Below, one piece after another: positions 1 through 64,000 of a stretch of DNA of 64,000 nt (position 1 is its first letter; every line of letters starts with the position of its first letter). The stretch covers positions 124,001 to 188,000 of the forward strand of contig NZ_CP126161.1 in NCBI RefSeq assembly GCF_030127105.1, given 5' to 3'. The position numbers were made by a program, and so were the translations under genes. Source of the DNA: Haloarcula pelagica (GTDB taxonomy: Archaea; Halobacteriota; Halobacteria; Halobacteriales; Haloarculaceae). Below the pieces are notes generated by a model. The model did not search any database and was not told the origin of the DNA. It saw only the letters and a program-made list of their open reading frames with translations.

Positions 1-265
1 CCTGGACGTACACCTCGTCGCCCGGCTCCCAGTCCAGCGAATCGAGCCGGCGGTCCAGTTCGCTCCGGTGGAGCAGGCCGGTCACGCTGTCGCCGATGTC
101 GACGAAGACGCCGAACTCGGCGAACCCGTCGACCTCGCCGCGGTAGTAGCGGCCGACTGTCAGTTGATCGGGTCGGTTCCCTCGGAATTCGAACAATGCA
201 TCCTCCTCGTGGAGGTCACAGATGTGACCCTCGACGGAGGTGCCACAGATGATACACGAACCCAT
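1..265 (-). CDS. DHH-family phosphoesterase with OB/S1 domain, N-terminal part (truncated by window edge)
   Basis: About 88 N-terminal residues are present; the rest lies beyond the left edge. The protein begins MGSCIICGT and carries a small zinc-binding-like knuckle (C4, C7 and a later Cys/His pair), then an S1/OB-fold segment with the typical GRYYRGEVDGFAEFGVFVDIG and TGLLHRSEL stretches. From memory this N-terminus matches haloarchaeal RecJ-like single-strand exonucleases or DHH phosphoesterases that carry an OB domain, but the DHH catalytic part is not visible here. The ATG at 263-265 is the only sensible start. It could instead be another S1-domain RNA/DNA-binding protein. Confidence 0.7.
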   Translation of the reverse strand, partial: MGSCIICGTSVEGHICDLHEEDALFEFRGNRPDQLTVGRYYRGEVDGFAEFGVFVDIGDSVTGLLHRSELDRRLDSLDWEPGDEVYVQ

Positions 266-330
266 TGCTCGGTGAAAACGGTTCGGGCCTAAAACTGTTG
301 TCGGATTCCGCGCGCCGATGTAGGTGTCTA

Positions 331-594
331 TCAGTCGATAAGATCACTCTCTTCCCGAAGCGAATCGAGCCCCGCCGTGAGTGCCTCGACCTGCTCGGGG
401 AAGAGCGCGACCTCGACCTCGCTCCCCTGCTCGTCCTCGAAGGCGAGTTTTACGCGCTTGTCGCCGTATTCCCGCACGTCGACGCCTGCTACGTCGTACA
501 GCTTGACCGTGGCCTGTTTGTTCGACGGCCCGACGTTCTTGAACGCGCCGTCTTTCAGTTCGAGCATGAAGTCGTCGATGTCTAGTGTGAGCAC
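331..594 (-). CDS. Small conserved-looking haloarchaeal protein, function unknown
   Basis: An acidic soluble protein of about 87 residues with no membrane segment. It contains LDIDDFMLELKDGAFKNVGPSNK and a later LYDVAGVDVREYGDKRVKLAFED segment, which suggest a compact beta-rich domain. I chose the GTG at 592-594 because a TATA-like box on the minus strand (617-627) lies about 27 bases upstream, giving a leaderless mRNA. An in-frame GTG at 610-612 would add six residues, and the ATG at 565-567 would shorten it. No known motif was recognised. Codon usage (GC-rich third positions) supports real coding. Confidence 0.6.
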   Translation of the reverse strand: MLTLDIDDFMLELKDGAFKNVGPSNKQATVKLYDVAGVDVREYGDKRVKLAFEDEQGSEVEVALFPEQVEALTAGLDSLREESDLID

Positions 595-633
595 ACGTGT
601 TGCTGGGACCACCGGCCACCTAAAGGCGACCCA

Positions 634-1251
634 TCACAGGAGGGTGCCGGCAGCGAGCACACCCCGGAAGCCGTAGCCGAAGACGATCACCGCAGGGAGC
701 GCGCCGAGGACGGCCGCCCGCGGGAGCGAGAGCTCGTGGACGACCGAGAGGCCGACGACGTACAGCACGGCGCCCCAGACCGCGACGAGGACTCTGAGCT
801 CGGGGATGGGGAGCCCGGCGAGCAGGCAGGGCGCCATGGCGTAACACATTACCTGGACGGTCTCGCTGATCCCGCCCCTGTCGGGCGCGCCGACGACGAG
901 AAACAGCGTCTGGACGGCGGCTGTCAGGTGGACCGTCGCCGGCATGACGAACATTCCGATCGCCAGCAACGCGAGCAGCGCGATCGCCGGCGAGAAGTCG
1001 GTCACGGCCGGATACGTGAAGGGGCCAGTCGAGACGACCCTCCTCGCGGCCAGTCTGGCGACGGCGACGCGGCTCAACTCCTCGGCCATGACGACCATCG
1101 CGGCGAAGACGAGCCCCGGAGCCTGGTCGCCCGGCGCGACGCCGGTCCGGAAGAACCGCCGGGGCCTGAGGAGCACTTCTCCCCACGCGCGCACGAGGGC
1201 GATCGGTCCCCGTTCGCGACCGCCCGTCGGGTTCTCTACCCACTGGGTCAC
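634..1251 (-). CDS. Yip1-family integral membrane protein
   Basis: A 205-residue membrane protein. The N-terminus (VTQWVENPTGGRERGP, a long arm ending RPRRFFRTGVAPGDQAPGL) is typical of archaeal Yip1-domain proteins, in which an amphipathic PRxFF element precedes a bundle of five or so transmembrane helices. Hydrophobic stretches run through roughly residues 45-70, 90-120, 130-155 and 160-205. Start is a GTG at 1249-1251. Archaeal members have no settled role; eukaryotic Yip1 proteins act in membrane trafficking. It stands alone, leftward, downstream of the FMN reductase gene. Confidence 0.75.
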   Translation of the reverse strand: MTQWVENPTGGRERGPIALVRAWGEVLLRPRRFFRTGVAPGDQAPGLVFAAMVVMAEELSRVAVARLAARRVVSTGPFTYPAVTDFSPAIALLALLAIGMFVMPATVHLTAAVQTLFLVVGAPDRGGISETVQVMCYAMAPCLLAGLPIPELRVLVAVWGAVLYVVGLSVVHELSLPRAAVLGALPAVIVFGYGFRGVLAAGTLL

Positions 1252-1303
1252 GGACGAGAGTTAGGCTGCGGGTGATTTGACCGTTCCGTCTGCGGCCGTC
1301 CGC

Positions 1304-1882
1304 TCAGTCGTCGGCGCCGACGTTCTCCGTGCTCTCGAAACAGGGCGGATCTGGCTCGATGTTGGCGTATCTGACCGCCTCCTCGCCGAGCGTATCGACC
1401 CGCTCGAGGATGCCCTCGTCGACGATCCGGCCCTCCTCGATACTGTTTCTGGCCCGCGGGATCGCCGCCTGGTGAGGGATGACCCAGCAGTTCAGCGACC
1501 GGCAGACCGACCGGAGGTGTTCCAGCGCGGTGATCGGGAAGCCCCCGCCGGCGACCGCGAGCAGGCCGACGGTCTTGTGTTCGAACTCGTCGAACCCGCA
1601 GTAGTCCAGTGCGTTCTTCAGCGGCGCCGAATACGAGCCGTGATACACCGGCGTCCCCAGCAGGATCGAGTCGGCGTCGTAGATCGCGTCGGTCAGCGCG
1701 ACGGCGTCGCCGGCCTCGCGGTGGTCCGCGTCGAACACCGGCAGGTCGTACGCCCGGAGGTCGAGCAGTTCCGTCGTCGCGCCGGCCTCGTCGGCGGTAT
1801 CGAGGGCGCGCTCGATACCGACGCGAGTGTAGCTCTCGTCGCGGAGACTCCCGACGACCCCGACGACGTGTGGTCGAGACAT
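1304..1882 (-). CDS. NADPH-dependent FMN reductase family protein
   Basis: A 192-residue flavodoxin-like protein. The N-terminal VVGVVGSLRDESYT phosphate-binding loop, the LLGTPVYHGSYSAPLKNALDYC segment and the VGLLAVAGGGFP segment are diagnostic of the NADPH-dependent FMN/azobenzene reductase family, which reduces FMN, quinones or chromate-like substrates in the cytoplasm. I chose the ATG at 1880-1882 because it begins exactly at the family N-terminus and a TATA-like box (about 1903-1912, read on the minus strand) lies 25 bases upstream. The frame stays open about 160 bases further upstream with protein-like composition (see findings). The physiological substrate cannot be deduced. Confidence 0.88.
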   Translation of the reverse strand: MSRPHVVGVVGSLRDESYTRVGIERALDTADEAGATTELLDLRAYDLPVFDADHREAGDAVALTDAIYDADSILLGTPVYHGSYSAPLKNALDYCGFDEFEHKTVGLLAVAGGGFPITALEHLRSVCRSLNCWVIPHQAAIPRARNSIEEGRIVDEGILERVDTLGEEAVRYANIEPDPPCFESTENVGADD

Positions 1883-2051
1883 ACCCGGTCTCCGCCCGCG
1901 AGGGGTAAAGTGGTAGCGACTGCGCTGCTCGCGGTACTGCTCGGTCACGTCGACGAGGTTCACGACGCCCTCCGGAACACGATAGGTGCCGCCGGACCAC
2001 TCGACGGCTGCCGAGTCCGGCGTTGCCCAGCGGGAACCAGCGAGGCCGTGG

Positions 2052-3341
2052 TCAACTGTTCAGCGCGACGATTATTCGAAGGATATCTCCCTGCGAGATC
2101 TGGCCGCGATTGAACTCCACGATCGCGTTCAGTACCTCGGGCACCTGAATGCCCGGCGTGTTGTTCGTATCGAAGCGGTCGACGATGCTCGTCGGTTGCT
2201 GTGGGAGCGTCCCCGTCCGGTTGCTCTCCAGTTCGTAGCCGACCTGGCTCCGCCCACTCCCGTCGACGACGACGTAGTACGTCCCGCGCTCGGAGGCGGT
2301 CCGTGTCAGGGTCGCAGTCCCGCCACGGAGGAAGGGATCGTCGTTGCCGATCTGATTCCGGTCAGGATCGAACATTCGGACGGTCACGAACCCGTTGTCC
2401 GGCGTCAGCGCGATCGATATCGTCTCGCTCGCGTTCAGTCCGACTTTGAAGTAGTCCGACTCACCGCCCCAGATCGTGCCGTTGTTGGACTGTGCCGATA
2501 TCGTCGCCGCGGAGTCGAACCCGCCGTTGGGCGCGAACTGGTCGTTCTTGTCCGGCGTGACCCGGTTGACCGATAGCGTGTAGTTGAACACCTGCTGGTT
2601 CGACGACGACCGCCGGGTTATCTCGACGTAGTAGGTCCCGTTCTCGGGCAGTTTCTCGACCAACCTCGTCGTCCGCCCCTGCAGGCTGGTGGACGAACTG
2701 GCGATCTGGCTCCGGTTCGGGCGGTAGAGACGGACCGTCACGAACGAGGGCTGGGAGACGCTGAGATCCAGCGCGTCGGTCTCGTTGGCGTCGACGGCGA
2801 AGTAGTCCGACTCGCTGTCCCAGAGCGTCCCGTCGTAGGACCCGTTCGAGACGGCGGCGGCCGCCTCGAACCCGCCGTTGGGACCGAACTGATCGTTCTC
2901 GACAGGCGTCACACGGTTGACCTGGAGCGTGTAGCTGAACTGCTGTTGCGAGGAGGAACTGTCCCTGATGACTTCGACGTAGTACGTGCCAGTGTCGGGC
3001 AGTTTCTTGACGAGTCTCGGCGTCCGCCCGTCGAGTCCGTTGGACTCGCTGGCGATCTGTGTTCTGTTCGGCCCGTACAGGCGGACGGTGACGAACTCGG
3101 GCTGGAAGACGCGGATATCGAGCACGTCGGTCTCGTTAGCGCTGATCCTGTACACGTCTTGGTCACCGGGACTGATCACGCCCGACGTGTTCCCCTCTGT
3201 GATACGTTCAGCGCTGTCCAACGTGTCGTTGGTGTCCTCTTGAGCGGCGACTACTGTTCCCCCACCAATCAGTGCAATCGGCGCGACGGCCCCTACCACC
3301 ACGATCATGACACACAGCTCTACAGACAGCTGTTTCGACAT
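2052..3341 (-). CDS. Secreted protein with three pre-peptidase (PPC)-like repeats and a dockerin-like C-terminus
   Basis: A 429-residue exported protein. A Sec-type signal spans about residues 10-33 (hydrophobic core, then AAQED). Three tandem repeats of about 110-120 residues follow, near 39-150, 151-270 and 271-380; each has a DxDYF/DVYRI element, a FVTVRLYxPNRxQI strand and a GTYYVEV strand. This pattern matches bacterial pre-peptidase C-terminal domains. Many N-x-S/T sequons suggest surface N-glycosylation. The last 45 residues (DTNNTPGIQVPEVLNAIVEFN...) resemble the EF-hand/dockerin-like tail of haloarchaeal secreted proteins. No protease domain is present, so it may bind surfaces or partners. 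An AT-rich promoter with an inverted repeat precedes it. Confidence 0.75.
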   Translation of the reverse strand: MSKQLSVELCVMIVVVGAVAPIALIGGGTVVAAQEDTNDTLDSAERITEGNTSGVISPGDQDVYRISANETDVLDIRVFQPEFVTVRLYGPNRTQIASESNGLDGRTPRLVKKLPDTGTYYVEVIRDSSSSQQQFSYTLQVNRVTPVENDQFGPNGGFEAAAAVSNGSYDGTLWDSESDYFAVDANETDALDLSVSQPSFVTVRLYRPNRSQIASSSTSLQGRTTRLVEKLPENGTYYVEITRRSSSNQQVFNYTLSVNRVTPDKNDQFAPNGGFDSAATISAQSNNGTIWGGESDYFKVGLNASETISIALTPDNGFVTVRMFDPDRNQIGNDDPFLRGGTATLTRTASERGTYYVVVDGSGRSQVGYELESNRTGTLPQQPTSIVDRFDTNNTPGIQVPEVLNAIVEFNRGQISQGDILRIIVALNS

Positions 3342-3360
3342 GTACAGCCCCGCCTTTGAC

Positions 3361-3393
3361 TATCAATTTATAAATCCTTCGTAAAAATTGATA
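3361..3393. promoter_or_regulatory. Inverted repeat around the promoter of the PPC-repeat protein
   Basis: TATCAATTT at 3361-3369 and AAATTGATA at 3385-3393 form a perfect 9-base inverted repeat with a 15-base spacer. Read on the minus strand, the TATA-like ATTTATAAATT lies inside it, about 25 bases ahead of the start codon at 3341. The arrangement fits an operator overlapping the promoter; the regulator is unknown. Confidence 0.45.
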
Positions 3394-3456
3394 ATACAAA
3401 TTAAAGACCAGTTTCGGACTCCATCGGTCAGTGTCGTCTGGCGACCTCGGATCGGG

Positions 3457-4380
3457 CTATCGGAGTCGAGCGACCGGGTTCCCGTCCCGTTCGTCGACGC
3501 TGACGAGACCGTCGTCGGCCAGATCCGACAGGAGTCCACGAAGCCACTCCCGTCCGTGGTCGCCGTCGGGAGTGTAGTCCACACGTATCCGGTGCCCGAG
3601 CGTATCCAGAGTCATCTCCTCGTTGTCGCCGAGAAGTCGGACGATCCGTCCCCGGAACTGCCGACGGCTCCCCTCGAAACTGGGCTGTTCTGGCACGTCC
3701 GGCGCGGTGAAGTCGCCGGTCCGGTAGGCGTGACACCACTCGCGCCAGGGACAGGCCGCGCCGTCGCAGTCGGGGGTCTTCCCACAGGCCACTCCGCCCA
3801 GTTCCATGATCGCGTTGTTCCAGACCCGCGAGCTTCCGGCCGGCATGAGTTCCGACGCGACCCGCTCGAAGGTGTCGTCGTCGTCCGGCACGTCGAACGC
3901 GCGGTACAGCACGCGCTTGACGTTCGTGTCGACGACGGCGTCGCCGTTGTCGAACGCGAACGAGGCGACTGCGTTGGCGGTGTAGGGGCCGACGCCCATC
4001 AGTTCCGAGAGTCCCTCGGGGTCGCGGGGCCACTCGCCGCCGCGCTCGTCGGTGATCTGACGGGCGGCCTCGTGGAGGTACTTCGCGCGGTTGTTGTACC
4101 CCAGCGAGTGGTCGGTCCAGAACGCCACCACGTCCGCGCGGTCGGCACCCGCCAGGTCGGCGGCGGTCGGCCACCGGTCGAGGAAGTCCCGCCAGGCGTC
4201 GACGACGCGGTTCAACTGGGTCTGCTGGCTCATCACCTCGGAGACGAGGATCTCGTAGGGGTCCTCGGTCTCGCGCCACGGGAACGACCGGTGGTCGTCC
4301 TCGTACCACTCGACGAGGGCCTGCTGGACGGCGTCGACATCGGCCGGGAGTTGTGTAGCCGCCTCGGACTGCTCGGTCAT
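3457..4380 (-). CDS. mutY: A/G-specific adenine glycosylase (MutY)
   Basis: A 307-residue base-excision repair enzyme that removes adenine mispaired with 8-oxoguanine. Visible are the catalytic Glu48 in SEVMSQQTQ, the helix-hairpin-helix LMGVGPYTANAVASFAF (about 128-143), and the catalytic Asp151 in AVVDTNVKRVL. The iron-sulfur cluster loop has four Cys at 199, 205, 210 and 216, spaced C-X5-C-X4-C-X5-C rather than the common C-X6-C-X2-C-X5-C; I recall such spacing in other haloarchaeal MutY proteins. The C-terminal 80 residues resemble a short winged-helix-like region rather than the Nudix-like domain of bacterial MutY. It lies 39 bases downstream of the sensor kinase gene on the same strand and may be co-transcribed with it. 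Confidence 0.93.
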   Translation of the reverse strand: MTEQSEAATQLPADVDAVQQALVEWYEDDHRSFPWRETEDPYEILVSEVMSQQTQLNRVVDAWRDFLDRWPTAADLAGADRADVVAFWTDHSLGYNNRAKYLHEAARQITDERGGEWPRDPEGLSELMGVGPYTANAVASFAFDNGDAVVDTNVKRVLYRAFDVPDDDDTFERVASELMPAGSSRVWNNAIMELGGVACGKTPDCDGAACPWREWCHAYRTGDFTAPDVPEQPSFEGSRRQFRGRIVRLLGDNEEMTLDTLGHRIRVDYTPDGDHGREWLRGLLSDLADDGLVSVDERDGNPVARLR

Positions 4381-4419
4381 CGCCCCCGCCTAACGGGCGT
4401 CGGGGCTTGTGTGTGGCGG

Positions 4420-6300
4420 TCAGTCGTCGGCCGAGAGTTCGACCCACTCGAACTCGCTGTCGTACCAGTCCGGGTCGTCCGCGGCGAGCACGTCGTCGAA
4501 GACGAACATCGCGCCGTCCTCGTAGGTCGTATCGACGTAGAGGCGCCAGCCGTGGGCCTCGGCGATGGTCTTGACGGTCGAGAGGCCGATACCGGTGCCC
4601 CCCTCGCTGGTCGTCCGGCCGTACTCGAAGAGGTCGTCGACCGCCTCCGTAGGGATGCCGGGGCCGTCGTCGACGACGGTGAAGCCCCCTGCCGTCGCCC
4701 GAACTTCGACCGACGCCTCGGGACCGACGTGGTCGATCGCGTTCCGGAAGAGGTTCTCGAAGGCCCGCAGGAGCCGTGTCCGGTCGGCTTCGAAGGTCCG
4801 CGTGCCAGAGACCGAGAGCGTCGCGTCCTTGCTGTCGATGTTCGCCCACGCCTCGCGGGCGACCGCTTCGAGATCGACCGGCGCCGTCTCCTCGACGCTC
4901 TCTCCCTCGCGGGTCAGCGTGAGCACGTCCTGGATGATCGAATCGATCCGGTCGTGGGCGTCCTCGATCGCCGCGGTGTGTTCGAGCAGTTCCTCGGGGT
5001 CGTCGGAGTCAGCGTCGAACCCGGCGAGTCGCGCGGAGAGCAGTTCGACGTGACCGCGAGCGACCGCCAGCGGATTCCGAAGGTCGTGACTCAGCGTCGA
5101 GGCGAACTGGTCCAGGCGATCGTTCTGGCGTTCCATCTCCTGACGGGACTGTTCGGCCGCCTCGCGGGCCTCGCGGGCCTCCCGAATCTGGTCCCGGAGC
5201 GCGTCCCGCATGTTGCCAAAGGCCGTGTAGAGCTGGCCGATCTCGTCTCGGCGGTCCGTCGAGAGGTCGACATCGAAGGTCCCCGCTTCCATCCGCTCGA
5301 TCCGCCGCCGGAGTTCGACGAGCGGCGTCACCGTCTGCCGACCGAGGACGACCGCGACAGCACCCAGCGAGACGACGCTGGTGAGAATGAGCACGCCGAT
5401 ACTCCGTCTGATCGTCCTGCTGGCGCGGAACAGTTCCTGCTTGTCGGCGGCGGTCACCGCGGTCCAGTTCACCCCGTCGACCGCGGCGTAGGCGTACACC
5501 CGCCGGTCCGTCTGTGCGGTCGTCGGGACCGACGCCGTCTCGGTGAACCCCGGTCCCACGTCGGTTCCCGCCCGTCCCGTCGCGTCCATCGAGAGGATGG
5601 GGGCGCCCGACTCGTTGACCACGGTCGTGGCGAACGTCCCGCCGCGATCGTCGAACGTCCGCAGGTCCTGTGCGAAGACACTGACGACCACGACGACCCC
5701 CTCGCCGCCGGGGACCGGACTGACGAACGCCATCGCGGACCCCGCGTCCGTCTCGTAGGACGTACTCGACCGGACGACCGCGTCGGGATCGGCCGCGACC
5801 TGTGCCCGACGGACCGGGTCGGCGAGCGTGGGATGGACCGCGGCCGTCGACTGCCCCTCGATCCGGTCGACGGTACTCGCGGTTATCACGTCGGTGGTGC
5901 CGGCGGTGTCGACGTAGTGGAGTTCGGTCCCCCCTCCGGGTGCCTGCGCGGCGACCCCCTCGACGTAGTCGTCGATCTGTTCGGTGGTCCCGTTCGCATA
6001 CACCGCCGAGGCCGAGAACGCGCGTGCCTGGGTCCGCATGTTCGAGCGCCACTCGTCGACTGCCTCGGCGCGGAGCTGTGCGGTCGACTGGAGGTTCTCG
6101 GTCGCCGTCTCCTGTGAGATCGAGCGGACCTGGACGAAACTGGCCGTCCCGACCAGGGCGATGAGCAGGATGACGACCGTCAGCGAGATGGCGAACTTGG
6201 CGGCGTAGCTCCGCCTGACCGCCGCCGGGACGAGTCGGTTGACGACAGCGGAAGCTCTCGAGGGGTGCTCCCGATCCTGGCTGTCCTCTGGCCCTGCCAT
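4420..6300 (-). CDS. Membrane sensor histidine kinase with extracellular Cache-like domain and HAMP
   Basis: A 626-residue two-component sensor. Order: cytoplasmic start, transmembrane helix at about residues 35-55, an extracellular sensor of about 230 residues (Cache-like by position and by FVSPVPGGEGVVVVVSVF and NWTAVTAADKQ), a second helix near 300-325, HAMP, a short coiled coil (QIREAREAREAAEQSRQEMERQNDRLDQ), HisKA with phospho-acceptor His405 in STLSHDLRNPL, and a HATPase domain with the N box (FRNAIDHV), G1 (DDGPGIP) and G2 (GTGIGLS). It probably senses a small extracellular ligand. No response regulator gene is adjacent, which is common in haloarchaea. mutY follows directly downstream. 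Confidence 0.93.
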   Translation of the reverse strand: MAGPEDSQDREHPSRASAVVNRLVPAAVRRSYAAKFAISLTVVILLIALVGTASFVQVRSISQETATENLQSTAQLRAEAVDEWRSNMRTQARAFSASAVYANGTTEQIDDYVEGVAAQAPGGGTELHYVDTAGTTDVITASTVDRIEGQSTAAVHPTLADPVRRAQVAADPDAVVRSSTSYETDAGSAMAFVSPVPGGEGVVVVVSVFAQDLRTFDDRGGTFATTVVNESGAPILSMDATGRAGTDVGPGFTETASVPTTAQTDRRVYAYAAVDGVNWTAVTAADKQELFRASRTIRRSIGVLILTSVVSLGAVAVVLGRQTVTPLVELRRRIERMEAGTFDVDLSTDRRDEIGQLYTAFGNMRDALRDQIREAREAREAAEQSRQEMERQNDRLDQFASTLSHDLRNPLAVARGHVELLSARLAGFDADSDDPEELLEHTAAIEDAHDRIDSIIQDVLTLTREGESVEETAPVDLEAVAREAWANIDSKDATLSVSGTRTFEADRTRLLRAFENLFRNAIDHVGPEASVEVRATAGGFTVVDDGPGIPTEAVDDLFEYGRTTSEGGTGIGLSTVKTIAEAHGWRLYVDTTYEDGAMFVFDDVLAADDPDWYDSEFEWVELSADD

Positions 6301-6434
6301 CTCTCCCGATCCCGGAGTAATACAGCGGGTAATTTCAGCCTACCACGAATAATGTTGCGATGCATCAACGAGACACACAGTTGTGCGAGCCAGCGAGACA
6401 CAAGGTGTTTGCCCGTCGCCGCGAACCGTCGAGT

Positions 6435-6761
6435 ATGACGCTCGAAGAGCTTCAGGACGATATCGAAGCGGCACACAGCGAGCAGGGCGAGCAACTCACC
6501 GTCGACCTCGACCGCCAGACACGCCACGAACTCTCGATGCTGTTTGCTGCGCTCGATCCGGCGGATACCGACGAACTGGTCCGGACCGCGATCCACACCT
6601 ACTTCCAGTCGATCGTCGACCGCGGGACGCTCGATTTCCACCTCCGATCGGCATACGACTGCACGTACGACGAGTTCCTCTCGGGGATGACCTACGACCA
6701 GATGACGGGCAACCAGTTCCCCCAGCAGCAGGACAACGACGACCGCCGCTACCAGTTCTAG
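6435..6761 (+). CDS. Small acidic protein, function unknown
   Basis: A 108-residue acidic cytoplasmic protein starting MTLEELQDDIEAAHSEQGEQL, mostly helical, with a Gln/Asp-rich C-terminus (GNQFPQQQDNDDRRYQF). The frame extends upstream to an ATG at 6360, but the first 25 residues there are basic and unlike the rest, so I take the ATG at 6435. It resembles an uncharacterised haloarchaeal family by general look only. A TATA-like TTTATATA follows the gene and probably belongs to the next operon. Confidence 0.6.
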   Translation: MTLEELQDDIEAAHSEQGEQLTVDLDRQTRHELSMLFAALDPADTDELVRTAIHTYFQSIVDRGTLDFHLRSAYDCTYDEFLSGMTYDQMTGNQFPQQQDNDDRRYQF

Positions 6762-6799
6762 GGTCGGATTGCCCCTCAAAAACCGACTGAAGTAAACCC

Positions 6800-6815
6800 C
6801 GCCTTTATATACCCG
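6800..6815 (+). promoter_or_regulatory. TATA-like promoter of the MoxR/VWA operon
   Basis: GCCTTTATATACCCG at about 6801-6815 is the clearest TATA box in this stretch. It predicts a start of transcription near 6838-6842, leaving a short leader before the ATG at 6856. The five genes that follow overlap or nearly touch the first, so this is probably the main operon promoter. Confidence 0.55.
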
Positions 6816-6855
6816 CCCCCGAAAAGACAGGTGACTACGCCGCCCCTCCGAGACG

Positions 6856-8655
6856 ATGCAACTCGCCGATGTGCTCCAGACGCCGACCGGTCTCCTCGCC
6901 CTCCTCGCACTGGTCCCGCTGATCGTCCTCTATCTCATCGAGCCGGACCCGCGAGAGTTACAGCTGCCGACACTGCAGTTTCTCGCCGACGACGAGGGCG
7001 ACGGCGGCGCAACGCCGGTCCTCGAACGTCTCACCCGGAACCTCCTGTTCCTGTTACAACTGCTCGTGATCCTCGCGCTCGCGCTCTCGCTCGCGTCACC
7101 GACGGCCTCGATCACGCAGGAGCGGTCGGCCGCCTCGACGGTCGTCGTCCTCGACGCCAGCGCGAGCATGGCGACCGAGAGCGGGAGCGGGACACGGTTC
7201 GGGGCGGCGAAAGCCGCCGCCGGCGACGCGCTGGGAACAGAGACGACGCTGATCGTCACGGGTGCGGAGACGGCGACCGTCGTCGAGGACGCTCCGGCCC
7301 AACGGGCCGACGAGGCGCTCGGGACGCTGTCGGTGACCGACGGCCCGGGCGACCTCCGCAGCGCGATCTCGCGAGCGGCGTCCATCGCGGGACCCGAGAG
7401 CCGCGTCGTCGTCTTGAGTGACTTCGTCGACGAGAGCAGCTGGCGGTCGGCGGTCCGGGCGACTCGCGCCCGAGGTGCGACGGTCGAACTCCGGCAGTTC
7501 GACGGCGGTGGCGGCGCGAACGTCGGCTTTGTCGCCCGGGATGTCACCGAACAGCGCGTCACGCTGACCGTCTCGAACTTCGGGACGGCGGGCGCCGACC
7601 GGACGGTCACCTTCGCCGGGCAGTCGGCGTCGGTCAGTCCGGCCCCGGGCGACGCCGCCTCGGTCTCGTTCCCGCTTCCGACAGAGGGGGCGACGGCCGA
7701 ACTCTCCGGGGACGACGACTTCCCGACCGACGACACCGTCCCGGTCGCGGCGCCGTCGAACCCTACCGTCGATGTCGTCTTGCTGACCAACGATCCCAAC
7801 CGGTACCTCGTGACGGCCCTCGAAGTCAACAACGCCGTCTCCCTGACGGTCAAGCGGCCGCCGACGACGATCACCGACACGTACGACGTGTTCGTCTTCG
7901 GGAACGTCCGCGCGGATGCGGTGCTCGACAGCACGATCGAGTCCGCACGGAGCACGGCTGCCAACGGCGGTGGCGTCGCGGTCCTCGCTCAGCCTGATGT
8001 CGGCGAGGTCGGCTACGGGGACTTGCTCGCGATCGAGCCACGGGGTGTCGGCGAGGAGCCACAACTGGGGTCGATCACCCGTGACCCGCTGACCGCCGGC
8101 TTCGACTTCGCCGCGCCGGATCGGTACGTCCGCGGTAACACGACCAACGCGCGTGCGCTCGTGGAGTACGACGACGGGTCGCCGCTGCTTGCGGCCGGGA
8201 ACCGCGGCGCCGGCCGGGTGCTGTACTACGGCTACCTGCCCAACGAGACGGAGTTCACCAGCGGTTACCGGTATCCGGTGTTCTGGAAGCGGGCCGTCTT
8301 CTTCCTCGCCGATCGGCCCCAGGCGGCGACGCTGAACCGCCAGACCGGCCAGCGACTGACCGTGGGCGCGAACGCGACGATCACGCGGCCGGACGGGAGC
8401 GAGGTCACCGGCAGCGCCCTGCTGGACAGGCAAGGCTACTACGCCGCGGGGGGCCAGCGCTACAGCGCGGCGTTGCTCACACAGGCCGAGTCGAACGTCA
8501 CCGCACCGTCGATCGAGGACATCGCGAACGAGAACGCCAGCGGGACGACGACGACACAGCGGCAGTCGGTCGATCTCACGCCCCTCGTCGTGACGCTCGC
8601 CGCGCTCCTCGTACTCGCCGAACTGGCCTTCCTGCGCCACCGGGGTGATCTCTGA
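6856..8655 (+). CDS. BatA-type membrane protein with von Willebrand A domain
   Basis: A 599-residue protein. The N-terminus is the BatA/aerotolerance-regulator element: two helices (about 12-28 and 63-82) around the conserved IPLIVLYLIEPDPRELQLPTLQFL-like stretch. The VWA domain follows with a MIDAS motif Asp100-x-Ser-x-Ser (VVVLDASASM) facing outward, then a ThuA/GATase-like middle part (VFGNVRADAVLD, GAGRVLYYGYLPNE) and a C-terminal helix near 575-592. It is the first gene of a six-gene operon and its stop overlaps the next start (ATGA-type). With MoxR and DUF58 partners the complex is likely a metal-dependent chaperone or envelope-stress system, but no haloarchaeal substrate is known to me. 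Confidence 0.85.
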   Translation: MQLADVLQTPTGLLALLALVPLIVLYLIEPDPRELQLPTLQFLADDEGDGGATPVLERLTRNLLFLLQLLVILALALSLASPTASITQERSAASTVVVLDASASMATESGSGTRFGAAKAAAGDALGTETTLIVTGAETATVVEDAPAQRADEALGTLSVTDGPGDLRSAISRAASIAGPESRVVVLSDFVDESSWRSAVRATRARGATVELRQFDGGGGANVGFVARDVTEQRVTLTVSNFGTAGADRTVTFAGQSASVSPAPGDAASVSFPLPTEGATAELSGDDDFPTDDTVPVAAPSNPTVDVVLLTNDPNRYLVTALEVNNAVSLTVKRPPTTITDTYDVFVFGNVRADAVLDSTIESARSTAANGGGVAVLAQPDVGEVGYGDLLAIEPRGVGEEPQLGSITRDPLTAGFDFAAPDRYVRGNTTNARALVEYDDGSPLLAAGNRGAGRVLYYGYLPNETEFTSGYRYPVFWKRAVFFLADRPQAATLNRQTGQRLTVGANATITRPDGSEVTGSALLDRQGYYAAGGQRYSAALLTQAESNVTAPSIEDIANENASGTTTTQRQSVDLTPLVVTLAALLVLAELAFLRHRGDL

Positions 8656-11006
8656 TGGCCGTCGAGTTCGTCGTCGAGGGGACGACCGTCGGCTTCGAGC
8701 GTCCGCTGGTCCTGATCGGGGTCGTCGTCGGCCTCCTCGTCGTCGGAGCGCTGGTGCTCCGTCCCGGCCTCGGATCGATCTCCCGGCGTAAACGGGGCCT
8801 CCTGTTCGCCAGTCGCGCGCTCGTGGTGATACTGCTGGTCGTCGGTGCCGCCGGCCCTTACACCGTCGCGACGGAGACGACGACTGGCGACCCACACGTG
8901 ACGCTGCTTGCCGACCGGTCGGCGAGCATGGGTGTCGGCGACGACCCGACCGGGCGGTTGGCGACGGCGATCGAGCAGCGCGGCGTCTCCGTGACGACCA
9001 GGAGCGTCGGTGATACGACCGGTTCACCCGTCGGTGACGCCGTCGCGTCGTCGCTCTCGCCCAACGGAACCGTCGTCGTCGTCTCGGACGGGCGGGTGAC
9101 AGAGGGACAGTCACTGGACGCCGCGGCCGAACTCGCCACCCAGGTCAACGCGACCGTCAGCGCGATCCAGCCCGAGGTCACCGAGACCGAGCGGTTCGTG
9201 ACAGTCAACGGCCCGTCGAAGGTCAGTGCCGGCGTCGAGAACACGTATCTCGTCGCCGTCGACGGCGTTGCGCTCAACGACAGCGAGGCGACGCTTACGG
9301 TCTCCGTCGACGGAACCGAAGTCGAGTCCCGGACCGTCAGCGACGCCGCGAGCTTCGAGTTCAGCCGGACGTTCAACGACACCGGGAGCCACCGGATCAC
9401 CGCCACACTGGACGGCGAGGACCGCTACGAGCGAAACGGCGTGTTCCGGAAGTCGGTCCGCGTGGTCGAACAGCCCCGGATCCTCTACGTCTCGCGTGGC
9501 TCGTATCCGCTCTCGTCGTATCTCTCCTCGCTGTACACCGTCGAGCGAGCGGAGTCGGTTCCGGACGACCTCTCGTCGTACTACGCGGTGGTCACACAGG
9601 ACGTGGCCGCGCCGGACCTGGGCAACCAGACCGCGCTCCAGCAAGCCGTCGTCGACGGGACCGGCCTGGTCGTCGTCGGCGGCCCGAACGCCTACGAACA
9701 CGGCGGGTACAGCGAGGCCGTCGTCGGCGACCTCGTCCCGGTCCGGCAGGGCGACCCCGGCAGCCGATCCTCGATCGTCATCGTCGTCGACATCTCCGCG
9801 AGCGCGAAGGAGGGACTCGCCCTCCAGCAACGGCTCGCGCTGGACGTGCTGGACCAACTAGGCGACGAGAACCAGGTCGGCGTCGTCGCGTTCAACACCC
9901 GGGCGTACTCGATCGCGGAGCCACGGCCCCTCGGGGGCAACAGGCCGTACCTCGAAGACCGCATTCGACGGCTCCAGACGACCGGAAGCACGCGGATCGC
10001 GTCCGGACTCGACGGCGGGAGCGAGATGCTCGGCGACGGCGGCGGGACGGTCATCCTCCTGAGCGACGGCCGGGACAAGCGCGGCGGGGCCGTCGCCGCC
10101 GCGACGGAGCTGGGGAACCAGGGGACCGAGGTGGTCGCGATCGGCGTCGGCAGCCAGCGCAACGAGAGTCTGCTGCGCCAGATCGCCGACGCCAGCGACG
10201 GGACCTACCTCCAGGCCGACCAGACCAGCCGGCTGCGGCTGCGCTACGGGGGCCCCGACCGGCGGTTCCGCGGTTCGGGGCTCACCGTCGTCGACGGGAG
10301 CCACTTCATCACCGACGGCGTGGAGTTCACCGCGTCGCCGGGCCAGGCCCACGAGGTCACGGTCAAAGACCGCGGTGACTTCCTGGTCGCGAGCGGCGAC
10401 GGACGGCCCGCGGTCTCGGCCTGGAACTACGGCCTGGGCCGGGTCGTCTCGATCACGGCCTACAGCTCCGACGGGACCCTCGGCGGGCTGCTCAGCCGGC
10501 CGGACTCGCTGGCGACGACGAAGTCGGTCAACTGGGCGATCGGCGACCCCCAGCGGCTGGCGACCGGCGTGACGGACGTGCCCGACACCCGCGTCGGGAG
10601 CACCACGACCGTCCAGTACCGCGGCCAGGACAAGCCGACCGCGGCCAACGTCACGTTCACTGCAGCCGGCGAGAGCCGGTATCAGGGGACGCTCGTCCCG
10701 ACCGAACGGGGCTACCAGTCGGTCCTGGGCGCCGAGTACGCGGTGAACTACCCGATCGAGTACGCCGGGTTCGGCCCGTCGCCGGAGCTTCGGACGGCGG
10801 CCGAGACGACCGGCGGCCGGGTGTTTTCCCCCAGTTCGGCCGCCGAGATCGCGACGTTCGCCCGCGAGCAGGCGACCCGACCCCGGACCGTCCAGACGGA
10901 CTGGTCGTGGCTCCCGCTGGCGGCCGCGCTCGTCCTGTTCCTCCTGGAAGTCTCGGCCCGGCGACTCGACGAAATCTACGCGTGGAGCGGAGGCACATCC
11001 CCATGA
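8655..11006 (+). CDS. Large membrane protein with two von Willebrand A domains
   Basis: A 783-residue BatB/BatD-like protein. Two N-terminal helices (about 18-36 and 52-70) precede a first, degenerate VWA-like region with D87-R-S-A-S91 (LLADRSASM), an Ig-like beta section (EATLTVSVDGTEVESRTV), then a second full VWA with Asp379-Ile-Ser-x-Ser (IVIVVDISASAKEGLALQQRL). A GATase-like part (YGLGRVVSITAYSSDG) and a C-terminal helix (about 745-765, LPLAAALVLFLLEVSA) follow. It overlaps the upstream gene by one base and the downstream gene by four, so translation is probably coupled. Role inferred only from the operon. Confidence 0.82.
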   Translation: MAVEFVVEGTTVGFERPLVLIGVVVGLLVVGALVLRPGLGSISRRKRGLLFASRALVVILLVVGAAGPYTVATETTTGDPHVTLLADRSASMGVGDDPTGRLATAIEQRGVSVTTRSVGDTTGSPVGDAVASSLSPNGTVVVVSDGRVTEGQSLDAAAELATQVNATVSAIQPEVTETERFVTVNGPSKVSAGVENTYLVAVDGVALNDSEATLTVSVDGTEVESRTVSDAASFEFSRTFNDTGSHRITATLDGEDRYERNGVFRKSVRVVEQPRILYVSRGSYPLSSYLSSLYTVERAESVPDDLSSYYAVVTQDVAAPDLGNQTALQQAVVDGTGLVVVGGPNAYEHGGYSEAVVGDLVPVRQGDPGSRSSIVIVVDISASAKEGLALQQRLALDVLDQLGDENQVGVVAFNTRAYSIAEPRPLGGNRPYLEDRIRRLQTTGSTRIASGLDGGSEMLGDGGGTVILLSDGRDKRGGAVAAATELGNQGTEVVAIGVGSQRNESLLRQIADASDGTYLQADQTSRLRLRYGGPDRRFRGSGLTVVDGSHFITDGVEFTASPGQAHEVTVKDRGDFLVASGDGRPAVSAWNYGLGRVVSITAYSSDGTLGGLLSRPDSLATTKSVNWAIGDPQRLATGVTDVPDTRVGSTTTVQYRGQDKPTAANVTFTAAGESRYQGTLVPTERGYQSVLGAEYAVNYPIEYAGFGPSPELRTAAETTGGRVFSPSSAAEIATFAREQATRPRTVQTDWSWLPLAAALVLFLLEVSARRLDEIYAWSGGTSP

Positions 11007-11638
11007 GCTACATCGGACGCACACTGAACCTCGGGCTGGTCGTCGTCACGATCCTGGCGACGGCGAGCGTCGGGGGTACGACGCTGTACTACCAGGAATC
11101 GGTCACGGAGGTAACGGAGCAAAACGACCGGCTCCGGGCACAGAACCAGGAGCTGCGGGCGGAACTGGCGGCGACTCGCTCGAACGTCACGACGCTCCAG
11201 CAACGGATCCAGCGGATCAACGAGAGTCTGGCGACCCGCCAGCGGGACTTACAATCGCTGACGACACAACTCAACCGGACCGAACGGAACCTGACACAGA
11301 CCAGACGGGAGCTACGTGAGTCCCAGGACAGGGCACAACAGCTCCAGTTGCGGGTTCGGAACCTCGAATCGAGCCTCGATCGCGCACAGGACCGCAACGA
11401 GGAACTTCAGGAAGAACGGAACCGGCTCGAACGGATCAACGAGGATCTCAACGACAGCAACGACGAACTTCGGGAGGAACAGGAGACCCTCCGGGAGGAG
11501 AACGTCCGCCTGGAAGACGATATCCAGACGCTGGAAAACGACATCGCCGACCTCCGGCAGGAGAACCAAGTCCTCGAAGCACGAATCGAGGACCTGGAAG
11601 ACCAACTCGACCAAGCCCAACAGAACAATGGCAACTGA
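11003..11638 (+). CDS. Membrane-anchored long coiled-coil protein
   Basis: A 211-residue protein. A single transmembrane anchor (about residues 8-28, LGLVVVTILATASVGGTTLYY) is followed by about 175 residues of continuous coiled coil rich in Gln, Asn, Arg and Glu with heptad-spaced Leu/Ile (LRAELAATRSNVTTLQQRI, LEDDIQTLENDIADLRQENQ). I chose the ATG at 11003, which overlaps the previous stop, over an upstream in-frame ATG inside the VWA gene. It has no enzymatic motif. Coiled-coil members are not usual in bacterial MoxR/Bat operons, so it may be a scaffold or spacer for the VWA proteins across the cell surface. Confidence 0.8.
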   Translation: MSYIGRTLNLGLVVVTILATASVGGTTLYYQESVTEVTEQNDRLRAQNQELRAELAATRSNVTTLQQRIQRINESLATRQRDLQSLTTQLNRTERNLTQTRRELRESQDRAQQLQLRVRNLESSLDRAQDRNEELQEERNRLERINEDLNDSNDELREEQETLREENVRLEDDIQTLENDIADLRQENQVLEARIEDLEDQLDQAQQNNGN

Positions 11639-12476
11639 CAGAGACGATGTCGAGGCGGCGCTGACCGCGGTCCACCGGGAGCGGTACAAGGCGACGCTCG
11701 TGACCGCCGTCGCCGACGCGGTGGTCGCCCTACTCGTGGTCAACCTCGCGCTCTCGGTACTGGTGGTCGACGCGCTCCCCGAGACGATCGGTCCGGTCGC
11801 CACCTCGACAGCCGCCAGCGTCACGACCGGGGTCGTCGTGCTGGCTACCAGCACAATCGTCAACGTCAGACGGTTCTCGCTGGAGCGGTTCGAGGCGGCG
11901 AACCCGAACCTGGAGGCCGCCGTCCGGACGGCCAGGGACGTGCTCTCGTCGGACGGTGACGGCACGATGGCCCGGCTGTTGTACGGCGACCTGGTCGACC
12001 GCCTCGGCGAGGCGTCGAGCCAACAGCTCCTCCGGGCGCGCTGGCTCGCCGCCAGACTCGTCGTCGTGCTGGTCGTGAGCCTGCTGACCCTCCAGGTGGC
12101 CGTCGCCGGACTCACCGTCGACCCGCTGCCGGCACAGAACACCCCCGGCGACGGCGGGGCCGGCCAGAGTCCGGGCGGCGGCGGGTCGCCGAACCCACAG
12201 ACCCCGGGCCAGGAGGGGCTCCAGTCCGGCGACGACGTGCTGGGCGACCCCCAGGATGTCCCCGAGGGGAGCGACCCGCTGGACTCGAACGTCTCCGGCG
12301 GTCCCGGCGGGGACGGCGACCGGAGCCCGGCGAGCTACGACCGCCAGGGGCTGACCGCCGGCGACGACGGGATCGAGACCCAGCGGAGCGGGTTCGACGA
12401 CCCGGGGGAGGTCGAGGACGCGGACCTCATCCGCGAGTACACGCTACGCGTCACGAGGAACGAAACAGATGAGTAA
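11628..12476 (+). CDS. Haloarchaeal membrane protein of the MoxR operon with Pro/Gly-rich tail (possibly DUF7502)
   Basis: A 282-residue protein. Two adjacent hydrophobic segments (about 18-42 and 50-75) and a third (about 140-165) flank a cytoplasmic helical part. The last 110 residues are low complexity, dominated by Gly, Pro, Asp and Gln (GDGGAGQSPGGGGSPNPQTPGQ), followed by an acidic end. The ATG at 11628 overlaps the coiled-coil gene by 11 bases and the MoxR gene overlaps its end by 8. I connect it loosely with the haloarchaeal DUF7502 label from memory. The function is unknown; conserved position suggests a structural partner of the VWA proteins. Confidence 0.75.
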   Translation: MATDRDDVEAALTAVHRERYKATLVTAVADAVVALLVVNLALSVLVVDALPETIGPVATSTAASVTTGVVVLATSTIVNVRRFSLERFEAANPNLEAAVRTARDVLSSDGDGTMARLLYGDLVDRLGEASSQQLLRARWLAARLVVVLVVSLLTLQVAVAGLTVDPLPAQNTPGDGGAGQSPGGGGSPNPQTPGQEGLQSGDDVLGDPQDVPEGSDPLDSNVSGGPGGDGDRSPASYDRQGLTAGDDGIETQRSGFDDPGEVEDADLIREYTLRVTRNETDE

Positions 12477-13422
12477 CATCGACATCGACGAGACAGAGGT
12501 ACAGGAGATCCAGCAGTCCCTGCAGACGCTCCGCCAGGAGGTCGGGAAGCGGATCGTCGGCCAGAAGCCGGTCATCGAGCAGCTACTCGCCTGTCTGCTC
12601 TGTGACGGCAACGCGCTGCTGGAGTCGACACCCGGGCTGGGGAAGACGCTCCTGATCCGAACGGTCGCGGACGCGACCGCGCTCGATTTCTCGCGGGTCC
12701 AGAACACCCCGGATCTGATGCCGTCCGACATCACCGGGACGGATGTCATCAACGAGACCAGCGAGGGGACGCAGTTCCGGTTCGACCCGGGACCGATCTT
12801 CGCCAACGTCGTCCTGGCCGACGAGATCAACCGGGCGACCCCGAAAACCCAGGCGGCGCTGCTCGAAGCGATGCAGGAAGGCCAGGTGACTGCCGGCGGC
12901 GACACCTACGAACTGCCGAAGCCGTTCTTCGTCCTGGCGACCCAGAACCCCATCGAGCAGGAGGGGACCTACCCGCTGCCCGAGGCCCAGCGGGACCGCT
13001 TCCTCCTGAAGATCCTGCTCGACTACCCCGATCGGGGCGAGGAACTGGACATCGTCAACCGGTACACGCGGGGTCCGACGGAGACGATCCCCGTCGATCG
13101 GGTGCTCGACGACGGCGACTTCACCCGGGCACAGCGGCTCGTCCGCCAGATGCCGATCGCCGACGACATCACAGAGCGGGCGGTCGAACTGGTCCGAGCG
13201 ACTCGCCACGACGAGCGCCTCGAATACGGTGCCAGCCCGCGGGCGAGCATGGGGATCGTCCTGGCGGCGAAAGCCCGGGCGTTCCTGGAAGGCCGCTCAC
13301 ACGTCGTCGAGGGCGACATCGAGGCGATGGCTCGACCGGTGTTACGCCATCGCATCATCGTCGACTTCACCGCCGAACGGGACGGCATCACCCCCGACGA
13401 TGTCGTCGCCGACCTGCTATGA
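12469..13422 (+). CDS. MoxR-family AAA+ ATPase
   Basis: A 317-residue cytoplasmic AAA+ protein. Walker A is STPGLGKT (about 53-60), Walker B VVLADEIN with Asp118 and Glu119, and the NRATPKTQAALLEAMQEGQV and FVLATQNPIEQEGTYPLPEAQRDRF segments are the MoxR signature with sensor 1 Asn and arginine finger. MoxR ATPases act with VWA proteins to insert cofactors or remodel protein complexes. Here the ATPase comes fifth in the operon, after the VWA genes and just before DUF58, whereas in many genomes it comes first. It overlaps the gene before it by 8 bases and the next by 4. Confidence 0.95.
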   Translation: MSNIDIDETEVQEIQQSLQTLRQEVGKRIVGQKPVIEQLLACLLCDGNALLESTPGLGKTLLIRTVADATALDFSRVQNTPDLMPSDITGTDVINETSEGTQFRFDPGPIFANVVLADEINRATPKTQAALLEAMQEGQVTAGGDTYELPKPFFVLATQNPIEQEGTYPLPEAQRDRFLLKILLDYPDRGEELDIVNRYTRGPTETIPVDRVLDDGDFTRAQRLVRQMPIADDITERAVELVRATRHDERLEYGASPRASMGIVLAAKARAFLEGRSHVVEGDIEAMARPVLRHRIIVDFTAERDGITPDDVVADLL

Positions 13423-14276
13423 TATCACCGGCCTTCCTCGACGAACTCGACCGCTTCGGGGGGTCGATCGACCGGCTGGCGAACGCCAGACAGCGCGGCG
13501 AACAACGCTCGACGGTGCTTGGCGAGGGGCTGACCTTCAGCGACTACCGGAACTACGTCCCCGGCGACGACACCCGGCTGGTCGACTGGAAGCTCTACGG
13601 TCGGACCGGCGAACTGTACGTCAAGCAGTTCGAGTCCGAGCGTAACCTGACGGTTCACGTCCTCCTGGACGCGAGCGAGTCGATGGCCGCCGGCGAGGAC
13701 GAGTCGAACAAGTTCGAGTACGCGGCGAAACTGGGACTGGGCTTCTGTTCGCTGGCCGCCGGCGAACACAACGACTTCCGCTTTTCCCTGCTGGGCGAGA
13801 CGTTCGAGCGCCTCGACACCGGGGCCTCGAACCAGGGTGCGGTACTGGGACTGATCGATCGGCTGAACGCGACCGAGCCGGCCGGCGAGACGGCGTTCGC
13901 GTCGGCGCTGTCGGAGTACGCCGGGACGATCAACTCCCGGTCGCTCGTGCTGGTGGCTAGTGACTTTCTGGCGGACGTAGACGCGGTCGCGGAGGGACTG
14001 GACGCGCTGGCGGACAACTACCTCGTACTCGCACACGTCCACTCTCCCGAGGAGCGGGACCCACCCACGTCGGGGGAGACGATCTTCAAGGGGATGGAAC
14101 GGCCACAGACGATCCGGACCTACTTCGGAGCCCGACAGCGCCGGTCCTACCAGGAACGGCTGGACTCGCATATCGAGTCGATCTCCGAGGCCGCCCGCCA
14201 CCGGCGGGCCAAACACGTCGAAGTGACCACCGACGAGGACTTCTTCGACGCCTTCGCCCGCACCTGGGTCGTCTGA
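13419..14276 (+). CDS. DUF58 domain protein (MoxR partner)
   Basis: A 285-residue soluble protein. The DUF58 signature YVPGDDTRLVDWKLYGRTGELYVKQFE lies near residues 47-73 and is followed by a VWA-like fold with LLDASESMAA. The short N-terminal region lacks the two membrane helices found in many bacterial DUF58 proteins, so it is cytoplasmic. It is the last gene of the operon, overlapping moxR by four bases. DUF58 proteins are usual partners of MoxR ATPases and probably recruit client proteins to them. Confidence 0.93.
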   Translation: MISPAFLDELDRFGGSIDRLANARQRGEQRSTVLGEGLTFSDYRNYVPGDDTRLVDWKLYGRTGELYVKQFESERNLTVHVLLDASESMAAGEDESNKFEYAAKLGLGFCSLAAGEHNDFRFSLLGETFERLDTGASNQGAVLGLIDRLNATEPAGETAFASALSEYAGTINSRSLVLVASDFLADVDAVAEGLDALADNYLVLAHVHSPEERDPPTSGETIFKGMERPQTIRTYFGARQRRSYQERLDSHIESISEAARHRRAKHVEVTTDEDFFDAFARTWVV

Positions 14277-14477
14277 GGACAGTATCTGTGTCGAACACAA
14301 AACTCATTACGAGATGTCGACACCTAGGCATTGGGGGCAGCTGGTTGTGGCATAGTGCGCCAGCGTCCCCGCTTTCGATACCGGACTCCACACGTAGCGC
14401 CCGATCGAGGCAACTCCCTCCCCGTCGACTGATTATTGCCGGGACAGCTTTTTGGTCGCCGGTGTGGAACCCGCAGT

Positions 14478-15728
14478 ATGGCCTCGTACGACGTGGACGT
14501 TGACTGGCCACGCGCCTTCTGGATCGGTTTCGGCGTGGTGTTGACGGCCGCCCTCCTCTTCGTCGTCTACTCGTTTATCGGGACGTTCGTGTTCGGGGTG
14601 TTCCTCTACTACGCGACACGGCCGCTGTTCCGACGGGTGTACAGACACGTCCGCCAGCGGACGGTGGCGGCGATGCTCTCGTTGTTCCTGCTTGCCCTCC
14701 CGGTGTTGATACTGCTGTACTACACCATCGCGATCTCGCTGCAGGAGTTCCAGCGGTTCAGCAGAAACGTGGATCTGGGTCCCTACGAGAACGTTCTCGA
14801 TCCCTACGTCGATGTCTCGACCGTGGTCCAGAACCCACAGTCGCTGCTCAGCGGCGCCGGGGGGACGGACGCCGTCGTCTCGACGCTCACGCAGCTCCTT
14901 GACTTTCTGGGGTTGGTCGGGACCGGCCTCGTCCACGCCTTCGTCATGTTCGCGTTCGCGTTCTACATGCTCCGGGACGGCCCCCGACTGGCCGAGTGGG
15001 GAAAGAACCTGATCGACCACCACGGCGTCCTCGACCGCTACTTCCACGAGGTCGACCGGAGTTTCCATCGGGTGTTCTACGGGAACATCCTGAACGCGAT
15101 CGTCACGGGGGCGATCGGTGCGATCACGTTCAGCCTCGTCGACATCGTCGCACCGACTGGACTGGGCGTGCCGTACCCGGCGTTGACCGGACTGCTGGCG
15201 GGCGCTGCGAGCCTCATCCCGATCATCGGCATGAAGATCGTCTACATCCCGATCAGTGGCTATCTCGCCGCACAGACGGCGTTCAACGGACAGGAGTGGT
15301 GGTTCGTGATCCTGTTCTTCGCGACCGCTTTCCTCGTCGTCGACACCATCCCCGACCTGCTCGTCCGGCCCTACGTCTCCAGTGGTGGTTCGGTCTCGTT
15401 CGGACCGTTCGGGTCCAGTGCGGCCGAATCGGTCGGTACCCCACAGCCTGCGTTGCACACGGGCACGCTGATGTTCGCGTACATCTTCGGGCCGTTCCTG
15501 TTCGGATGGTACGGGATCTTCCTGGCACCGATGTTCCTGGTTCTGGTGGTCCACTTCGCCCGGTTCGTGCTCCCAGAACTGGTCAACGGCTCGACGGTCA
15601 AGCCCTACGCCGTCGACCCGGCGATGGATTTCGAGCACGACGAGTCGGTCGAGGAACCCGAATCGACGGAGATCCAGCCTGCCCCCGAGACGGACGACAC
15701 CACCGCAGGCGATCCGACTCCCGAGTGA
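14478..15728 (+). CDS. AI-2E family transporter (TqsA/PerM-like permease)
   Basis: A 416-residue membrane protein with seven to eight helices, a large extracellular loop near residues 90-155, and conserved LLAGAASLIPIIGMKIVYIP and PDLLVRPYVSS motifs typical of the AI-2E/PerM permease family. An acidic C-terminal tail (EPESTEIQPAPETDDTTAG) faces the cytoplasm. Members export varied solutes or act in Na+/H+ exchange, so the substrate is open. I chose the ATG at 14478; an ATG 42 bases upstream adds basic residues not expected in a membrane protein start. It is a single gene with about 200 bases of upstream sequence. Confidence 0.9.
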   Translation: MASYDVDVDWPRAFWIGFGVVLTAALLFVVYSFIGTFVFGVFLYYATRPLFRRVYRHVRQRTVAAMLSLFLLALPVLILLYYTIAISLQEFQRFSRNVDLGPYENVLDPYVDVSTVVQNPQSLLSGAGGTDAVVSTLTQLLDFLGLVGTGLVHAFVMFAFAFYMLRDGPRLAEWGKNLIDHHGVLDRYFHEVDRSFHRVFYGNILNAIVTGAIGAITFSLVDIVAPTGLGVPYPALTGLLAGAASLIPIIGMKIVYIPISGYLAAQTAFNGQEWWFVILFFATAFLVVDTIPDLLVRPYVSSGGSVSFGPFGSSAAESVGTPQPALHTGTLMFAYIFGPFLFGWYGIFLAPMFLVLVVHFARFVLPELVNGSTVKPYAVDPAMDFEHDESVEEPESTEIQPAPETDDTTAGDPTPE

Positions 15729-15729
15729 G

Positions 15730-16593
15730 TCACTCCTCGAGGTCCCGCAGGAGTTCCTCGGCCGTGTCGGTCGTGACGTAGTAGGTGTGTTTCCGGTGGG
15801 TCTCGGCTTTCGGTTTGAGCTTTCGCTCGGTCCCCTTGATCGTGCTCCCCTCGTAGACGGTGACGAGGCCGACCCGGTGTAACGCCCGGTAGAGGTGGCG
15901 GACGTATTCGAACTCCAGTTCCAGTTCTTCGGCGGTCATCCGGGGATAGTCCGGCCCGCCGCGGGCGAGTCGCCGCGCGATCGTCCGGCCGTCCGGGAGG
16001 TGTCGCAAGACGTTTCGTTTCCCCTCGCGCTCGCCGAGGAACCGAAGGAGGTGGTCGCCCTCCCGTGAGAGTCTGTAGTACGTGTGGTGTTGGCGCACTT
16101 CGTCGGCCTTCTTGGCTTTCACGCGCCGTTGCTTGACCGTTCCCGATTCGATACGTTCGAGCAGTCCGGCCGTCTCCAGTTCCGCACAGAGCGACTCGAC
16201 CTGTTTTCGCTCGGCGTCGAGGTGACCGGCCATCGACCGGGGGTAGTTACCCTCGACAGTATCGAGGTGGTAACAGACGAGATACGCGACCGGGTCGGCC
16301 GGCATCGGCGCGAGCTGTCCCACGACGGACTGTTGGCGCTCGAAATCGGCTTCCAGGTCTTTCGCCCGTTCGTATCGGGTCTGTGCGTTCTCGGCGGCGT
16401 CGGCATCTAAGTCCAGCGCCACCTCGATCGCCTCCCCCTGGGGCGTCTCCAGGGTGAGTGTAAGTTCGCCGTCCGTCCAGTGGTCGCCCGACTCGTGACG
16501 AGCCTGTTCGAGAGCCTCGCTCACCCGCTGGATACGGGTCATGATCGTGTCTGCTTCCGTCCGGAGGCGTTCGATCTCGGCCCGTGAGACCAT
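15730..16593 (-). CDS. Winged-helix protein of the DUF2250 type
   Basis: A 287-residue cytoplasmic protein. A short N-terminal coiled coil (RLRTEADTIMTRIQRVSEALEQ) is followed by a winged-helix region (VEGNYPRSMAGHLDAERKQVESLCAELETAGLLERI) and a second one (YPRMTAEELELEFEYVRHLYRALHRVGLVTVYE). Duplicated archaeal DNA-binding folds like this are labelled DUF2250; the label is from memory. The likely role is transcriptional control, of unknown targets. Its stop nearly touches that of the permease gene (convergent, one base apart). Confidence 0.6.
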   Translation of the reverse strand: MVSRAEIERLRTEADTIMTRIQRVSEALEQARHESGDHWTDGELTLTLETPQGEAIEVALDLDADAAENAQTRYERAKDLEADFERQQSVVGQLAPMPADPVAYLVCYHLDTVEGNYPRSMAGHLDAERKQVESLCAELETAGLLERIESGTVKQRRVKAKKADEVRQHHTYYRLSREGDHLLRFLGEREGKRNVLRHLPDGRTIARRLARGGPDYPRMTAEELELEFEYVRHLYRALHRVGLVTVYEGSTIKGTERKLKPKAETHRKHTYYVTTDTAEELLRDLEE

Positions 16594-16787
16594 CGTCGGT
16601 CGATACCGCTGTCTCCGGTTTCAACCCTTCGCCCAGACGTGCGGGCACTGCGCGAACGGGAGCCCGAGCACCCGGGGTGAACCGAGGGCGAGAACGTCGC
16701 CGATCTGGCCGGACGCAGCCATCGAATAGGTATAGCGAGATATAGTTTATCAGTTCGACATCGGTCACGGCGAGTGGCAGAAAAATA

Positions 16788-17822
16788 TCAAACGACCGAA
16801 TAGATGTGTTCTCGATAGACATCACGGACACGCGACCCCCACTCGTGTGTGTAGGTGTCGATGACATCCTGAGCCACGTCGCCGCGGAGATACTTCACGA
16901 TCCCTCTGTCGCCGGTCCGGTCACGGAGGTGTGTCGTGAAGAAGTGTCGGAAGTAGTGTGGTGTCACGTTCACTTCGGCACCGCCGCCGGATTCGTACCA
17001 GCCCCGCTCCCGTGCGTGTGTCTCGACGATGTGGTGGACCATGTCGGGAGTAAGTCGCTTCCCCCAGCTGTCCGCTGTCGAGACGAACAGTGGGTCCGCA
17101 TCCGAACGCGTGTCCGGGCGGATCGCGAGCCAGTGGCGTAACACGGAGGCGAGTTCGCCGTCGATCGGGATCGTCGTATCGCGTTTTCGCTTGTTCGACG
17201 CGGTCCGCTCTTCCCCGTTGCTCACCGACCCCCGGGCCGGCGCTGACGCGACGTACAGCGAGTCCGGCCGCCCTTCGAGGGCTGCCCTGACCGGAACGGC
17301 TGGGCGCGGTCCCGGTGAGTCGAGGTGTAGATCCCGGAGATCCAGATTACATAGCTCGCCGGCACGCATACCGGTCTTGAGTAACGTCACGACGACAACG
17401 CGGTCGAGCGGATGACCTATGTCCGCGACGAACGAGCGCATCGACGGGACCTCGATTTCCCGTCGTGTCGGGTCCGTGTTGATCGATTCGTCCATCTCCT
17501 CCATGACCAGCGCCATCGGGTTCGCGTCGAACACACCGACCTGCGTCATGTAGTCGAAGAATCGGTGGAGGTACGAGGCGTACGTCGCCACGGTGCTCTC
17601 GCTGAGATCCGTCCGAAGCCCGTGGACGTATGCCAGGCAATCCCTGTGTGACGCATCGACGATCGATACGTCGTCGAGAGACGCCTCGAAGTCCCGAAGC
17701 ACCCGTTCGTAGAACGCACGCGTCCGCGTGCTCTTCCCGTGGAACGTGATGTCTTCGAGAAAGTACCCGATCGGATCGTCGCTCCCGTCGACGGCGGCCG
17801 ACCCGGTGTGGTCGGAGCTCAT
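16788..17822 (-). CDS. Tyrosine recombinase/integrase (XerC/D-like)
   Basis: A 344-residue site-specific recombinase. An N-terminal SAM-like DNA-binding part (about 15-110) precedes the catalytic domain. Visible residues are Arg153 (TGMRAGELCNL), His289/Arg292 (PHYFRHFFTTHLRDRTGD) and the nucleophile Tyr324 (DTYTHEW). The usual second His (LGHxx) is Asp here (LRGDVAQ), so one catalytic position is unusual. Its start overlaps the DUF5805 gene by four bases, a pairing I know from other haloarchaea. It may serve an integrated element or act as a chromosomal recombinase; no adjoining tRNA was found. Confidence 0.9.
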   Translation of the reverse strand: MSSDHTGSAAVDGSDDPIGYFLEDITFHGKSTRTRAFYERVLRDFEASLDDVSIVDASHRDCLAYVHGLRTDLSESTVATYASYLHRFFDYMTQVGVFDANPMALVMEEMDESINTDPTRREIEVPSMRSFVADIGHPLDRVVVVTLLKTGMRAGELCNLDLRDLHLDSPGPRPAVPVRAALEGRPDSLYVASAPARGSVSNGEERTASNKRKRDTTIPIDGELASVLRHWLAIRPDTRSDADPLFVSTADSWGKRLTPDMVHHIVETHARERGWYESGGGAEVNVTPHYFRHFFTTHLRDRTGDRGIVKYLRGDVAQDVIDTYTHEWGSRVRDVYREHIYSVV

Positions 17823-18235
17823 TCGTCGATCACGTAGCCGCCGTGGCGGCCGCTGTAGGTCACGACGCCCTCGGCCTGAAGCTCCTGGAGCGCGTCTTCG
17901 AGTTGGTCCTCGATACTGTCTGTCAGCTCCGTGAGCAGGTCGTCCCAGTCGTGGAAGTCACCGTCGTCGAGAACCTCCTGCAGCCGGTTTTTCACCCCCT
18001 TGACCCCAGGGGTAGCGTCGGGAGAACCGGGCTGCTCGCGAGGGGCCGTCGAGTCGTTGTCCGACGCTGCATGGTCGGCAGGCTCGAACCCCGTGCGGCC
18101 CGCCTGGACCATCGTCCGGACGAACTCGCTCTGACTCATCCCGAGTTCGTCAGCGTGGTCCTGCCAGTGCTGTTTCTGGTACTCCGGGACGTACGTTCGC
18201 ACAGCTGCTCGCTCGCCGCCACCTTCGTCTGCCAT
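17819..18235 (-). CDS. DUF5805 protein, partner of the integrase
   Basis: A 138-residue acidic protein. The N-terminal half (YVPEYQKQHWQDHADELGMSQSEFVRTMVQAGRTGF, about 14-49) looks like a ribbon-helix-helix DNA-binding element. A disordered stretch follows, then a helical C-terminal domain (WDDLLTELTDSIEDQLEDALQELQAEGVVTYSGRHGGYVID) resembling a short winged helix. I chose the ATG at 18233-18235 because residues encoded further upstream are basic and unlike the family. Overlap with the integrase start indicates co-translation, so it may act as a directionality or accessory factor; that is inference. Confidence 0.78.
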   Translation of the reverse strand: MADEGGGERAAVRTYVPEYQKQHWQDHADELGMSQSEFVRTMVQAGRTGFEPADHAASDNDSTAPREQPGSPDATPGVKGVKNRLQEVLDDGDFHDWDDLLTELTDSIEDQLEDALQELQAEGVVTYSGRHGGYVIDE

Positions 18236-18741
18236 GTGAAACGCATCCGCCGCGACCCACATCAAAGTATCCCCAGACACACCGATAAAGACACTTATTT
18301 GGGAATCTCGTCCTGAATTTCGTCGCTCGCGTGGTGTCAGACTCACAGTTCAACGGAGTCGTGTCGGGCCTATAGGTCACGTTCACAAATATACGGGTTT
18401 CTGTCGGCGTTCTGGTACAACAGGGCAAGCCCCCGTGCGAGTTCATGTTTCGTAACCCGGTCCTTCCCGGTCTGTTCGGCCCCGGTGGCTTCTCGAAAGG
18501 CGCGAAAAACTCCATCTCGGGAAGATTCACACGAGGCGTGACTGGCAGCAGTGGAAGTATTCGCCGTTCGTCTCGTTCGATTGCCTCGGTGTACGGGCGG
18601 GGCCACAGTGTGTGATTCGTTCGCAGGACCGTTGTTCTGAACAGTACACGACTCGTATATCTCATATCGCTATACGTTCGGGCTGTCGAGGACTGCCGTC
18701 CTCGTCTCTCACCGGCGAAAGGACGGTCCGGCACGGAGAAC
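18236..18741. other. 506-base gap with lower GC; possible gene remnant
   Basis: No convincing intact gene. The sequence is more AT-rich than its surroundings. A minus-strand frame at 18370-18606 encodes 78 residues ending CERDL, with a protein-like middle (GVFRAFREATGAEQTGKDRVTKHELARGLALLYQNADRNP), but its third-position GC is low and it has no recognised homologue in memory. It may be a decayed small gene. A CGCTATACG-type motif near 18660-18675 is shared with other spots of the accessory region. Confidence 0.35.
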
Positions 18742-19416
18742 TTACGCGTCGATCCCGAACTCGTCCATCACCGCGCGGACGATATTCGCCTCGGCCTTCT
18801 GGAGATGATCGCTCGCTGTCGGCGGTGCACAACCGAGTTCGGCAGCTACGTCCTCGTGAGTCGCTCCGCGAGGCTGGTTGTAGTACCCGAGTTCGAGGGC
18901 AACTGTGACTGCCTCACGTTGCCTGTCGCTCAGTCCGACCACCGGATCGTCGGCGTGCCATTGTAGCCGACCGATTTCGTCGATCCGTACCTCGACACCG
19001 TCGGGGGCCGCATCCAGGGCTCGCTGGAGTGGCGAAGCGTCGCCGACCACGCGGGCGGACATGGTCCCGTCCCGGTAGACGATCGGTTTGCGGACGATGA
19101 GTCCCGGCTGTGTGCTCGCGCGCTGGATAGCGGCGAACAGCGGCGTCTCCCTCGGCCGCATGACGACCAACACGTAGGTCCGCCCCTGCGTCGTCTCGGA
19201 CAGTTCGACCGAGTCGATCCCCTCGGTGTCGGTCGCTCGCTCGGCGAACGTCGTCGGGTCACCATCGATGGTGTACAGGAGCGTCGACTGGTCCCCAGCC
19301 GTCATACTCCAGTCGACCAGACGGGCTTCGGTGACGGCCGGCGAGTCGGCCAGTAGCTCGAAAAATTCCGGTGCGTGGTCGTCGTCGACCTGAACGGTGA
19401 CCTGGAGGTGCTTCAC
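18742..19416 (-). CDS. HTH10 (Bat-like) transcriptional regulator
   Basis: A 224-residue regulator. The N-terminal part is an alpha/beta sensor-like domain (LVDWSMTAGDQSTLLYTIDGD, TYVLVVMRPRETPLFAAI); the C-terminus is the bacterio-opsin activator-type helix-turn-helix (LSDRQREAVTVALELGYYNQPRGATHEDVAAELGCAPPTASDHLQKAEANIV). I prefer the GTG at 19414-19416 (V-KHLQVTVQV), which matches the family start; an ATG at 19464 would add sixteen residues. It is divergent from the cupin gene, so it may control cupin-CPBP. Confidence 0.88.
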   Translation of the reverse strand: MKHLQVTVQVDDDHAPEFFELLADSPAVTEARLVDWSMTAGDQSTLLYTIDGDPTTFAERATDTEGIDSVELSETTQGRTYVLVVMRPRETPLFAAIQRASTQPGLIVRKPIVYRDGTMSARVVGDASPLQRALDAAPDGVEVRIDEIGRLQWHADDPVVGLSDRQREAVTVALELGYYNQPRGATHEDVAAELGCAPPTASDHLQKAEANIVRAVMDEFGIDA

Positions 19417-19504
19417 AGTCTGCCTATCGAACGAAGCGTGAAAAACCCCACATGCATACCTCACAGAATCCCCATCCCACGACCGACCGTAACACAGGAC
19501 AGCG

Positions 19505-20266
19505 ATGGAATCGGAGACGCAGTCCGGGACGCAGGGACAGCGTAGCGACGAGAGAACTGTACTGACCGGTCGTCCGCTCGTGGATGGTGCCCCCGTCGAC
19601 GGGCCGTCACTCGAACTGGACCCCGAGAGTGCTGCGAGTGCTCGCCTGCGGCAGTCGTCTCACCCCCTCGTGTCCGACCCGGTGAGTGAGACGTGGGCGA
19701 CGCTGCTGGAGCGGCCGGAGTCGGGGGAGACTGATCGCCCAGTTCTGGTCCAGTGGGTGTCGTCGGACTCCCCCGCGCCACCCGCACACTATCACCCGAA
19801 GACAGAGACGTTCACGGCGCTCGATGGGCGACTCACCGTCGTCCGCGACGGCGACCCGGTCCGCCTCGACCCCGGAGAATCGCTCACCGTCGACGCTGGA
19901 GTGGCGCACACATTCCGCAACGATACTGCCGGACCTGTCGCGTTCGAGGCCGAACTCCCGTCGATGCGGACGGTGAAAGGGCTCTACACAGCGTGGGGAC
20001 TGGCCCACGAGCGTGGCACCGACGGAGACGGGACCTTCGCTGGGCCAGGGCCGGTGCAGTCGCTCCTGATCGCTGCGGATCTGTCTACCGAGACCACGAT
20101 GACGGCGGTCCCGGTCTCGGTCCAGCGGCTCCTCTGGGCGACCGTCGGGCGGCTCGCCCGGCTATCGGGGACCACCGGTATCGACGAGGCGTACCTCGAC
20201 GCTTCGTTCTGGAATCGACACGTCGAGCAGCCAGCGTGGGAGGACTCGGCGGATGTGGCGTACTGA
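19505..20266 (+). CDS. Cupin-domain protein
   Basis: A 253-residue protein. A cupin core lies near residues 80-155, with metal-ligand candidates PPAHYHPKTETFTALDG (HxH and E) and DAGVAHTFRN. The N-terminal 40 residues are Gln/Ser/Asp-rich and likely disordered; the C-terminal part (LLIAADLSTETTMTAVPVSVQRLLWATVGRLARL) is hydrophobic and may associate with membrane. It overlaps the CPBP gene by 14 bases and is divergent from the HTH10 regulator. Cupin proteins bind small molecules or metals; a specific reaction is not evident. Confidence 0.85.
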   Translation: MESETQSGTQGQRSDERTVLTGRPLVDGAPVDGPSLELDPESAASARLRQSSHPLVSDPVSETWATLLERPESGETDRPVLVQWVSSDSPAPPAHYHPKTETFTALDGRLTVVRDGDPVRLDPGESLTVDAGVAHTFRNDTAGPVAFEAELPSMRTVKGLYTAWGLAHERGTDGDGTFAGPGPVQSLLIAADLSTETTMTAVPVSVQRLLWATVGRLARLSGTTGIDEAYLDASFWNRHVEQPAWEDSADVAY

Positions 20267-21089
20267 CACGGATCGACCGACGTTCTCGGGCGGGACGACA
20301 GTCCCCGCCGCCGCGTACCTCGCCGTGATAGCCGTCCTCTCCGGACTACTGTTCGTAACCCGGGGCGGCTCACCGTCACCGGTTGTGGGGATGGCCTGGG
20401 GCGCTCTCCTCGTCGTTCTCGCGATCGGTGCGTTCGGTATCGAGGGCGGCTCGGCGCGCTCGGTCCTCCCGGCCGCCCGAACGCTCGTCCCCGTGACGAC
20501 GGTTCTCCTGGCGTTCTGGGGGGCGTACAACCTGGTCGCGTACGGCCTCGCGCTGAGTGGTGTTCCCGGGTTCGAGGCGACGTGGCCGAGCGCCGCTGGT
20601 CACCCGCTCGCGTATCTCGCCGCGCTGGTCAGTTCGATCCTGTTTACCGCGATTCCGGAGGAGCTGTTCTTCCGGGCGTACCTCCAGCAGAAGATCGTCG
20701 CACTGGCGGGTTCGGAAACCCGACGAACGGTCGCCGCTGCCGTCGTGGTTGTGGCGGTCCTATTCGCTCTCTTTCATCTCCCGAGGTGGCTCGCGTCGGG
20801 ACACGGCGTCGGTACCGCGCTGGCCGTCCGGCTGTTCGGGCTGGCGCTCATGGGACTCGCCTACGGGCTCGTCTACGCGATGACGGGAAACCTCTGGCTG
20901 GTCGCGCTGTTCCACGCGACGATGAACCAGCCACCGTTTCTGGTGACCGTGAGTCTCCCGTCCGAACTCCACCTCGTCGTCGGCCTCGTCGAATACACCG
21001 CCATCGTCTCGGTGGTCGCTCTCTCCGGAGCCGTTACCGAGCGAGACTGGCCAGCGATCAGTTGGGTTCAGCGGGATGGAACGTCCTGA
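20253..21089 (+). CDS. CPBP-family intramembrane metalloprotease
   Basis: A 278-residue protein with about eight membrane helices. The CPBP/Abi motifs are present: EELFFRAYLQQ (EExxxR, near residue 137), the FxxxH motif as ALFHLPRW near residue 170, and a later LFHATMNQ. Such proteins cleave within membranes (CaaX-type or bacteriocin immunity). Co-translation with the cupin gene (14-base overlap) suggests a shared role, unknown to me. The start at 20253 is the only ATG ahead of the first helix. Confidence 0.9.
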   Translation: MWRTDTDRPTFSGGTTVPAAAYLAVIAVLSGLLFVTRGGSPSPVVGMAWGALLVVLAIGAFGIEGGSARSVLPAARTLVPVTTVLLAFWGAYNLVAYGLALSGVPGFEATWPSAAGHPLAYLAALVSSILFTAIPEELFFRAYLQQKIVALAGSETRRTVAAAVVVVAVLFALFHLPRWLASGHGVGTALAVRLFGLALMGLAYGLVYAMTGNLWLVALFHATMNQPPFLVTVSLPSELHLVVGLVEYTAIVSVVALSGAVTERDWPAISWVQRDGTS

Positions 21090-21237
21090 GGCTCGGGGTG
21101 GCCAGTCCACTGGTGATTCCCCCGGGATATCCGATCCCTGTCGCGAGATGACGGAATCCATTAGGTAGTTCGTGGCGAACACACTCGTATGTCAACGAAA
21201 CGTCCGGCGGCAGGCGAACAACGACCCGGTGATCCGG

Positions 21238-21360
21238 ATGGCTGATCCGGGAGCCGTCCGGCTACTCATGATCGCTATCGTTCTCGTCGTGATGCTGGTC
21301 AGCATCCTGGGATCGATCCTCCTGCTCAAATTCCTCATGAGCTACACGTTCGAGTCGTGA
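21238..21360 (+). CDS. Tiny single-helix membrane protein
   Basis: A 40-residue peptide starting MADPGAVRLLM, with one strong helix (about 8-33, LLMIAIVLVVMLVSILGSILLLKFLM) and a polar end SYTFES. The frame extends upstream to 21172, but those residues are basic and less convincing. Composition and hydrophobic run argue for a real small membrane protein; there is no homologue in memory and the upstream spacing is not diagnostic. Confidence 0.45.
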   Translation: MADPGAVRLLMIAIVLVVMLVSILGSILLLKFLMSYTFES

Positions 21361-21450
21361 CCGTCTAGGATTGTCCTCCTCACTTAGATATGGTTTATAA
21401 TTGTCAATATATGTGCCGGTAGTCGTGTCGCCACCGGTACGCGTAAATCA

Positions 21451-21462
21451 TATAGCGCTATA
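21451..21462. promoter_or_regulatory. TATAGCGCTATA palindrome
   Basis: A perfect 12-base palindrome inside a near-perfect 18-base one (TCA and CGA flanks differ at one pair). It lies in an AT-rich gap between the tiny membrane protein and the zinc-ribbon gene, with no clear promoter beside it. Related CGCTATAC sequences occur near 16728-16740 (reverse) and 18666-18675. Confidence 0.35.
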
Positions 21463-21637
21463 CGAAATTGGCGAGCGACGACCACACGAGTTCGGCGGAA
21501 ACGAGTAACGCTACTCGAACCGCAGACCACACGCCCAGGAGAAAGTTCGTGAGGACTGCGCTCGTAATGGACGCGTCCGTACCCAGGCTCTGTCACCGGC
21601 AGAACACCTCACTCCCGACCGGTTCTGTCGAGTCGGG

Positions 21638-22432
21638 CTACTTGCCGGGAGCGAACGCGGCAGGCGCGGGATCGAACTCCACGAGTCGGGCCGTGCAGTC
21701 CGGACAGGTGACCGCGATCACGTCCGCCGAGCCACAACAGGACTCGACAGTGTCTTCGGAGACGCGGGTCGGACCCTCACAGACGGGACAGCGCTCGGCC
21801 AACCCCCGGATACGCGCTGCAAGGTCTGCCCGTACGGTCCGGTCGATACTCGACCACCCAGTGTCGGACAGCGTCAGTTCGGTCGCCAGGTCGGCGACCA
21901 GCGCCGTCTCCGACGGCCACTGACCGACCCAGTCGCCGGCGACGGTGAGTTCGACACCCCCGTTCGCGTCGACGCTCACGTCACCCGGCGGAACGGCGAG
22001 GGCTTCACCGGCAGCCTGTCGCATCGCTCGATCGCTCTCCACGAGAGCGGCAGCCGTGTCGGTCCACGTCTCACGGAACGCAGGCGTCAGTCGGGGCTCG
22101 TCGTCTCGGAGTACGCCCAGCGCGGACAACTGTTCGGTCGGGTCGCCCGTCGGCGCGGGCGTCGCTCCGGGAACTTTCCCGAACCGGGCCAGGACCCGCG
22201 TGGGGAGATACCGACGGGTCAAGGTCGGTGTCCCCGGTACGGCGTACCCCCAAAGCCAGACGGCGGCGATACCGAGGCCAGCTACCATGCCCCCAGCGAC
22301 TGGTGCAACCGTCGCCACGGTGATGGCGCAGACGGCGACGAGTACGACGTTGACGGTGGTACACGGCCAGCAACGATTCGGCCCGGTGTAGACGGGATTC
22401 CGGGCCCAGTCGACACAGGAAACGAGGCGCAT
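21638..22432 (-). CDS. Membrane protein with C-terminal zinc ribbon
   Basis: A 264-residue protein. Near the N-terminus are Cys6 (VSCVDWARN) and NRCWPC (Cys21, Cys24), then two hydrophobic helices (about 28-45 and 48-66). The C-terminus holds a zinc ribbon, CPVCEGP...CCGSADVIAVTCPDC (two CPxC knuckles plus an extra CC). The middle carries a helical domain with an LxPAFRETWTDTAAALVESDRAM segment. Similar unnamed haloarchaeal proteins exist in my recall. It probably senses or binds DNA/RNA/metal at the membrane, but this is inference. It is oriented leftward, away from phnD. Confidence 0.7.
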   Translation of the reverse strand: MRLVSCVDWARNPVYTGPNRCWPCTTVNVVLVAVCAITVATVAPVAGGMVAGLGIAAVWLWGYAVPGTPTLTRRYLPTRVLARFGKVPGATPAPTGDPTEQLSALGVLRDDEPRLTPAFRETWTDTAAALVESDRAMRQAAGEALAVPPGDVSVDANGGVELTVAGDWVGQWPSETALVADLATELTLSDTGWSSIDRTVRADLAARIRGLAERCPVCEGPTRVSEDTVESCCGSADVIAVTCPDCTARLVEFDPAPAAFAPGK

Positions 22433-22575
22433 ATCCGGTGACAGGGTCGCGAAGGAAAGTTCCTATCGGAATGTGTATAAATAGTCCTACAGAGAGAACT
22501 GATCGGGAGTGAGAACCGTTGATATCCCTGTAGCGGTACTGCCGTTACCGATCCGAACGCGCAGGTACATCCACG

Positions 22576-22590
22576 TATATATAAAAATTA
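22576..22590 (+). promoter_or_regulatory. TATA box upstream of phnD
   Basis: TATATATAAAAATTA is the strongest AT-rich element ahead of the phn operon. Transcription would start near 22612, giving a leader of only 10-15 bases before the ATG at 22626. No Pho-type operator was recognised. Confidence 0.5.
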
Positions 22591-22625
22591 CGATAGGTTC
22601 ATGTAGCGATACTCCTCGGGTTCCA

Positions 22626-23816
22626 ATGATGTCTGACAAAGACACCACGCGGCGACGTGTATTTTTGAAAGGATCGGCGGCCGCCCTGACGGCTGGACTG
22701 GCCGGCTGTTCCGGCGGCGGCGCGTCAGAGGGGTCGAGCGGTTCCGGTGGGTCCGGTGGGTCCGGTGGGTCCGGCGGGTCGTCGGGCGATTCGATGCTGG
22801 CCGAATCGAGTAGTTTCGATCCGGCGAGCCCGGCCTGGGAGGAGAACAACTACCTGTCTTCGGCGCTGGTGGACGCGGACTACCAGCGCGGGTCGACGGT
22901 CGACCTGGAGAACATGCGAAACCGGGAAGTCGAGGAGGTCCCTCACGGGAGTCCGGTTCAGGAGACTCCCGACAGCGAGAGCGAACAGCTCGACCCGGAC
23001 ACGCTGGTGTTCACCGAGAGCCCGAGCGAGGACGTTCAGGGCCGGTTCGAGGAGGACTTCCAGGCCGTCTTCGACCGTATCGAGGAGGAAACGGGCAAAC
23101 CGGTCGAGTTCAGCAAGGTCAACAGCTACGCGGCGTCCGTCGAGGCGATGCGATCCGAGCGGGCTCATATCGCCAACTTCTCGACCGGGACGACGGCGTT
23201 CGCCGTCAATCTCGCCGGGGCAGTGCCGTTCGCGGCGGGGCTCACGCCCGACGAACTGTTCGGGTACCGACTGTTCGCGACCACGCGCGCCGACGCCGAC
23301 GACATCCAGAGCGTCACCGACTTCTCGCGCGACGGCGTGAAGGTGGGCCACTCCGAGCCGGCGTCGAACTCCGGGCACCAGGCCCCCTCGGCGCTGTTCG
23401 ACCAGTACTTCGACGTGACCGCCGAGGAGGACTACACGGTGAACTTCTCGGGTGGTCACGGGAACACGACGCGGGGCATCGCGGCCGGTGACTACGACGC
23501 CGGGCCGATCTGTTCGACCTGTTTCGTCGACACCGTCGAGGCCCAGAGCGACCTGAGCTTCGACGACTTCAAAGTCGTCTGGGCGTCGGCCCCGTTCCCG
23601 AACGGCCCCGTTGCGTACCGGTACAACCTCAAGCCCGAGATCCAGCGCGGCATCGAGCGGGCGTATCTCGAATCCGACTTCGCGGGGACCGATTACCAGG
23701 AGCGGACCGGCTACGACCAGTTCGTTCCGATCGACTACAGCACGGTGTTCAAAGACATCATGATCATCCAGCGGTACAACGGCGTCGAGTACACCGAGAG
23801 CGCACTCGGCTCATAG
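22626..23816 (+). CDS. phnD: Phosphonate/phosphite/phosphate ABC transporter substrate-binding lipoprotein (PhnD)
   Basis: A 396-residue Tat-exported lipoprotein. The RRRVFLKGSAA twin-Arg motif (near residues 9-20) and lipobox LAGC precede a Gly/Ser linker built from four 9-base repeats. The PhnD fold follows: LVFTESPSEDVQGRFEEDFQ, AHIANFSTGTTAF and a VGHSEPASNSGHQAPSALFD binding loop. It captures an anionic phosphorus compound outside the cell for PhnC/PhnE. A second ATG at 22629 is equally good as a start. The stop is immediately followed by phnC. Confidence 0.92.
   Translation: MMSDKDTTRRRVFLKGSAAALTAGLAGCSGGGASEGSSGSGGSGGSGGSGGSSGDSMLAESSSFDPASPAWEENNYLSSALVDADYQRGSTVDLENMRNREVEEVPHGSPVQETPDSESEQLDPDTLVFTESPSEDVQGRFEEDFQAVFDRIEEETGKPVEFSKVNSYAASVEAMRSERAHIANFSTGTTAFAVNLAGAVPFAAGLTPDELFGYRLFATTRADADDIQSVTDFSRDGVKVGHSEPASNSGHQAPSALFDQYFDVTAEEDYTVNFSGGHGNTTRGIAAGDYDAGPICSTCFVDTVEAQSDLSFDDFKVVWASAPFPNGPVAYRYNLKPEIQRGIERAYLESDFAGTDYQERTGYDQFVPIDYSTVFKDIMIIQRYNGVEYTESALGS
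22742..22777 (+). repeat. Four tandem 9-base repeats encoding Gly-Ser linker
   Basis: Four near-identical units of GTCCGGTGG (first starts T, last has GGCGG) encode Ser-Gly-Gly repeats between the lipobox and the folded domain of PhnD. The copy number is likely to vary by slippage; the linker probably positions the protein above the membrane. Confidence 0.8.
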
Positions 23817-24650
23817 ATGTTGGAAGTCACCGACCTGCAGAAGACCTACCCGACCGGCGACGAGGCACTCAAAGGCGTCACCGCGTCCGTCAGGGGTAGC
23901 GAAACCGTCGCCATGATCGGCCCGAGCGGGGCCGGTAAGAGCACGTTCATCCGGTGTATCAACCGGCTGACCGAGCCCAGCGGCGGCACGGTCAGTCTCG
24001 ACGGGAAGTCGTTGACCGGACTCGACGACGACGCGTTACGGTCGGCCCGGCGGGACATCGGGATGATCTTCCAGGAGTACAACCTCGTCGAGCGCCTGAC
24101 CGTCATGGAGAACGTCCTCACCGGCCGGCTGGGGTACGTCTCGGCCTGGGACGCGTTCCGCCGGTCGTTCCCGGCCGACGACATCGAGCGTGCCTACGAG
24201 ATCCTCGAACGGGTCGGTCTGGGCGACATGGAGAACAAACGCGTCGACGAACTCTCCGGCGGCCAGCGCCAGCGGGTCGGGATCGCACGGGCCGTGATCC
24301 AGCAACCGAAGATCCTACTGGTCGACGAGCCCACGTCCAGCCTCGACCCGGAGACCTCCGAGACGGTGATGCGGCTGTTGACCGACATCGCCGCCGAACA
24401 GGATGTTCCCGTGTTGATCAACATTCACGAGGTCGACCTGGCGATGGAGCACGCCGACCGCATCGTCGGCCTCCACGGCGGGGAACTCGTCTTCGAAGGG
24501 ACCCCCGACGAACTCGACGACCAGGGACTCGACCGTGTCTACCGCGGCGCCGAAGTCCCCGACAACACCGACTCCGAGGGGGTCGACGGTGCGGCCCAAA
24601 ACCGCGAGAGCCCCACGGACACCGACCGTCCGCTCGCGGGGGAGACCTGA
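23817..24650 (+). CDS. phnC: Phosphonate-type ABC transporter ATPase (PhnC)
   Basis: A 277-residue ATPase. Walker [10 protein letters not shown] (about 40-48), Q-loop [12 protein letters not shown], signature [15 protein letters not shown], Walker [14 protein letters not shown] and H-loop [10 protein letters not shown] are all intact. The [20 protein letters not shown] segment is diagnostic of the PhnC subfamily. The C-terminus has a Thr/Glu-rich tail with no known domain. It begins directly after the phnD stop and is followed by phnE one base later. It energises uptake of phosphonate-like compounds. Confidence 0.94.
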
Positions 24651-24651
24651 C

Positions 24652-25452
24652 GTGGCGACCGGCGAACGGACCTGGGAGCGCCCGACCGTCTTCCGGCGTC
24701 GGGAGATCAAATGGGCCGTCTACGCCGGGATCGTCGGGTTCTTCCTGTGGTCCGGGTGGGGTGTCGGTGCCGACCCCGCCCGCATCGCACAGGGATTGGG
24801 GAGCCTGACCTCGTTGTTGGGTGATTTCTTCCCACCGACGGCGACCCCTCGGCAGGCGACTCGCATCTTCGAGAAGATGCTCGAAAGCGTCGCGATGGCG
24901 ATGGTCTCGACGGTCACCGGGATCGTACTGAGCATCCCTATCGCGTTCATGGCTGCCGAGAACCTCTCGCCGAAGCCGCTCTACGCACTCAACCGGGGAT
25001 TCATCTCGATCTCGCGGGCGTTCAACGCGATCATCATCGCGATCATCGCCGTCAAGGCAATCGGCTTTGGCCCGCTGGCGGGGATCATCACGATCACGTT
25101 CAAGACGGTCGGCTTCTTCTCGAAACTGCTCGCCGAGGACCTCGAAGACATCGACATGGGCTCGGTCGACGCGGTTCGAGCCGCCGGTGCGTCGCCGATC
25201 CAGACGCTGCTGTACGGCGTCGTCCCACAGATCATCCCACGGTTCGCCGGCCTCTCGGTGTACCGGTGGGACATCAACATCCGCACCTCGACGATCATCG
25301 GCATCGTCGGCGCGGGCGGGATCGGGTCGGTCCTGTTGACCGCCTTCAACCGCTACGACTACCAGTACGTCACAGCCATCCTGCTGGCGATCGTCGCGGT
25401 CGTCTTGGTCGCGGAAGGCGTCAGCGCGGTCGTCCGACGGAGGTACCAGTGA
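24652..25452 (+). CDS. phnE: Phosphonate-type ABC transporter permease (PhnE), first copy
   Basis: A 266-residue permease with five to six helices. The EAA loop VRAAGASPIQTLLYGVVPQIIP and the YRWDINIRTSTIIGIVGAGGIG segment identify the PhnE family. The GTG start at 24652 lies one base after the phnC stop; an upstream ATG would be inside phnC in another frame. It overlaps the second permease gene by one base, so the pair forms the heteromeric channel. Confidence 0.9.
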   Translation: MATGERTWERPTVFRRREIKWAVYAGIVGFFLWSGWGVGADPARIAQGLGSLTSLLGDFFPPTATPRQATRIFEKMLESVAMAMVSTVTGIVLSIPIAFMAAENLSPKPLYALNRGFISISRAFNAIIIAIIAVKAIGFGPLAGIITITFKTVGFFSKLLAEDLEDIDMGSVDAVRAAGASPIQTLLYGVVPQIIPRFAGLSVYRWDINIRTSTIIGIVGAGGIGSVLLTAFNRYDYQYVTAILLAIVAVVLVAEGVSAVVRRRYQ

Positions 25453-26246
25453 TGGCGACCGACGACTACCGCTGGGAGCGGTTCGACCGCCGCCGTCGGC
25501 TCGGCCGGTTCGTCGCCGTCCTCGTCGCGGCGGTGGTCGTGCTCGGCTCCTGGGAGTTCATGGATATCAGCGTCACCAGACCGGAGACGATCCCCCGGGA
25601 GATCGGCGACCTCCTCACCCGGATGTATCCACCGGACGTGGCCTACACGACCGAGATCGTCGGGCCGCTGATCGAGACGATCCACATCGCCGCACTGGGG
25701 ACCGTCGGTGCGCTCGTGTTGTCGCTGCCCGTGGCACTGATCGCCGCCGAGAACACGACGCCCAACGCCGCGACGTTCTGGCTCGGGAAGCTGATCGTGA
25801 CGGTGAGCCGGTCCGTCAACACCATCATCTGGGCGCTGTTTTTCGTCGTTGTCTTCGGGTCGGGTCCGCTGGCTGGCGCCGTCGCCATCGCCTTCCGGTC
25901 GGTGGGCTTTCTGGGGAAACTGCTGGGCGAAGAGATCGAGGAGATCGACTTCGGCCAGGTCGAGGCCATCCGAGCGTCCGGGGCCTCCCCCACACAGATA
26001 CTCCTGTACGGCGTGCTCCCGCAGGTCAAACCCGCGCTCGTCGGCCTCTCGATCTACCGGTGGGACATCAACATCCGGGACTCGACGGTGCTTGGCTTCG
26101 TGGGTGCTGGCGGGATCGGCGTCCAGCTGTTCCGGGCGGTCAACGCCTTCGCCTGGCAGTCCGTGGCGATGGTGCTGCTCGTCATCCTCGGTGTCGTCGT
26201 CGTCACCGAGAGCCTGTCGGCGTACACTCGGGGGCTGGTCCGGTGA
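25452..26246 (+). CDS. phnE: Phosphonate-type ABC transporter permease (PhnE), second copy
   Basis: A 264-residue permease homologous to its neighbour. It has the EAA loop VEAIRASGASPTQILLYGVLPQVKP and IYRWDINIRDSTVLGFVGAGGIG. N-terminal helix at about 18-38, then a long extracellular loop with LTRMYPPDVAYTTEI before the core. The start overlaps the first phnE stop (TGATG). Two different PhnE copies are common in such operons. Confidence 0.9.
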   Translation: MATDDYRWERFDRRRRLGRFVAVLVAAVVVLGSWEFMDISVTRPETIPREIGDLLTRMYPPDVAYTTEIVGPLIETIHIAALGTVGALVLSLPVALIAAENTTPNAATFWLGKLIVTVSRSVNTIIWALFFVVVFGSGPLAGAVAIAFRSVGFLGKLLGEEIEEIDFGQVEAIRASGASPTQILLYGVLPQVKPALVGLSIYRWDINIRDSTVLGFVGAGGIGVQLFRAVNAFAWQSVAMVLLVILGVVVVTESLSAYTRGLVR

Positions 26247-26992
26247 ATCCGTCCGATCAGCGCCCGGCCACCGAGGCCGGAGAGAACGGCGCCGCGAAGA
26301 CTGACCGGCCCGTAGTGTTGTTCGACATGGACGGTGTCTTCCTCGAAGGCCGCGGGACCGACGACGCCGTCCACGAACGGGCGCTCGACGACGCCCTCGC
26401 CGAGCGCGGGCTCGATGTCGACCCGGACATCCGCGCGCTGCTGTCGGGCCACGAGTACGACACCGACTTCGCGCTGGGCTGTCGGCGACTCGGCGTCGAT
26501 CCCGTCGCGCTCTACGAACGTCGAGAGCGCTACAGCACACAGCGTGCGATCGACAGCCTCGACGCGGGGAGTCGCACGCCGTACGACGACGTGGAGGTCC
26601 TGACCGATCTCGCGGACCAATACCCTCTCGGTGTCGTCAGCAACAACTACGACGATGTGGTTCGGTTCGTCGTCGACCGTTACGGGATCGACGTGTTCGA
26701 CCACGTCCGCGGTCGGGCGACCGGCGTCACCGGGTTCTACCGGCGCAAGCCCGACCCCCACTATCTGCTCGACGCGATGGACGCCCTCGACGGCAGCGGC
26801 GGCATCTACGTCGGCGACCGCGGGACGGACGTGCTCGCGGCGACCCGTGCCGGGCTCGACGCAGCGTTCGTCACCCGACCACACAACGAGGGTGCCGAGC
26901 TCCCGGTTTCGCCGGCCATCGAGGCCGATTCACTCACCGACCTCGTCGACAAACTCCTCGACGACTGGGACCCGCCCGCCAGAGATCGGTGA
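26243..26992 (+). CDS. HAD-superfamily phosphatase at the end of the phn operon
   Basis: A 249-residue HAD hydrolase. Motif I DMDGVF (nucleophile Asp), motif II VVSNNY, motif III Lys in RRKPDPHY, and motif IV YVGDRGTDVLAA are all present. The helical cap between motifs I and II places it in subclass I. The GTG start overlaps the second phnE by four bases, so it is almost certainly co-translated. It may dephosphorylate an imported phosphorus compound or its product, or be a phosphonatase-like enzyme; the active-site Lys of true phosphonoacetaldehyde hydrolase could not be identified by eye. Confidence 0.85.
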   Translation: MNPSDQRPATEAGENGAAKTDRPVVLFDMDGVFLEGRGTDDAVHERALDDALAERGLDVDPDIRALLSGHEYDTDFALGCRRLGVDPVALYERRERYSTQRAIDSLDAGSRTPYDDVEVLTDLADQYPLGVVSNNYDDVVRFVVDRYGIDVFDHVRGRATGVTGFYRRKPDPHYLLDAMDALDGSGGIYVGDRGTDVLAATRAGLDAAFVTRPHNEGAELPVSPAIEADSLTDLVDKLLDDWDPPARDR

Positions 26993-26998
26993 CCCGCT

Positions 26999-27034
26999 CA
27001 CGACCGCGGCACGGATCGGCTCGCCGCGGTCGTG
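26999..27034. terminator. Strong hairpin between convergent genes
   Basis: CACGACCGCGGC (26999-27010) and GCCGCGGTCGTG (27023-27034) form a perfect 12-base stem with a 12-base loop. It sits between the stops of the HAD gene and the transducer gene, so it could stop transcription from both sides. No T-run follows directly, as is usual in haloarchaea. Confidence 0.5.
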
Positions 27035-27083
27035 GTCGATCGGGCCGGCCGACGGCGAAACCGCGCTCGTCGGCCCAGCGGTC

Positions 27084-29003
27084 TCAGTTGTTGTCGTCGT
27101 TCTCGGCGAGTCCCTGCGACGGGCCACCGGAGAAGACGAACTCGTGTTCGGCTTCCGTCTCGAAGCGACCGAGGATGTCCCCGAGCGGCTGGGCGTAGCG
27201 TTTCAGCTGTTCGGCCCGCGAGGAGACCTCGTTGAGTTCGGCGGCCTGTTCCTCGGCCGCGCCCGCGACGGTTTCGGATTCCGCCATCATCTCCTGACTG
27301 GTGTCGGCGGCGTCCTGGAGCGTCGTCGCGACGGTGCGGAACTGATCGAGCGAGTCCTGGATGTCGACATCCGGATTCGACGCCTGGAGCTGTTCGAGCG
27401 AGGTGACCAGTTCGTCTAGGTCCTCCGAGAGGTCCCGGAGCCGTTCTTTCTGGTCGTAGGCGTCGTCGGAGACCTTCTGGATCGACTCGGCCACCTGCTC
27501 GGAGGCTTCACGCACGGACTCGGAACTGGTCAGCACAACGTCACCGGACTCCGCGACTTCCCCGGCGAAGCTGTTGAGCTGGCCGACGGTCTTCTCGAGT
27601 TCGTTGATCATGCCGTTGAACTCGCTCGCGATGCGGTCCATGGACTCGTTCTCGCCGTCGGTCTCCATGCGCTTCGTGAGGTTGCCACCGGCTGCGGCCT
27701 CCATCACGTCGGAGAACTCCTCGGCTTTCTCCTGGAGGTAGTTGTTCATCTCCATGGCCTCGGCTCGGGAGACTTCCGCCTCCTTGCGGGCGCTCTCGGC
27801 CTCGGCGATCTGTTGTTGCAGGGCGTCACGCATCTCCGCGAAGCCGTTGTACAGTTCGCCGATGTTGTCGATCCGGCTGGTTGCGATATCGACATCCAGG
27901 TTGCCCTGGCGCATCTCCTCGGTCTTGCGAGTCAGGCGGTCGATGGAGGTGGCGGTGTTGTACCCGAGCGCGGCGCCGACACCACCGATGACCAGCACCA
28001 TGAGTCCGGTCCCGATGAACCCGTAGAGACGGACGTTCTCGACGAAACCGAAGACCGCCGAGTACGGGGCGTGGACGAGGACGATCCAGTCGGTCCCCTC
28101 GATCGGCGCGAAGCCGACCGTGTACTGCTCGGAGATGACGTTACTGTTCCCGGCCATCGACCGGATGACGCCGGCCGACTGCGTCGACCCACGCAGTGAT
28201 TCGGCCGCCTGGATCGGCTGGAGGACCTGTTCGCTGTTCCCGTAGGTCGTGAGTGTCGCCTGCCCGCTGCCGGTCTCGGACCCGCTGAGCTCGTCGATCA
28301 TGACGACGTTCGACGCGTTGACGACCTGCGTGAATCCGCCGTCGGCCCGGTCGGCACCCTGCAACGAGCCGGCGATCCTGTCGGTCGAGTACTCGATGAC
28401 GATAAACCGGTTCTGCGAGGCGTCGACCTGGCTCATGAACCCGACGACCGGGCCGTCTTGGGACTGGTAGACGCTCGACATCTGCACCTCGCCGGCCCGG
28501 CTGAACGTGGTCTCGTCGGTCCAGGCACGGCCCGCGTCCTGGACGCTCGTCCCGGCGCTGAGGGCGGTGCTCGCGATGATCGTCGTTCCGGCTGGGCTCC
28601 GTTCGAGGACGTGGATGTGTTCGACATCGGCGGAGAGTCCCGCCCGCTGATTCTGGAGTTCCGTCTCCAGTTCCGCCGTGTCGTCGGAGGTCCAGACGTT
28701 ACTCGAGGAGATGAACTGCGCCGACAGTTCGTTGCGCTCGACCCAGCGCTGGATGATGTCGCTCTCCTGTGCTGCGAGCCCCTCGTACTCGTCTGTCACC
28801 TGCGTCTGGGTGTAGTTCTGGATCTCCTGGGTCGCGAAGATGCCGACGGCGCCGACAGAGAGCGCCATGACGACGAGAACGATGCTGAACTTGAGCGCGA
28901 AATTCTTCCGGATGAAATCCGGGACGACCGTCCCGAGGAGCCCTGCACTCGGTCCGTCTTCAGAAGCTGTGCCGCCTGACTGTGGTTGTTCCTGCGAACT
29001 CAT
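27084..29003 (-). CDS. Transducer-like receptor: Cache sensor, two HAMP domains, shortened signalling coil
   Basis: A 639-residue membrane receptor. Order: helix near 36-58 (FSIVLVVMALSVGAVGIFA), an extracellular Cache-like sensor of about 260 residues, a helix near 322-345 (LYGFIGTGLMVLVIGGVGAALGY), HAMP 1, linker coil, HAMP 2 (EEFSDVMEAAAGGNLTKRMETDG), then methyl-accepting-type coiled coil (EVAESGDVVLTSSESVREASEQVAESIQKVSDDAYDQKERL ... VAGAAEEQAAELNEVSSRAEQLKR). The conserved CheA/CheW-binding hairpin tip (normally [21 protein letters not shown]...) is missing, replaced by a short unrelated stretch. It follows a binding-protein gene with a 2-base gap and may sense ligand through it. Likely a chemosensory or signalling relay, perhaps not coupled to CheA. 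Confidence 0.8.
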   Translation of the reverse strand: MSSQEQPQSGGTASEDGPSAGLLGTVVPDFIRKNFALKFSIVLVVMALSVGAVGIFATQEIQNYTQTQVTDEYEGLAAQESDIIQRWVERNELSAQFISSSNVWTSDDTAELETELQNQRAGLSADVEHIHVLERSPAGTTIIASTALSAGTSVQDAGRAWTDETTFSRAGEVQMSSVYQSQDGPVVGFMSQVDASQNRFIVIEYSTDRIAGSLQGADRADGGFTQVVNASNVVMIDELSGSETGSGQATLTTYGNSEQVLQPIQAAESLRGSTQSAGVIRSMAGNSNVISEQYTVGFAPIEGTDWIVLVHAPYSAVFGFVENVRLYGFIGTGLMVLVIGGVGAALGYNTATSIDRLTRKTEEMRQGNLDVDIATSRIDNIGELYNGFAEMRDALQQQIAEAESARKEAEVSRAEAMEMNNYLQEKAEEFSDVMEAAAGGNLTKRMETDGENESMDRIASEFNGMINELEKTVGQLNSFAGEVAESGDVVLTSSESVREASEQVAESIQKVSDDAYDQKERLRDLSEDLDELVTSLEQLQASNPDVDIQDSLDQFRTVATTLQDAADTSQEMMAESETVAGAAEEQAAELNEVSSRAEQLKRYAQPLGDILGRFETEAEHEFVFSGGPSQGLAENDDNN

Positions 29004-29005
29004 TG

Positions 29006-30358
29006 TTAACTACCTCCCAGCGAGCAATTGCTCGCCGGCTCTTCCTGACACGAATACTCCACGTCGCGTGTCGTCTTGACCAGATCGAAGTACCGGCCGA
29101 AGTCCTGCTGGCTCTCGGGCCGTCCACGGACGATCGGAACCGGCCGGATCGACTGGTGATCACACTCCCGCATCGTCTGTGCGCCGACACCGGCACCGTA
29201 CTGAGCCCCCTCAAGCGTACTGATGACTCGGTTCGGGTTGAACGTGCCAGCCCGGGCGACCGCGCTCGCGTACAACAGCGTCTGTGTGTAGGCGACGTGG
29301 GCCGGCCCCGACGGGACCGACGAACTCGACGACGCGGTGCCGCCCTGGTACTCCTCGGCGAACGCTGACCGGAACGTGTTCGACAGCGGCGTATCGATCG
29401 ACGGGTCCCAGGCCGCCGTCCCGAGCACGTTCTCGATAGCTCCGCCGGCGGTCTGTGCGACGGCGCGGGTGTACAGCGGGACGACGATGTTCTCGTCGGG
29501 GAACGCCTCACGGAAGGTCCGGAGGGCGTTCGCCGCGTCCAGACCGCGGAGGTTGAGGATCAGTACGTCCTCCGAGGCGTTCTCGATGTCCGGGACGTAC
29601 TGGGAGAAATCACGCGTCCCCACCTGTGCGACCAGACTCCCGGTGAACCGCCAGCCCGCCTCCCTGAGCGTCTCGGCGAACAGTTGCCGCTGTGCGTTCC
29701 CCCAGTCGTCCTGGGAGTAGATCTGGAAGAACTCCGTGTCCTCGCCGTACTCGTCGAGGAGGACCGGCGTCAGCGCCCGCGTCGTCATCGTGGAGTTGAA
29801 CATCTCCCGGAACGTGAACCGGTTGCAGTTCTGGCCGGTGAGGCTGTCGATCTGTGACATCGTCGCCATGTAGACGACTTCGGCGTCACCGGCGACCCGT
29901 TGGTGTTCCAGGGCCGTATCGCTCGTCGACCCCCCAGAGAGCATGATCACGTCCTGGTTGTTGACCATCGACTCCGCCGAGAGGCGGGCGGATTCGGGAT
30001 CGCTCTCGGTGTCACCGACGACGAAGTCGACGGTCTTTCCCAGGAGTCCGTCACCGCTGAGACTGCTGAAGATACTCTGTCCGACCCAGCCACCGCCGTT
30101 GTTGATGTGTTTGACGGCGAGTTCGTGGCCGCGGAGTTCCTCCTCCCCCGCGGTCGAGAACGGCCCGGACTGTGCGACGTTGAATCCGAACGTGACGGTG
30201 TCGCCGGTTACGGGGTAGTTACCGATCTGCTCGCCGGTTGGGGTGCCGTTACCACCACCGCCACAACCGGCCAGACCAACGACACCGGCTGCCCCCGCGG
30301 TTCTGAGAATCGACCGACGTGAGACACCGGACTCACGGCGCACTGACCTACGTCCCAT
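29006..30358 (-). CDS. Leu/Ile/Val-type periplasmic-binding lipoprotein paired with the transducer
   Basis: A 450-residue Tat lipoprotein. Twin-Arg SRRSILRTAGAAG precedes the lipobox GLAGC. The mature part is a type 1 periplasmic-binding fold of the LivK/amide family (TVTFGFNVAQSGPFSTAGEEELRGHELAVKHINN, VDFVVGDTESDPESARLSAESMV). The ATG at 30356-30358 places the twin Arg in the normal position; an ATG 27 bases upstream is also in frame. No ABC permease or ATPase lies beside it. Its gene instead precedes the transducer by 2 bases, as in haloarchaeal BasB/BasT-type pairs. The ligand is unknown. Confidence 0.85.
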   Translation of the reverse strand: MGRRSVRRESGVSRRSILRTAGAAGVVGLAGCGGGGNGTPTGEQIGNYPVTGDTVTFGFNVAQSGPFSTAGEEELRGHELAVKHINNGGGWVGQSIFSSLSGDGLLGKTVDFVVGDTESDPESARLSAESMVNNQDVIMLSGGSTSDTALEHQRVAGDAEVVYMATMSQIDSLTGQNCNRFTFREMFNSTMTTRALTPVLLDEYGEDTEFFQIYSQDDWGNAQRQLFAETLREAGWRFTGSLVAQVGTRDFSQYVPDIENASEDVLILNLRGLDAANALRTFREAFPDENIVVPLYTRAVAQTAGGAIENVLGTAAWDPSIDTPLSNTFRSAFAEEYQGGTASSSSSVPSGPAHVAYTQTLLYASAVARAGTFNPNRVISTLEGAQYGAGVGAQTMRECDHQSIRPVPIVRGRPESQQDFGRYFDLVKTTRDVEYSCQEEPASNCSLGGS

Positions 30359-30504
30359 AGGTTTGTGTGATATATTCGAGTACAAAAGCTTTTGGAGCGT
30401 ATCGGGCGATCAGTGGACGAACGTAAACAGTGACTACCCGGCGGTAACCGGGGCCTACCGGGCGGTATCTGACGGCGGGTGGCCGTCTCAGTGTTTCTCC
30501 GGGA

Positions 30505-30510
30505 TTTATA
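30505..30510 (+). promoter_or_regulatory. TATA-like box of kdgK
   Basis: TTTATA at 30505-30510 is 25 bases upstream of the kdgK ATG at 30535, which predicts a leaderless transcript. The binding-protein gene starts on the other strand, 177 bases to the left. Confidence 0.5.
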
Positions 30511-30534
30511 CCCACCCCAGTTCCACTGTGCGGT

Positions 30535-31491
30535 ATGACAGATCTCGTAACGTTCGGCGAGACGATGCTCAGGCTATCGCCCCCCGACCAGGAGCGACTG
30601 GAGACGGCAGACCAGTACGATGTCCACGTCGCGGGCGCGGAATCGAACGTCGCTGTCGCGGCACAACGGCTCGGTCTCGACGCGGCGTGGCTCTCGAAGC
30701 TTCCGGACTCGCCGGTCGGACGCCGCGTCACCGGAGAGCTTCGCCGCCACGATGTCGCGATCGAGGTCTGCTGGGACGACGAAGACGGGCGCCAGGGGAC
30801 CTACTATCTGGAACAGGGCGATGTCCCGCGGGGCAACGAGGTCATCTACGACCGTGCGGACGCGAGTGTGACGACACTCCGAACGGAGGAAGTCCCCGAG
30901 GGACTCGTCGAAGACGCCGGCGCCGTCCACACGTCCGGGATCACTCCGGCCCTCTCTGAGACGCTCGAAGCGACCACCGCGGACCTGCTCTCGCGGGCGA
31001 ACGACGCCGGGACGACGACGTGTTTCGACATGAACTACCGTTCGAAGCTCTGGAGTCCGAGCGAGGCCAAGGCCGTCGTCACCGAGTTGTTCCCCGACAT
31101 AGACGTGTTGGTCGTCGCCCATCGCGACGCCGAACAGGTGCTCGAACGGGCGGGAGACGCCACCGAAGTCGCCGCGTCGCTGACCGACGACTACGACTTC
31201 GACGTGACTGTCGTCACCCGGGGCGCGGAGGGCGTCGTCGCCGCCACCGCCGACGAACAGTTCGCCCAGGACCCCTTCGAGGCGAGCGACGCGCACCCGG
31301 TCGGCTCCGGGGACTCCTTCGTCGGTGGCTTCCTCTCGCAGTACCTCACGAACGGGTCGGTCGCGGACGGCCTGGAGTGGGGGGCCGCGACCGCCGCGTT
31401 GAAGCGGTCCGTCCCCGGCGACATCGCGGTCGTCTCCCCCGGCGAGATCCGGGAGCTCATCCAGGGCGAGACCGCGGAGATCAGCCGGTGA
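30535..31491 (+). CDS. kdgK: 2-keto-3-deoxygluconate kinase (PfkB family)
   Basis: A 318-residue sugar kinase. PfkB signatures: N-terminal VHVAGAESNVAVAAQRLG (GGxxxN-like) and C-terminal GSGDSFVGGFLSQYL with the catalytic Asp. LWSPSEAK is a typical haloarchaeal KDG kinase segment. It phosphorylates 2-keto-3-deoxygluconate (and likely the galactonate form) in the semi-phosphorylative Entner-Doudoroff pathway used by haloarchaea. Its product is cleaved to pyruvate and glyceraldehyde-3-phosphate, so the downstream pyruvate kinase gene is a metabolic neighbour. 118 bases separate the two. Confidence 0.92.
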   Translation: MTDLVTFGETMLRLSPPDQERLETADQYDVHVAGAESNVAVAAQRLGLDAAWLSKLPDSPVGRRVTGELRRHDVAIEVCWDDEDGRQGTYYLEQGDVPRGNEVIYDRADASVTTLRTEEVPEGLVEDAGAVHTSGITPALSETLEATTADLLSRANDAGTTTCFDMNYRSKLWSPSEAKAVVTELFPDIDVLVVAHRDAEQVLERAGDATEVAASLTDDYDFDVTVVTRGAEGVVAATADEQFAQDPFEASDAHPVGSGDSFVGGFLSQYLTNGSVADGLEWGAATAALKRSVPGDIAVVSPGEIRELIQGETAEISR

Positions 31492-31530
31492 TCGTCGGCC
31501 CCGTCGGTGAGTTTCGCGCATCCGACAACC

Positions 31531-31538
31531 TTCTTATC
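31531..31538 (+). promoter_or_regulatory. Candidate promoter of pyruvate kinase leader ORF
   Basis: TTCTTATC at 31531-31538 lies about 26 bases ahead of an ATG at 31561, where transcription would start. The spacing fits a leaderless leader ORF rather than the pyk gene itself (ATG 31610). Confidence 0.4.
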
Positions 31539-31560
31539 CCCGGCCGCGGTAACCTCCGCT

Positions 31561-31617
31561 ATGACCGTCCGATGTCTGCGTGCTGTAGCTGAGACGGAGG
31601 CTCACGCTGATGCGTAG
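31561..31617 (+). CDS. Candidate 18-residue leader peptide overlapping pyk start
   Basis: ATG 31561 opens MTVRCLRAVAETEAHADA and stops at TAG 31615-31617, six bases past the pyk start codon. It contains the pyk Shine-Dalgarno sequence (GGAGG 31596-31600, nine bases before the pyk ATG). Translation of the leader could couple to, or compete with, pyk initiation. There is no conservation evidence, so I give moderate odds. Confidence 0.35.
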   Translation: MTVRCLRAVAETEAHADA

Positions 31618-33373
31618 TGCGAAGATCGTCTGTACGCTGGGACCGGCGAGCGAGTCGACCGACCAGATCGCCTCGCTCGCACGAGCGGGGATGTCAGTCG
31701 CCCGCCTGAACGCCAGCCACGGCTCCGCGGAGCACCGTCGGGAGATGATCGACCGGATCCGTGCGGCCGACAGTCGCGTCGACACGCCGATCGCGGCGAT
31801 GCTCGACATGCCGGGCCCGGAGGTCCGGACCGCACCGATCAGCGAGCCGATCGAGTTGACAACGGGATCGACCGTCGAGTTCGTCGTCGACGACGACGCG
31901 ACACCCCAGCGTGTCGGGCTCTCGAAGTCGATCACGGCCGTCGAACCCGGCGACAGGGTGTTGCTCGACGACGGTCGCATCGAGACGACCGTCGAGCGCA
32001 TCGAGGGCGACACTGTCACCGCCTCCGTCGAGAGCGGCGGCAAGCTCGGTGCCCGGAAAGGGGTCAACGTCCCGGGTGTCGAGCTGGGCCTGCCGACGAT
32101 CACGGAGAACGACGAGCGGGAACTGGACGTGGCCGCGGAGAAGGAACCCGACTTCGTGGCCGCGTCGTTCGTGCGCACCGGCGAGGACATCTACGAGATC
32201 AACCGTGCGCTGGAGGACCGTGGCGTCGACATCCCGATCATCGCCAAGATCGAGCGGGCCGGCGCAGTCGAGAACCTCGATTCGATCATCGACGCCGCCT
32301 ACGGCGTGATGGTCGCCCGGGGCGACCTCGGCGTCGAATGCCCCCTCGAAGATGTCCCGATCATCCAGAAACGGATCATCCGGAAGTGCCACCAGGCGGG
32401 CGTCCCGGTCATCACCGCGACGGAGATGCTCGACTCGATGATCCACTCGCGGCGGCCGACCCGTGCGGAGGCCTCCGACGTGGCAAACGCCGTACTGGAC
32501 GGCACCGACGCAGTGATGCTCTCGGGCGAGACGGCCATCGGCGACCACCCGAGGCGCGTCGTCGAAACGATGGACCGCATCGTCTGTGATGTCGAAGCGA
32601 GCGAGGAGTACGCCGAGTCCCGGGAACAGCGTGTCCCGGCGGCCGGCGAGACGCGGACCGACGCACTGGCGCGCTCGGCGCGCTTCCTCGCCCGGGACAT
32701 CGGTGCGTCGGCGGTCGTCGCCGCCTCCGAATCCGGATACACGGCCCTGAAATCGGCGAAGTATCGGCCGTCGATCCCGATCGTCGCGTCGACCCCCAAC
32801 GAGCGTGTCAAACGCAGGCTCGCGCTCTCGTGGGGGATCACGCCAGTCCTCACGGAGTACACGACCGAGGGCGCGGACGCGATCATCCAGAGTGCGGCCC
32901 AGGCGGCGCTGGACACGAACGCCGCCGAGGGCGGGGACACCGTCGTCGTCCTCTCAGGGATGATGACGGAGCTAGAGGGGCTCAACACGGCCAACATGCT
33001 GAAGGTCCACGTCGCCGCCGAGACCGTCGCGAGCGGCCGGTCCGTCGTCGACGGCGTCACGACCGGGCGAGTCTACCGGACCGACGACGGGAACATCGAA
33101 CACATGCCAGACGGCGCGATCGTCTGTGTCCCGAACGACTTCGAGGGCGAGTTCGTCGGCGAGACGGAACGGATCGGCGGGATCGTCGACGGGAACCCGG
33201 GGATGACGAGTTACGCGGCAATCGTCGCACGCGAACTCGACATCCCGATGATCGCGGACGCGACCCTCCCCGACAGCGTCGAGGACGGCTCGACGGTCAC
33301 GCTCGACGCCGAGCGGGGGGTCGTCTACGAACAGCCCGTCGACCGTGAGGACATCGCGGACCGGCGGTCCTGA
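31610..33373 (+). CDS. pyk: Pyruvate kinase with C-terminal PEP-utilising-like domain
   Basis: A 587-residue enzyme making pyruvate and ATP from phosphoenolpyruvate and ADP. N-terminal KIVCTLGPASES, the Lys/Glu active site IIAKIERAGAVENLD, MVARGDLGVE and ITATEMLDSMIHSRRPTRAEASDVANAVLDGTDAVMLSGETA are intact. Allosteric C-domain follows. About residues 480-575 form an extra PEP-utilising mobile domain (DGVTTGRVYR, GGIVDGNPGMTSYAAIVARELDIPMI), in which the phospho-carrier His is replaced by Tyr. So the domain is probably a regulatory or structural swivel without phosphotransfer. The ATG at 31610 has a good Shine-Dalgarno nine bases away. Confidence 0.96.
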   Translation: MRSAKIVCTLGPASESTDQIASLARAGMSVARLNASHGSAEHRREMIDRIRAADSRVDTPIAAMLDMPGPEVRTAPISEPIELTTGSTVEFVVDDDATPQRVGLSKSITAVEPGDRVLLDDGRIETTVERIEGDTVTASVESGGKLGARKGVNVPGVELGLPTITENDERELDVAAEKEPDFVAASFVRTGEDIYEINRALEDRGVDIPIIAKIERAGAVENLDSIIDAAYGVMVARGDLGVECPLEDVPIIQKRIIRKCHQAGVPVITATEMLDSMIHSRRPTRAEASDVANAVLDGTDAVMLSGETAIGDHPRRVVETMDRIVCDVEASEEYAESREQRVPAAGETRTDALARSARFLARDIGASAVVAASESGYTALKSAKYRPSIPIVASTPNERVKRRLALSWGITPVLTEYTTEGADAIIQSAAQAALDTNAAEGGDTVVVLSGMMTELEGLNTANMLKVHVAAETVASGRSVVDGVTTGRVYRTDDGNIEHMPDGAIVCVPNDFEGEFVGETERIGGIVDGNPGMTSYAAIVARELDIPMIADATLPDSVEDGSTVTLDAERGVVYEQPVDREDIADRRS

Positions 33374-33390
33374 GCGCGTAGAATCTGTGT

Positions 33391-33400
33391 AGTTAAGTAT
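33391..33400 (+). promoter_or_regulatory. TATA-like box of the glucokinase gene
   Basis: AGTTAAGTAT at 33391-33400 lies about 27 bases from the ATG at 33425 and predicts a leaderless or nearly leaderless mRNA. Pyruvate kinase ends 17 bases upstream of it, so glucokinase probably has its own promoter. Confidence 0.4.
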
Positions 33401-33424
33401 CGGAAGGGCGACGTTCCCACCAGC

Positions 33425-34396
33425 ATGGGCGCATACGCTGGGGTCGACCTCGGTGCGACACACATCCGGGCGTTGATCGGCGACGAGACCGGATCGAAGA
33501 TCGCGTCACACAAGCTCAAGACCCCGCGCGGTCCGAGCGGCATCGCCGTCACGGAGGCGGTGCTCGAAGCGCTGCGCGAGGCCTCTGATGCTGCCGGCAT
33601 CGTCCCCACCGACATCGTCGCGGCCGGTATCGGTTCCTTCGGCCCGATGGACCTGGCCGAAGGTGTTGTCACCAATCCCGCGAACCTCCCCGACACCATC
33701 GACCGGATCCCCCTGACCGGCCCGGTCGAGAACCTCATCGGGAGCGACCGGGTGTATCTCCACAACGACGCCATCGCGGGCGTCATCGGCGAACGCTACT
33801 ACTCCGACCGCAACCCCGACGACATGGTGTATCTCACGATCTCCTCGGGGATCGGTGCGGGCGTCGCCGTCGACGGCAACATCCTCTCGGGCTGGGACGG
33901 CAACGCCGGCGAGGTCGGCCACCTGACGATCGACCCCACCGGCTTCATGACCTGTGGCTGTGGACACGACGGCCACTGGGAGGCATACTGCTCGGGCGAG
34001 AACATCCCGCGGTACGCGACCCGACTCCACCGTGAGGACCCGGTCGAGACGGCACTCCCGATCGATCAAGAGGGCTTTACCGCCGCGGACGTGTTCGAGT
34101 ACGCCGGCGAGGACGAGTTCGCCGCCCACGTCCTCGACCAGGTCAACCACTGGAACACGATCGGCGTCGCCAACATCGTTCACTCGTACGCGCCGATCGT
34201 CGTCTACGTCGGCGGAGCCGTCGCGCTCAACAACCCGGAACTGGTCCTGGACCCGATCCGCGACCGCCTCGACGACATGGTCATGGCGAACATCCCCGAC
34301 ATCCAGTTGACGACACTGGGCGACGAGGTCGGCGTCCGGGGAGCGCTCGCGTCCGCGCTCACCGCCGGGACCGGCGATCCGAACCACACGGCGTAG
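33425..34396 (+). CDS. glk: ROK-family glucokinase
   Basis: A 323-residue ROK kinase. Phosphate loop YAGVDLGATHIRALIGDE, sugar-binding LHNDAIAGVIGERYY, TISSGIGAGVAVDG, and the ROK region GNAGEVGHLTIDP...CGCGHDGHWEAYCSG. The zinc site has C-G-C-G and then His instead of the third Cys, as I recall from haloarchaeal members. Likely reaction is glucose to glucose-6-phosphate, in the cytoplasm, feeding sugar metabolism. It lies downstream of pyk, apparently with its own promoter. Confidence 0.88.
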   Translation: MGAYAGVDLGATHIRALIGDETGSKIASHKLKTPRGPSGIAVTEAVLEALREASDAAGIVPTDIVAAGIGSFGPMDLAEGVVTNPANLPDTIDRIPLTGPVENLIGSDRVYLHNDAIAGVIGERYYSDRNPDDMVYLTISSGIGAGVAVDGNILSGWDGNAGEVGHLTIDPTGFMTCGCGHDGHWEAYCSGENIPRYATRLHREDPVETALPIDQEGFTAADVFEYAGEDEFAAHVLDQVNHWNTIGVANIVHSYAPIVVYVGGAVALNNPELVLDPIRDRLDDMVMANIPDIQLTTLGDEVGVRGALASALTAGTGDPNHTA

Positions 34397-34535
34397 CGCC
34401 GTCGGTTCCGCGGGCAAAACCGCCTTTGTCGCGCTGTTTCGGGTGTGTCTGTCGAGCGCCTGGTCTCCGGTGATCGCACCTTTCGGACCGGGCGATTCGA
34501 CTCGGCGTCAGGTGGAGACGGTGAGAGGGCGACCA

Positions 34536-35711
34536 CTACTGAGACAGGTCGTACAGCCGGCGGAACGCTGTCGGCGGAAACCGCGGTTCCACCCTGCTCG
34601 GTGGTCGCCCCTGTCCCGTGTCTTTCGTCGACTGGACGCGTTCGACGATCCCGGTCTCGGCGAGTTCGTAGAGGAATCGCTTGACGGTCCCCTGCGAGAG
34701 GTCGACGGTCGCCTGTTCGGCGATCGCTTCGGTGGTCTTGGTCACCGACGCCGTCTCGGCCGGGCCGAGGTCGACGAGTTCCCGGAGTACCGCCTGTCTG
34801 TTGGCCGGCAACGAGAGGACGCGGCCGAGCGACACACAGGGGTCGGGGATCTCTTCGATCGCGGCAGTCACGTCCGTCTCGGCGATCCGGTCGCTCCCGC
34901 CGCCGTCGGCGTGGACGGCAGCGATCAACAGGGCCGCGAGGGCGTCGTGTGCGTTCCCGTCGGCCCAGTCCGCGATCGTCCGGGCCAGACGGTGGTCGAG
35001 GGCCTGCTGTGCGAGGCCGTCGGAGGCCCGCGTCATCAACACGTCGACGAGCATCTGTCGGCGATACCGGTCGACACGGATCGATCTGGCGGTGTACTCG
35101 GTGATCTCGGTCTGTGCTGGGTCGAGTTCACCGATCGCCAGCCAACTGGCTTTGCTCGGGAGCCCCGCGAACAGATCGACGAGGTCGTCGGGGTCGGTCC
35201 CACTCGGGTCGTCGATGTGGTCGACACCGACCACCACCCCCGAGTGGCGCCCCGAGAGCGTCTCGTGGAGTCGGGACTGGAGCGTCTCGGTTCCGATCCC
35301 GTGTTCCGGGACCGACTCCTCGATGAGACTGTCCAGGATCGCGTGGTAGAACGCGAACTCGCTGGTCGTCGTCCGCGTGTCGACGTAGACGAATGCGGGT
35401 GACGTGGGCGTCTGTGCGCGTGTCGTCGTGTGGATGACGGCTTTGGCGTCCGTCGGGAGCTGTTTGAGGTGCCCAAACAGCGCCGTGACGACAGCGGACT
35501 TCCCTGCGCCAGCGGGGCCGTACACGTAGGCGTTGGGTGGGAGCTTCCCGTCGAAGACGGGATCGAGATGATCCAGTAACCGCTCGAAGACCGGGCCGCG
35601 GTCGGTCGGTTCGTCGGTGTGATACACCGGTGAGAGCGCCTCGTAGTCCAGAACGAGCCGGTGCTCTCCGTCGCGGCGTTGGCGTCGTTTGATTCGCGCT
35701 TCGATATCCAT
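34536..35711 (-). CDS. Orc1/Cdc6-like AAA+ ATPase with altered Walker B
   Basis: A 391-residue AAA+ protein with a C-terminal winged helix (TVDLSQGTVKRFLYELAETGIVERV). Walker A is GPAGAGKSAVV (near residues 64-74). The Walker B equivalent is GVVVGVDHIDDP, with His where Orc1/Cdc6 has the catalytic Glu. It resembles the shorter, replication-linked haloarchaeal Cdc6 paralogs rather than the main initiator. No ORB-type origin repeats were seen in the 140 bases after its stop or the 50 bases before its start. It may act in accessory replication, regulation or another role. Confidence 0.8.
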   Translation of the reverse strand: MDIEARIKRRQRRDGEHRLVLDYEALSPVYHTDEPTDRGPVFERLLDHLDPVFDGKLPPNAYVYGPAGAGKSAVVTALFGHLKQLPTDAKAVIHTTTRAQTPTSPAFVYVDTRTTTSEFAFYHAILDSLIEESVPEHGIGTETLQSRLHETLSGRHSGVVVGVDHIDDPSGTDPDDLVDLFAGLPSKASWLAIGELDPAQTEITEYTARSIRVDRYRRQMLVDVLMTRASDGLAQQALDHRLARTIADWADGNAHDALAALLIAAVHADGGGSDRIAETDVTAAIEEIPDPCVSLGRVLSLPANRQAVLRELVDLGPAETASVTKTTEAIAEQATVDLSQGTVKRFLYELAETGIVERVQSTKDTGQGRPPSRVEPRFPPTAFRRLYDLSQ

Positions 35712-35763
35712 CGTTTAGCGAGTAGTGGGCGGTAGGCCCACAGAGAGATTACAGCTTACGCAC

Positions 35764-36891
35764 TCACGCCAGTCCCAGTGCCGGGACCCACGAGCTGCCG
35801 CCGAAGACACCGAGGATCGCCAGGATAGCGATCGTCAGCGTGGCGATGACGATTGCCGCGGCAGGCGGGTCGAAGTGGGTGTCGGAGTGTGCGTAGAAGA
35901 TCCGCTGGACGACTTCCCCAGCGAGTGCGCCGTAGACGCCGAAGACGCCGGCGACGACGACGGCGATGACGGCGTTCATCCCGGTCGGCACGCCACCGAA
36001 GATCGCGAGCGCCGCCGTGCTGGCGGGCAGCGTCATGTGGTGGGTGACGGGGATCTTCTCGACGCCAAGGTTGAGGAAGGTCAGCGTGGCGGCCGAGATC
36101 CCGAACCCGAGGAACGCGCTGCCGGTCTCGACCGCGATGAACCCACCGAGGATCCCGGTGACGAGGCCGATCATCGCGACGTTGGCCCACTTGTACTGGT
36201 GGGGCAGCCACGGTTCGACCGCGAGGCGCTTGGCTTCGGCCATGCCGCCGTCGGTCATCGCTTTGCCACCGTCGGTCATCGCCTCGCCCCCGTCGGCGGC
36301 GACACGTTTCTCACCCTTCTCGAAGGGCGTCATGTCGAGCAGGTTCCGGTCACCGCCACCGATCAGCGGGTAACCAAAGACCAGGCGGTGCAGCGCCGCG
36401 GAGACGACGACCATGATCGCGATGGGGTCCCACGGCAGTGCGAGGCCGCCGGAGATAGCCGTCCCGACGGCGCCGACGATGCCGAAGATCCCGCCGACAG
36501 CGAGCACGTCGGGGCGGGTACCCAGCGCGTAGGCGATGTCCTTGGCCGGGTGGTAGTCACCGTCGCCCGGTTCCGGCATGACGCCGTCCTGTTTGGCCGC
36601 GTACGCGGCGGCTGCCGCACCGCCGGCGAAGGCCACGTGAGGGCCGAAGACGGCACCGAAACCGATGGTCCCCGTGAGCGCCGACGTGATGCCGAGCCCC
36701 TCGGGGGCGTTCTCGAAGCCGGCGATGTTCACCGCCTCTCCGCCGATGACCATGAAGCCCGTGAAACAGAACGCGGGCAGTGCGCCGAGCGCGGCACCGA
36801 AGGCGCCGCCAGCGAAGGCCGCGATCACCAGGATGAGGAAGTCCGGCACGCTCATCCCGATCACCGGGATCTGGAGTAGCATGTCGTACAT
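35764..36891 (-). CDS. GlpX-like polytopic membrane protein, glycerol uptake candidate
   Basis: A 375-residue membrane protein with about ten hydrophobic segments and many Gly/Ala residues (AAFAGGAFGAALGALPAFCFTGFMVIGG, FGAVFGPHVAFAGGAAAAAYAA). It lies 6 bases downstream of glpK on the same strand. In Haloferax volcanii the gene after glpK is likewise a membrane protein annotated GlpX and proposed in glycerol uptake; it is unrelated to the fructose-bisphosphatase also called GlpX. Around residues 200-216 a heptad TDGGxAM-type repeat is inserted in a cytoplasmic loop. Confidence 0.75.
   Translation of the reverse strand: MYDMLLQIPVIGMSVPDFLILVIAAFAGGAFGAALGALPAFCFTGFMVIGGEAVNIAGFENAPEGLGITSALTGTIGFGAVFGPHVAFAGGAAAAAYAAKQDGVMPEPGDGDYHPAKDIAYALGTRPDVLAVGGIFGIVGAVGTAISGGLALPWDPIAIMVVVSAALHRLVFGYPLIGGGDRNLLDMTPFEKGEKRVAADGGEAMTDGGKAMTDGGMAEAKRLAVEPWLPHQYKWANVAMIGLVTGILGGFIAVETGSAFLGFGISAATLTFLNLGVEKIPVTHHMTLPASTAALAIFGGVPTGMNAVIAVVVAGVFGVYGALAGEVVQRIFYAHSDTHFDPPAAAIVIATLTIAILAILGVFGGSSWVPALGLA
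36244..36306 (-). repeat. 21-base tandem repeats in the GlpX-like gene
   Basis: Two full 21-base units (36244-36264, 36265-36285) and a third diverged unit encode the heptapeptide repeat DGGEAMT/DGGKAMT/DGG. It inserts a flexible loop between membrane helices. Repeat number is probably variable among strains. Confidence 0.75.
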
Positions 36892-36897
36892 CCGTGA

Positions 36898-38430
36898 TCA
36901 CTCCTCCCGGGCCCAGTCGAGCGAGCGCTCGACGGCGTCATCCCAGCGGCTGTAGAGCTTGTCGACTTCCTCGCTCCCCTTCTCGGGGCTGAACTCGCGG
37001 TCGACCTGCCAGTTGTCCCGCAGTTCGTCGACGGTGTCCCAGTAGCCGACGGCGAGGCCGGCCGCGTAGGCGCTGCCCAGCGCGGTCGTCTCGTCGACTT
37101 CCGGCCGCGCGATGTCCGTCTGGATGATGTCGGACTGGAGCTGACAGAGGAAGTTGTTCTTGACCGCACCGCCGTCGACACGCAGCGAGGTCGTCTCGAT
37201 GCCCGAGTCCGCTTCCATGGCTTCGGCCACGTCGCGGGTCTGGTAGGCGATGGACTCCAGGGTCGCCCGGACGATGTGTGCTTTCCGGGTCCCGCGGGTC
37301 ATCCCGACGATGGTCCCGCGTGCGCGGCCGTCCCAGTGGGGCGCGCCAAGCCCGGTGAACGCTGGGACCATGTAGACGCCGTCGGTCGACTCGACCGAAC
37401 GGGCCAGTTCCGCCGTCTGTGCGGCGTTGTTGATCAGGTCCACGTCTTCGAGCCACTCGATAGCGGCGCCCGTAATGAAGATCGAGCCTTCCAGTGCGTA
37501 CTGGACAGGCTCGCCCGACATCTGGAAGCCGATCGTCGTCAGGAGGCCGTGGTCGGAGGCAACTGCCTCCTCGCCGGTGTTCATCAGGTAGAACGAACCG
37601 GTGCCGTACGTGTTCTTCGCGTCACCCTCGTCGAAGCAGGTCTGGCCGAACAGGGCCGCCTGCTGGTCACCCAGCGCCCCAGCGACGGGAACTTCCTCCC
37701 CCAGGAAGCCGTCGGGATCGGTGTGACCGTAGTAGTCCTCGTCCGAGGACGGCCGCACTTCTGGCACCATCGATTCGGGGACGCCGAACTCCGCCAGGAG
37801 GTCGTCGTCCCATTCGAGGTCCCGGATGTTGTACAGCATCGTCCGGGAGGCGTTCGAGACATCGGTGATGTGGTTCCCGGTGAGGTTGTAGATGAGCCAG
37901 GTGTCGATGGTCCCCATGAGGAGTTCGCCGTCCTCCGCGCGGTCCCGGAGGTCCGCACCCCGTGAGGCCTGCATCTTCAGCGGCTCGGCGTTGTCGAGGA
38001 TCCACTCGGTCTTGGTGGCCGAGAAGTACGCGTCACACTCCAGGCCGGTCTTCTCACGGATCTCCTCGACTTTCCCCGCTTCCTGGATCTCCTCGACGCG
38101 GTCGGTCGTCCGGCGGTCCTGCCAGACGAGCGCGTTGTGGACGGGCTTGCCGGTCTCTTTGTCCCACACGATCGTGGTCTCGCGCTGGTTCGTGATCCCC
38201 AGTGCCTCCAGTTGACTGGCGTCCAGTCCTGCTTCTTCGAGCCCGTCGGTGACGACCTGCTGGGTGTTCTCCCAGATCTCTATCGGGTCGTGTTCCACCC
38301 ACCCGGGCTCCGGGTAGATCTGTTCGTGTTTCTCGTACGCGTTGGCGACGACCTGTCCGCTGTGGTCGAATACCATGAAGCGGGTGCCTGTCGTCCCCTG
38401 GTCGATCGAGCCGACGTATGTGTCTGCCAT
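36898..38430 (-). CDS. glpK: Glycerol kinase
   Basis: A 510-residue FGGY kinase turning glycerol into glycerol-3-phosphate. Signatures: YVGSIDQGTTGTRFMVFD (N-terminal phosphate loop), ALGITNQRETTIVWD, ALVWQDRRT, GALGDQQAALFGQ, AFTGLGAPHWDGRARGTIVGMTRGT and SLRVDGGAVKNNFLCQLQSDI. The ATG at 38428-38430 starts exactly at the family N-terminus; an upstream in-frame ATG adds eight residues. A TATA-like box on the minus strand near 38455-38465 is at leaderless spacing. It shares the locus with the divergent glpABC and with the GlpX-like gene. Glycerol from Dunaliella is a main carbon source for haloarchaea. Confidence 0.97.
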   Translation of the reverse strand: MADTYVGSIDQGTTGTRFMVFDHSGQVVANAYEKHEQIYPEPGWVEHDPIEIWENTQQVVTDGLEEAGLDASQLEALGITNQRETTIVWDKETGKPVHNALVWQDRRTTDRVEEIQEAGKVEEIREKTGLECDAYFSATKTEWILDNAEPLKMQASRGADLRDRAEDGELLMGTIDTWLIYNLTGNHITDVSNASRTMLYNIRDLEWDDDLLAEFGVPESMVPEVRPSSDEDYYGHTDPDGFLGEEVPVAGALGDQQAALFGQTCFDEGDAKNTYGTGSFYLMNTGEEAVASDHGLLTTIGFQMSGEPVQYALEGSIFITGAAIEWLEDVDLINNAAQTAELARSVESTDGVYMVPAFTGLGAPHWDGRARGTIVGMTRGTRKAHIVRATLESIAYQTRDVAEAMEADSGIETTSLRVDGGAVKNNFLCQLQSDIIQTDIARPEVDETTALGSAYAAGLAVGYWDTVDELRDNWQVDREFSPEKGSEEVDKLYSRWDDAVERSLDWAREE

Positions 38431-39067
38431 TGGTGTGTACTCCGTTGGCGGCATTGTTTATGAACCATGCCGCGCTGTTAGTAAACAATATAGTGAATCA
38501 TTATAAAGATTACTCCCATTGGCCGTGCCTCAATAAAAAACGAAATGTCTCTTCGGACAGTTGCCAGTTGCATCCGGCAGACCCGGGGTAGCGGCGGTGC
38601 GTGGGACGCTCACCGGTGTGACCGACACCGGCATCGGCGCCGAGCCGCCACCCACGGAGACTCCCACCCCGGTCGCTGTGGCACATCTAGCGGCAGTCTA
38701 CTCGCGCGTCCGCGACAAAAAACACGGTGTTCGCCGCCGATCGAGCGCGAAAACGCCGGTCGTTCGCTCCCAGCCTCGACACGACGCCCGCGGTTGGACG
38801 GCGCCGTCGACAGACACCGGAGTCTCCGTAGAGATCACGTCACGACGCTCTCAGCACGACCGTTCCGTATCGGTAATGGACAGTTTCTACCGCACTGGCG
38901 TTCACACGTGCGTTTACGACTGTTCACTTCCAGTCGTCTTTTCGGCCCCGAACGTGACGCTCAGACAGGACAAACCGTATACGTTCATGATTACTCATAA
39001 AATTTACCAGGGAAGCGCGTTCGACGGTAAAATAAAGTAGATGGGCTCCAAAGCCTCGGTAAGATAG
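38431..39067. promoter_or_regulatory. Divergent glpK/glpA promoter region
   Basis: A 637-base gap between divergent glycerol genes. Minus-strand TATA-like TTCATAAACAA near 38455-38465 serves glpK; plus-strand TAAAATAAAG at 39029-39038 serves glpA (ATG 39068). An AT-rich block with AATCATTATAAAGATT at 38496-38511 and GATTACTCATAAAATTT near 38990 share GATTACT/AATCATT elements and may be operators for a common regulator. Open frames across the middle (for example 38561-39040) have unusual composition and no recognised domain, so I do not call a gene. Confidence 0.5.
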
Positions 39068-40798
39068 ATGGCTTCAGCACCACACATCGTCGTCATCGGC
39101 GGCGGTTCCACCGGAGCGGGCATCACCCGCGACCTCGCGATGCGCGGGTTGGATGTCACGCTCCTCGAACAGGGGAACCTCACACACGGGACGACCGGCC
39201 GGATGCACGGATTGCTCCACAGCGGCGGCCGGTACGCCGTCTCCGACCAGGCGAGCGCGACCGAATGTATCGAGGAGAACCGCGTCCTCCGTGATATCGC
39301 GTCACACTGCGTCGAGATGACCGGCGGCCTGTTCGTCAAGCGCCCCGAAGACACCGAGGAGTACTTCGAGAAGAAGCTCTCGGGGTGTGAGGAGTGTGGC
39401 ATTCCGGCGGAGGTCGTCTCCCGCGAGGAGGCCCGCAAGATCGAGCCACACCTCGCGAAGGACATCGACAAGGCGATCTCGGTCCCGGACGGCGCGATCG
39501 ACCCGTTCCGGCTGGTCGTCGCCAACGCGGCCAGCGCCCAGGAACATGGCGCGCGCATCGAGACACACTCGAAGGTGACGAACCTCGTCGTCGAGAACGA
39601 CGAAGTCGTCGGCGTCGAGGTCGACCACAGCGCCGGCCCCGGCAAGCGCGTCCACGGCACCGAGGGCGGCACCGAGGAGATCCGCGCGGACTACATCGTC
39701 AACGCGACGGGCGCGTGGGCGGGCCGCATCGGCGACATGGCCGGCGTCGACATCGAGGTTCGCCCCTCGAAGGGCGTCATGACCATCATGAACTCCCGCC
39801 AGGTCGACACCGTCATCAACCGCTGTCGGCCCAAGGGCGACGCCGACATCATCGTCCCCCACGAGACCACCTGCATCCTGGGGACGACCGACGAGGAGGT
39901 CGAAGACCCCGAGGACTACCCCGAAGAGCAGTGGGAAGTGGACCTGATGATCGAGACGCTCTCGGAACTGGTCCCGATGCTCGCCGACGCCCGGACGATC
40001 CGGTCGTTCTGGGGCGTCCGGCCGCTGTACGAACCGCCGGACGTGGGCAGCGACGACCCGACCGACATCACCCGGGACTTCTTCCTGCTGGACCACGAGG
40101 AGCGGGACGATCTGGACGGGATGACCAGCATCGTCGGCGGGAAGTTCACCACCTACCGAATGATGGGCGAACAGATCTCCGACCACGTCTGCAACCAGTT
40201 CGGCATCGACGCGGACTGCCGGACCGCGGACGTACCGCTGCCGGGCAGCGACGACTTCACCGTCCTGCGGGACTACATGGACGAGTTCGGCCTGCGCTCG
40301 CCGATCGGCCGGCGCAGCGTCGAACGGCTGGGCTCGCGGGCCGACGAGGTGCTGAAGACCGACGGGCCGAACCCGACGGTGTGTGAGTGCGAGGGCGTCA
40401 CCCGCGCGGAGATCCAGGACGCCATCTCCCAGTCCGGGTCGGACCTCAACGCCGTCCGCATCCGTACCCGTGCATCGATGGGCAACTGCCAGGGCGGCTT
40501 CTGTACCCACCGGATGGCGAGCGAACTCCACGGGGAATACGACGAGAGCGTCGCCCGCCAGGCCTGGGACGAACTGCTCCAGGAGCGCTGGAAGGGCCAG
40601 CGCCACGCGCTGTGGGGCCAACAGCTCTCCCAAGCGATGTTGAACTACGCCCTGCACGCGACGACACAGAACCGGGACAGGGACCCGGCCGACGGCGAGC
40701 CGGTCGACTTCGCCGCCTTCGACACGGGGGCCACACAGCCCGGTGGCGCGACCGGGACCGACGTGGCCGCCGACGGAGGGCGCACGGATGGCGATTGA
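39068..40798 (+). CDS. glpA: Anaerobic-type glycerol-3-phosphate dehydrogenase subunit A
   Basis: A 576-residue FAD enzyme (named gpdA in Haloferax) converting glycerol-3-phosphate to dihydroxyacetone phosphate. Dinucleotide site [21 protein letters not shown], then [13 protein letters not shown] and [13 protein letters not shown] of the DAO family. C-terminal BFD-like [2Fe-2S] site: [11 protein letters not shown] and [10 protein letters not shown] disordered, Asp/Gly-rich tail follows. It overlaps glpB by 11 bases, and glpC overlaps glpB by 4, so the three subunits are co-translated. Confidence 0.95.
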
Positions 40799-42062
40799 GT
40801 CCGAGGTACTCGTCATCGGCGGCGGCCTCGCCGGCCTCTCCAGCGCGCTCGCGGCCGCCCGCGAGGGCGCCGACGTGCGACTCCTGTCGTACAAGCAGAG
40901 TACCCTCCGGAACGCCTCGGGGCTGGTCGACATCCTCGGGTATACCCACGACGGAGACGGGCCGTTGACCGACCCCTACGAGGCGATCCCGGAACTCCCG
41001 TCTAGCCACCCCTACCGGACGGTCGGCGTCGACGGCGTCCGCGAGGCCATGGCGATGTTCGACGACGTGACCGACTACCGAGGTGACCACACGGACACCA
41101 ACGCCCTCCTCCCGACCCACGGCGGGACGGTCAAACCCACTGCCCGCTATCCCCGTGGCGCCGCCGCCGGCCTGGCCAGCGACGACCGCGACGTGTTGCT
41201 GGTCGGACTGGGGTCGATGGTCGACTTCGACGCGCCCCACGTCGCTGCCCACCTCGAAGCCGCCGGTGTCCCGTTCGAGGCCCGCGGCGTCAGCATCGAG
41301 TTCCCCGGCGACCTCCGGGCCGACGCGAAGGTAACCCGCTACGCCAAACTGTTGGACACGAACGGCGAAGTCGCGGTCGGCGGCCGGATGGTCGGCGCTC
41401 GGGACGCGCTCGCGGACGCGATCGAGCCACACCTCGACGGCGAGGCGCGGGTCGGTCTGCCGGCGATCCTCGGCGACGACCACCCGGACGCGGTGCGCGC
41501 CGCGCTCGGTGACGCGCTGAGCGTCGATGTCTTCGAGGTCCCGATGGGGCCACCGTCGCTTCCCGGTCTCCGCCTCGAAGACGCGCTCTTCGAGGCGGTA
41601 GACGAGGCCGGCGGGAACTTCGAGACGGGTAATCCCGTCGTCGACTACGCCGCCGAGGACGGCCACATCGAGGAAGTGTACATCGAGAAAAACGGTGCGA
41701 GGATCCCGGTCAGCGGCGACCAGTACGTCCTCGCGACGGGTGGGCTGGTCGGGAAAGGCGTCGAGTCAGACCGTGAGGGCGTCTACGAACCGATCTTCGA
41801 CTGCCACGTCCCCCACGCCGAGGACCGCTACGACTGGTTCGATCTGGACGTGTTCGGGGACCACCCGTTCGCCCGCTTCGGCCTGCCGACAGACGAGCAG
41901 TTGCGCCCACTGACAGCGACCGACAGCGTCGAGTTCGACAACCTGCGCGCCGCCGGGGGTATCCTGGGCGGCTACGACTTCGCGGCCGAGAAGTCCGGCA
42001 GCGGGGTGTCGATCGCGACGGGCCACGCGGCTGGCACGAACGCCGCACAGGAGGCACGATGA
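40788..42062 (+). CDS. glpB: Glycerol-3-phosphate dehydrogenase subunit B
   Basis: A 424-residue flavoprotein. The FAD site [38 protein letters not shown] and the C-terminal [31 protein letters not shown] are characteristic of GlpB. It passes electrons from GlpA to GlpC and the quinone pool. Start ATG 40788 lies inside the end of glpA. GlpB is often the least conserved subunit but is clearly recognisable here. Confidence 0.93.
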
Positions 42063-43429
42063 GCGACGCCGAATCCCCAACAGAGTTCGACCCGACAGCA
42101 CCGAACACGGGCGAGGACTTCGAACCGGTCGATGTCTTCCCCGACAGTGACGACTTCGACCTGCGCCCCGGCGCGGACTCGTGTTACAAGTGCTCGACCT
42201 GTGACACGAACTGCCCGGTCGCGGAGGTCGACGACGAGTTCCCCGGCCCGAAGTTCCAGGGGCCAGAGCAGTGGCGCCTGAAACAGAACGAGGACGACTA
42301 CACGATCGACGACTCGATCACGGACTGCTCGAACTGCATGCGATGTGACAACGCCTGCCCGTCCGGCGTCCCCCTCTCACAGATGCACAACACCGCACGC
42401 GGGGAGTACGTCAGCGAGCAGATGGACAAGCTCTCCGTCGAGTACGTCCGCAATCGGATTCTGGCGAACTACCGTACCTCTGCGACAATCGCCAGCAAGG
42501 TCCCGCGGCTGGCGAACTTCGCGATGAACTTCGGGCCGGCCCGCTGGGTCATGGAGAAGACCCTCGGTGTCACCAGCGAGCGCGAGTTCCCCGCGTTCGC
42601 GAAGCAGACCTTCCGCGAGTGGTGGTCGAGTCGCGGCGGCGCGGCCGCCTCGAAAGAGAACGCCCAACAGGCCCGCGAACGCCGCGGGCAGGACCGCGAC
42701 GCCGACAAGAAGGTCGCGTACTTCCACGGCTGTTACTCCAACTACAACACGCCCGAAGTCGGCAAGGCGATGGTCCGGGTGTTCGAGGAGTACGGCTACG
42801 AGGTCGTCGTCCCCGAACAGCGCTGTTCCGGGACGCCGATGTTCGCCAACGGCATGCTAGACGACGCCCGCCGGGGCGCCGAGGTCAACGTCTCCTCGAT
42901 GGCCGATCTGATCGAACAGGGCTACGACGCCATCGCGTCCTGTACGTCCTGTTCGATGGCCCTGCGCCAGGAGTACCCCGAGCTGTTCGACATCGACGGC
43001 ATCGACGAGGTGGCCGCGAACACCTTCGAGTCCGTCGAGTACCTGCGTATCCACGAGGACCTGAAAGGCGATCTCCGGGCGGCCGACGTGGAGGGCGATC
43101 TCGCACGGGAGTTCGCCTACCACGCGCCGTGTCACGCGCGCAACCAGGGGCTCGAACGTCAGTCCGTCGAACTGTTCCGCGATCTGGAGGGCGTCGGCAT
43201 CGAAGACGTGGGCGAGTCCTGTTCTGGCATCTCCGGGACCTACGGCTGGAAGGCCGAGAAGTACGAGAAGTCGATGAAGATCGGCGACGAGATGTTCGAC
43301 CACATGGACGACGCCAGCGGCGACACCGGGATGACGGAGTGTCCGACGTGTGCGATGCAGATGGAACACGGAACGGGCTACGACATCCGTCACCCGCTGG
43401 AACTGCTAGAGGCGGCCCTGGTCGAGTGA
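42059..43429 (+). CDS. glpC: Glycerol-3-phosphate dehydrogenase subunit C, iron-sulfur membrane-associated
   Basis: A 456-residue electron-transfer subunit. Two ferredoxin-like [4Fe-4S] sites: CYKCSTCDTNCP (near residue 41) and CSNCMRCDNACP (near 90). Two CCG domains as in HdrD/GlpC: HGCYSNYNTPEVGKAM...RCSGTP and HAPCHARNQGLE...SCSGISGTYG. It links GlpAB to menaquinone. It overlaps glpB by four bases (ATGA). Confidence 0.95.
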   Translation: MSDAESPTEFDPTAPNTGEDFEPVDVFPDSDDFDLRPGADSCYKCSTCDTNCPVAEVDDEFPGPKFQGPEQWRLKQNEDDYTIDDSITDCSNCMRCDNACPSGVPLSQMHNTARGEYVSEQMDKLSVEYVRNRILANYRTSATIASKVPRLANFAMNFGPARWVMEKTLGVTSEREFPAFAKQTFREWWSSRGGAAASKENAQQARERRGQDRDADKKVAYFHGCYSNYNTPEVGKAMVRVFEEYGYEVVVPEQRCSGTPMFANGMLDDARRGAEVNVSSMADLIEQGYDAIASCTSCSMALRQEYPELFDIDGIDEVAANTFESVEYLRIHEDLKGDLRAADVEGDLAREFAYHAPCHARNQGLERQSVELFRDLEGVGIEDVGESCSGISGTYGWKAEKYEKSMKIGDEMFDHMDDASGDTGMTECPTCAMQMEHGTGYDIRHPLELLEAALVE

Positions 43430-43474
43430 GCGAGCCGCCGGGTGAGCCCCCGGCTACTGGAAGCGTCGCCGCGC

Positions 43475-43927
43475 TTAGTCTTCGCCGCGGACGAACGTGA
43501 CCGGACAGGGAGCGCTCAGCATGACTTCCTGAGCGGTCGACCCGAAGACGGCCTTGCCCGTCGGCGAGCGCTTCCGGCCACCGACGACGACGAGGTCCGC
43601 ACTGACATCCTCGGCGAGATCGACGATCTGTTCGCCGTGGTTACCGACGGCGCCGCGGACGGATGTCTCGATGTCTGCCTCGTCGAGTCGCTTGAGCAGT
43701 TCCCTGACCGTGGTGTGGCGGTCGGCTACCTGGTCCGGGTCGGCCTCGCCGACGGACTCGAACTCGAGTCGGTCGACGACGTTCTCGTACTCGTCGTCCG
43801 TGAAGACGTGGGCGACGATGACCTCGGCACCGGCGGGACCGGCGATGTCCGTGACGGCGCTGGCAAGTTCTTCGATTCGGTCTTTGTCGTTCGGGCCGAC
43901 GGCAAGCAGGATCGTCTCGAGTGCCAT
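43475..43927 (-). CDS. Universal stress protein (UspA family)
   Basis: A 150-residue UspA-fold protein. The ATP-binding motif G-2X-G-9X-G-[ST] appears as GGRKRSPTGKAVFGSTAQEV. The N-terminus (ALETILLAVGPND) and LVVVGG are canonical. ATG 43925-43927 is preferred; an ATG 9 bases upstream adds three residues. It lies convergent to glpC and downstream of ppc on the same strand; a link to central carbon stress response is only contextual. Confidence 0.9.
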   Translation of the reverse strand: MALETILLAVGPNDKDRIEELASAVTDIAGPAGAEVIVAHVFTDDEYENVVDRLEFESVGEADPDQVADRHTTVRELLKRLDEADIETSVRGAVGNHGEQIVDLAEDVSADLVVVGGRKRSPTGKAVFGSTAQEVMLSAPCPVTFVRGED

Positions 43928-44029
43928 AGGGGCCATGCAGTCGGGGCGGGCGTAAATCCTTCGGTAGGTACCACAGGTGTAGTAACTCAGGCGATCGGGT
44001 TCGCCGCGGCGGATGGGCAGTGAGCCGGG

Positions 44030-46726
44030 TTATCCGGTGTTTTTCATGCCGGCGGCGATCCCCTGGACGGTCAGGCGCAGCGTCCGCTTTTCCTCCTCGG
44101 TGAGGTGGGACTGAGCCAGCAGTCGGACCTGCAGCAGGTTCAGCGGGTCGACGTACGGATTACGCCGTTCGAGGTTCTCTTCGAGCCACTCACGCGAGAG
44201 CAGTCCCTCGCGCTGGGTGATCTGCGTGACCAGATCGACGGTCTCCTCGTACTCCTCTCTGATCCGCGGGAAGATGCGCTCGCGGAGGTCGTCGTCTGCG
44301 AGGTCGGCGTACTCCTCGGCGATACCCATCTCGGTGCGAGCGAGCGCCAGGGAAGCGTTGTCGAGTTTCGTCTTGAAGAAGGGCCACTCTTGGTACATCT
44401 CCTGGAGCGTCTCGATGTCGCCGCCGTCGTCGAGGTAGGCGTTCAGCCCGGTGGCGATGGAGTACCAGCCGGGGATGATACAGCGGGCCTGCGTCCAGGA
44501 GAACACCCACGGAATCGCACGCAGGTCCTCGACGCTGCGGTCCTCGCTGCGCGAGGCCGGGCGCGAGCCCATGTTGAGGTTCTCGATGACCGTGATCGGG
44601 GTCGCCTGCTCGAAGTAGTCGACGAAGCCGTCGGTCTCAAGCAGCGACTGGTACTCGTCGCGGGCGGCGTCGGAGGCGGTCTCCATTGCCTCGACCCACG
44701 TTTCGGGGACTTCCTCGACCGGCTCTTCCATCGCGTTGTGGCGCGCCCGGATCTGGGCGTTGAGCATCTGTTCGAGGTTCCGCTCCGCGATGTCGTGGTT
44801 GGCGTACTTCTCGGCGATGGCCTCGCCCTGTTCGGTGAACTTGATCTGGCCGGTCACCGTCTCGTTTGGCAGCGCCAGCATGGCGTCGTTCATCGGGCCT
44901 CCACCGCGGGAAATCGACCCGCCGCGGCCGTGGAACAGGCGCATCTCCACGTCGAAGTCGTCGGTGATGTTGGCCAGGCGCCGCTGGTTGTTGTACAGCG
45001 ACCAGTTCGCCGCGAGGTAGCCGTTCTCCTTGTTGGAGTCCGAATACCCGAGCAGGATCTCCTGAACGGTGTTGCGGGCCTCAAGCGCCTGCGAGTAGGC
45101 CTCGTTCTCGAACAGCGTCCCCATGATCCGCCGGGCGCCCGAGAGGGCGTACTCCGATTCCAGCAGCGGGACGATGTCGAGCCCACAGTAGCCGGGGAGG
45201 TCGACGATCCCGACCTGGTCGGCCAGGAAGAGGACTTCCAGCACGTGGCTGGGCTCCTCACACCAGCTGATCGCGTAGGTGTCGATGGCGTCGACGCCGA
45301 ACTCGTTTTGCCAGTCGGCGGTCTTGCGGAACCGCCGGAGGACGCGGATCGAGTCCTCTGAGAGCCCGTCGGTGTCCTCCATGTCGACGACCGGGCCGTC
45401 CTGGAGGATCGCCTCGGTCAGGAACTCGACGCGCTCGTCCTCGGACATCGACTCGTAGTCGATGCCCTGGCGGTCGACCGCCTCCGCGATGGCGTCGGTG
45501 TGCATCTTGCGGTGGTCGCGGAGGTCCAGGCTCGCCAGAGTGAACCCGAACGTGTCGACCTTCCGGATGAGGGGGTCGACGTGGGACTCGGCGATGACCG
45601 CCGCGTCGTTGTCACGGAGGCTGGCGGCGATCGTGTGGAGGTCCTTCAGCAGGTCTTCCGGGCTGTCGTAGCCGCCCTGGCGCACGTCGTCGACGCGTAG
45701 CACCGACTCGCGCATCAGCTTGAGTTTCTGGCGGTAGGGCTCGTCCGGGTAGCGCTCCTCGGCCTCGGCGGCGACGCCGGGGAGGCGCTCCTTGTGTTCG
45801 GTCAGGCGCTCGTCGAAGCGGCTGTCGGTCGTGATGTTGGAGGCGTCCTGGCTCAGGACACCGGAGAGCGCCTTCAGCCGATCACGGTACAGCGGCAGCA
45901 CCGTCTCGCGCTGGCGCTCCAGGGTCTCCTCGGTGACCTCGGGCGTGACGAAGGGGTTCCCGTCCCGATCGGAGCCGGCCCACGAGCGGAACTCGTAGAG
46001 CTTCGGGACATCGATCTCCTCGTCGTACTCCTCGTCGATCGCGTGTTCCAGTTCGTCGTACACCTCGTCGATGACATCGAAGAGGACGTTTTCGAGGTAC
46101 CACTGGATGTTCAGCGCCTCGTCGGTGACCTCCGGGCGGCGGTCACGGACCTGGGGGGTCTGCCAGAGGCTCGTGACTTCCGAGCGAACGTCCCGTCGGA
46201 CGACATCCTCCTCGCGGTCGGTCAGGCGGACCTCGTCGAGCGTTTCGAGGTCGTTCGCCACGCTTCGGAGCTTCGCCTTGACCGTCTTCCGGCGGGCCTC
46301 GGTCGGGTGTGCGGTGAACGTCGGTTCGATGAACACGTCGTCGAGGACCTGTTCGACCGTCTCGGAGCCGATGTCGGCGTCCGCGAGTTCTTCGACCGCA
46401 GCGCCGACGCTGTCTTCGAGCGTCCCGGCCTGGCTCGCCTCCCGGATCTCCCGGACGCGCTGGCGCTCTTCGGCGAGGTTGATCAGTTCGAAGTAGGTGG
46501 TAAACGCCCGAGCGACGACCCCCTCCATCTCGGGATCGAGGCGGTCAAGCGTCCGCCCGATCGACTCCCGCGTCTCCAGGTCGCCGCGCCGATAGTCGAT
46601 CGACGACGTGCGGATATCTTCGACGATCTCGAACGCTTCGGTGGAGGATTGCGTCTCCAGTACGTCGCCCAGCAACTCGCCCAGTTCCCTGACATCCTGG
46701 GGGAGATCTCTGGCGTGCAAATTCAT
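44030..46726 (-). CDS. ppc: Phosphoenolpyruvate carboxylase
   Basis: An 898-residue enzyme that makes oxaloacetate from PEP and bicarbonate. Catalytic His in FTAHPTEARRKTV, the GYSDSNKENGYLAANW segment, the Gly-rich LFHGRGGSISRGGGPMNDAML and the C-terminal QGIAAGMKNTG are all present. ATG 46724-46726 starts MNLHARDLPQDV; an upstream in-frame ATG adds seventeen basic residues without homology. The minus-strand TATA-like GTTTTAGGG near 46749-46757 is about 25 bases upstream. Anaplerotic partner to the pyruvate kinase nearby. Confidence 0.97.
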   Translation of the reverse strand: MNLHARDLPQDVRELGELLGDVLETQSSTEAFEIVEDIRTSSIDYRRGDLETRESIGRTLDRLDPEMEGVVARAFTTYFELINLAEERQRVREIREASQAGTLEDSVGAAVEELADADIGSETVEQVLDDVFIEPTFTAHPTEARRKTVKAKLRSVANDLETLDEVRLTDREEDVVRRDVRSEVTSLWQTPQVRDRRPEVTDEALNIQWYLENVLFDVIDEVYDELEHAIDEEYDEEIDVPKLYEFRSWAGSDRDGNPFVTPEVTEETLERQRETVLPLYRDRLKALSGVLSQDASNITTDSRFDERLTEHKERLPGVAAEAEERYPDEPYRQKLKLMRESVLRVDDVRQGGYDSPEDLLKDLHTIAASLRDNDAAVIAESHVDPLIRKVDTFGFTLASLDLRDHRKMHTDAIAEAVDRQGIDYESMSEDERVEFLTEAILQDGPVVDMEDTDGLSEDSIRVLRRFRKTADWQNEFGVDAIDTYAISWCEEPSHVLEVLFLADQVGIVDLPGYCGLDIVPLLESEYALSGARRIMGTLFENEAYSQALEARNTVQEILLGYSDSNKENGYLAANWSLYNNQRRLANITDDFDVEMRLFHGRGGSISRGGGPMNDAMLALPNETVTGQIKFTEQGEAIAEKYANHDIAERNLEQMLNAQIRARHNAMEEPVEEVPETWVEAMETASDAARDEYQSLLETDGFVDYFEQATPITVIENLNMGSRPASRSEDRSVEDLRAIPWVFSWTQARCIIPGWYSIATGLNAYLDDGGDIETLQEMYQEWPFFKTKLDNASLALARTEMGIAEEYADLADDDLRERIFPRIREEYEETVDLVTQITQREGLLSREWLEENLERRNPYVDPLNLLQVRLLAQSHLTEEEKRTLRLTVQGIAAGMKNTG

Positions 46727-46903
46727 ACCAGTCCCTCCAGAGTGGAGCCCTAAAACAGTATTGAAACGGGGTGGCACGAACCCACAACGTGCGTGGTCGT
46801 TCGTGATGGAAACCGGGTCGCTGGCGGCCTGAACGGACGATAATGTCGATCGATCTGACAGTGTGAGAACAGACGGCTCACCGGAACCACCGTGTTTTTC
46901 AAA

Positions 46904-46930
46904 CCTACGTAGGAAGAATCATTTATGATT
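46904..46930 (+). promoter_or_regulatory. Two palindromes in the promoter of the HTH10 regulator
   Basis: CCTACGTAGG (46904-46913) is a perfect 10-base palindrome, followed at once by AATCAT-TT-ATGATT (46917-46930), a 6-base inverted repeat whose centre is TATA-like. The start codon at 46966 is 36 bases further. The pair could be operator and promoter of autoregulation by the HTH10 protein. Confidence 0.45.
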
Positions 46931-46965
46931 GTGGAGGTTCGCTGTTGGAGTAGCGGACACTGTGC

Positions 46966-47670
46966 ATGATTGACATTGCCCTGGACATGGAACAGTACGA
47001 CTGTCCGTTCATCGACACCACTGCCGACCACGAGGTGGCGTTCGCGGCGATGCAGTGGGAGTTCGACCAGAGCGTCCGCGAGTTAGAGACGCGGATGGTC
47101 GTCGAAGCCGACGGCAGGGATGCACTCGACAACGGGCTGGAGGCGTTACAGGCACACGGAAACATGAACGACCTCTCGCTGTTGCGCCGGCAGGGCGAGG
47201 TCGCACAGATCAGGACGGTCATCGAGGAGACGGCGGCGATGCGGACGATCCGTGGACACGACGGCTACATCACCGGGCCGTTCCACATCGAGGCCGGCAG
47301 CGAGGTGTGGCACGTGGGCTTCGACACGAGCCACGACGCCGACCGGACCCTCTCGGACCTGGACCGTGACAACGAGTTCGACGTGGTCGAACGGGAGAAC
47401 ACCGGCCTCCCGGAGCTACAGGACGTGGTCCAGAACGCCGGCGCGGCGATGACGCTCGTCAACGGCTGTCGGGACCTCTCGGAGACCGAACGCGAGACGC
47501 TGGAGACGGCCGTCTCGGAGGGGTACTTCGAGAGCCCGCGGGGCGCGACCCTGGGGAACCTCGCCGACGAGTTCGGCGTCTCGAAACCGGCCGTCTCGAA
47601 GAACCTCCGGCGGGGCGAGCGCAAGATGATCGAACGCGTCGTCGAGGCGCTGGACGACATCGACGAGTAA
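46966..47670 (+). CDS. HTH10 (Bat-like) transcriptional regulator next to the transporter operon
   Basis: A 234-residue regulator. N-terminal sensor-like domain (MEQYDCPFIDTTADHEVAFAAMQW, which is typical of the family), then the Bat-type HTH (LSETERETLETAVSEGYFESPRGATLGNLADEFGVSKPAVSKNLRRGERKMI). It lies 75 bases upstream of the binding-protein gene on the same strand and is the natural candidate to control that operon in response to its substrate or to stress. Palindromes lie on both sides of it. Confidence 0.9.
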   Translation: MIDIALDMEQYDCPFIDTTADHEVAFAAMQWEFDQSVRELETRMVVEADGRDALDNGLEALQAHGNMNDLSLLRRQGEVAQIRTVIEETAAMRTIRGHDGYITGPFHIEAGSEVWHVGFDTSHDADRTLSDLDRDNEFDVVERENTGLPELQDVVQNAGAAMTLVNGCRDLSETERETLETAVSEGYFESPRGATLGNLADEFGVSKPAVSKNLRRGERKMIERVVEALDDIDE

Positions 47671-47683
47671 CGACACCTTCTCG

Positions 47684-47710
47684 CGGGCGGCGTTAACATG
47701 TAAACGCCCG
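47684..47710. promoter_or_regulatory. 27-base imperfect inverted repeat between HTH10 and binding-protein genes
   Basis: CGGGCGgcgttaACATGTaaaCGCCCG shows outer CGGGCG/CGCCCG arms and an inner palindromic ACATGT. It may terminate the HTH10 mRNA or act as an operator for the transporter operon. Confidence 0.4.
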
Positions 47711-47720
47711 CTACTATGCG

Positions 47721-47734
47721 TATCGTACACGATA
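47721..47734. promoter_or_regulatory. TATCGT-AC-ACGATA inverted repeat at the transporter operon start
   Basis: A perfect 6+6-base inverted repeat with two-base spacer lies 11 bases before the binding-protein ATG (47746), around the expected position of promoter elements, and so could be an operator. It is partly inside the TATA region expected for a leaderless mRNA. Confidence 0.35.
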
Positions 47735-47745
47735 GATTACTCCGT

Positions 47746-49200
47746 ATGAGAGATTATGCCACACGACGCCGTGTCCTGGGCGCACTCGGTGCCGGACTGA
47801 CCGGGCTCGCTGGCTGTGTCAGCGAAGACCGTGGAAGCGGTGACGGCGGTGACGGGAGCAGCGGGAGCGACGGGAGCGACGGAGGATCAGACATGAACGG
47901 CGACGGCGACTCATCGAGTGACGGCGGGAGCACGGGCGACGGATCGAGCGGAACGACGAGCGTCTCGATCGGGATGTTACAGCCGCTGTCCGGGGACCTG
48001 GCCTACTACGGCCAGCAGTCGCTGTGGGGCTTCCTCTCGGGGCTTGCCTACAAGGCCGGCGACTCCCCGCCGGCCGAACCCAGCACCGGCGAATTGACGA
48101 TGACCGTCGGGGATGTTGAGTATACGGTCTACATCCGCGACACGCAGTTCTCGGCCGACACCGCACAGACGGCCGCGACGAACCTCGTCGAGAACCAGGG
48201 CGTCGACATCCTCGCTGGGTGTGCGTCCTCCGCGTCGGCGAGTCGCGTCGTCACGACCGTCGTCAACCAGGCCAGCGTCCCGATGATGGTCGGCCCGGCC
48301 GCCTCCGCGGGGATCACCTCCAACAGCGAGACCTGCGGTGACCTGGTGTACCGGGCCAGCGAGAACACGGCGATGGACGCCCGTTCGGGCGGGAAGTACG
48401 TCGCCAACGAGACCGACGTATCGAGTGTCTACCTGTTCGGGGCCGACTACAGTTTCGGCCGCGCGGTCGTCAACAACTACAAGGCCGTCCTCCAGAACGA
48501 GGGCGTCGAGATCGTCGGCGAGCGGTTCGTCGAACAGGGGTACGCCGAGTGGGAAGGGCTCCTCGACAACGCCGAGGAAGCCGGCGCAGAGGGCGTCGTC
48601 GGCGGGTTCACCGTTGCGACGCTGCCCAGCATGTTCAACGCCTTCCTCTCGGGGGAGTACTCCTATCGGGTGTTCGGCGGCTACGCGACGCGGATCACCA
48701 ACAGCGTCGTCGGCGGGACGATGCAGAACGTCCTGGGGGAGCCACTGACCCAGGAGAAGATCCGCAACTCGAACCTGGGGCCGTTTACGACCCGGTACCA
48801 CTGGAACCAGTACGACAACGACATCAACAACACCTTCGTCGAGACCTACACCGACACGTACGGCGTCGTGCCGGACCTGTTCACTTCGGGGACGTTCACC
48901 GGAGCCTCGGCGATCCACCAGGCCGTCCAGGAGGGCGGTTCGACCGAGGGTCCCGACATCGCGAGCGCGTTGAAGGGGATGACCGTCACCGACACGCCGA
49001 AAGGCGAGGGCGGCTACACCTTCCAGGAGTACAACAACCAGGCCCGCTCGGCGATGACCGTCGCCGACCCCATCCCGACGACCGACGAGTGGTCGGAGAA
49101 CTGGGGTGCGGCCATCATGCCGGGCGAGCCGCTGTCACGGATCGGCGCTGACGAGACGACGATCCCGGCAGACAGCGACCAGATGGACTGCTCGCTGTAA
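47746..49200 (+). CDS. Liv-type ABC transporter substrate-binding lipoprotein
   Basis: A 484-residue Tat lipoprotein. Twin Arg TRRRVLGALGAG, lipobox GLAGC, then a Gly/Ser/Asp-rich linker of about 45 residues and a type 1 periplasmic-binding fold (VSIGMLQPLSGDLAYYGQQSLWGFLSG). It is closest in look to the branched-chain amino acid/amide/urea class. Its gene is first in an operon with four ABC components. I chose ATG 47746, since an upstream in-frame ATG (47716) only adds basic residues ahead of the twin Arg. The ligand is not predictable by eye; downstream enzymes suggest an organic acid or its derivative. Confidence 0.85.
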   Translation: MRDYATRRRVLGALGAGLTGLAGCVSEDRGSGDGGDGSSGSDGSDGGSDMNGDGDSSSDGGSTGDGSSGTTSVSIGMLQPLSGDLAYYGQQSLWGFLSGLAYKAGDSPPAEPSTGELTMTVGDVEYTVYIRDTQFSADTAQTAATNLVENQGVDILAGCASSASASRVVTTVVNQASVPMMVGPAASAGITSNSETCGDLVYRASENTAMDARSGGKYVANETDVSSVYLFGADYSFGRAVVNNYKAVLQNEGVEIVGERFVEQGYAEWEGLLDNAEEAGAEGVVGGFTVATLPSMFNAFLSGEYSYRVFGGYATRITNSVVGGTMQNVLGEPLTQEKIRNSNLGPFTTRYHWNQYDNDINNTFVETYTDTYGVVPDLFTSGTFTGASAIHQAVQEGGSTEGPDIASALKGMTVTDTPKGEGGYTFQEYNNQARSAMTVADPIPTTDEWSENWGAAIMPGEPLSRIGADETTIPADSDQMDCSL

Positions 49201-49201
49201 C

Positions 49202-49999
49202 ATGCTCAGGACGCGGGGTCTCACGAAGGAGTTCGGCGGGCTGACCGCCGTCGACGACGTATCGTTCGAACTCGGCGACGAACTGTGCTCGCTCATCGGG
49301 CCCAACGGTGCCGGCAAGACGACGTTCTTCAACCTCCTCACGGGGGTGTTGGCCCCGACGGAGGGGACCGTCGAACTCCGGCGGAGCGGCCAGTGGGACG
49401 ATATCACCGACGCGGCACCACACGAGACGGCCCAGCGAGGCATCCACCGCTCGTACCAGGTCACGTCGGTGTTCCCCAACAGCACCGTCCTGGAGAACGT
49501 CCGCGTGGCCGAACAGGCCCGCGGGAGCGACTCGACGCGGTTCTGGCGCAACGTCGACCACTTCGAAGAGCACACCGAGCGCGCACACGAAATCCTCGAA
49601 CGAGTGGGCCTAGACGACCGCGCCCACGACCCGCCCAGCACGCTCAGCCACGGCGCCAAGCGGAAACTGGAGGTCGGGATGGCACTCGCCGGCGATCCGT
49701 CGGTGCTGTTGCTCGACGAACCCAACGCCGGCGTCTCCTCCGAGAGCGTCGACGAGGTCCGTGCCCTCATCGAGGACGTAGCCGAGGACCACGCCGTGTT
49801 GCTTGTCGAACACAACATGGACATCGTGATGGATGTCTCCGAGCGGGTCGTCGTCCTCCACCAGGGCGCGGTCATCGCGGACGGTCCGCCGGCGGAGGTC
49901 CGTGCGAACCCCGATGTCCAGTCGGCGTATCTCGGTGGCTACGAACCCGGGAGTCTCGACGACGCCGACGAGCCTGCCGACGAGGGTGGTGTCGTGTGA
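49202..49999 (+). CDS. Liv-type ABC transporter ATPase (LivG-like)
   Basis: A 265-residue ATPase. Walker A GPNGAGKTT, the LivG-specific IHRSYQVTSVFPNSTVLENVRVA, the signature region LSHGAKRKLEVGMALA (a variant LSGGxx), Walker B VLLLDEPNAGVSSE and H-loop LVEHNMDIVM. ATG 49202 follows the binding-protein stop by one base. It pairs with the LivF-like gene, whose GTG overlaps its stop. The variation in the signature (SHGAKR) is common in LivG. Confidence 0.93.
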   Translation: MLRTRGLTKEFGGLTAVDDVSFELGDELCSLIGPNGAGKTTFFNLLTGVLAPTEGTVELRRSGQWDDITDAAPHETAQRGIHRSYQVTSVFPNSTVLENVRVAEQARGSDSTRFWRNVDHFEEHTERAHEILERVGLDDRAHDPPSTLSHGAKRKLEVGMALAGDPSVLLLDEPNAGVSSESVDEVRALIEDVAEDHAVLLVEHNMDIVMDVSERVVVLHQGAVIADGPPAEVRANPDVQSAYLGGYEPGSLDDADEPADEGGVV

Positions 50000-50694
50000 G
50001 CCTGCTCGAACTCTCCGACGTGAACACCTACTACGGCGACAGCCACATCCTCCAGGGGGTCGATCTAGCCGTCGAGGAGGGGGAAGTCGTCGCACTGGTC
50101 GGGCGAAACGGCGTCGGGAAGACGACGACGCTGCGCTCGATCCTCCAGTTGAACCCGCCACGCGAGGGCGAGATCACGTTCCGGGGCGACTCACTGGTCG
50201 GCCTGGAGACCCACGAGGTCGCCGACCGCGGCGTCGGCTGGATCCCCGAGGAGCGGCGGATCTTCGGGCAGTTGACCGTCGAGGAGAACCTCCGAGCGGC
50301 GATTCCCGACACGGATTCGATCGCCGAAGGACTGGCCCTGGCTTTCGACGCCTTCCCGATCCTCGAAGAGCGCCGCCGACAGGAAGCGGGGACGCTCTCC
50401 GGGGGCCAACAGCAGATGCTCGCCATCGCCCGCGGACTCGTCGGCGAGAACGACCTCCTGCTTGTCGACGAGCCAAGCGAGGGACTGGCGCCACAGATCG
50501 TCGCCGACGTGGCGGAGGCACTCTCCGAAGCGAGTGCCGAAGCGACGATCCTCCTCGTCGAGCAGAACCTCCCGCTGGCGCTCGATCTCTCCGATCGGTT
50601 CTACATCGTGGACCACGGCGTCGTCGTCGACGACGGCGACTCCGACGCGGTCTCAGCCGACGACGAGCGGTTCAGGAGGTATCTCTCGGCATGA
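49996..50694 (+). CDS. Liv-type ABC transporter ATPase (LivF-like)
   Basis: A 232-residue ATPase. Walker A VGRNGVGKTT, LGGQ-type signature LSGGQQQMLAIARGL, Walker B LLLVDEPSEGLAP, H-loop LVEQNLPLAL. GIPEERRIFGQLTVEENL-like motifs mark it as LivF. The GTG at 49996 overlaps the upstream stop by four bases (GTGA) and is favoured. The downstream permease ATG overlaps its stop too. Confidence 0.93.
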   Translation: MSLLELSDVNTYYGDSHILQGVDLAVEEGEVVALVGRNGVGKTTTLRSILQLNPPREGEITFRGDSLVGLETHEVADRGVGWIPEERRIFGQLTVEENLRAAIPDTDSIAEGLALAFDAFPILEERRRQEAGTLSGGQQQMLAIARGLVGENDLLLVDEPSEGLAPQIVADVAEALSEASAEATILLVEQNLPLALDLSDRFYIVDHGVVVDDGDSDAVSADDERFRRYLSA

Positions 50695-51680
50695 TCGTCG
50701 AGACACTGGCGGACTTCCTGACGGTCCCGGAACTGGGAACCGTCGTCGTCAACGGACTCGCCAAGTCCGCGCTGTACGTGATGATCGCCAGCGGACTGAC
50801 GCTGATCTTCGGGCTGATGGGCGTGTTGAACTTCGCACACGGCTCGCTGACGATGGTCGGCGCGTACCTGGCCGGGTTGGTGATGGTCACCGTCGTCGGG
50901 CAGGCGACCGGGTCGGTGACGCGGCTGGCGGTGTTTTTCGTCGCGATCCTGCTGGTCTTCGGTGGGCTCAGCGTCCTCGGCGGGGCCATCGAGACGACGC
51001 TCATCCGGCCGCTGTACGACCGCCCGCCGATCTACCAGATCCTGCTCACCTTCGGCCTGACGCTGGTGATCGACGAGATCGTCCGGATCGTCCTGGGCGT
51101 GTTCGGGATGCAGCCCATCTCGGACTGGCAGGCAGCCCTGGCGACGAAACCGCAGTTCCTCCGCGAGCCCGCGGCCGTCGCCGGGATCAGCGTCCGCTGG
51201 ATGGCCGTCTTCCAGATCCTGCTGGGAATCGTCACCGTCGTGGGCATCTGGGCGTTCCTGACGAAGACCCGATACGGCCTGTACATCCGTGCCGGTAGCG
51301 AGGACTCGGAGATGGCCGCGGCGCTCGGCATCGACGTTCGCCAGGTGTTCACCGTCGTCTTCGCGCTGGGCATCGGACTGGCGGGCGCGGCCGGTACCCT
51401 GCTGATGTGGGACGCCACCTGGGGCGCGAGCGTCCCGCTGGCAGCGGAGACGCTCCTCCCTGCGTTCATCGTCGTCATCGTCGGCGGCCTGGGGACCTTC
51501 CGGGGAACCGTCGTCGCCGCCGTCGTCGTCGGGATGACCGACGCGGTGATGACCTGGTGGTTCCAGAACTACATCCAGTTCACCGGGCTGCCGGAACTGG
51601 TGCTGTTCCTGGTGCTCGTGGTGACGCTGATCGTCAGGCCACAGGGACTGTTCGGCGTCGAGGAGGTGGGGGGCCATTAG
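50691..51680 (+). CDS. Liv-type ABC transporter permease (LivH-like)
   Basis: A 329-residue permease with eight or so helices. LTLIFGLMGVLNFAHGSLTMVGAYLA is the strong LivH signature, with GIDVRQVFTVVFALGIGLAGAAGTLLM and the EAA-like loop IVVIVGGLGTFRGTVVAAVVVG. ATG 50691 overlaps the ATPase stop by four bases. It forms the membrane channel with LivM-like. Confidence 0.94.
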   Translation: MIVETLADFLTVPELGTVVVNGLAKSALYVMIASGLTLIFGLMGVLNFAHGSLTMVGAYLAGLVMVTVVGQATGSVTRLAVFFVAILLVFGGLSVLGGAIETTLIRPLYDRPPIYQILLTFGLTLVIDEIVRIVLGVFGMQPISDWQAALATKPQFLREPAAVAGISVRWMAVFQILLGIVTVVGIWAFLTKTRYGLYIRAGSEDSEMAAALGIDVRQVFTVVFALGIGLAGAAGTLLMWDATWGASVPLAAETLLPAFIVVIVGGLGTFRGTVVAAVVVGMTDAVMTWWFQNYIQFTGLPELVLFLVLVVTLIVRPQGLFGVEEVGGH

Positions 51681-51723
51681 CACCGAAACCCAGGCCGGGA
51701 CGACCACCGAGGTCTCCTGGCCA

Positions 51724-52950
51724 GTGGCCTACCTCCGCTCGCACGCCGCCCACGTGGCGATCATCCTGCTGCTCGCGGTGTACCCGTCGATCTACCACAC
51801 GCTGTTGAACTCGCCGGTCCAGTACGAGGCCGAGATGCTGTTACCGACCGTCGAGACGATGGTCGGCGTGCTGTACTTCGGCCTGTTCGCGATGTCCTTC
51901 GACTTCATCAGCGGCTACACCGGCTACCTCTCCTTTGGCCACGCGGCCTTCTACGGGACCGGTGCCTACACGGTCATCCTCGTCGCCAACGGGAAGTTCC
52001 CGCTCCTGGGCCCGGAGACCCCGTTCATGATCTCGCTGCTGGTCGCGGGGCTGTTGGCCGTGGTCGTCGCGCTGCTGGTTGGGCTGGTCTCGTTCCGGCT
52101 CTCCGGGGTCTACTTCGCGATGATCACGCTCGGGTTCGCCCAGGTGCTGTACGTGTTCATCCGGGGCTGGGACTACGTGGCACGCAACCCCCGTGACGGT
52201 CCCGCCGTGGGGCCGAGCCACGCCAGCGGCTTCGACATCGGCGTCCCCTGGGTCGACCAACTCAACCTCGCGATCGGTGTTCTCACCGGCGACGAGGTGT
52301 CCCTGCTGGGGACGACCCTGTCGGGGACGACCGTCTCGTTCTACATGGTCGGACTCGTCGTCCTGGTCTGTTACTTCGCGATGCAGCGGATCATCCACTC
52401 GCCCTTCGGCCGGGTGATGATCGCCATTCGCGAGAACGAGGAGCGGGCGGTCGCGATCGGCTACAACACCTACGTCTACAAGCTGGCCGCCTTCTGTATG
52501 AGCGGGTTCTTCGCGGGCGTCGCCGGCGCGCTGTTCGCCGGCTTCAGGCGCTCGGCAAGCCCCGAGAACTCGTTTTACTTCCTGGTCTCCGGTGACGCCC
52601 TCCTGGCGAGTATCATCGGCGGGTTCGGGACGCTGGCCGGCCCGCTGTACGGCCGGCTGTTCGACGAGACGGTCCGCGAGTTCCTCTCGAAGTCCGGCCA
52701 GGGCGGTGGCCTGCTCCCCTATCTCCGCCTGCTGCTCGGCGAGGGGACCCTCTCGACGCCGGTCGTCGGCGGGATGACCGTCGGCGGCCTCATCGACACC
52801 CTGTTGAACGGCCACGCCAGTCTCTACGTCGGTATCGTGTTCGTGTTGTTCGTCCTCTACGTCCCCGACGGCCTGCTGGGGACGATCCGAAACCGAATCG
52901 GCGGCACCGTCGCCGACGCTCTCCCGGCGAAGGTCTGGGACGACGAATGA
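51724..52950 (+). CDS. Liv-type ABC transporter permease (LivM-like)
   Basis: A 408-residue permease with about ten helices. Signatures: FDFISGYTGYLSFGHAAFYGTGAYT, GVYFAMITLGFAQVLY and AIRENEERAVAIGYN. The start shown is a GTG at 51724 (VAYLRSHAAHVAI); the frame is open back to the LivH stop, and an ATT inside the LivH stop region would add about sixteen residues, so the start is uncertain. Compared with E. coli LivM it has an insertion around residues 290-340 with a GQGGGLLPYLRLL segment. It overlaps the KAS III-like gene by four bases. Confidence 0.92.
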   Translation: MAYLRSHAAHVAIILLLAVYPSIYHTLLNSPVQYEAEMLLPTVETMVGVLYFGLFAMSFDFISGYTGYLSFGHAAFYGTGAYTVILVANGKFPLLGPETPFMISLLVAGLLAVVVALLVGLVSFRLSGVYFAMITLGFAQVLYVFIRGWDYVARNPRDGPAVGPSHASGFDIGVPWVDQLNLAIGVLTGDEVSLLGTTLSGTTVSFYMVGLVVLVCYFAMQRIIHSPFGRVMIAIRENEERAVAIGYNTYVYKLAAFCMSGFFAGVAGALFAGFRRSASPENSFYFLVSGDALLASIIGGFGTLAGPLYGRLFDETVREFLSKSGQGGGLLPYLRLLLGEGTLSTPVVGGMTVGGLIDTLLNGHASLYVGIVFVLFVLYVPDGLLGTIRNRIGGTVADALPAKVWDDE

Positions 52951-53960
52951 CCGTCCACGTCACCGGCCTGGGGACCTACCTCCCCGATGGGACGATGACC
53001 GCCGCGGACGTGGCCGACCGGAGCGGGATTCCCGAGGACGTGATCCGCGAGAAGATGGGGCTGTGCGGGAAACACGTCTGCCGGCCCGAGGAGGACCACC
53101 CCTCTGAGATGTGTGTCGCCGCGGCCCGCGAGGCGCTCGCCGACGCCGATGTCGCCGCCGACACGCTCGATATGGTCCGGTACCACGGCAGCGAGTACAA
53201 AGACCACGTGGTCTGGAACGCCGCGGCCGCCGTGGCCGAGGAGATCGGCGCGACCGGCGCCGGCGCGACCGAGAGCTACGCGCTCTGTGCCGGCTTTCCC
53301 GTCGCGCTCCGGGAGGCGAAGGCCCTGCTCGCGGCCGAGCCAGCGACCGAGCGGATTCTGCTCGTCGCCGCCAGCCGCGAGGAGGACCTCGTCGACTACA
53401 CGGACGACGATACGTCGTTCATGTTCAACTTCGGCAGCGGTGCGACGGCCGCGGTCGTCGAGACCGACGCCGAAGACCGAGCGCTGGCCCGCGTCCGCGA
53501 GAGCGCGAGCGTGACCGACGGCAGTTTCGCCCGGGACGTGATCGTCCCCGCCGGCGGGACCGCGCGGCCGGCGAGCCACGACACGGTCGAGACCGGCGCA
53601 CACTCCCTTCGGGTGCCCGACCATGAGTCGATGAAAGAACGGCTCGCCGAGGAGAGTCTGCCGAACTTCACGTCGGTCGCCACGGACGCCCTCGAACGGT
53701 CGGGCTACGGAGTCGAGGAGATCGACTTCGCCGCGATCACCCACATGAAACGGTCCTTCCACGAGTACCTCTGTTCGGAGTTCGGGCTGACAGCGGACCA
53801 GCACCGGTATCTGGACGACTACGGCCACGTCCAGAGCTGTGATCAGGTGCTCGCGCTCGACGACTGCCGTGACCGCCTCGGCGACGGCGATATCGTCCTC
53901 TGTCTGGCGGCCGGCACCGGCTACACCTGGGCCGCGAGCGTCCTAGAGTGGACCGCGTAA
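52947..53960 (+). CDS. KAS III/FabH-like thiolase-fold enzyme with altered triad
   Basis: A 337-residue thiolase-fold protein. N-terminal GLGTYLPDGTMTAADVADRSG and MFNFGSGATAAVVETD are FabH-type. Nucleophile Cys114 sits in YALCAGF. The catalytic His266 is in AITHMKRS. The position of the FabH Asn is His294 (LDDYGHVQSCDQ), giving a Cys-His-His arrangement. Such changes in other KAS III-like proteins accompany acyl transfer or hydrolysis instead of condensation. It shares an operon with Liv transporter, hydrolase and ligase. Haloarchaea lack normal type II fatty acid synthesis, so it probably does not make fatty acids. Confidence 0.8.
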   Translation: MTVHVTGLGTYLPDGTMTAADVADRSGIPEDVIREKMGLCGKHVCRPEEDHPSEMCVAAAREALADADVAADTLDMVRYHGSEYKDHVVWNAAAAVAEEIGATGAGATESYALCAGFPVALREAKALLAAEPATERILLVAASREEDLVDYTDDDTSFMFNFGSGATAAVVETDAEDRALARVRESASVTDGSFARDVIVPAGGTARPASHDTVETGAHSLRVPDHESMKERLAEESLPNFTSVATDALERSGYGVEEIDFAAITHMKRSFHEYLCSEFGLTADQHRYLDDYGHVQSCDQVLALDDCRDRLGDGDIVLCLAAGTGYTWAASVLEWTA

Positions 53961-54020
53961 CCCCGCGATGTTCACATGGTAACGTCCCCCTTGAAGGAGA
54001 ACGCGGGAGAACGATTGTCT

Positions 54021-54824
54021 ATGCCATATGCGAGCAACGACGGCGTCCGCCTGGCCTACGAGCGCGAGGGGCCACCGGACGCCGAGACCGTCGTGTTCGT
54101 CGAGGGACTGGGCTACGGCCGGTGGATGTGGCGGTTCCAACACCGGGCCGTCAGCCGCGACTACGAGAGCATCCGGTGGGACAACCGCGGCACCGGCGCC
54201 TCCGACGAACCCGAGGGACCCTACACTGTCCCGGAGATGGCGAGCGACCTCGAAGCGGTTCTGGACGACGCCGGAGTCGAGTCGGCCCACGTCGTCGGCG
54301 CGAGCATGGGCGGGATGATCGCCCAGCAGTACGCCCTGGAGTACGACCGAGCGCAGTCGCTGACGCTCATGTGTACTTCGCCGGGTGGTCCCCAGGAGGT
54401 CCCCATCCCCGACAAGACGCTCGACCGGATGTTCAACGTCCCGGAGGACGCCGACGAGCGCGAGGCCATCCGGTACAAGATGCGGCCGGCACTGACAGAG
54501 GGGTTCTGGAACGACAACCAGGAGCTGATCGACCGCATCGTCGAGTGGCGCCTGGACAGCGACGCCAGCGAACAGGCCCGGGGCTGGCAGGCCGCGGGCG
54601 TCGACGCCTTCGACGTTCACGACCGGCTCGACGAGATCACCCAGCCGACGCTGCTGTTGCACGGCACCGCCGACCGCGTGGTCCCCTACGAGAACGGCGA
54701 ACTGCTGGCTGCGGGGCTCCCCGATGTCGAGTTCGTCACCCTGGAGGGCGCCCCACACCTCCTCTTTATCGAACGTCACGAGCGGGTCACCGACCGCCTG
54801 CTGGAGTTCCTCGACGATGGTTGA
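54021..54824 (+). CDS. Alpha/beta hydrolase
   Basis: A 267-residue hydrolase. Nucleophile elbow Gly-Ala-Ser95-Met-Gly (VVGASMGGMIAQQ), oxyanion-hole region FVEGLGYGRWMW, acid Asp in LLLHGTADRVVPYENG and His in EGAPHLLFIE. The family includes esterases, enol-lactonases and C-C hydrolases (the RWDNRGTGASDEPEGPYT segment is typical of 3-oxoadipate enol-lactonase-like and haloperoxidase-like enzymes). Sixty bases separate it from the KAS III gene; its end overlaps the ligase start. Confidence 0.9.
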   Translation: MPYASNDGVRLAYEREGPPDAETVVFVEGLGYGRWMWRFQHRAVSRDYESIRWDNRGTGASDEPEGPYTVPEMASDLEAVLDDAGVESAHVVGASMGGMIAQQYALEYDRAQSLTLMCTSPGGPQEVPIPDKTLDRMFNVPEDADEREAIRYKMRPALTEGFWNDNQELIDRIVEWRLDSDASEQARGWQAAGVDAFDVHDRLDEITQPTLLLHGTADRVVPYENGELLAAGLPDVEFVTLEGAPHLLFIERHERVTDRLLEFLDDG

Positions 54825-56373
54825 TCGGTCGGCGCCCCAGGAGTGGGTCGGCGCCTGGAGCGAGAAGCGGGCCGCGCTCACCCCCGAGCGCGAGGGGCTA
54901 GTCGACGCGACGACGGGCGAGCGGTTCACCTACGCCGACCTCGACCGGCGGGCGAACCGGGCGGTCCGCCTCCTCCGTGACCGCGGCGTCGACGCGGACG
55001 ACAGCGTCGCCGTCGTCTCGCGCAACCGTCCCGCCGTCGTCGATCTGTTCTTCGCGACCGCGAAGGCCGGCGCCACTCTGGCACCGCTGTCTCACCGTCT
55101 CGCGCCGCCGGAACTGGGCGAGCTACTGGCCCGCGTCGATCCGGGGCTCCTCGTGGTCGAAGCCCCGTTCGCCGCGGACGTGGCCGACGCGCTCTCGGCG
55201 AGCGGCGTCGACCCGTCGGTCGTCGTACTGGGTGCCGACAGCGGGGACGTGACGAGCGAGTTCCCCGAGGCACCGGGCTACGACGCGGCGCTTCCGGCCG
55301 ACGGATCGGTAGTCGAGACGCCGGCGGTCGCCCCCGACGACCCACACCTGCTGTTGCACACCGGCGGCTCGACGGGGACGCCCAAGGAGACGGTTCTCAC
55401 ACACGAAGGCATCGTCTGGAACTCGGTGAACACGATCACCGCCTGGGGCCTGCGCGACGACGACGTGACGCCGATGGTGTTCCCGATGTTCCACACCGGC
55501 GGCTGGAACGTCCTCACGGTGCCGCTGTGGCACATGGGCGGCACTGTCGTCATCGCCCGGGAGTTCGATCCCGGGCAGGTCCTCTCGGTGATCGACGAGG
55601 AGGGCGGAACCGTCCTCGTGGCCGTCCCCGCCGTGTTGCGGATGATGACCGACCACGACGACTGGGACTCGGCCGACCTCTCGCAACTGCGCTTCGCCAA
55701 GTCCGGCGGCGGCCCGTGCCGACAGTCGGTCATGCAGACCTGGTGGGACCGGGGGATCGATCTCTCGCAGGGGTACGGCCTCACCGAGTGTGGCCCCAAC
55801 AACTTCGCGATGCCCGACGGCTGGCCCCGCGAGAAGGCCGATGCCGTCGGCAAGCCGGCGCTCCACGTCGACGCCCGGATCGTCGACGACGACGGCGACC
55901 CGGTCGAGCGCGGCGAGATCGGCGAACTGGTTCTGCGGTCGCCCCACGCCGCCGACGGCTACCTCGACAACCCCGAGGAGACCGCCGCGACCTTCGGCGC
56001 GTTCGTCGCGACGGGTGACCTCGCCCGGGAGGACGCCGACGGCTACTTCCACATCGAGGGTCGCAAGAAGGAGATGTACGTCAGCGGCGGCGAGAACGTC
56101 TACCCCGCCGAAGTCGAGGACGCCGTCGCCGACCATCCCGGCGTCGACGAAGTGGTCGTGATCCCGGTCCCAGACGACCAGTGGGGCCAGGTCGGGAAGG
56201 CCGTCGTCCAGGGCGACGAGTCGCTGACGCTCGCGGACCTCCGGGAGTTTCTGGACGACCGCCTGGCCGGCTTCAAACACCCGCGACACCTCGCGTTTAT
56301 CGAGGAGATGCCCACGAGCGGCCCGTCGAAGATCGACCGCCAGGCCGTCGAGGCCGAGTTCGGCGCGGAGTAG
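54817..56373 (+). CDS. Acyl-CoA synthetase / carboxylate-CoA ligase (ANL superfamily)
   Basis: A 518-residue AMP-forming ligase. P-loop LLLHTGGSTGTPKETVLTH, adenylate motif GYGLTECGPNNF, GDLAREDADGYFHIEGRKKEMYVSGGENVYPAEVED and the C-terminal catalytic Lys in GPSKIDRQ. It activates a carboxylic acid with ATP and CoA. The class (fatty or aromatic acid) is open. Its ATG 54817 overlaps the hydrolase by eight bases and it is the last gene of the operon. Confidence 0.93.
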   Translation: MVDRSAPQEWVGAWSEKRAALTPEREGLVDATTGERFTYADLDRRANRAVRLLRDRGVDADDSVAVVSRNRPAVVDLFFATAKAGATLAPLSHRLAPPELGELLARVDPGLLVVEAPFAADVADALSASGVDPSVVVLGADSGDVTSEFPEAPGYDAALPADGSVVETPAVAPDDPHLLLHTGGSTGTPKETVLTHEGIVWNSVNTITAWGLRDDDVTPMVFPMFHTGGWNVLTVPLWHMGGTVVIAREFDPGQVLSVIDEEGGTVLVAVPAVLRMMTDHDDWDSADLSQLRFAKSGGGPCRQSVMQTWWDRGIDLSQGYGLTECGPNNFAMPDGWPREKADAVGKPALHVDARIVDDDGDPVERGEIGELVLRSPHAADGYLDNPEETAATFGAFVATGDLAREDADGYFHIEGRKKEMYVSGGENVYPAEVEDAVADHPGVDEVVVIPVPDDQWGQVGKAVVQGDESLTLADLREFLDDRLAGFKHPRHLAFIEEMPTSGPSKIDRQAVEAEFGAE

Positions 56374-56415
56374 CGAGGGGCGGGCTTTTGTGTCCGCCTG
56401 TCGAACGGTCCCGGT

Positions 56416-57918
56416 ATGCACTTCGAGCGGTCGAGCGGGATCTTCCTGCATCTCACGTCGCTGCCGAGTCCGGACGGAGTCGGGACGCTCGGCGAACCGG
56501 CCGAACAGTTCGTGGACTACCTGGACAGCGCCGGCCAGAGGCTGTGGCAGATCTGTCCGCTCGGGCCGACCGACGGCGCGTTCGGTAACTCGCCGTACCA
56601 GACCCACTCGTCGTTCGCCGGGAACCCGCTGTTGGTGAGTCTGACGGAACTCGTCGCAGACGGCTGGCTGACCGACGACGACCTCGCGGACCGACCGGAC
56701 TTCGACGACCACTGGGTCGAGTACGACCGCGTCGGCGAGTACAAACGCGGGATGCTCCGGACGGCCTTCGAGCGGTTCCAGGAGACAGCCGGCGAGAGCG
56801 AACAGCGAGCCCTGGACGAGTTCGCCGCCGACAACGACGGGTGGCTGGCCGACTACGCGCTCTTTCGGGCGCTGAAGACCCACTTCGACGGGGACGGCTG
56901 GACCCAGTGGCCCGCCGAGATCAAACAGCGCGACCCCGAGGCGCTCGCCCGGTATCGTGAGGAACTGGCCGAGGAGGTGCGCTTCCGTGAGTTCGTCCAG
57001 TGGTGTTTCGACCGGCAGTGGGACCGACTCCACGAGTACGCGAACGATCACGGCGTCCAGATCATCGGCGACATGCCGATCTACATGGGGATGGACAGCG
57101 CCGACGTGTGGGCGAACCCGGAACTGTTCGACCTGGACGAACACAACGAACCCGCGGCCGTCGCCGGGATGCCGACCAACCCGGACGGCGACGGCACCGG
57201 CCAGCGCTGGGGCAACCCCCTCTACGACTGGGCGGCGATGGCCGAGGACGACTACGCCTGGTGGGTCGACCGGTTCGAGGCGCTGCTCTCTCGGGTCGAC
57301 ATCACCCGGGTCGACCACTTCAAGGGGTTCGAGAGCTACTGGGCCGTGCCGGCGGACGCGCCGACCGCCGCGGACGGCGAGTGGCGCGACGGGCCGGGCC
57401 GGGAACTGTTCGAGACCGTCGAGGCCGAACTGGGCGAGTTACCGATCATCGTCGAGAACCTCGGCGGGATCACCCCGGAGCTGCGCGAACTGCGCGAGTC
57501 GCTGGGCGCGCCCGGCATGAACGTGGCGCTGTACGCCGACTGGTGTACGGAGGACCACATGTACATGCCCCACGTCTACCCGCAGGACTCGGTCGCGTAC
57601 ACCTCCACGCACGACACCAACACCGTGATGGGCTGGTACCGCGACGAGGCCGGCGACCGCCAGCGGGACTGTCTGCACTTCTACGTGGACTCGGACGGCC
57701 ACGACATCAACTGGGACATCACAGAGGCCGTCTGGGCCGCCGACTCGATCTTCGCGATCACACAGATGCAGGACTTGCTCGGCCTGGGCGGCGAGACGCG
57801 GTTCAACACGCCCGGGACGGCCGAGGGCAACTGGACGTGGCGGATCACCGAGGGCGGATTCGATCGGGGAGTCGCCCAGCGGCTCCGGGACGTGACCGAG
57901 CGCCACGCGCGGGACTGA
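56416..57918 (+). CDS. malQ: 4-alpha-glucanotransferase (GH77, MalQ)
   Basis: A 500-residue GH77 enzyme that transfers 1,4-alpha-glucan segments. Motifs: GIFLHLTSLPSPDGVGTLG, IIGDMPIYMGMDSADVWANPELF, GMPTNPDGDGTGQRWGNPLYDW, nucleophile region VDITRVDHFKGFESYWAVPA, acid IIVENLGGITPEL and SYTSTHDTNTVMGWY-type. Cytoplasmic. The N-terminus begins directly with the catalytic domain, as in short archaeal MalQ. It opens an alpha-glucan/glucoside cluster and ends in a long palindrome. Confidence 0.96.
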   Translation: MHFERSSGIFLHLTSLPSPDGVGTLGEPAEQFVDYLDSAGQRLWQICPLGPTDGAFGNSPYQTHSSFAGNPLLVSLTELVADGWLTDDDLADRPDFDDHWVEYDRVGEYKRGMLRTAFERFQETAGESEQRALDEFAADNDGWLADYALFRALKTHFDGDGWTQWPAEIKQRDPEALARYREELAEEVRFREFVQWCFDRQWDRLHEYANDHGVQIIGDMPIYMGMDSADVWANPELFDLDEHNEPAAVAGMPTNPDGDGTGQRWGNPLYDWAAMAEDDYAWWVDRFEALLSRVDITRVDHFKGFESYWAVPADAPTAADGEWRDGPGRELFETVEAELGELPIIVENLGGITPELRELRESLGAPGMNVALYADWCTEDHMYMPHVYPQDSVAYTSTHDTNTVMGWYRDEAGDRQRDCLHFYVDSDGHDINWDITEAVWAADSIFAITQMQDLLGLGGETRFNTPGTAEGNWTWRITEGGFDRGVAQRLRDVTERHARD

Positions 57919-57938
57919 CGCCGGCGCCGGCGTCAGTC
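57913..57938. terminator. Perfect 26-base palindrome spanning two stop codons
   Basis: The left half GACTGACGCCGGC (57913-57925) is exactly complementary to the right half (57926-57938). It contains the malQ stop (57916-57918) and the stop of the convergent small gene (57933-57935). It should form a GC-rich stem and work as a two-way terminator or an mRNA-end stabiliser. Confidence 0.6.
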
Positions 57939-58154
57939 GTCGCTGGCCTCGAAGCGGTCGTGGTACGACCGGGCCTGCTCGACGGTCATCGTCTCCCACT
58001 CGTCGTCGACGCGGACCTGCACTTTGCCTTCGGGTACGTCAGCGTCGACCTGTTCCGTGTGCGTCGCGACCAGATGCTCCGCGTACTGTCGCCGGGCGCC
58101 AGCCGCCGAGGCGGCGATCGCCTGCCACCGGCAGCCGTCGTGTGAACACCGCAT
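57933..58154 (-). CDS. Small C2H2-like zinc-binding protein
   Basis: A 73-residue protein with Cys3-X4-Cys8 and His27-X4-His32, an arrangement that would bind one zinc. The C-terminal half (ADVPEGKVQVRVDDEWETMTVEQARSYHDRF) is acidic. It resembles small unnamed haloarchaeal zinc-finger-like proteins. It is convergent to malQ and lies downstream of the GH13 enzyme; role unknown. Confidence 0.7.
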   Translation of the reverse strand: MRCSHDGCRWQAIAASAAGARRQYAEHLVATHTEQVDADVPEGKVQVRVDDEWETMTVEQARSYHDRFEASDD

Positions 58155-58248
58155 TGGTTGGCTACCGAAGGGGGAAGGGGCGGATAACCGTTGCTCTAGC
58201 TGTCATCGAGAGATACGGAGACGGGCGACCGAAAGCGGCGCCTACCGT

Positions 58249-60627
58249 TCAGTCCAGCGACCGGACGAACAGCGCCGCCTGGCTGTCGGCAAGCGACACC
58301 GCGTCGCTCGCGTCCTCGACATCGAGTTCGGGGGACGCGAGCGCGACTTCCCAGCCTTCGTCGTCGACATCGACCAGGTCCGTCGGCGTCACCGTCTCGG
58401 CGACGCCCTCCATCGTCCCGACGAAGAGCAGTTCCTCGCTGTCGTCGGACGCACGACGATGCCCGTAGTACAGCACGGTCCCGTCGGTGGGGTAGACGTA
58501 CTCCAGCGTGTCCGCACCCGTGAATTCCGTCGTCACCCACTCGTGGTCGTGACGGAACTCCCGGACCCGCAGGTCGAAGGCGGTGCGCTCCTCGTCCTGC
58601 TGATCGTGCCAGTGGGAGAGATTGAAAAACTCACCCAGGTCACGCATCCACTCCCGACCGAGCTGTTCGAGTTCGGCGACGCTGAACTCGTCGCCGATCG
58701 GCGTCCCGGCGGTGTTGAGCAGCGTCGTGATCTCCTCCTTGTCGTAGTCGGTCATGCTGACCGCGTCGGCCAGCAGTCCGAGGAACTCGCTCAGTTCGTC
58801 GCGGTCCTCGAAGCCCCACTCCTTGAGCCGCCCGAAGTGGGCGTCGTTCTCGAAGTCCTGCGGGCGGATCTGCCACTCGGGGAAGTTCTCCTCCTCCGAG
58901 AGGACCTTGAGGTTCCAGACGGCGTCGGTGTCCCGGACGAACCCCCACGGCGCGCGCATGTTGGCGTGGGTGAAGTCCATCGGACAGCCCGGCATGAACG
59001 CGTGGAACAGGATCGTCGAGGCCGGGTTGTTGTACGCCTTCCGGAGCTGGTCGTTTCTCGTCTCGCCCAGGTAACGGTTGATCTGGGGCTGGCTGAAGGG
59101 CGGGTCCGGTTCGAGTTGGGTCCCGCGGCGTATCGTGTCGTGGTTGGCGACTCCGGAGATCCAGTTCTCGCCCATGTCCCGGACTTCTTTCACACGCCAC
59201 CACTTCGTCGCCCAGAACGTCTGGAGCGCCGGCGTGTTGTGCGCGAAGGTGACCGGCCCCCACTGATAGGAGTGGGGGTGTTCCTCGATCAGCGTGCGGT
59301 AGGTCGAGGCCAGTTCCCAGTCCGAGCGAGGCCAGGGACGGCCGTCCTCGTAGATCATCCAGGGCCGGTACTCGACGCCGGCGACCTCCTGGGTGACCCG
59401 GTCCATCTCGGCGAGGTACTCGTCGTCGTGCCACTCCTCCTCCGCTTCGGGATCCCAGTTCGTGAAGTCCTGAGCGCCGTCGACACGGATGCCGTCGGCG
59501 CCGAAATCCATCTTCCGGCGCTGGAGTTCCAGCAGACCGGCCCGAACGACGGGTTGGGTGTAGTCCAGTTCCTGCCCGTACATCCCGGGGCCGGCGAACC
59601 ACTCCTCGTTGAGCAGGGGGAGCGCGCCGTTGTCGGCGTGGCCCAGCGCGATGTCGAAGACCACCTTCACCGGGTCAGGAAGGGTGTGCAGCGTCGCGAT
59701 GAGGTCGACGAGTTCGTCGGGGCGGCGCGTCTCCAGGATGGCGGGGTTGACCGTCCCGAACCCGGAGATGATGATGTCGTATCCCCAGTTGACCATGTCC
59801 GGCCGGCGGAGTGTCGCCCGCAGGCGGTCGCCGGAGGACACTTCGGGCAACCAGTAGCCCAGTTCGTCCTCGTTCTGGGTGATCGGGGCGACCGGCATCA
59901 ACTGGACGGCGTCGTAGCCGACGAAGTTCCGCTCCGGCGGCGTCAGGTCCTCCTCGGCCGCCTGCTTCTCGCCGATGGTCTCGAACTGGCGCTTCAGGCC
60001 GGCCAGTGTCCCGGACTCGGTGGCCGTTCCGGGATGGATCTCCAGCATGCTCGTCGCGGGCTCGAAGCGCGGCAGCCCCTTGTCCTCGTGGGCGTGGGGG
60101 GCGACGCCGTCGTCCTCTAGCCGCTGGAAGTACTCGCGGTCCGCGCGCTCCTCGTCCAGCCGGGCCATGTCGTACAGCTCAGCCGGGCCGTAGGCGCCAA
60201 ACGGGAGCGAGTCGGCGAACGGGTCGGTGACCGTCTCGCGCTCGCCGTCGACCTCGTAGCTGAGTCGGTAGAGCGTCCCGAGTTGTTCGCGCGTCCCGGG
60301 CCGTGGACCGTCGACGGCGGCCCACGTAAACTCACCTTCCCGGTGGGTCTCGACGAACTGCCGGTCGAAGGTGACCTCCTGTTCGTCGGCGGTCAGGTCA
60401 ACGTCGTCCTCGGCGGTCAGGAGCTCCAGTCGAACGTCCTCGGCAGGGACCTCGTCGAGCTGAGGCGTCCAGAAGCCAAACTCCGCGTGGCCGTCACGCC
60501 AGTGGGCGCCAAGCCGCGTCGTCAGTTCCTTCGCGGCCTCGAACCGGTCGTCGTGGGCGTCCAACACCTCGCGCTGGAACGCGATCAGGCCCTCGGTGGC
60601 GTCGGCGTCGGTGGTGTACTCCGGCAT
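58249..60627 (-). CDS. gghA: GH13 enzyme, likely glucosylglycerol hydrolase
   Basis: A 792-residue alpha-amylase-superfamily protein. The GH13 residues are visible: nucleophile in GADGIRVDGAQDFTNW, acid/base in MIYEDGRPWPRS, and transition-state Asp in GVANHDTIRRG. A long N-terminal region (1-200) and a C-terminal beta domain flank the barrel. NFVGYDAVQLMPVAPITQNE is like the cyanobacterial and archaeal glucosylglycerol hydrolase family, from recall; sucrose phosphorylase-like activity is an alternative. It would recycle the compatible solute glucosylglycerol to glucose and glycerol. It is 8 bases downstream of the alpha-amylase gene, co-transcribed. Confidence 0.65.
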   Translation of the reverse strand: MPEYTTDADATEGLIAFQREVLDAHDDRFEAAKELTTRLGAHWRDGHAEFGFWTPQLDEVPAEDVRLELLTAEDDVDLTADEQEVTFDRQFVETHREGEFTWAAVDGPRPGTREQLGTLYRLSYEVDGERETVTDPFADSLPFGAYGPAELYDMARLDEERADREYFQRLEDDGVAPHAHEDKGLPRFEPATSMLEIHPGTATESGTLAGLKRQFETIGEKQAAEEDLTPPERNFVGYDAVQLMPVAPITQNEDELGYWLPEVSSGDRLRATLRRPDMVNWGYDIIISGFGTVNPAILETRRPDELVDLIATLHTLPDPVKVVFDIALGHADNGALPLLNEEWFAGPGMYGQELDYTQPVVRAGLLELQRRKMDFGADGIRVDGAQDFTNWDPEAEEEWHDDEYLAEMDRVTQEVAGVEYRPWMIYEDGRPWPRSDWELASTYRTLIEEHPHSYQWGPVTFAHNTPALQTFWATKWWRVKEVRDMGENWISGVANHDTIRRGTQLEPDPPFSQPQINRYLGETRNDQLRKAYNNPASTILFHAFMPGCPMDFTHANMRAPWGFVRDTDAVWNLKVLSEEENFPEWQIRPQDFENDAHFGRLKEWGFEDRDELSEFLGLLADAVSMTDYDKEEITTLLNTAGTPIGDEFSVAELEQLGREWMRDLGEFFNLSHWHDQQDEERTAFDLRVREFRHDHEWVTTEFTGADTLEYVYPTDGTVLYYGHRRASDDSEELLFVGTMEGVAETVTPTDLVDVDDEGWEVALASPELDVEDASDAVSLADSQAALFVRSLD

Positions 60628-60635
60628 GGTCGTGG

Positions 60636-62573
60636 TTACTCCCCAGCGGGTAGGACGACGACGTTGTCGACGGTCGCGTCGCCGCCGGCTGCCGCCACGC
60701 TGTCACCGGACACCGCGTCGGTCGCGTCGACGGACTCGGCGGGGAACGAGACGGTGGCCTCGCCCTCGCCGAAGTGCAGCGCGACGACGTAGCGCTCGTC
60801 GGCCTCGCGGGCGTAGGCGACGACCTCGTCGCTGTCGGCCTGGTACTCGATCTCCTCGTAGTCGCCCTCGTACTGCAGGGCGGGGATCGAGTTGCGCGTG
60901 CCGGTCAGCGTCTTGTAGTACTCGCGGAGGTCATCCTGGGCGTGCTCCCAGTAGATCTTCCCGCGGCGGTTGCGCTCGCCGATCTCCTGGCCGGCGTAGA
61001 TCATCGGGACGCCGGGCAGCGTGAACTGCGCGGCGGCGGCGGCCTCGGTGGCGGCCCGGCCACACTCCTCGACGTAGCGTGTCTCGTCGTGGTTCTCGAT
61101 GTACAGCATGAAGCCGGCGTGGTCGGGGAACCCGGTGACCGCGCGCTGTCGGTAGGCCTCGGTCAGTTCGTCGGCAGCGGCGTCCCCGCGGCCGATCTGG
61201 CGCAGCGTGAAATACAGCGTCGTGTCGAAGTGGATGTCGAACGCCAGGTCGTGGAAGTCCGCGATGTACGGGATCGTCTCGTCGAGCAACAGGAAGTCGT
61301 CGTCCTTGCTGCGGAGACGCTCGCGGATCTCCTGCCAGAACGGGTCCGGGACGGCCCACGCCATGTCACAGCGGAAGCCGTCGACGTACTCGGCCCACTT
61401 GTCGACGGCGTCTAACAGGTGTCGCCGGACCTCCAGGTTCTCGTAGTTGAAGTTCGCGATGTACTCCCACTCGAAGTAGGTGCCGGGAGAGCCGTCGTCC
61501 TGCCACTCGTAGTAGTCGCGGTACTCCGGATCGCCGGCCTGGGCGCGCTGGAAGAACTCGTGGTCACGCGCCGAGTGGTTCAACACGAGATCGAACAGGA
61601 CGTGCATGTCCCGGTCGTGGGCCGCCTCGACCAGGTCCTGGAACTCCGCCTCGGTGCCGAGGTCGTCGGCGACCGAGAAGAAGTCGGTGATGTTGTAGCC
61701 GTGGTCGTACCCGTCGTGCTGGAGGATCGGGGTGAGCCACAGCGTGTTGACCCCCAGATCCTGGATCTCGCCCAGGCTCTCCTGGATGACCTCGAAGACA
61801 GACTGGTCCTCGTCGGCGTCCTTGTAGCCGCGGACGTACACCTCGTAGAGGGTCATCCCCGTGCTCCACTCGGGGGGTTCGTTGAGGTTCTCGACGGCGC
61901 CGTCGGGGTGGACGCGGACGGTGTCGGGGACGCTGTACTGGTCGCCGATAGCGACGGCCCGGACCCGGACCGGTTCGTCGATCGAGGCGAGCGAGAACGT
62001 CGCCGCCCGGTGGCTCGTCTCGAAGTCCTCGGGGGTCGGGTCACGGTCGTCGACGACGAACTCCACGTCGAGCGTCTCGTCTTCCTCGTCGCTGCCGGGC
62101 GAGGTCTTGACCGTCGCACGCACGGTCACGATGCCGTCCTCGGTCTCGCCGCTCAGTTTGAGGCGGGGGCGGCCCCGCTGGTCCTCGCGGCTGGCGAGGT
62201 CGCCCGAGCGGGCGCTCCCGCTCTGACCGCCGGAGAAGCCGCTCATGCCGCTTTCACCGGAGCGGCCGGAGACGCCCGACTGGCCGGAGTAGCCGCTCGC
62301 GCCCGTCCCGCTGCCCGCGACTGCGGTCTCGGACGGGAACACCCGAAGCGTGAGGTGGTGGGTCGTCTCGGGCGTCGTCAACGAGGCGGTGTACTCGCCT
62401 GGTTCGTCCGGCGTGAAGTGGACGACCGCCTGGTCGTCGGGGAGGTCGGCGGCACTGTCCTCGGGTCGATCCGAGAGCACCCACCGGTAGGTCGCGGCAG
62501 GGTCGGGGTCACGCGGTGCGAGCTCTGTCGTCTCACCGACGGCGAGAAACCTCGGTGGTCCTGGATGTTGCAT
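60636..62573 (-). CDS. GH13 alpha-amylase-type glycosidase with N-terminal beta domains
   Basis: A 645-residue enzyme. An N-terminal Ig/PKD-like part (1-80), a Gly/Ser repeat linker (85-124), a second beta domain (125-230), then the GH13 barrel with VLFDLVLNHS, nucleophile in YVDGFRCDMAWAVP, acid in FLLLDETIPYIADF and Asp in YIENHDETRY, and a C-terminal beta domain. No signal peptide is obvious (MQHPGPPRFLAVG), so it is likely cytoplasmic, acting on stored glucan or maltodextrin. It heads a leftward operon with the gghA-like gene and is divergent from the GH15 gene. Confidence 0.9.
   Translation of the reverse strand: MQHPGPPRFLAVGETTELAPRDPDPAATYRWVLSDRPEDSAADLPDDQAVVHFTPDEPGEYTASLTTPETTHHLTLRVFPSETAVAGSGTGASGYSGQSGVSGRSGESGMSGFSGGQSGSARSGDLASREDQRGRPRLKLSGETEDGIVTVRATVKTSPGSDEEDETLDVEFVVDDRDPTPEDFETSHRAATFSLASIDEPVRVRAVAIGDQYSVPDTVRVHPDGAVENLNEPPEWSTGMTLYEVYVRGYKDADEDQSVFEVIQESLGEIQDLGVNTLWLTPILQHDGYDHGYNITDFFSVADDLGTEAEFQDLVEAAHDRDMHVLFDLVLNHSARDHEFFQRAQAGDPEYRDYYEWQDDGSPGTYFEWEYIANFNYENLEVRRHLLDAVDKWAEYVDGFRCDMAWAVPDPFWQEIRERLRSKDDDFLLLDETIPYIADFHDLAFDIHFDTTLYFTLRQIGRGDAAADELTEAYRQRAVTGFPDHAGFMLYIENHDETRYVEECGRAATEAAAAAQFTLPGVPMIYAGQEIGERNRRGKIYWEHAQDDLREYYKTLTGTRNSIPALQYEGDYEEIEYQADSDEVVAYAREADERYVVALHFGEGEATVSFPAESVDATDAVSGDSVAAAGGDATVDNVVVLPAGE
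62202..62321 (-). repeat. Gly-x-Ser-Gly repeat linker in the amylase gene
   Basis: Residues 85-124 are made of GxSG/SGxS repeats (GYSGQSGVSGRSGESGMSG). The DNA shows imperfect repeats of about 9 bases. It joins two beta domains and is likely to vary in length. Confidence 0.7.
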
Positions 62574-62633
62574 CTGTACGTGTACCCTGTCGGGACTGCC
62601 TAAAAGAGCTTTCTCAATCGGGTACTACGGGTG

Positions 62634-62643
62634 GTAATAAGAC
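62634..62643 (+). promoter_or_regulatory. TATA-like box of the GH15 gene
   Basis: GTAATAAGA within 62634-62643 is about 26 bases before the ATG at 62664. A minus-strand TATA-like CTTTTAGG near 62600-62608 serves the amylase gene, so the 90-base gap holds two divergent promoters. Confidence 0.45.
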
Positions 62644-62663
62644 TCGCCTCCATCACAGGTGTT

Positions 62664-64000
62664 ATGAATGATCTCCGCTCTCTCTCAACCATGCGCCTGC
62701 GAACAGCGCTCAACGACTACAAACGTCGCCTCGACGAGCCGTTCCCTGGCGAGGCCCCCACGACGACGGGGACCTTCTCGGGATTCGGCGACAGACTCGT
62801 CTACGTCGAGCGTGACGGATCGTTCCGTGACTACTCCGCGGAACTCTCCGGACTCCACGGCGTCGACCGCTCCCGACTGGGGATCGACACCGGCGACGGC
62901 GTCCTCTGGTTCGATCACGTCGAACCGATCCGACAGCACTACTACCGCGAGACGGCCCTCGTCGAGACGGAATACGACGCGGGGGCGTTCAGCGTCCACC
63001 AGTACGACCTGACGCTCGGTCGGGCACACCTCACCCACGTCGAACTCCGTGGGGAGGTTCCGCCCGACGCACAGTTGGTCGCGTTCATGACCCTCGCGCC
63101 GGAAGGCAAGGAGACACAGGTCAGCCGGCTCATCCACGAGTCGGCCGGCTACGACGACGAGCGGGTCGTCGAAGTCTACCACCGCCGCGAACACGATTAC
63201 GTCGCCGCCTCGACCGAACTGGAGATGGCGATGGGCAACCGTGTCGAGACGATGGGTGAACTCCTGGACGACGCCGCGATCGAGTACCCGCGCGAGCACC
63301 ACGAGGGCAAGCCCGATCAGGAAGCACTGACCGGCGACATCGTCGTGACCGCCGACCTCGAACGGGTCGGCCGGGCCGCGCGGACGACACTGGCGACCCA
63401 GCTTTCGGACCACGACGAGACGAGCCGCGAACAGGCACTCATCGACGTGACCCACGCCGCGCGGTCACACGCCTCCGTCGACGCGCTCCGGGACGCAGCG
63501 CTCGAACGCTCGATCGACGAGGTCCCGGAAGACACGCCCAACGCGGACGCGGTCACCGCCGACCTCCGCGCGCTCTCCCTGTTGACGAGTTCGAACGGCG
63601 CTCGGCTGGCCGCGCCCGAGTTCGATCCGTTCTTCGAACACACGGGCGGCTACGGCTACACGTGGTTCCGGGACGACAGCGAGGTCTCGGCCGCGCTGCT
63701 CGACGCCGACGACCGACTCGGACTCGACCTCGACGACCAACTGCTCGACAGCGCCATGCTGTACTGTCGAACCCAGCTCGACGACGGGACCTGGCCACAC
63801 CGGATCTGGGCCGTCGACGAGCGGCTCGCCCCCGGGTGGGCCAACGAGCGGCTCGAAGGCGACGGCGACGGCTACCAGGCCGACCAGACCGCCGCCGTCA
63901 CGACCTACCTGGCGGAACTGCTCGACGAGCGCGAGGACATCCTCGACGCCCAGGCCCGTTCCGAGATCGTCGGGACCATCCACGACGCCATCGGCGGCCT
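62664..64000 (+). CDS. GH15 glucoamylase-type protein, N-terminal part (truncated by window edge)
   Basis: About 445 residues are present. The N-terminal beta super-sandwich (RLRTALNDYKRRLDEPFPGE, TTTGTFSGFGDRLVYVERDGSFRDYSAELSGLHGVDRS) is typical of archaeal GH15 enzymes, and the start of the (alpha/alpha)6 barrel is seen at GGYGYTWFRDDSEVSAALL. The catalytic Glu pair lies beyond the edge or near it. The ATG at 62664 fits a leaderless promoter; a second ATG at 62691 (MRLRTALNDYK) matches family starts better, so the start is uncertain by nine residues. It would release glucose from alpha-glucans. Confidence 0.88.
   Translation, partial: MNDLRSLSTMRLRTALNDYKRRLDEPFPGEAPTTTGTFSGFGDRLVYVERDGSFRDYSAELSGLHGVDRSRLGIDTGDGVLWFDHVEPIRQHYYRETALVETEYDAGAFSVHQYDLTLGRAHLTHVELRGEVPPDAQLVAFMTLAPEGKETQVSRLIHESAGYDDERVVEVYHRREHDYVAASTELEMAMGNRVETMGELLDDAAIEYPREHHEGKPDQEALTGDIVVTADLERVGRAARTTLATQLSDHDETSREQALIDVTHAARSHASVDALRDAALERSIDEVPEDTPNADAVTADLRALSLLTSSNGARLAAPEFDPFFEHTGGYGYTWFRDDSEVSAALLDADDRLGLDLDDQLLDSAMLYCRTQLDDGTWPHRIWAVDERLAPGWANERLEGDGDGYQADQTAAVTTYLAELLDEREDILDAQARSEIVGTIHDAIGG

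Follow-up and report, generated by a model that had tools for sequence, protein, structure and literature searches.

The window, that is, the whole 64,000-nucleotide stretch of the Haloarcula pelagica genome analysed here, carries eight same-strand genes at positions 47746-56373 in the order SBP-LivG-LivF-LivH-LivM-KAS III-like-hydrolase-ligase (SBP, substrate-binding protein), preceded by the gene of an HTH10 regulator (Table 1). Both the eight genes and the adjoining regulator had been described in a first-pass annotation and were recovered by gene calls and domain searches, the regulator scoring above the HTH_10 domain cut-off (PF04967, 58.4 bits versus 23.1). The four-base or one-base spacing reported there holds for SBP and LivG (1 base apart), for LivG and LivF (4-base overlap, GTGA), and for LivF and LivH as well as LivM and the KAS III-like gene (4-base overlaps, ATGA), but not for the hydrolase and ligase genes, which overlap by 8 bases. 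LivH and LivM overlap by 5 bases if LivM starts at ATT 51676 and are separated by 43 bases if it starts at GTG 51724. The 60-base gap reported before the hydrolase gene is present, separating it from the KAS III-like gene.

Table 1 Features of the Liv-type transporter and acyl-group enzyme locus in the window
Feature	Position	Strand	Evidence or remark
HTH10 (Bat-type) regulator, HVO_2525_N and HTH_10 domains	46966..47670	+	PF24279 62 bits, PF04967 58 bits
Palindromic operator GTTAACATGTAAAC	47692..47705	.	Centre 47 bp 5' of SBP start
Liv-type substrate-binding lipoprotein, lipobox LAGC	47746..49200	+	PF13458 183.6 bits
LivG-type ATPase	49202..49999	+	PF00005 and PF12399
LivF-type ATPase	49996..50694	+	PF00005; GTGA overlap with LivG
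LivH-type permease	50691..51680	+	PF02653 117.6 bits; ATGA overlap
LivM-type permease	51724..52950	+	PF02653 116 bits; start uncertain, GTG 51724 or ATT 51676
KAS III-like enzyme, family NF005308/PRK06840	52947..53960	+	NF005308 423.6 bits, cut-off 315
Palindromic operator GTTCACATGGTAAC	53970..53983	.	Centre 44 bp 5' of hydrolase start
Alpha/beta hydrolase, triad Ser95-Asp218-His246	54021..54824	+	PF00561 100 bits
AMP-forming acyl-CoA ligase	54817..56373	+	PF00501 259 bits and PF13193

The KAS III-like gene scored above its family cut-off in 72 out of 292 Halobacteria genomes, nearly always directly 3' of the five Liv genes found here; the hydrolase-ligase pair and the regulator lie near this block. 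An orthologue of the HTH10 regulator is present at approximately 60 of the 72 KAS loci, and a hydrolase orthologue (>420 bits) was found in 69 of the 72 KAS genomes versus 17 of the 220 others (Fisher p ~1.6e-46, not corrected for relatedness). The family model also scored above cut-off in one control genome. One AT-biased motif scan of genome contigs for relatives in low-GC genomes yielded two matches, both attributed to chance. Outside Halobacteria, genome G367 harbors a rearranged set, ligase-KAS-LivHM and SBP-LivGF-hydrolase, together with an orthologue of the HTH10 regulator (37% identity). Thus, gene-order comparison, on which the first-pass annotation had staked the association of enzymes and transporter, showed the regulator and transporter to be co-conserved with the hydrolase, the ligase and the KAS III-like enzyme, both within Halobacteria and in a single genome from another class. 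The gene set is kept together, but the exact eight-gene order of the window recurs in one other genome only; elsewhere, the hydrolase-ligase pair lies upstream of the regulator. The KAS III-like gene is absent from 14 of 16 congeners, most of the inspected ones retaining the remaining genes, and it is therefore not indispensable and can be lost. A viral and a plasmid origin were both rejected, as no phage match was found and the plasmid matches above 60% identity were all haloarchaeal replicons.

The units share a common operator, a palindrome with the core GTT-N8-AAC centred approximately 44-48 bp 5' of the start codon. When up to one mismatch was allowed, GTTNNCATGNNAAC had two matches in the window versus 0.51 expected, both exact, one 5' of the SBP gene and the other within the 60 bases that separate the KAS III-like and hydrolase genes. 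For the strict form GTTNACATGNNAAC, the window sites are the only ones in the whole 4.46-Mb genome, in which the reversed-pattern control gave 0 matches. The palindromes noted in the first-pass annotation are thus real, and its suggestion of dedicated control is supported. In other loci, the SBP-preceding operator is the same site at the same distance, and the hydrolase-preceding operator occupies the same position. Moreover, the operator in relatives also precedes genes encoding a D-3-hydroxybutyrate-dehydrogenase-like SDR, a MaoC hydratase and a thiolase. GTTN8AAC was found near the gene start for SBP (57/67), SDR (18/19), hydrolase (16/29) and MaoC (13/22), compared with 0-2 of approximately 70 for the LivG, LivF, LivH, LivM and KAS genes, and scrambled or re-spaced operator controls gave mostly 0-2. 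In the 2.1-Mb genome outside Halobacteria, strict GTTAACNGGTTAAC occurs exactly twice, approximately 46 bp before its two units. 

Because one copy of the operator precedes the SBP gene and another lies in the KAS-hydrolase gap, the locus appears to comprise two co-regulated transcription units with the same operator, rather than the single operon proposed earlier. The GTT-N8-AAC palindrome, situated immediately 5' of the promoter, is probably the site from which the HTH10 protein activates both units; the predicted binding of the protein to this site is suggested by position and co-conservation. The Liv subunits on their own resemble parts of an ordinary amino-acid importer, which could by chance have come to lie beside unrelated acyl enzymes, but the conserved linkage, the common operator and the synteny outside Halobacteria effectively refute such a chance neighbourhood. 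The earlier proposal that these genes serve the catabolism of an acid or ester is likewise supported by the conserved linkage and the common operator, and a regulon for import plus catabolism is highly probable.

The importer consists of a Peripla_BP_6 binding protein, two BPD_transp_2 permeases and two ABC ATPases, as expected of the Liv/HAAT type. None of the curated transporter specificity models matched its subunits at cut-off. Urea or amide specificity was rejected, as every Urt model scored below its cut-off (UrtA 47 versus 493, UrtB 167 versus 250, UrtC 95 versus 296, UrtD 214 versus 304, UrtE 228 versus 286), and the amide ligand envisaged in the first-pass annotation thus found no support. 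In the AF2 model of the binding lipoprotein (pLDDT 85.8), the best structural match is RPA4397 (3n0x), and the structural neighbours include aromatic-acid binders, several of which bind 4-hydroxybenzoate or vanillate.

The hydrolase residues S95, D218 and H246 are invariant among 18 orthologues, with Ser95 lying within GASMGG, and the nearest PDB entry is esterase Est1 (6eb3). Assignment as PcaD (3-oxoadipate enol-lactonase) was rejected, the score of 136.7 being under the curated cut-off of 255.85. In OleB the nucleophile is an Asp of the haloalkane-dehalogenase type, whereas in this hydrolase it is Ser95. For the ligase, the nearest PDB entries are the fatty-acyl/feruloyl-CoA synthetases 8weu/8wev, and the top curated models are fatty-acyl-CoA ligases.

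The KAS III-like enzyme is the least understood part of the regulon. Its family is named '3-oxoacyl-ACP synthase', and its AF2 model (pLDDT 88.6) has the FabH/PqsD/OleA fold, with the key residues Cys114, His266, His294 and Glu83. Conservation was examined in 73 sequences, and the enzyme was aligned with FabH and HMG-CoA synthase. Cys114 and His266 are retained, whereas in every haloarchaeal sequence that covers the position of the FabH Asn, His294 takes its place, so that the canonical Cys-His-Asn triad is lacking. This invariant His sets the enzyme apart from ordinary KAS III enzymes. Glu83 is fully conserved across the haloarchaeal sequences and is replaced by Gln in the homologue of genome G367. 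Identity as HMG-CoA synthase was rejected, as the model scores are below cut-off (NF003274 46.9 versus 244; TIGR00748 27.7 versus 353) and the genome has a separate HMG-CoA synthase gene. A PhlACB-like acyltransferase complex, composed of a KAS III, a DUF35 protein and a thiolase, was also considered, since thiolase and DUF35 genes are present in approximately ten loci, but they are missing from most.

The invariant Glu83 among haloarchaeal members, together with enzymes of the same classes as those of oleABCD (KAS III-like, hydrolase and ligase, plus SDR), those of the window following the order oleA-oleB-oleC, would fit a biosynthetic unit in which KAS III-like condensation is followed by ligase and hydrolase steps leading to a beta-keto acid, beta-lactone or olefin. 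Such a unit is very improbable, since it would be locked to an importer, its KAS gene is missing in 14 congeners, its hydrolase nucleophile is Ser, and Glu83 is followed by Tyr, Phe or Leu, compared with Glu117 followed by Pro in the OleA signature (PMC7064751). With the OleA and OleB signatures both failing, an Ole/beta-lactone pathway was rejected.

The regulon partners found in relatives favour a 3-hydroxy/3-oxo acid, a clue beyond the reach of the first-pass annotation. Among the 72 KAS loci, SDR, thiolase and MaoC genes are present in 19, 10 and 17, respectively; the window contains none of them. The best PDB matches of the regulon SDR are D-3-hydroxybutyrate dehydrogenases, and its Gln/His/Lys/Gln residues, which presumably bind carboxylate, all align with those of 4trr and 3v2h. 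It scored below the curated 3-hydroxybutyrate dehydrogenase cut-off (TIGR01963, 204.5 versus 307). The regulon SDR of locus L042 is 58.6% identical to a Haloferax mediterranei SDR encoded directly 5' of a patatin gene, a pair matching the bdhA-phaZh1 arrangement of that species (PMC7137286), whose MaoC-type PhaJ1 acts on 3HB-CoA (PMC4823750). The H. pelagica genome has its own SDR orthologue beside a patatin gene, with no operator before it. As the operator precedes SDR, MaoC and thiolase genes in relatives, a beta-oxidation-type breakdown of a 3-hydroxy/3-oxo acid is indicated, and a substrate of this class is plausible at somewhat less than even chances.

The best explanation, at about even chances, is a dedicated regulon with which the cell imports an organic acid or its ester and degrades it in a CoA-dependent manner, the most likely substrate being a 3-hydroxyalkanoate (monomers of the 3-hydroxybutyrate type or short esters). 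We infer its catabolic direction, substrate class and the reaction of each enzyme as follows. The lipoprotein would capture the ligand extracellularly, for LivHMGF to carry it in; the serine hydrolase would split an ester or oligomer to release the acid, which the ligase would convert to acyl-CoA. The KAS III-like enzyme would hold the acyl group on Cys114 and pass it on to CoA by a thiolase-like retro-Claisen cleavage, a tentative and rather doubtful assignment, or perform a related non-decarboxylating acyl transfer. In relatives, the MaoC hydratase, SDR and thiolase under the same operator would finish a beta-oxidation-like route; in H. pelagica, these steps would need genes elsewhere in the genome. 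It is more speculative still that a new activity is represented, in which a Cys-His-His KAS III fold cleaves a 3-oxo acid or 3-oxoacyl-CoA by CoA-dependent retro-Claisen reaction within a 3-hydroxyalkanoate uptake regulon shared beyond Halobacteria with operator sequence and spacing kept.

Several observations stand against the 3-hydroxyalkanoate reading: the SDR, thiolase and MaoC genes occur in a minority of loci, the genome's own SDR orthologue lacks the operator, the regulon SDR is under the TIGR01963 cut-off, the ligase lies near feruloyl/fatty-acyl-CoA synthetases, aromatic-acid binders are among the lipoprotein neighbours, the KAS gene is absent in most congeners, and Glu83 becomes Gln in the distant homologue. 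The same type of regulon could serve a ferulate/hydroxycinnamate-like substrate, either aromatic or phenylpropanoid, as the acid or its ester. The hydrolase would then free the acid, the ligase would form an aryl-propenoyl-CoA, and hydratase, dehydrogenase and thiolase/KAS would shorten the side chain. Feruloyl-CoA synthetase 8wev as nearest ligase, the 4-hydroxybenzoate and vanillate binders, and the EtfAB genes and hydroxyacyl-CoA dehydrogenase/enoyl-CoA hydratase fusion near the locus outside Halobacteria are consistent with this; but solved Liv-type binding proteins are skewed to aromatic binders, the regulon SDR retains 3-hydroxybutyrate dehydrogenase residues for a short free acid, and the recurrent neighbours of the loci included no recognisable ring-cleavage gene, making an aromatic substrate unlikely. 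General beta-oxidation or scavenging of fatty or branched-chain acids, with no special preference for 3-hydroxy acids, would agree with the fatty-acyl-CoA ligase models scoring best on the ligase, with the MaoC, thiolase and DUF35 partners and with a Liv-type transporter. It is nonetheless distinctly unlikely, as, of all partners, the 3-hydroxybutyrate-dehydrogenase-like SDR most regularly has the operator before it (18/19) and we know of no fatty-acid uptake by Liv-type ABC importers.

In summary, a concrete and testable regulon comprising regulator, operator, importer and enzymes is proposed for an archaeal carbon source; no published account of this gene set, and nothing on PRK06840, was found in the open-access literature searched. 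The predicted regulator-operator pair, with its strikingly conserved spacing, should be useful for studying archaeal gene control. Since the context and residues of the KAS III-like enzyme speak for a reaction other than that of a synthase, probably a catabolic one, the label '3-oxoacyl-ACP synthase' in many archaeal genomes may mislead. Should 3-hydroxybutyrate or its oligomers prove to be the substrate, the regulon would reveal the means by which haloarchaea scavenge environmental bioplastic.

Compared with known systems, the transporter has the same five subunits with the right domains as Liv/HAAT importers of branched-chain amino acids, urea, amides or aromatic acids, but unlike them is tied genetically to acyl-CoA enzymes. 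The bdhA-phaZh1 system, which handles 3-hydroxybutyrate, likewise places a 3-hydroxybutyrate-dehydrogenase-type SDR, homologous to that of the relatives' regulon, beside a hydrolase; it differs in acting on intracellular PHA granules with a patatin-type hydrolase and in having no Liv importer, KAS III-like enzyme, ligase or operator. The four enzyme classes of oleABCD are matched when the SDR is counted, whereas the OleA Glu-Pro signature is missing, the hydrolase is a Ser enzyme, an importer is present and the ligase is nearest to fatty-acyl/feruloyl-CoA synthetases. The KAS III-like enzyme shares the fold and the active-site Cys and His with KAS III/FabH, but has the additional invariant motifs YHGSExKD, THMKRSFH and GHVQSxDQ and a catabolic-looking context. 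The Glu-Cys-His of HMG-CoA synthase is aligned in haloarchaeal members, although Asn is replaced by His and the Glu is lost in the distant homologue. The archaeal thiolase/HMGCS complex goes with a DUF35 protein, and similarly a thiolase and DUF35 accompany the KAS gene in approximately ten loci.

The HTH10 regulator and the eight genes behind it probably constitute a dedicated import-and-catabolism regulon. In the window (contig C1 124001-188000 of this haloarchaeal genome), the regulator is followed by genes for a Liv-type substrate-binding lipoprotein (SBP), LivG, LivF, LivH, LivM, a KAS III-like protein (KAS), an alpha/beta hydrolase and an AMP-forming ligase. LivG/LivF, LivF/LivH and LivM/KAS overlap by 4 bases and hydrolase/ligase by 8 bases, while gaps of 1 base and 60 bases precede LivG and the hydrolase gene, respectively. 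LivM is without a good ATG, its start candidates being GTG 51724 or ATT 51676. The MalQ gene is absent near other module loci compared across Halobacteria and is outside the module's gene set. A second Liv-type binding-protein gene is located ~18 kb from the module (29123-30199, - strand), and eight such genes in the window genome are above the Pfam cut-off.

The strongest evidence for a single regulon is a putative operator, a palindrome with the core GTTN8AAC, which is shared at a near-fixed position by module genes, including those of a genome outside Halobacteria. GTTNACATGNNAAC is confined to the two window sites in the 4.46 Mb genome, with none found for the reversed-pattern control. In other loci, GTTN8AAC is close to the starts of SBP (57/67), SDR (18/19), hydrolase (16/29), MaoC (13/22) and thiolase (3/10) genes, and near those of LivG, LivF, LivH, LivM and KAS in just 0-2 of ~70. 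Its modal centre is almost constant, at -44 to -48 from the start. Where archaeal transcripts are leaderless, a position centred around -45 falls immediately upstream of the TATA region, which is where Bat-type activators usually sit. Scrambled or re-spaced control patterns near gene starts mostly gave 0-2; in some genes, higher counts came from GTTN9AAC and GTTN7AAC (5 at most) and from AACN8GTT (4). GTTN9AAC, perhaps a one-base-longer spacing variant of the operator, precedes hydrolase (5/29), MaoC (4/22), thiolase (4/10) and regulator (5/59) genes. The palindrome pattern is also the strongest evidence that the 60-base gap holds a second promoter.

Features in and beside the module, and a related gene pair
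Feature	Position	Strand	Remark
Palindrome GTTAACATGTAAAC	47692		centre 47 bp before SBP start
Palindrome GTTCACATGGTAAC	53970		centre 44 bp before hydrolase start
HTH10 regulator	46966-47670	same as the eight genes	upstream of them
4-alpha-glucanotransferase gene (MalQ)	56416		next after ligase
SDR orthologue directly upstream of patatin-like hydrolase	G000 (window genome):C1:3008760-3010617 (locus L150 5761-7618)	-	3-hydroxybutyrate-dehydrogenase type

The KAS family model NF005308 was above cut-off in 72 of 292 Halobacteria genomes. Within ≤20 kb around these 72 KAS loci, SBP-LivGFHM-KAS is contiguous with hydrolase-ligase-regulator directly upstream in nearly all; hydrolase-ligase is downstream of KAS only in the window and a locus of the same genus (L074). 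Two loci, L043 and L089, have KAS without Liv genes; there, a type 1 glutamine amidotransferase gene follows (10577-11293 and 10484-11197), relatives of which are also close to the module in L070, L087 and L105. In L044, L049 and L056, LivM and KAS are separated by an additional ligase that shares 39-42% identity with the ligase of the window. Hydrolase orthologues (>420 bits) occur in 69/72 genomes with KAS versus 17/220 without (Fisher p ~1.6e-46, uncorrected for kinship). Of these 17, fourteen belong to the same genus as the window genome. KAS is dispensable to the module, since six of seven KAS-less congeners inspected keep regulator-SBP-LivGFHM-hydrolase-ligase and the seventh has hydrolase-ligase only. 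In congener loci L121, L122, L123, L126 and L127, a mandelate-racemase/enolase-type gene comes after hydrolase-ligase, in some with a PAS/histidine-kinase gene in between.

Outside the class but in the same phylum, one genome (G367; local GC ~45%) is the sole carrier among 55 of its family. Its KAS homologue (32% identity) adjoins a ligase, with LivH and LivM further along in the same orientation. A second unit, SBP-LivG-LivF-hydrolase, is followed by a regulator of the same type (37%) and, beyond it, EtfAB, a hydroxyacyl-CoA dehydrogenase/enoyl-CoA hydratase fusion, DUF35 and thiolase. GTTAACNGGTTAAC occurs ~46 bp ahead of both the ligase and SBP starts, the only copies in that genome.

Cys114 is invariant in all 73 KAS sequences, as are His266 and His294 in every sequence spanning them. 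FabH and HMG-CoA synthase have Asn in place of His294; loss of this Asn would speak against an ordinary condensation with malonyl decarboxylation and favour acyl transfer or Claisen/retro-Claisen chemistry. Glu83, aligned with the Glu of HMG-CoA synthase, is invariant among haloarchaeal sequences and Gln in the G367 homologue. The AF2 model (pLDDT 88.6) structurally matches FabH, PqsD and OleA. The hydrolase, which resembles esterases, has an intact Ser-Asp-His set, and the ligase is similar to fatty-acyl and feruloyl-CoA synthetases. The predicted SBP model (pLDDT 85.8) is nearest to RPA4397 and further Liv-type binding proteins, of which several have aromatic ligands; this likeness does not fix the SBP ligand. 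Aromatic acids seem a fairly unlikely rival substrate class, and general acyl scavenging a slightly less likely rival.

A 3-hydroxy/3-oxo acid is tentatively the leading substrate class because of partner genes in relatives, whose common operator is the strongest evidence that they belong to the same pathway. Recurrent module neighbours encode an SDR (19 loci), a MaoC-type hydratase (17), an SCP-x-type thiolase (10) and a DUF35/OB protein (6), the latter three named by sequence inspection and MaoC also from a neighbouring annotation. The top-scoring SDR models are 3-hydroxybutyrate dehydrogenase, yet below cut-off. Every one of the SDR's top PDB matches is a D-3-hydroxybutyrate dehydrogenase, and the four residues that bind the carboxylate (Gln, His, Lys and Gln) are aligned. 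In Natronomonas pharaonis plasmid PL131 (L168 8980-14116), a member of the same SDR family lies beside genes for a sodium:solute symporter and two CoA-transferases, apparently an alternative cluster for using 3-hydroxybutyrate/acetoacetate.

No description of the regulon was found in the open-access papers searched. The SDR shares 58.6% identity with a Haloferax mediterranei SDR whose gene immediately precedes a patatin-like gene, a pair that matches the reported bdhA-phaZh1 arrangement, in which BdhA converts 3-hydroxybutyrate to acetoacetate (PMC7137286). The MaoC-type PhaJ1 of this species acts on 3HB-CoA during PHA mobilisation (PMC4823750). The window genome's own SDR-patatin pair, at which GTTN8AAC was not found, is probably the bdhA-phaZh1 PHA-mobilisation pair.
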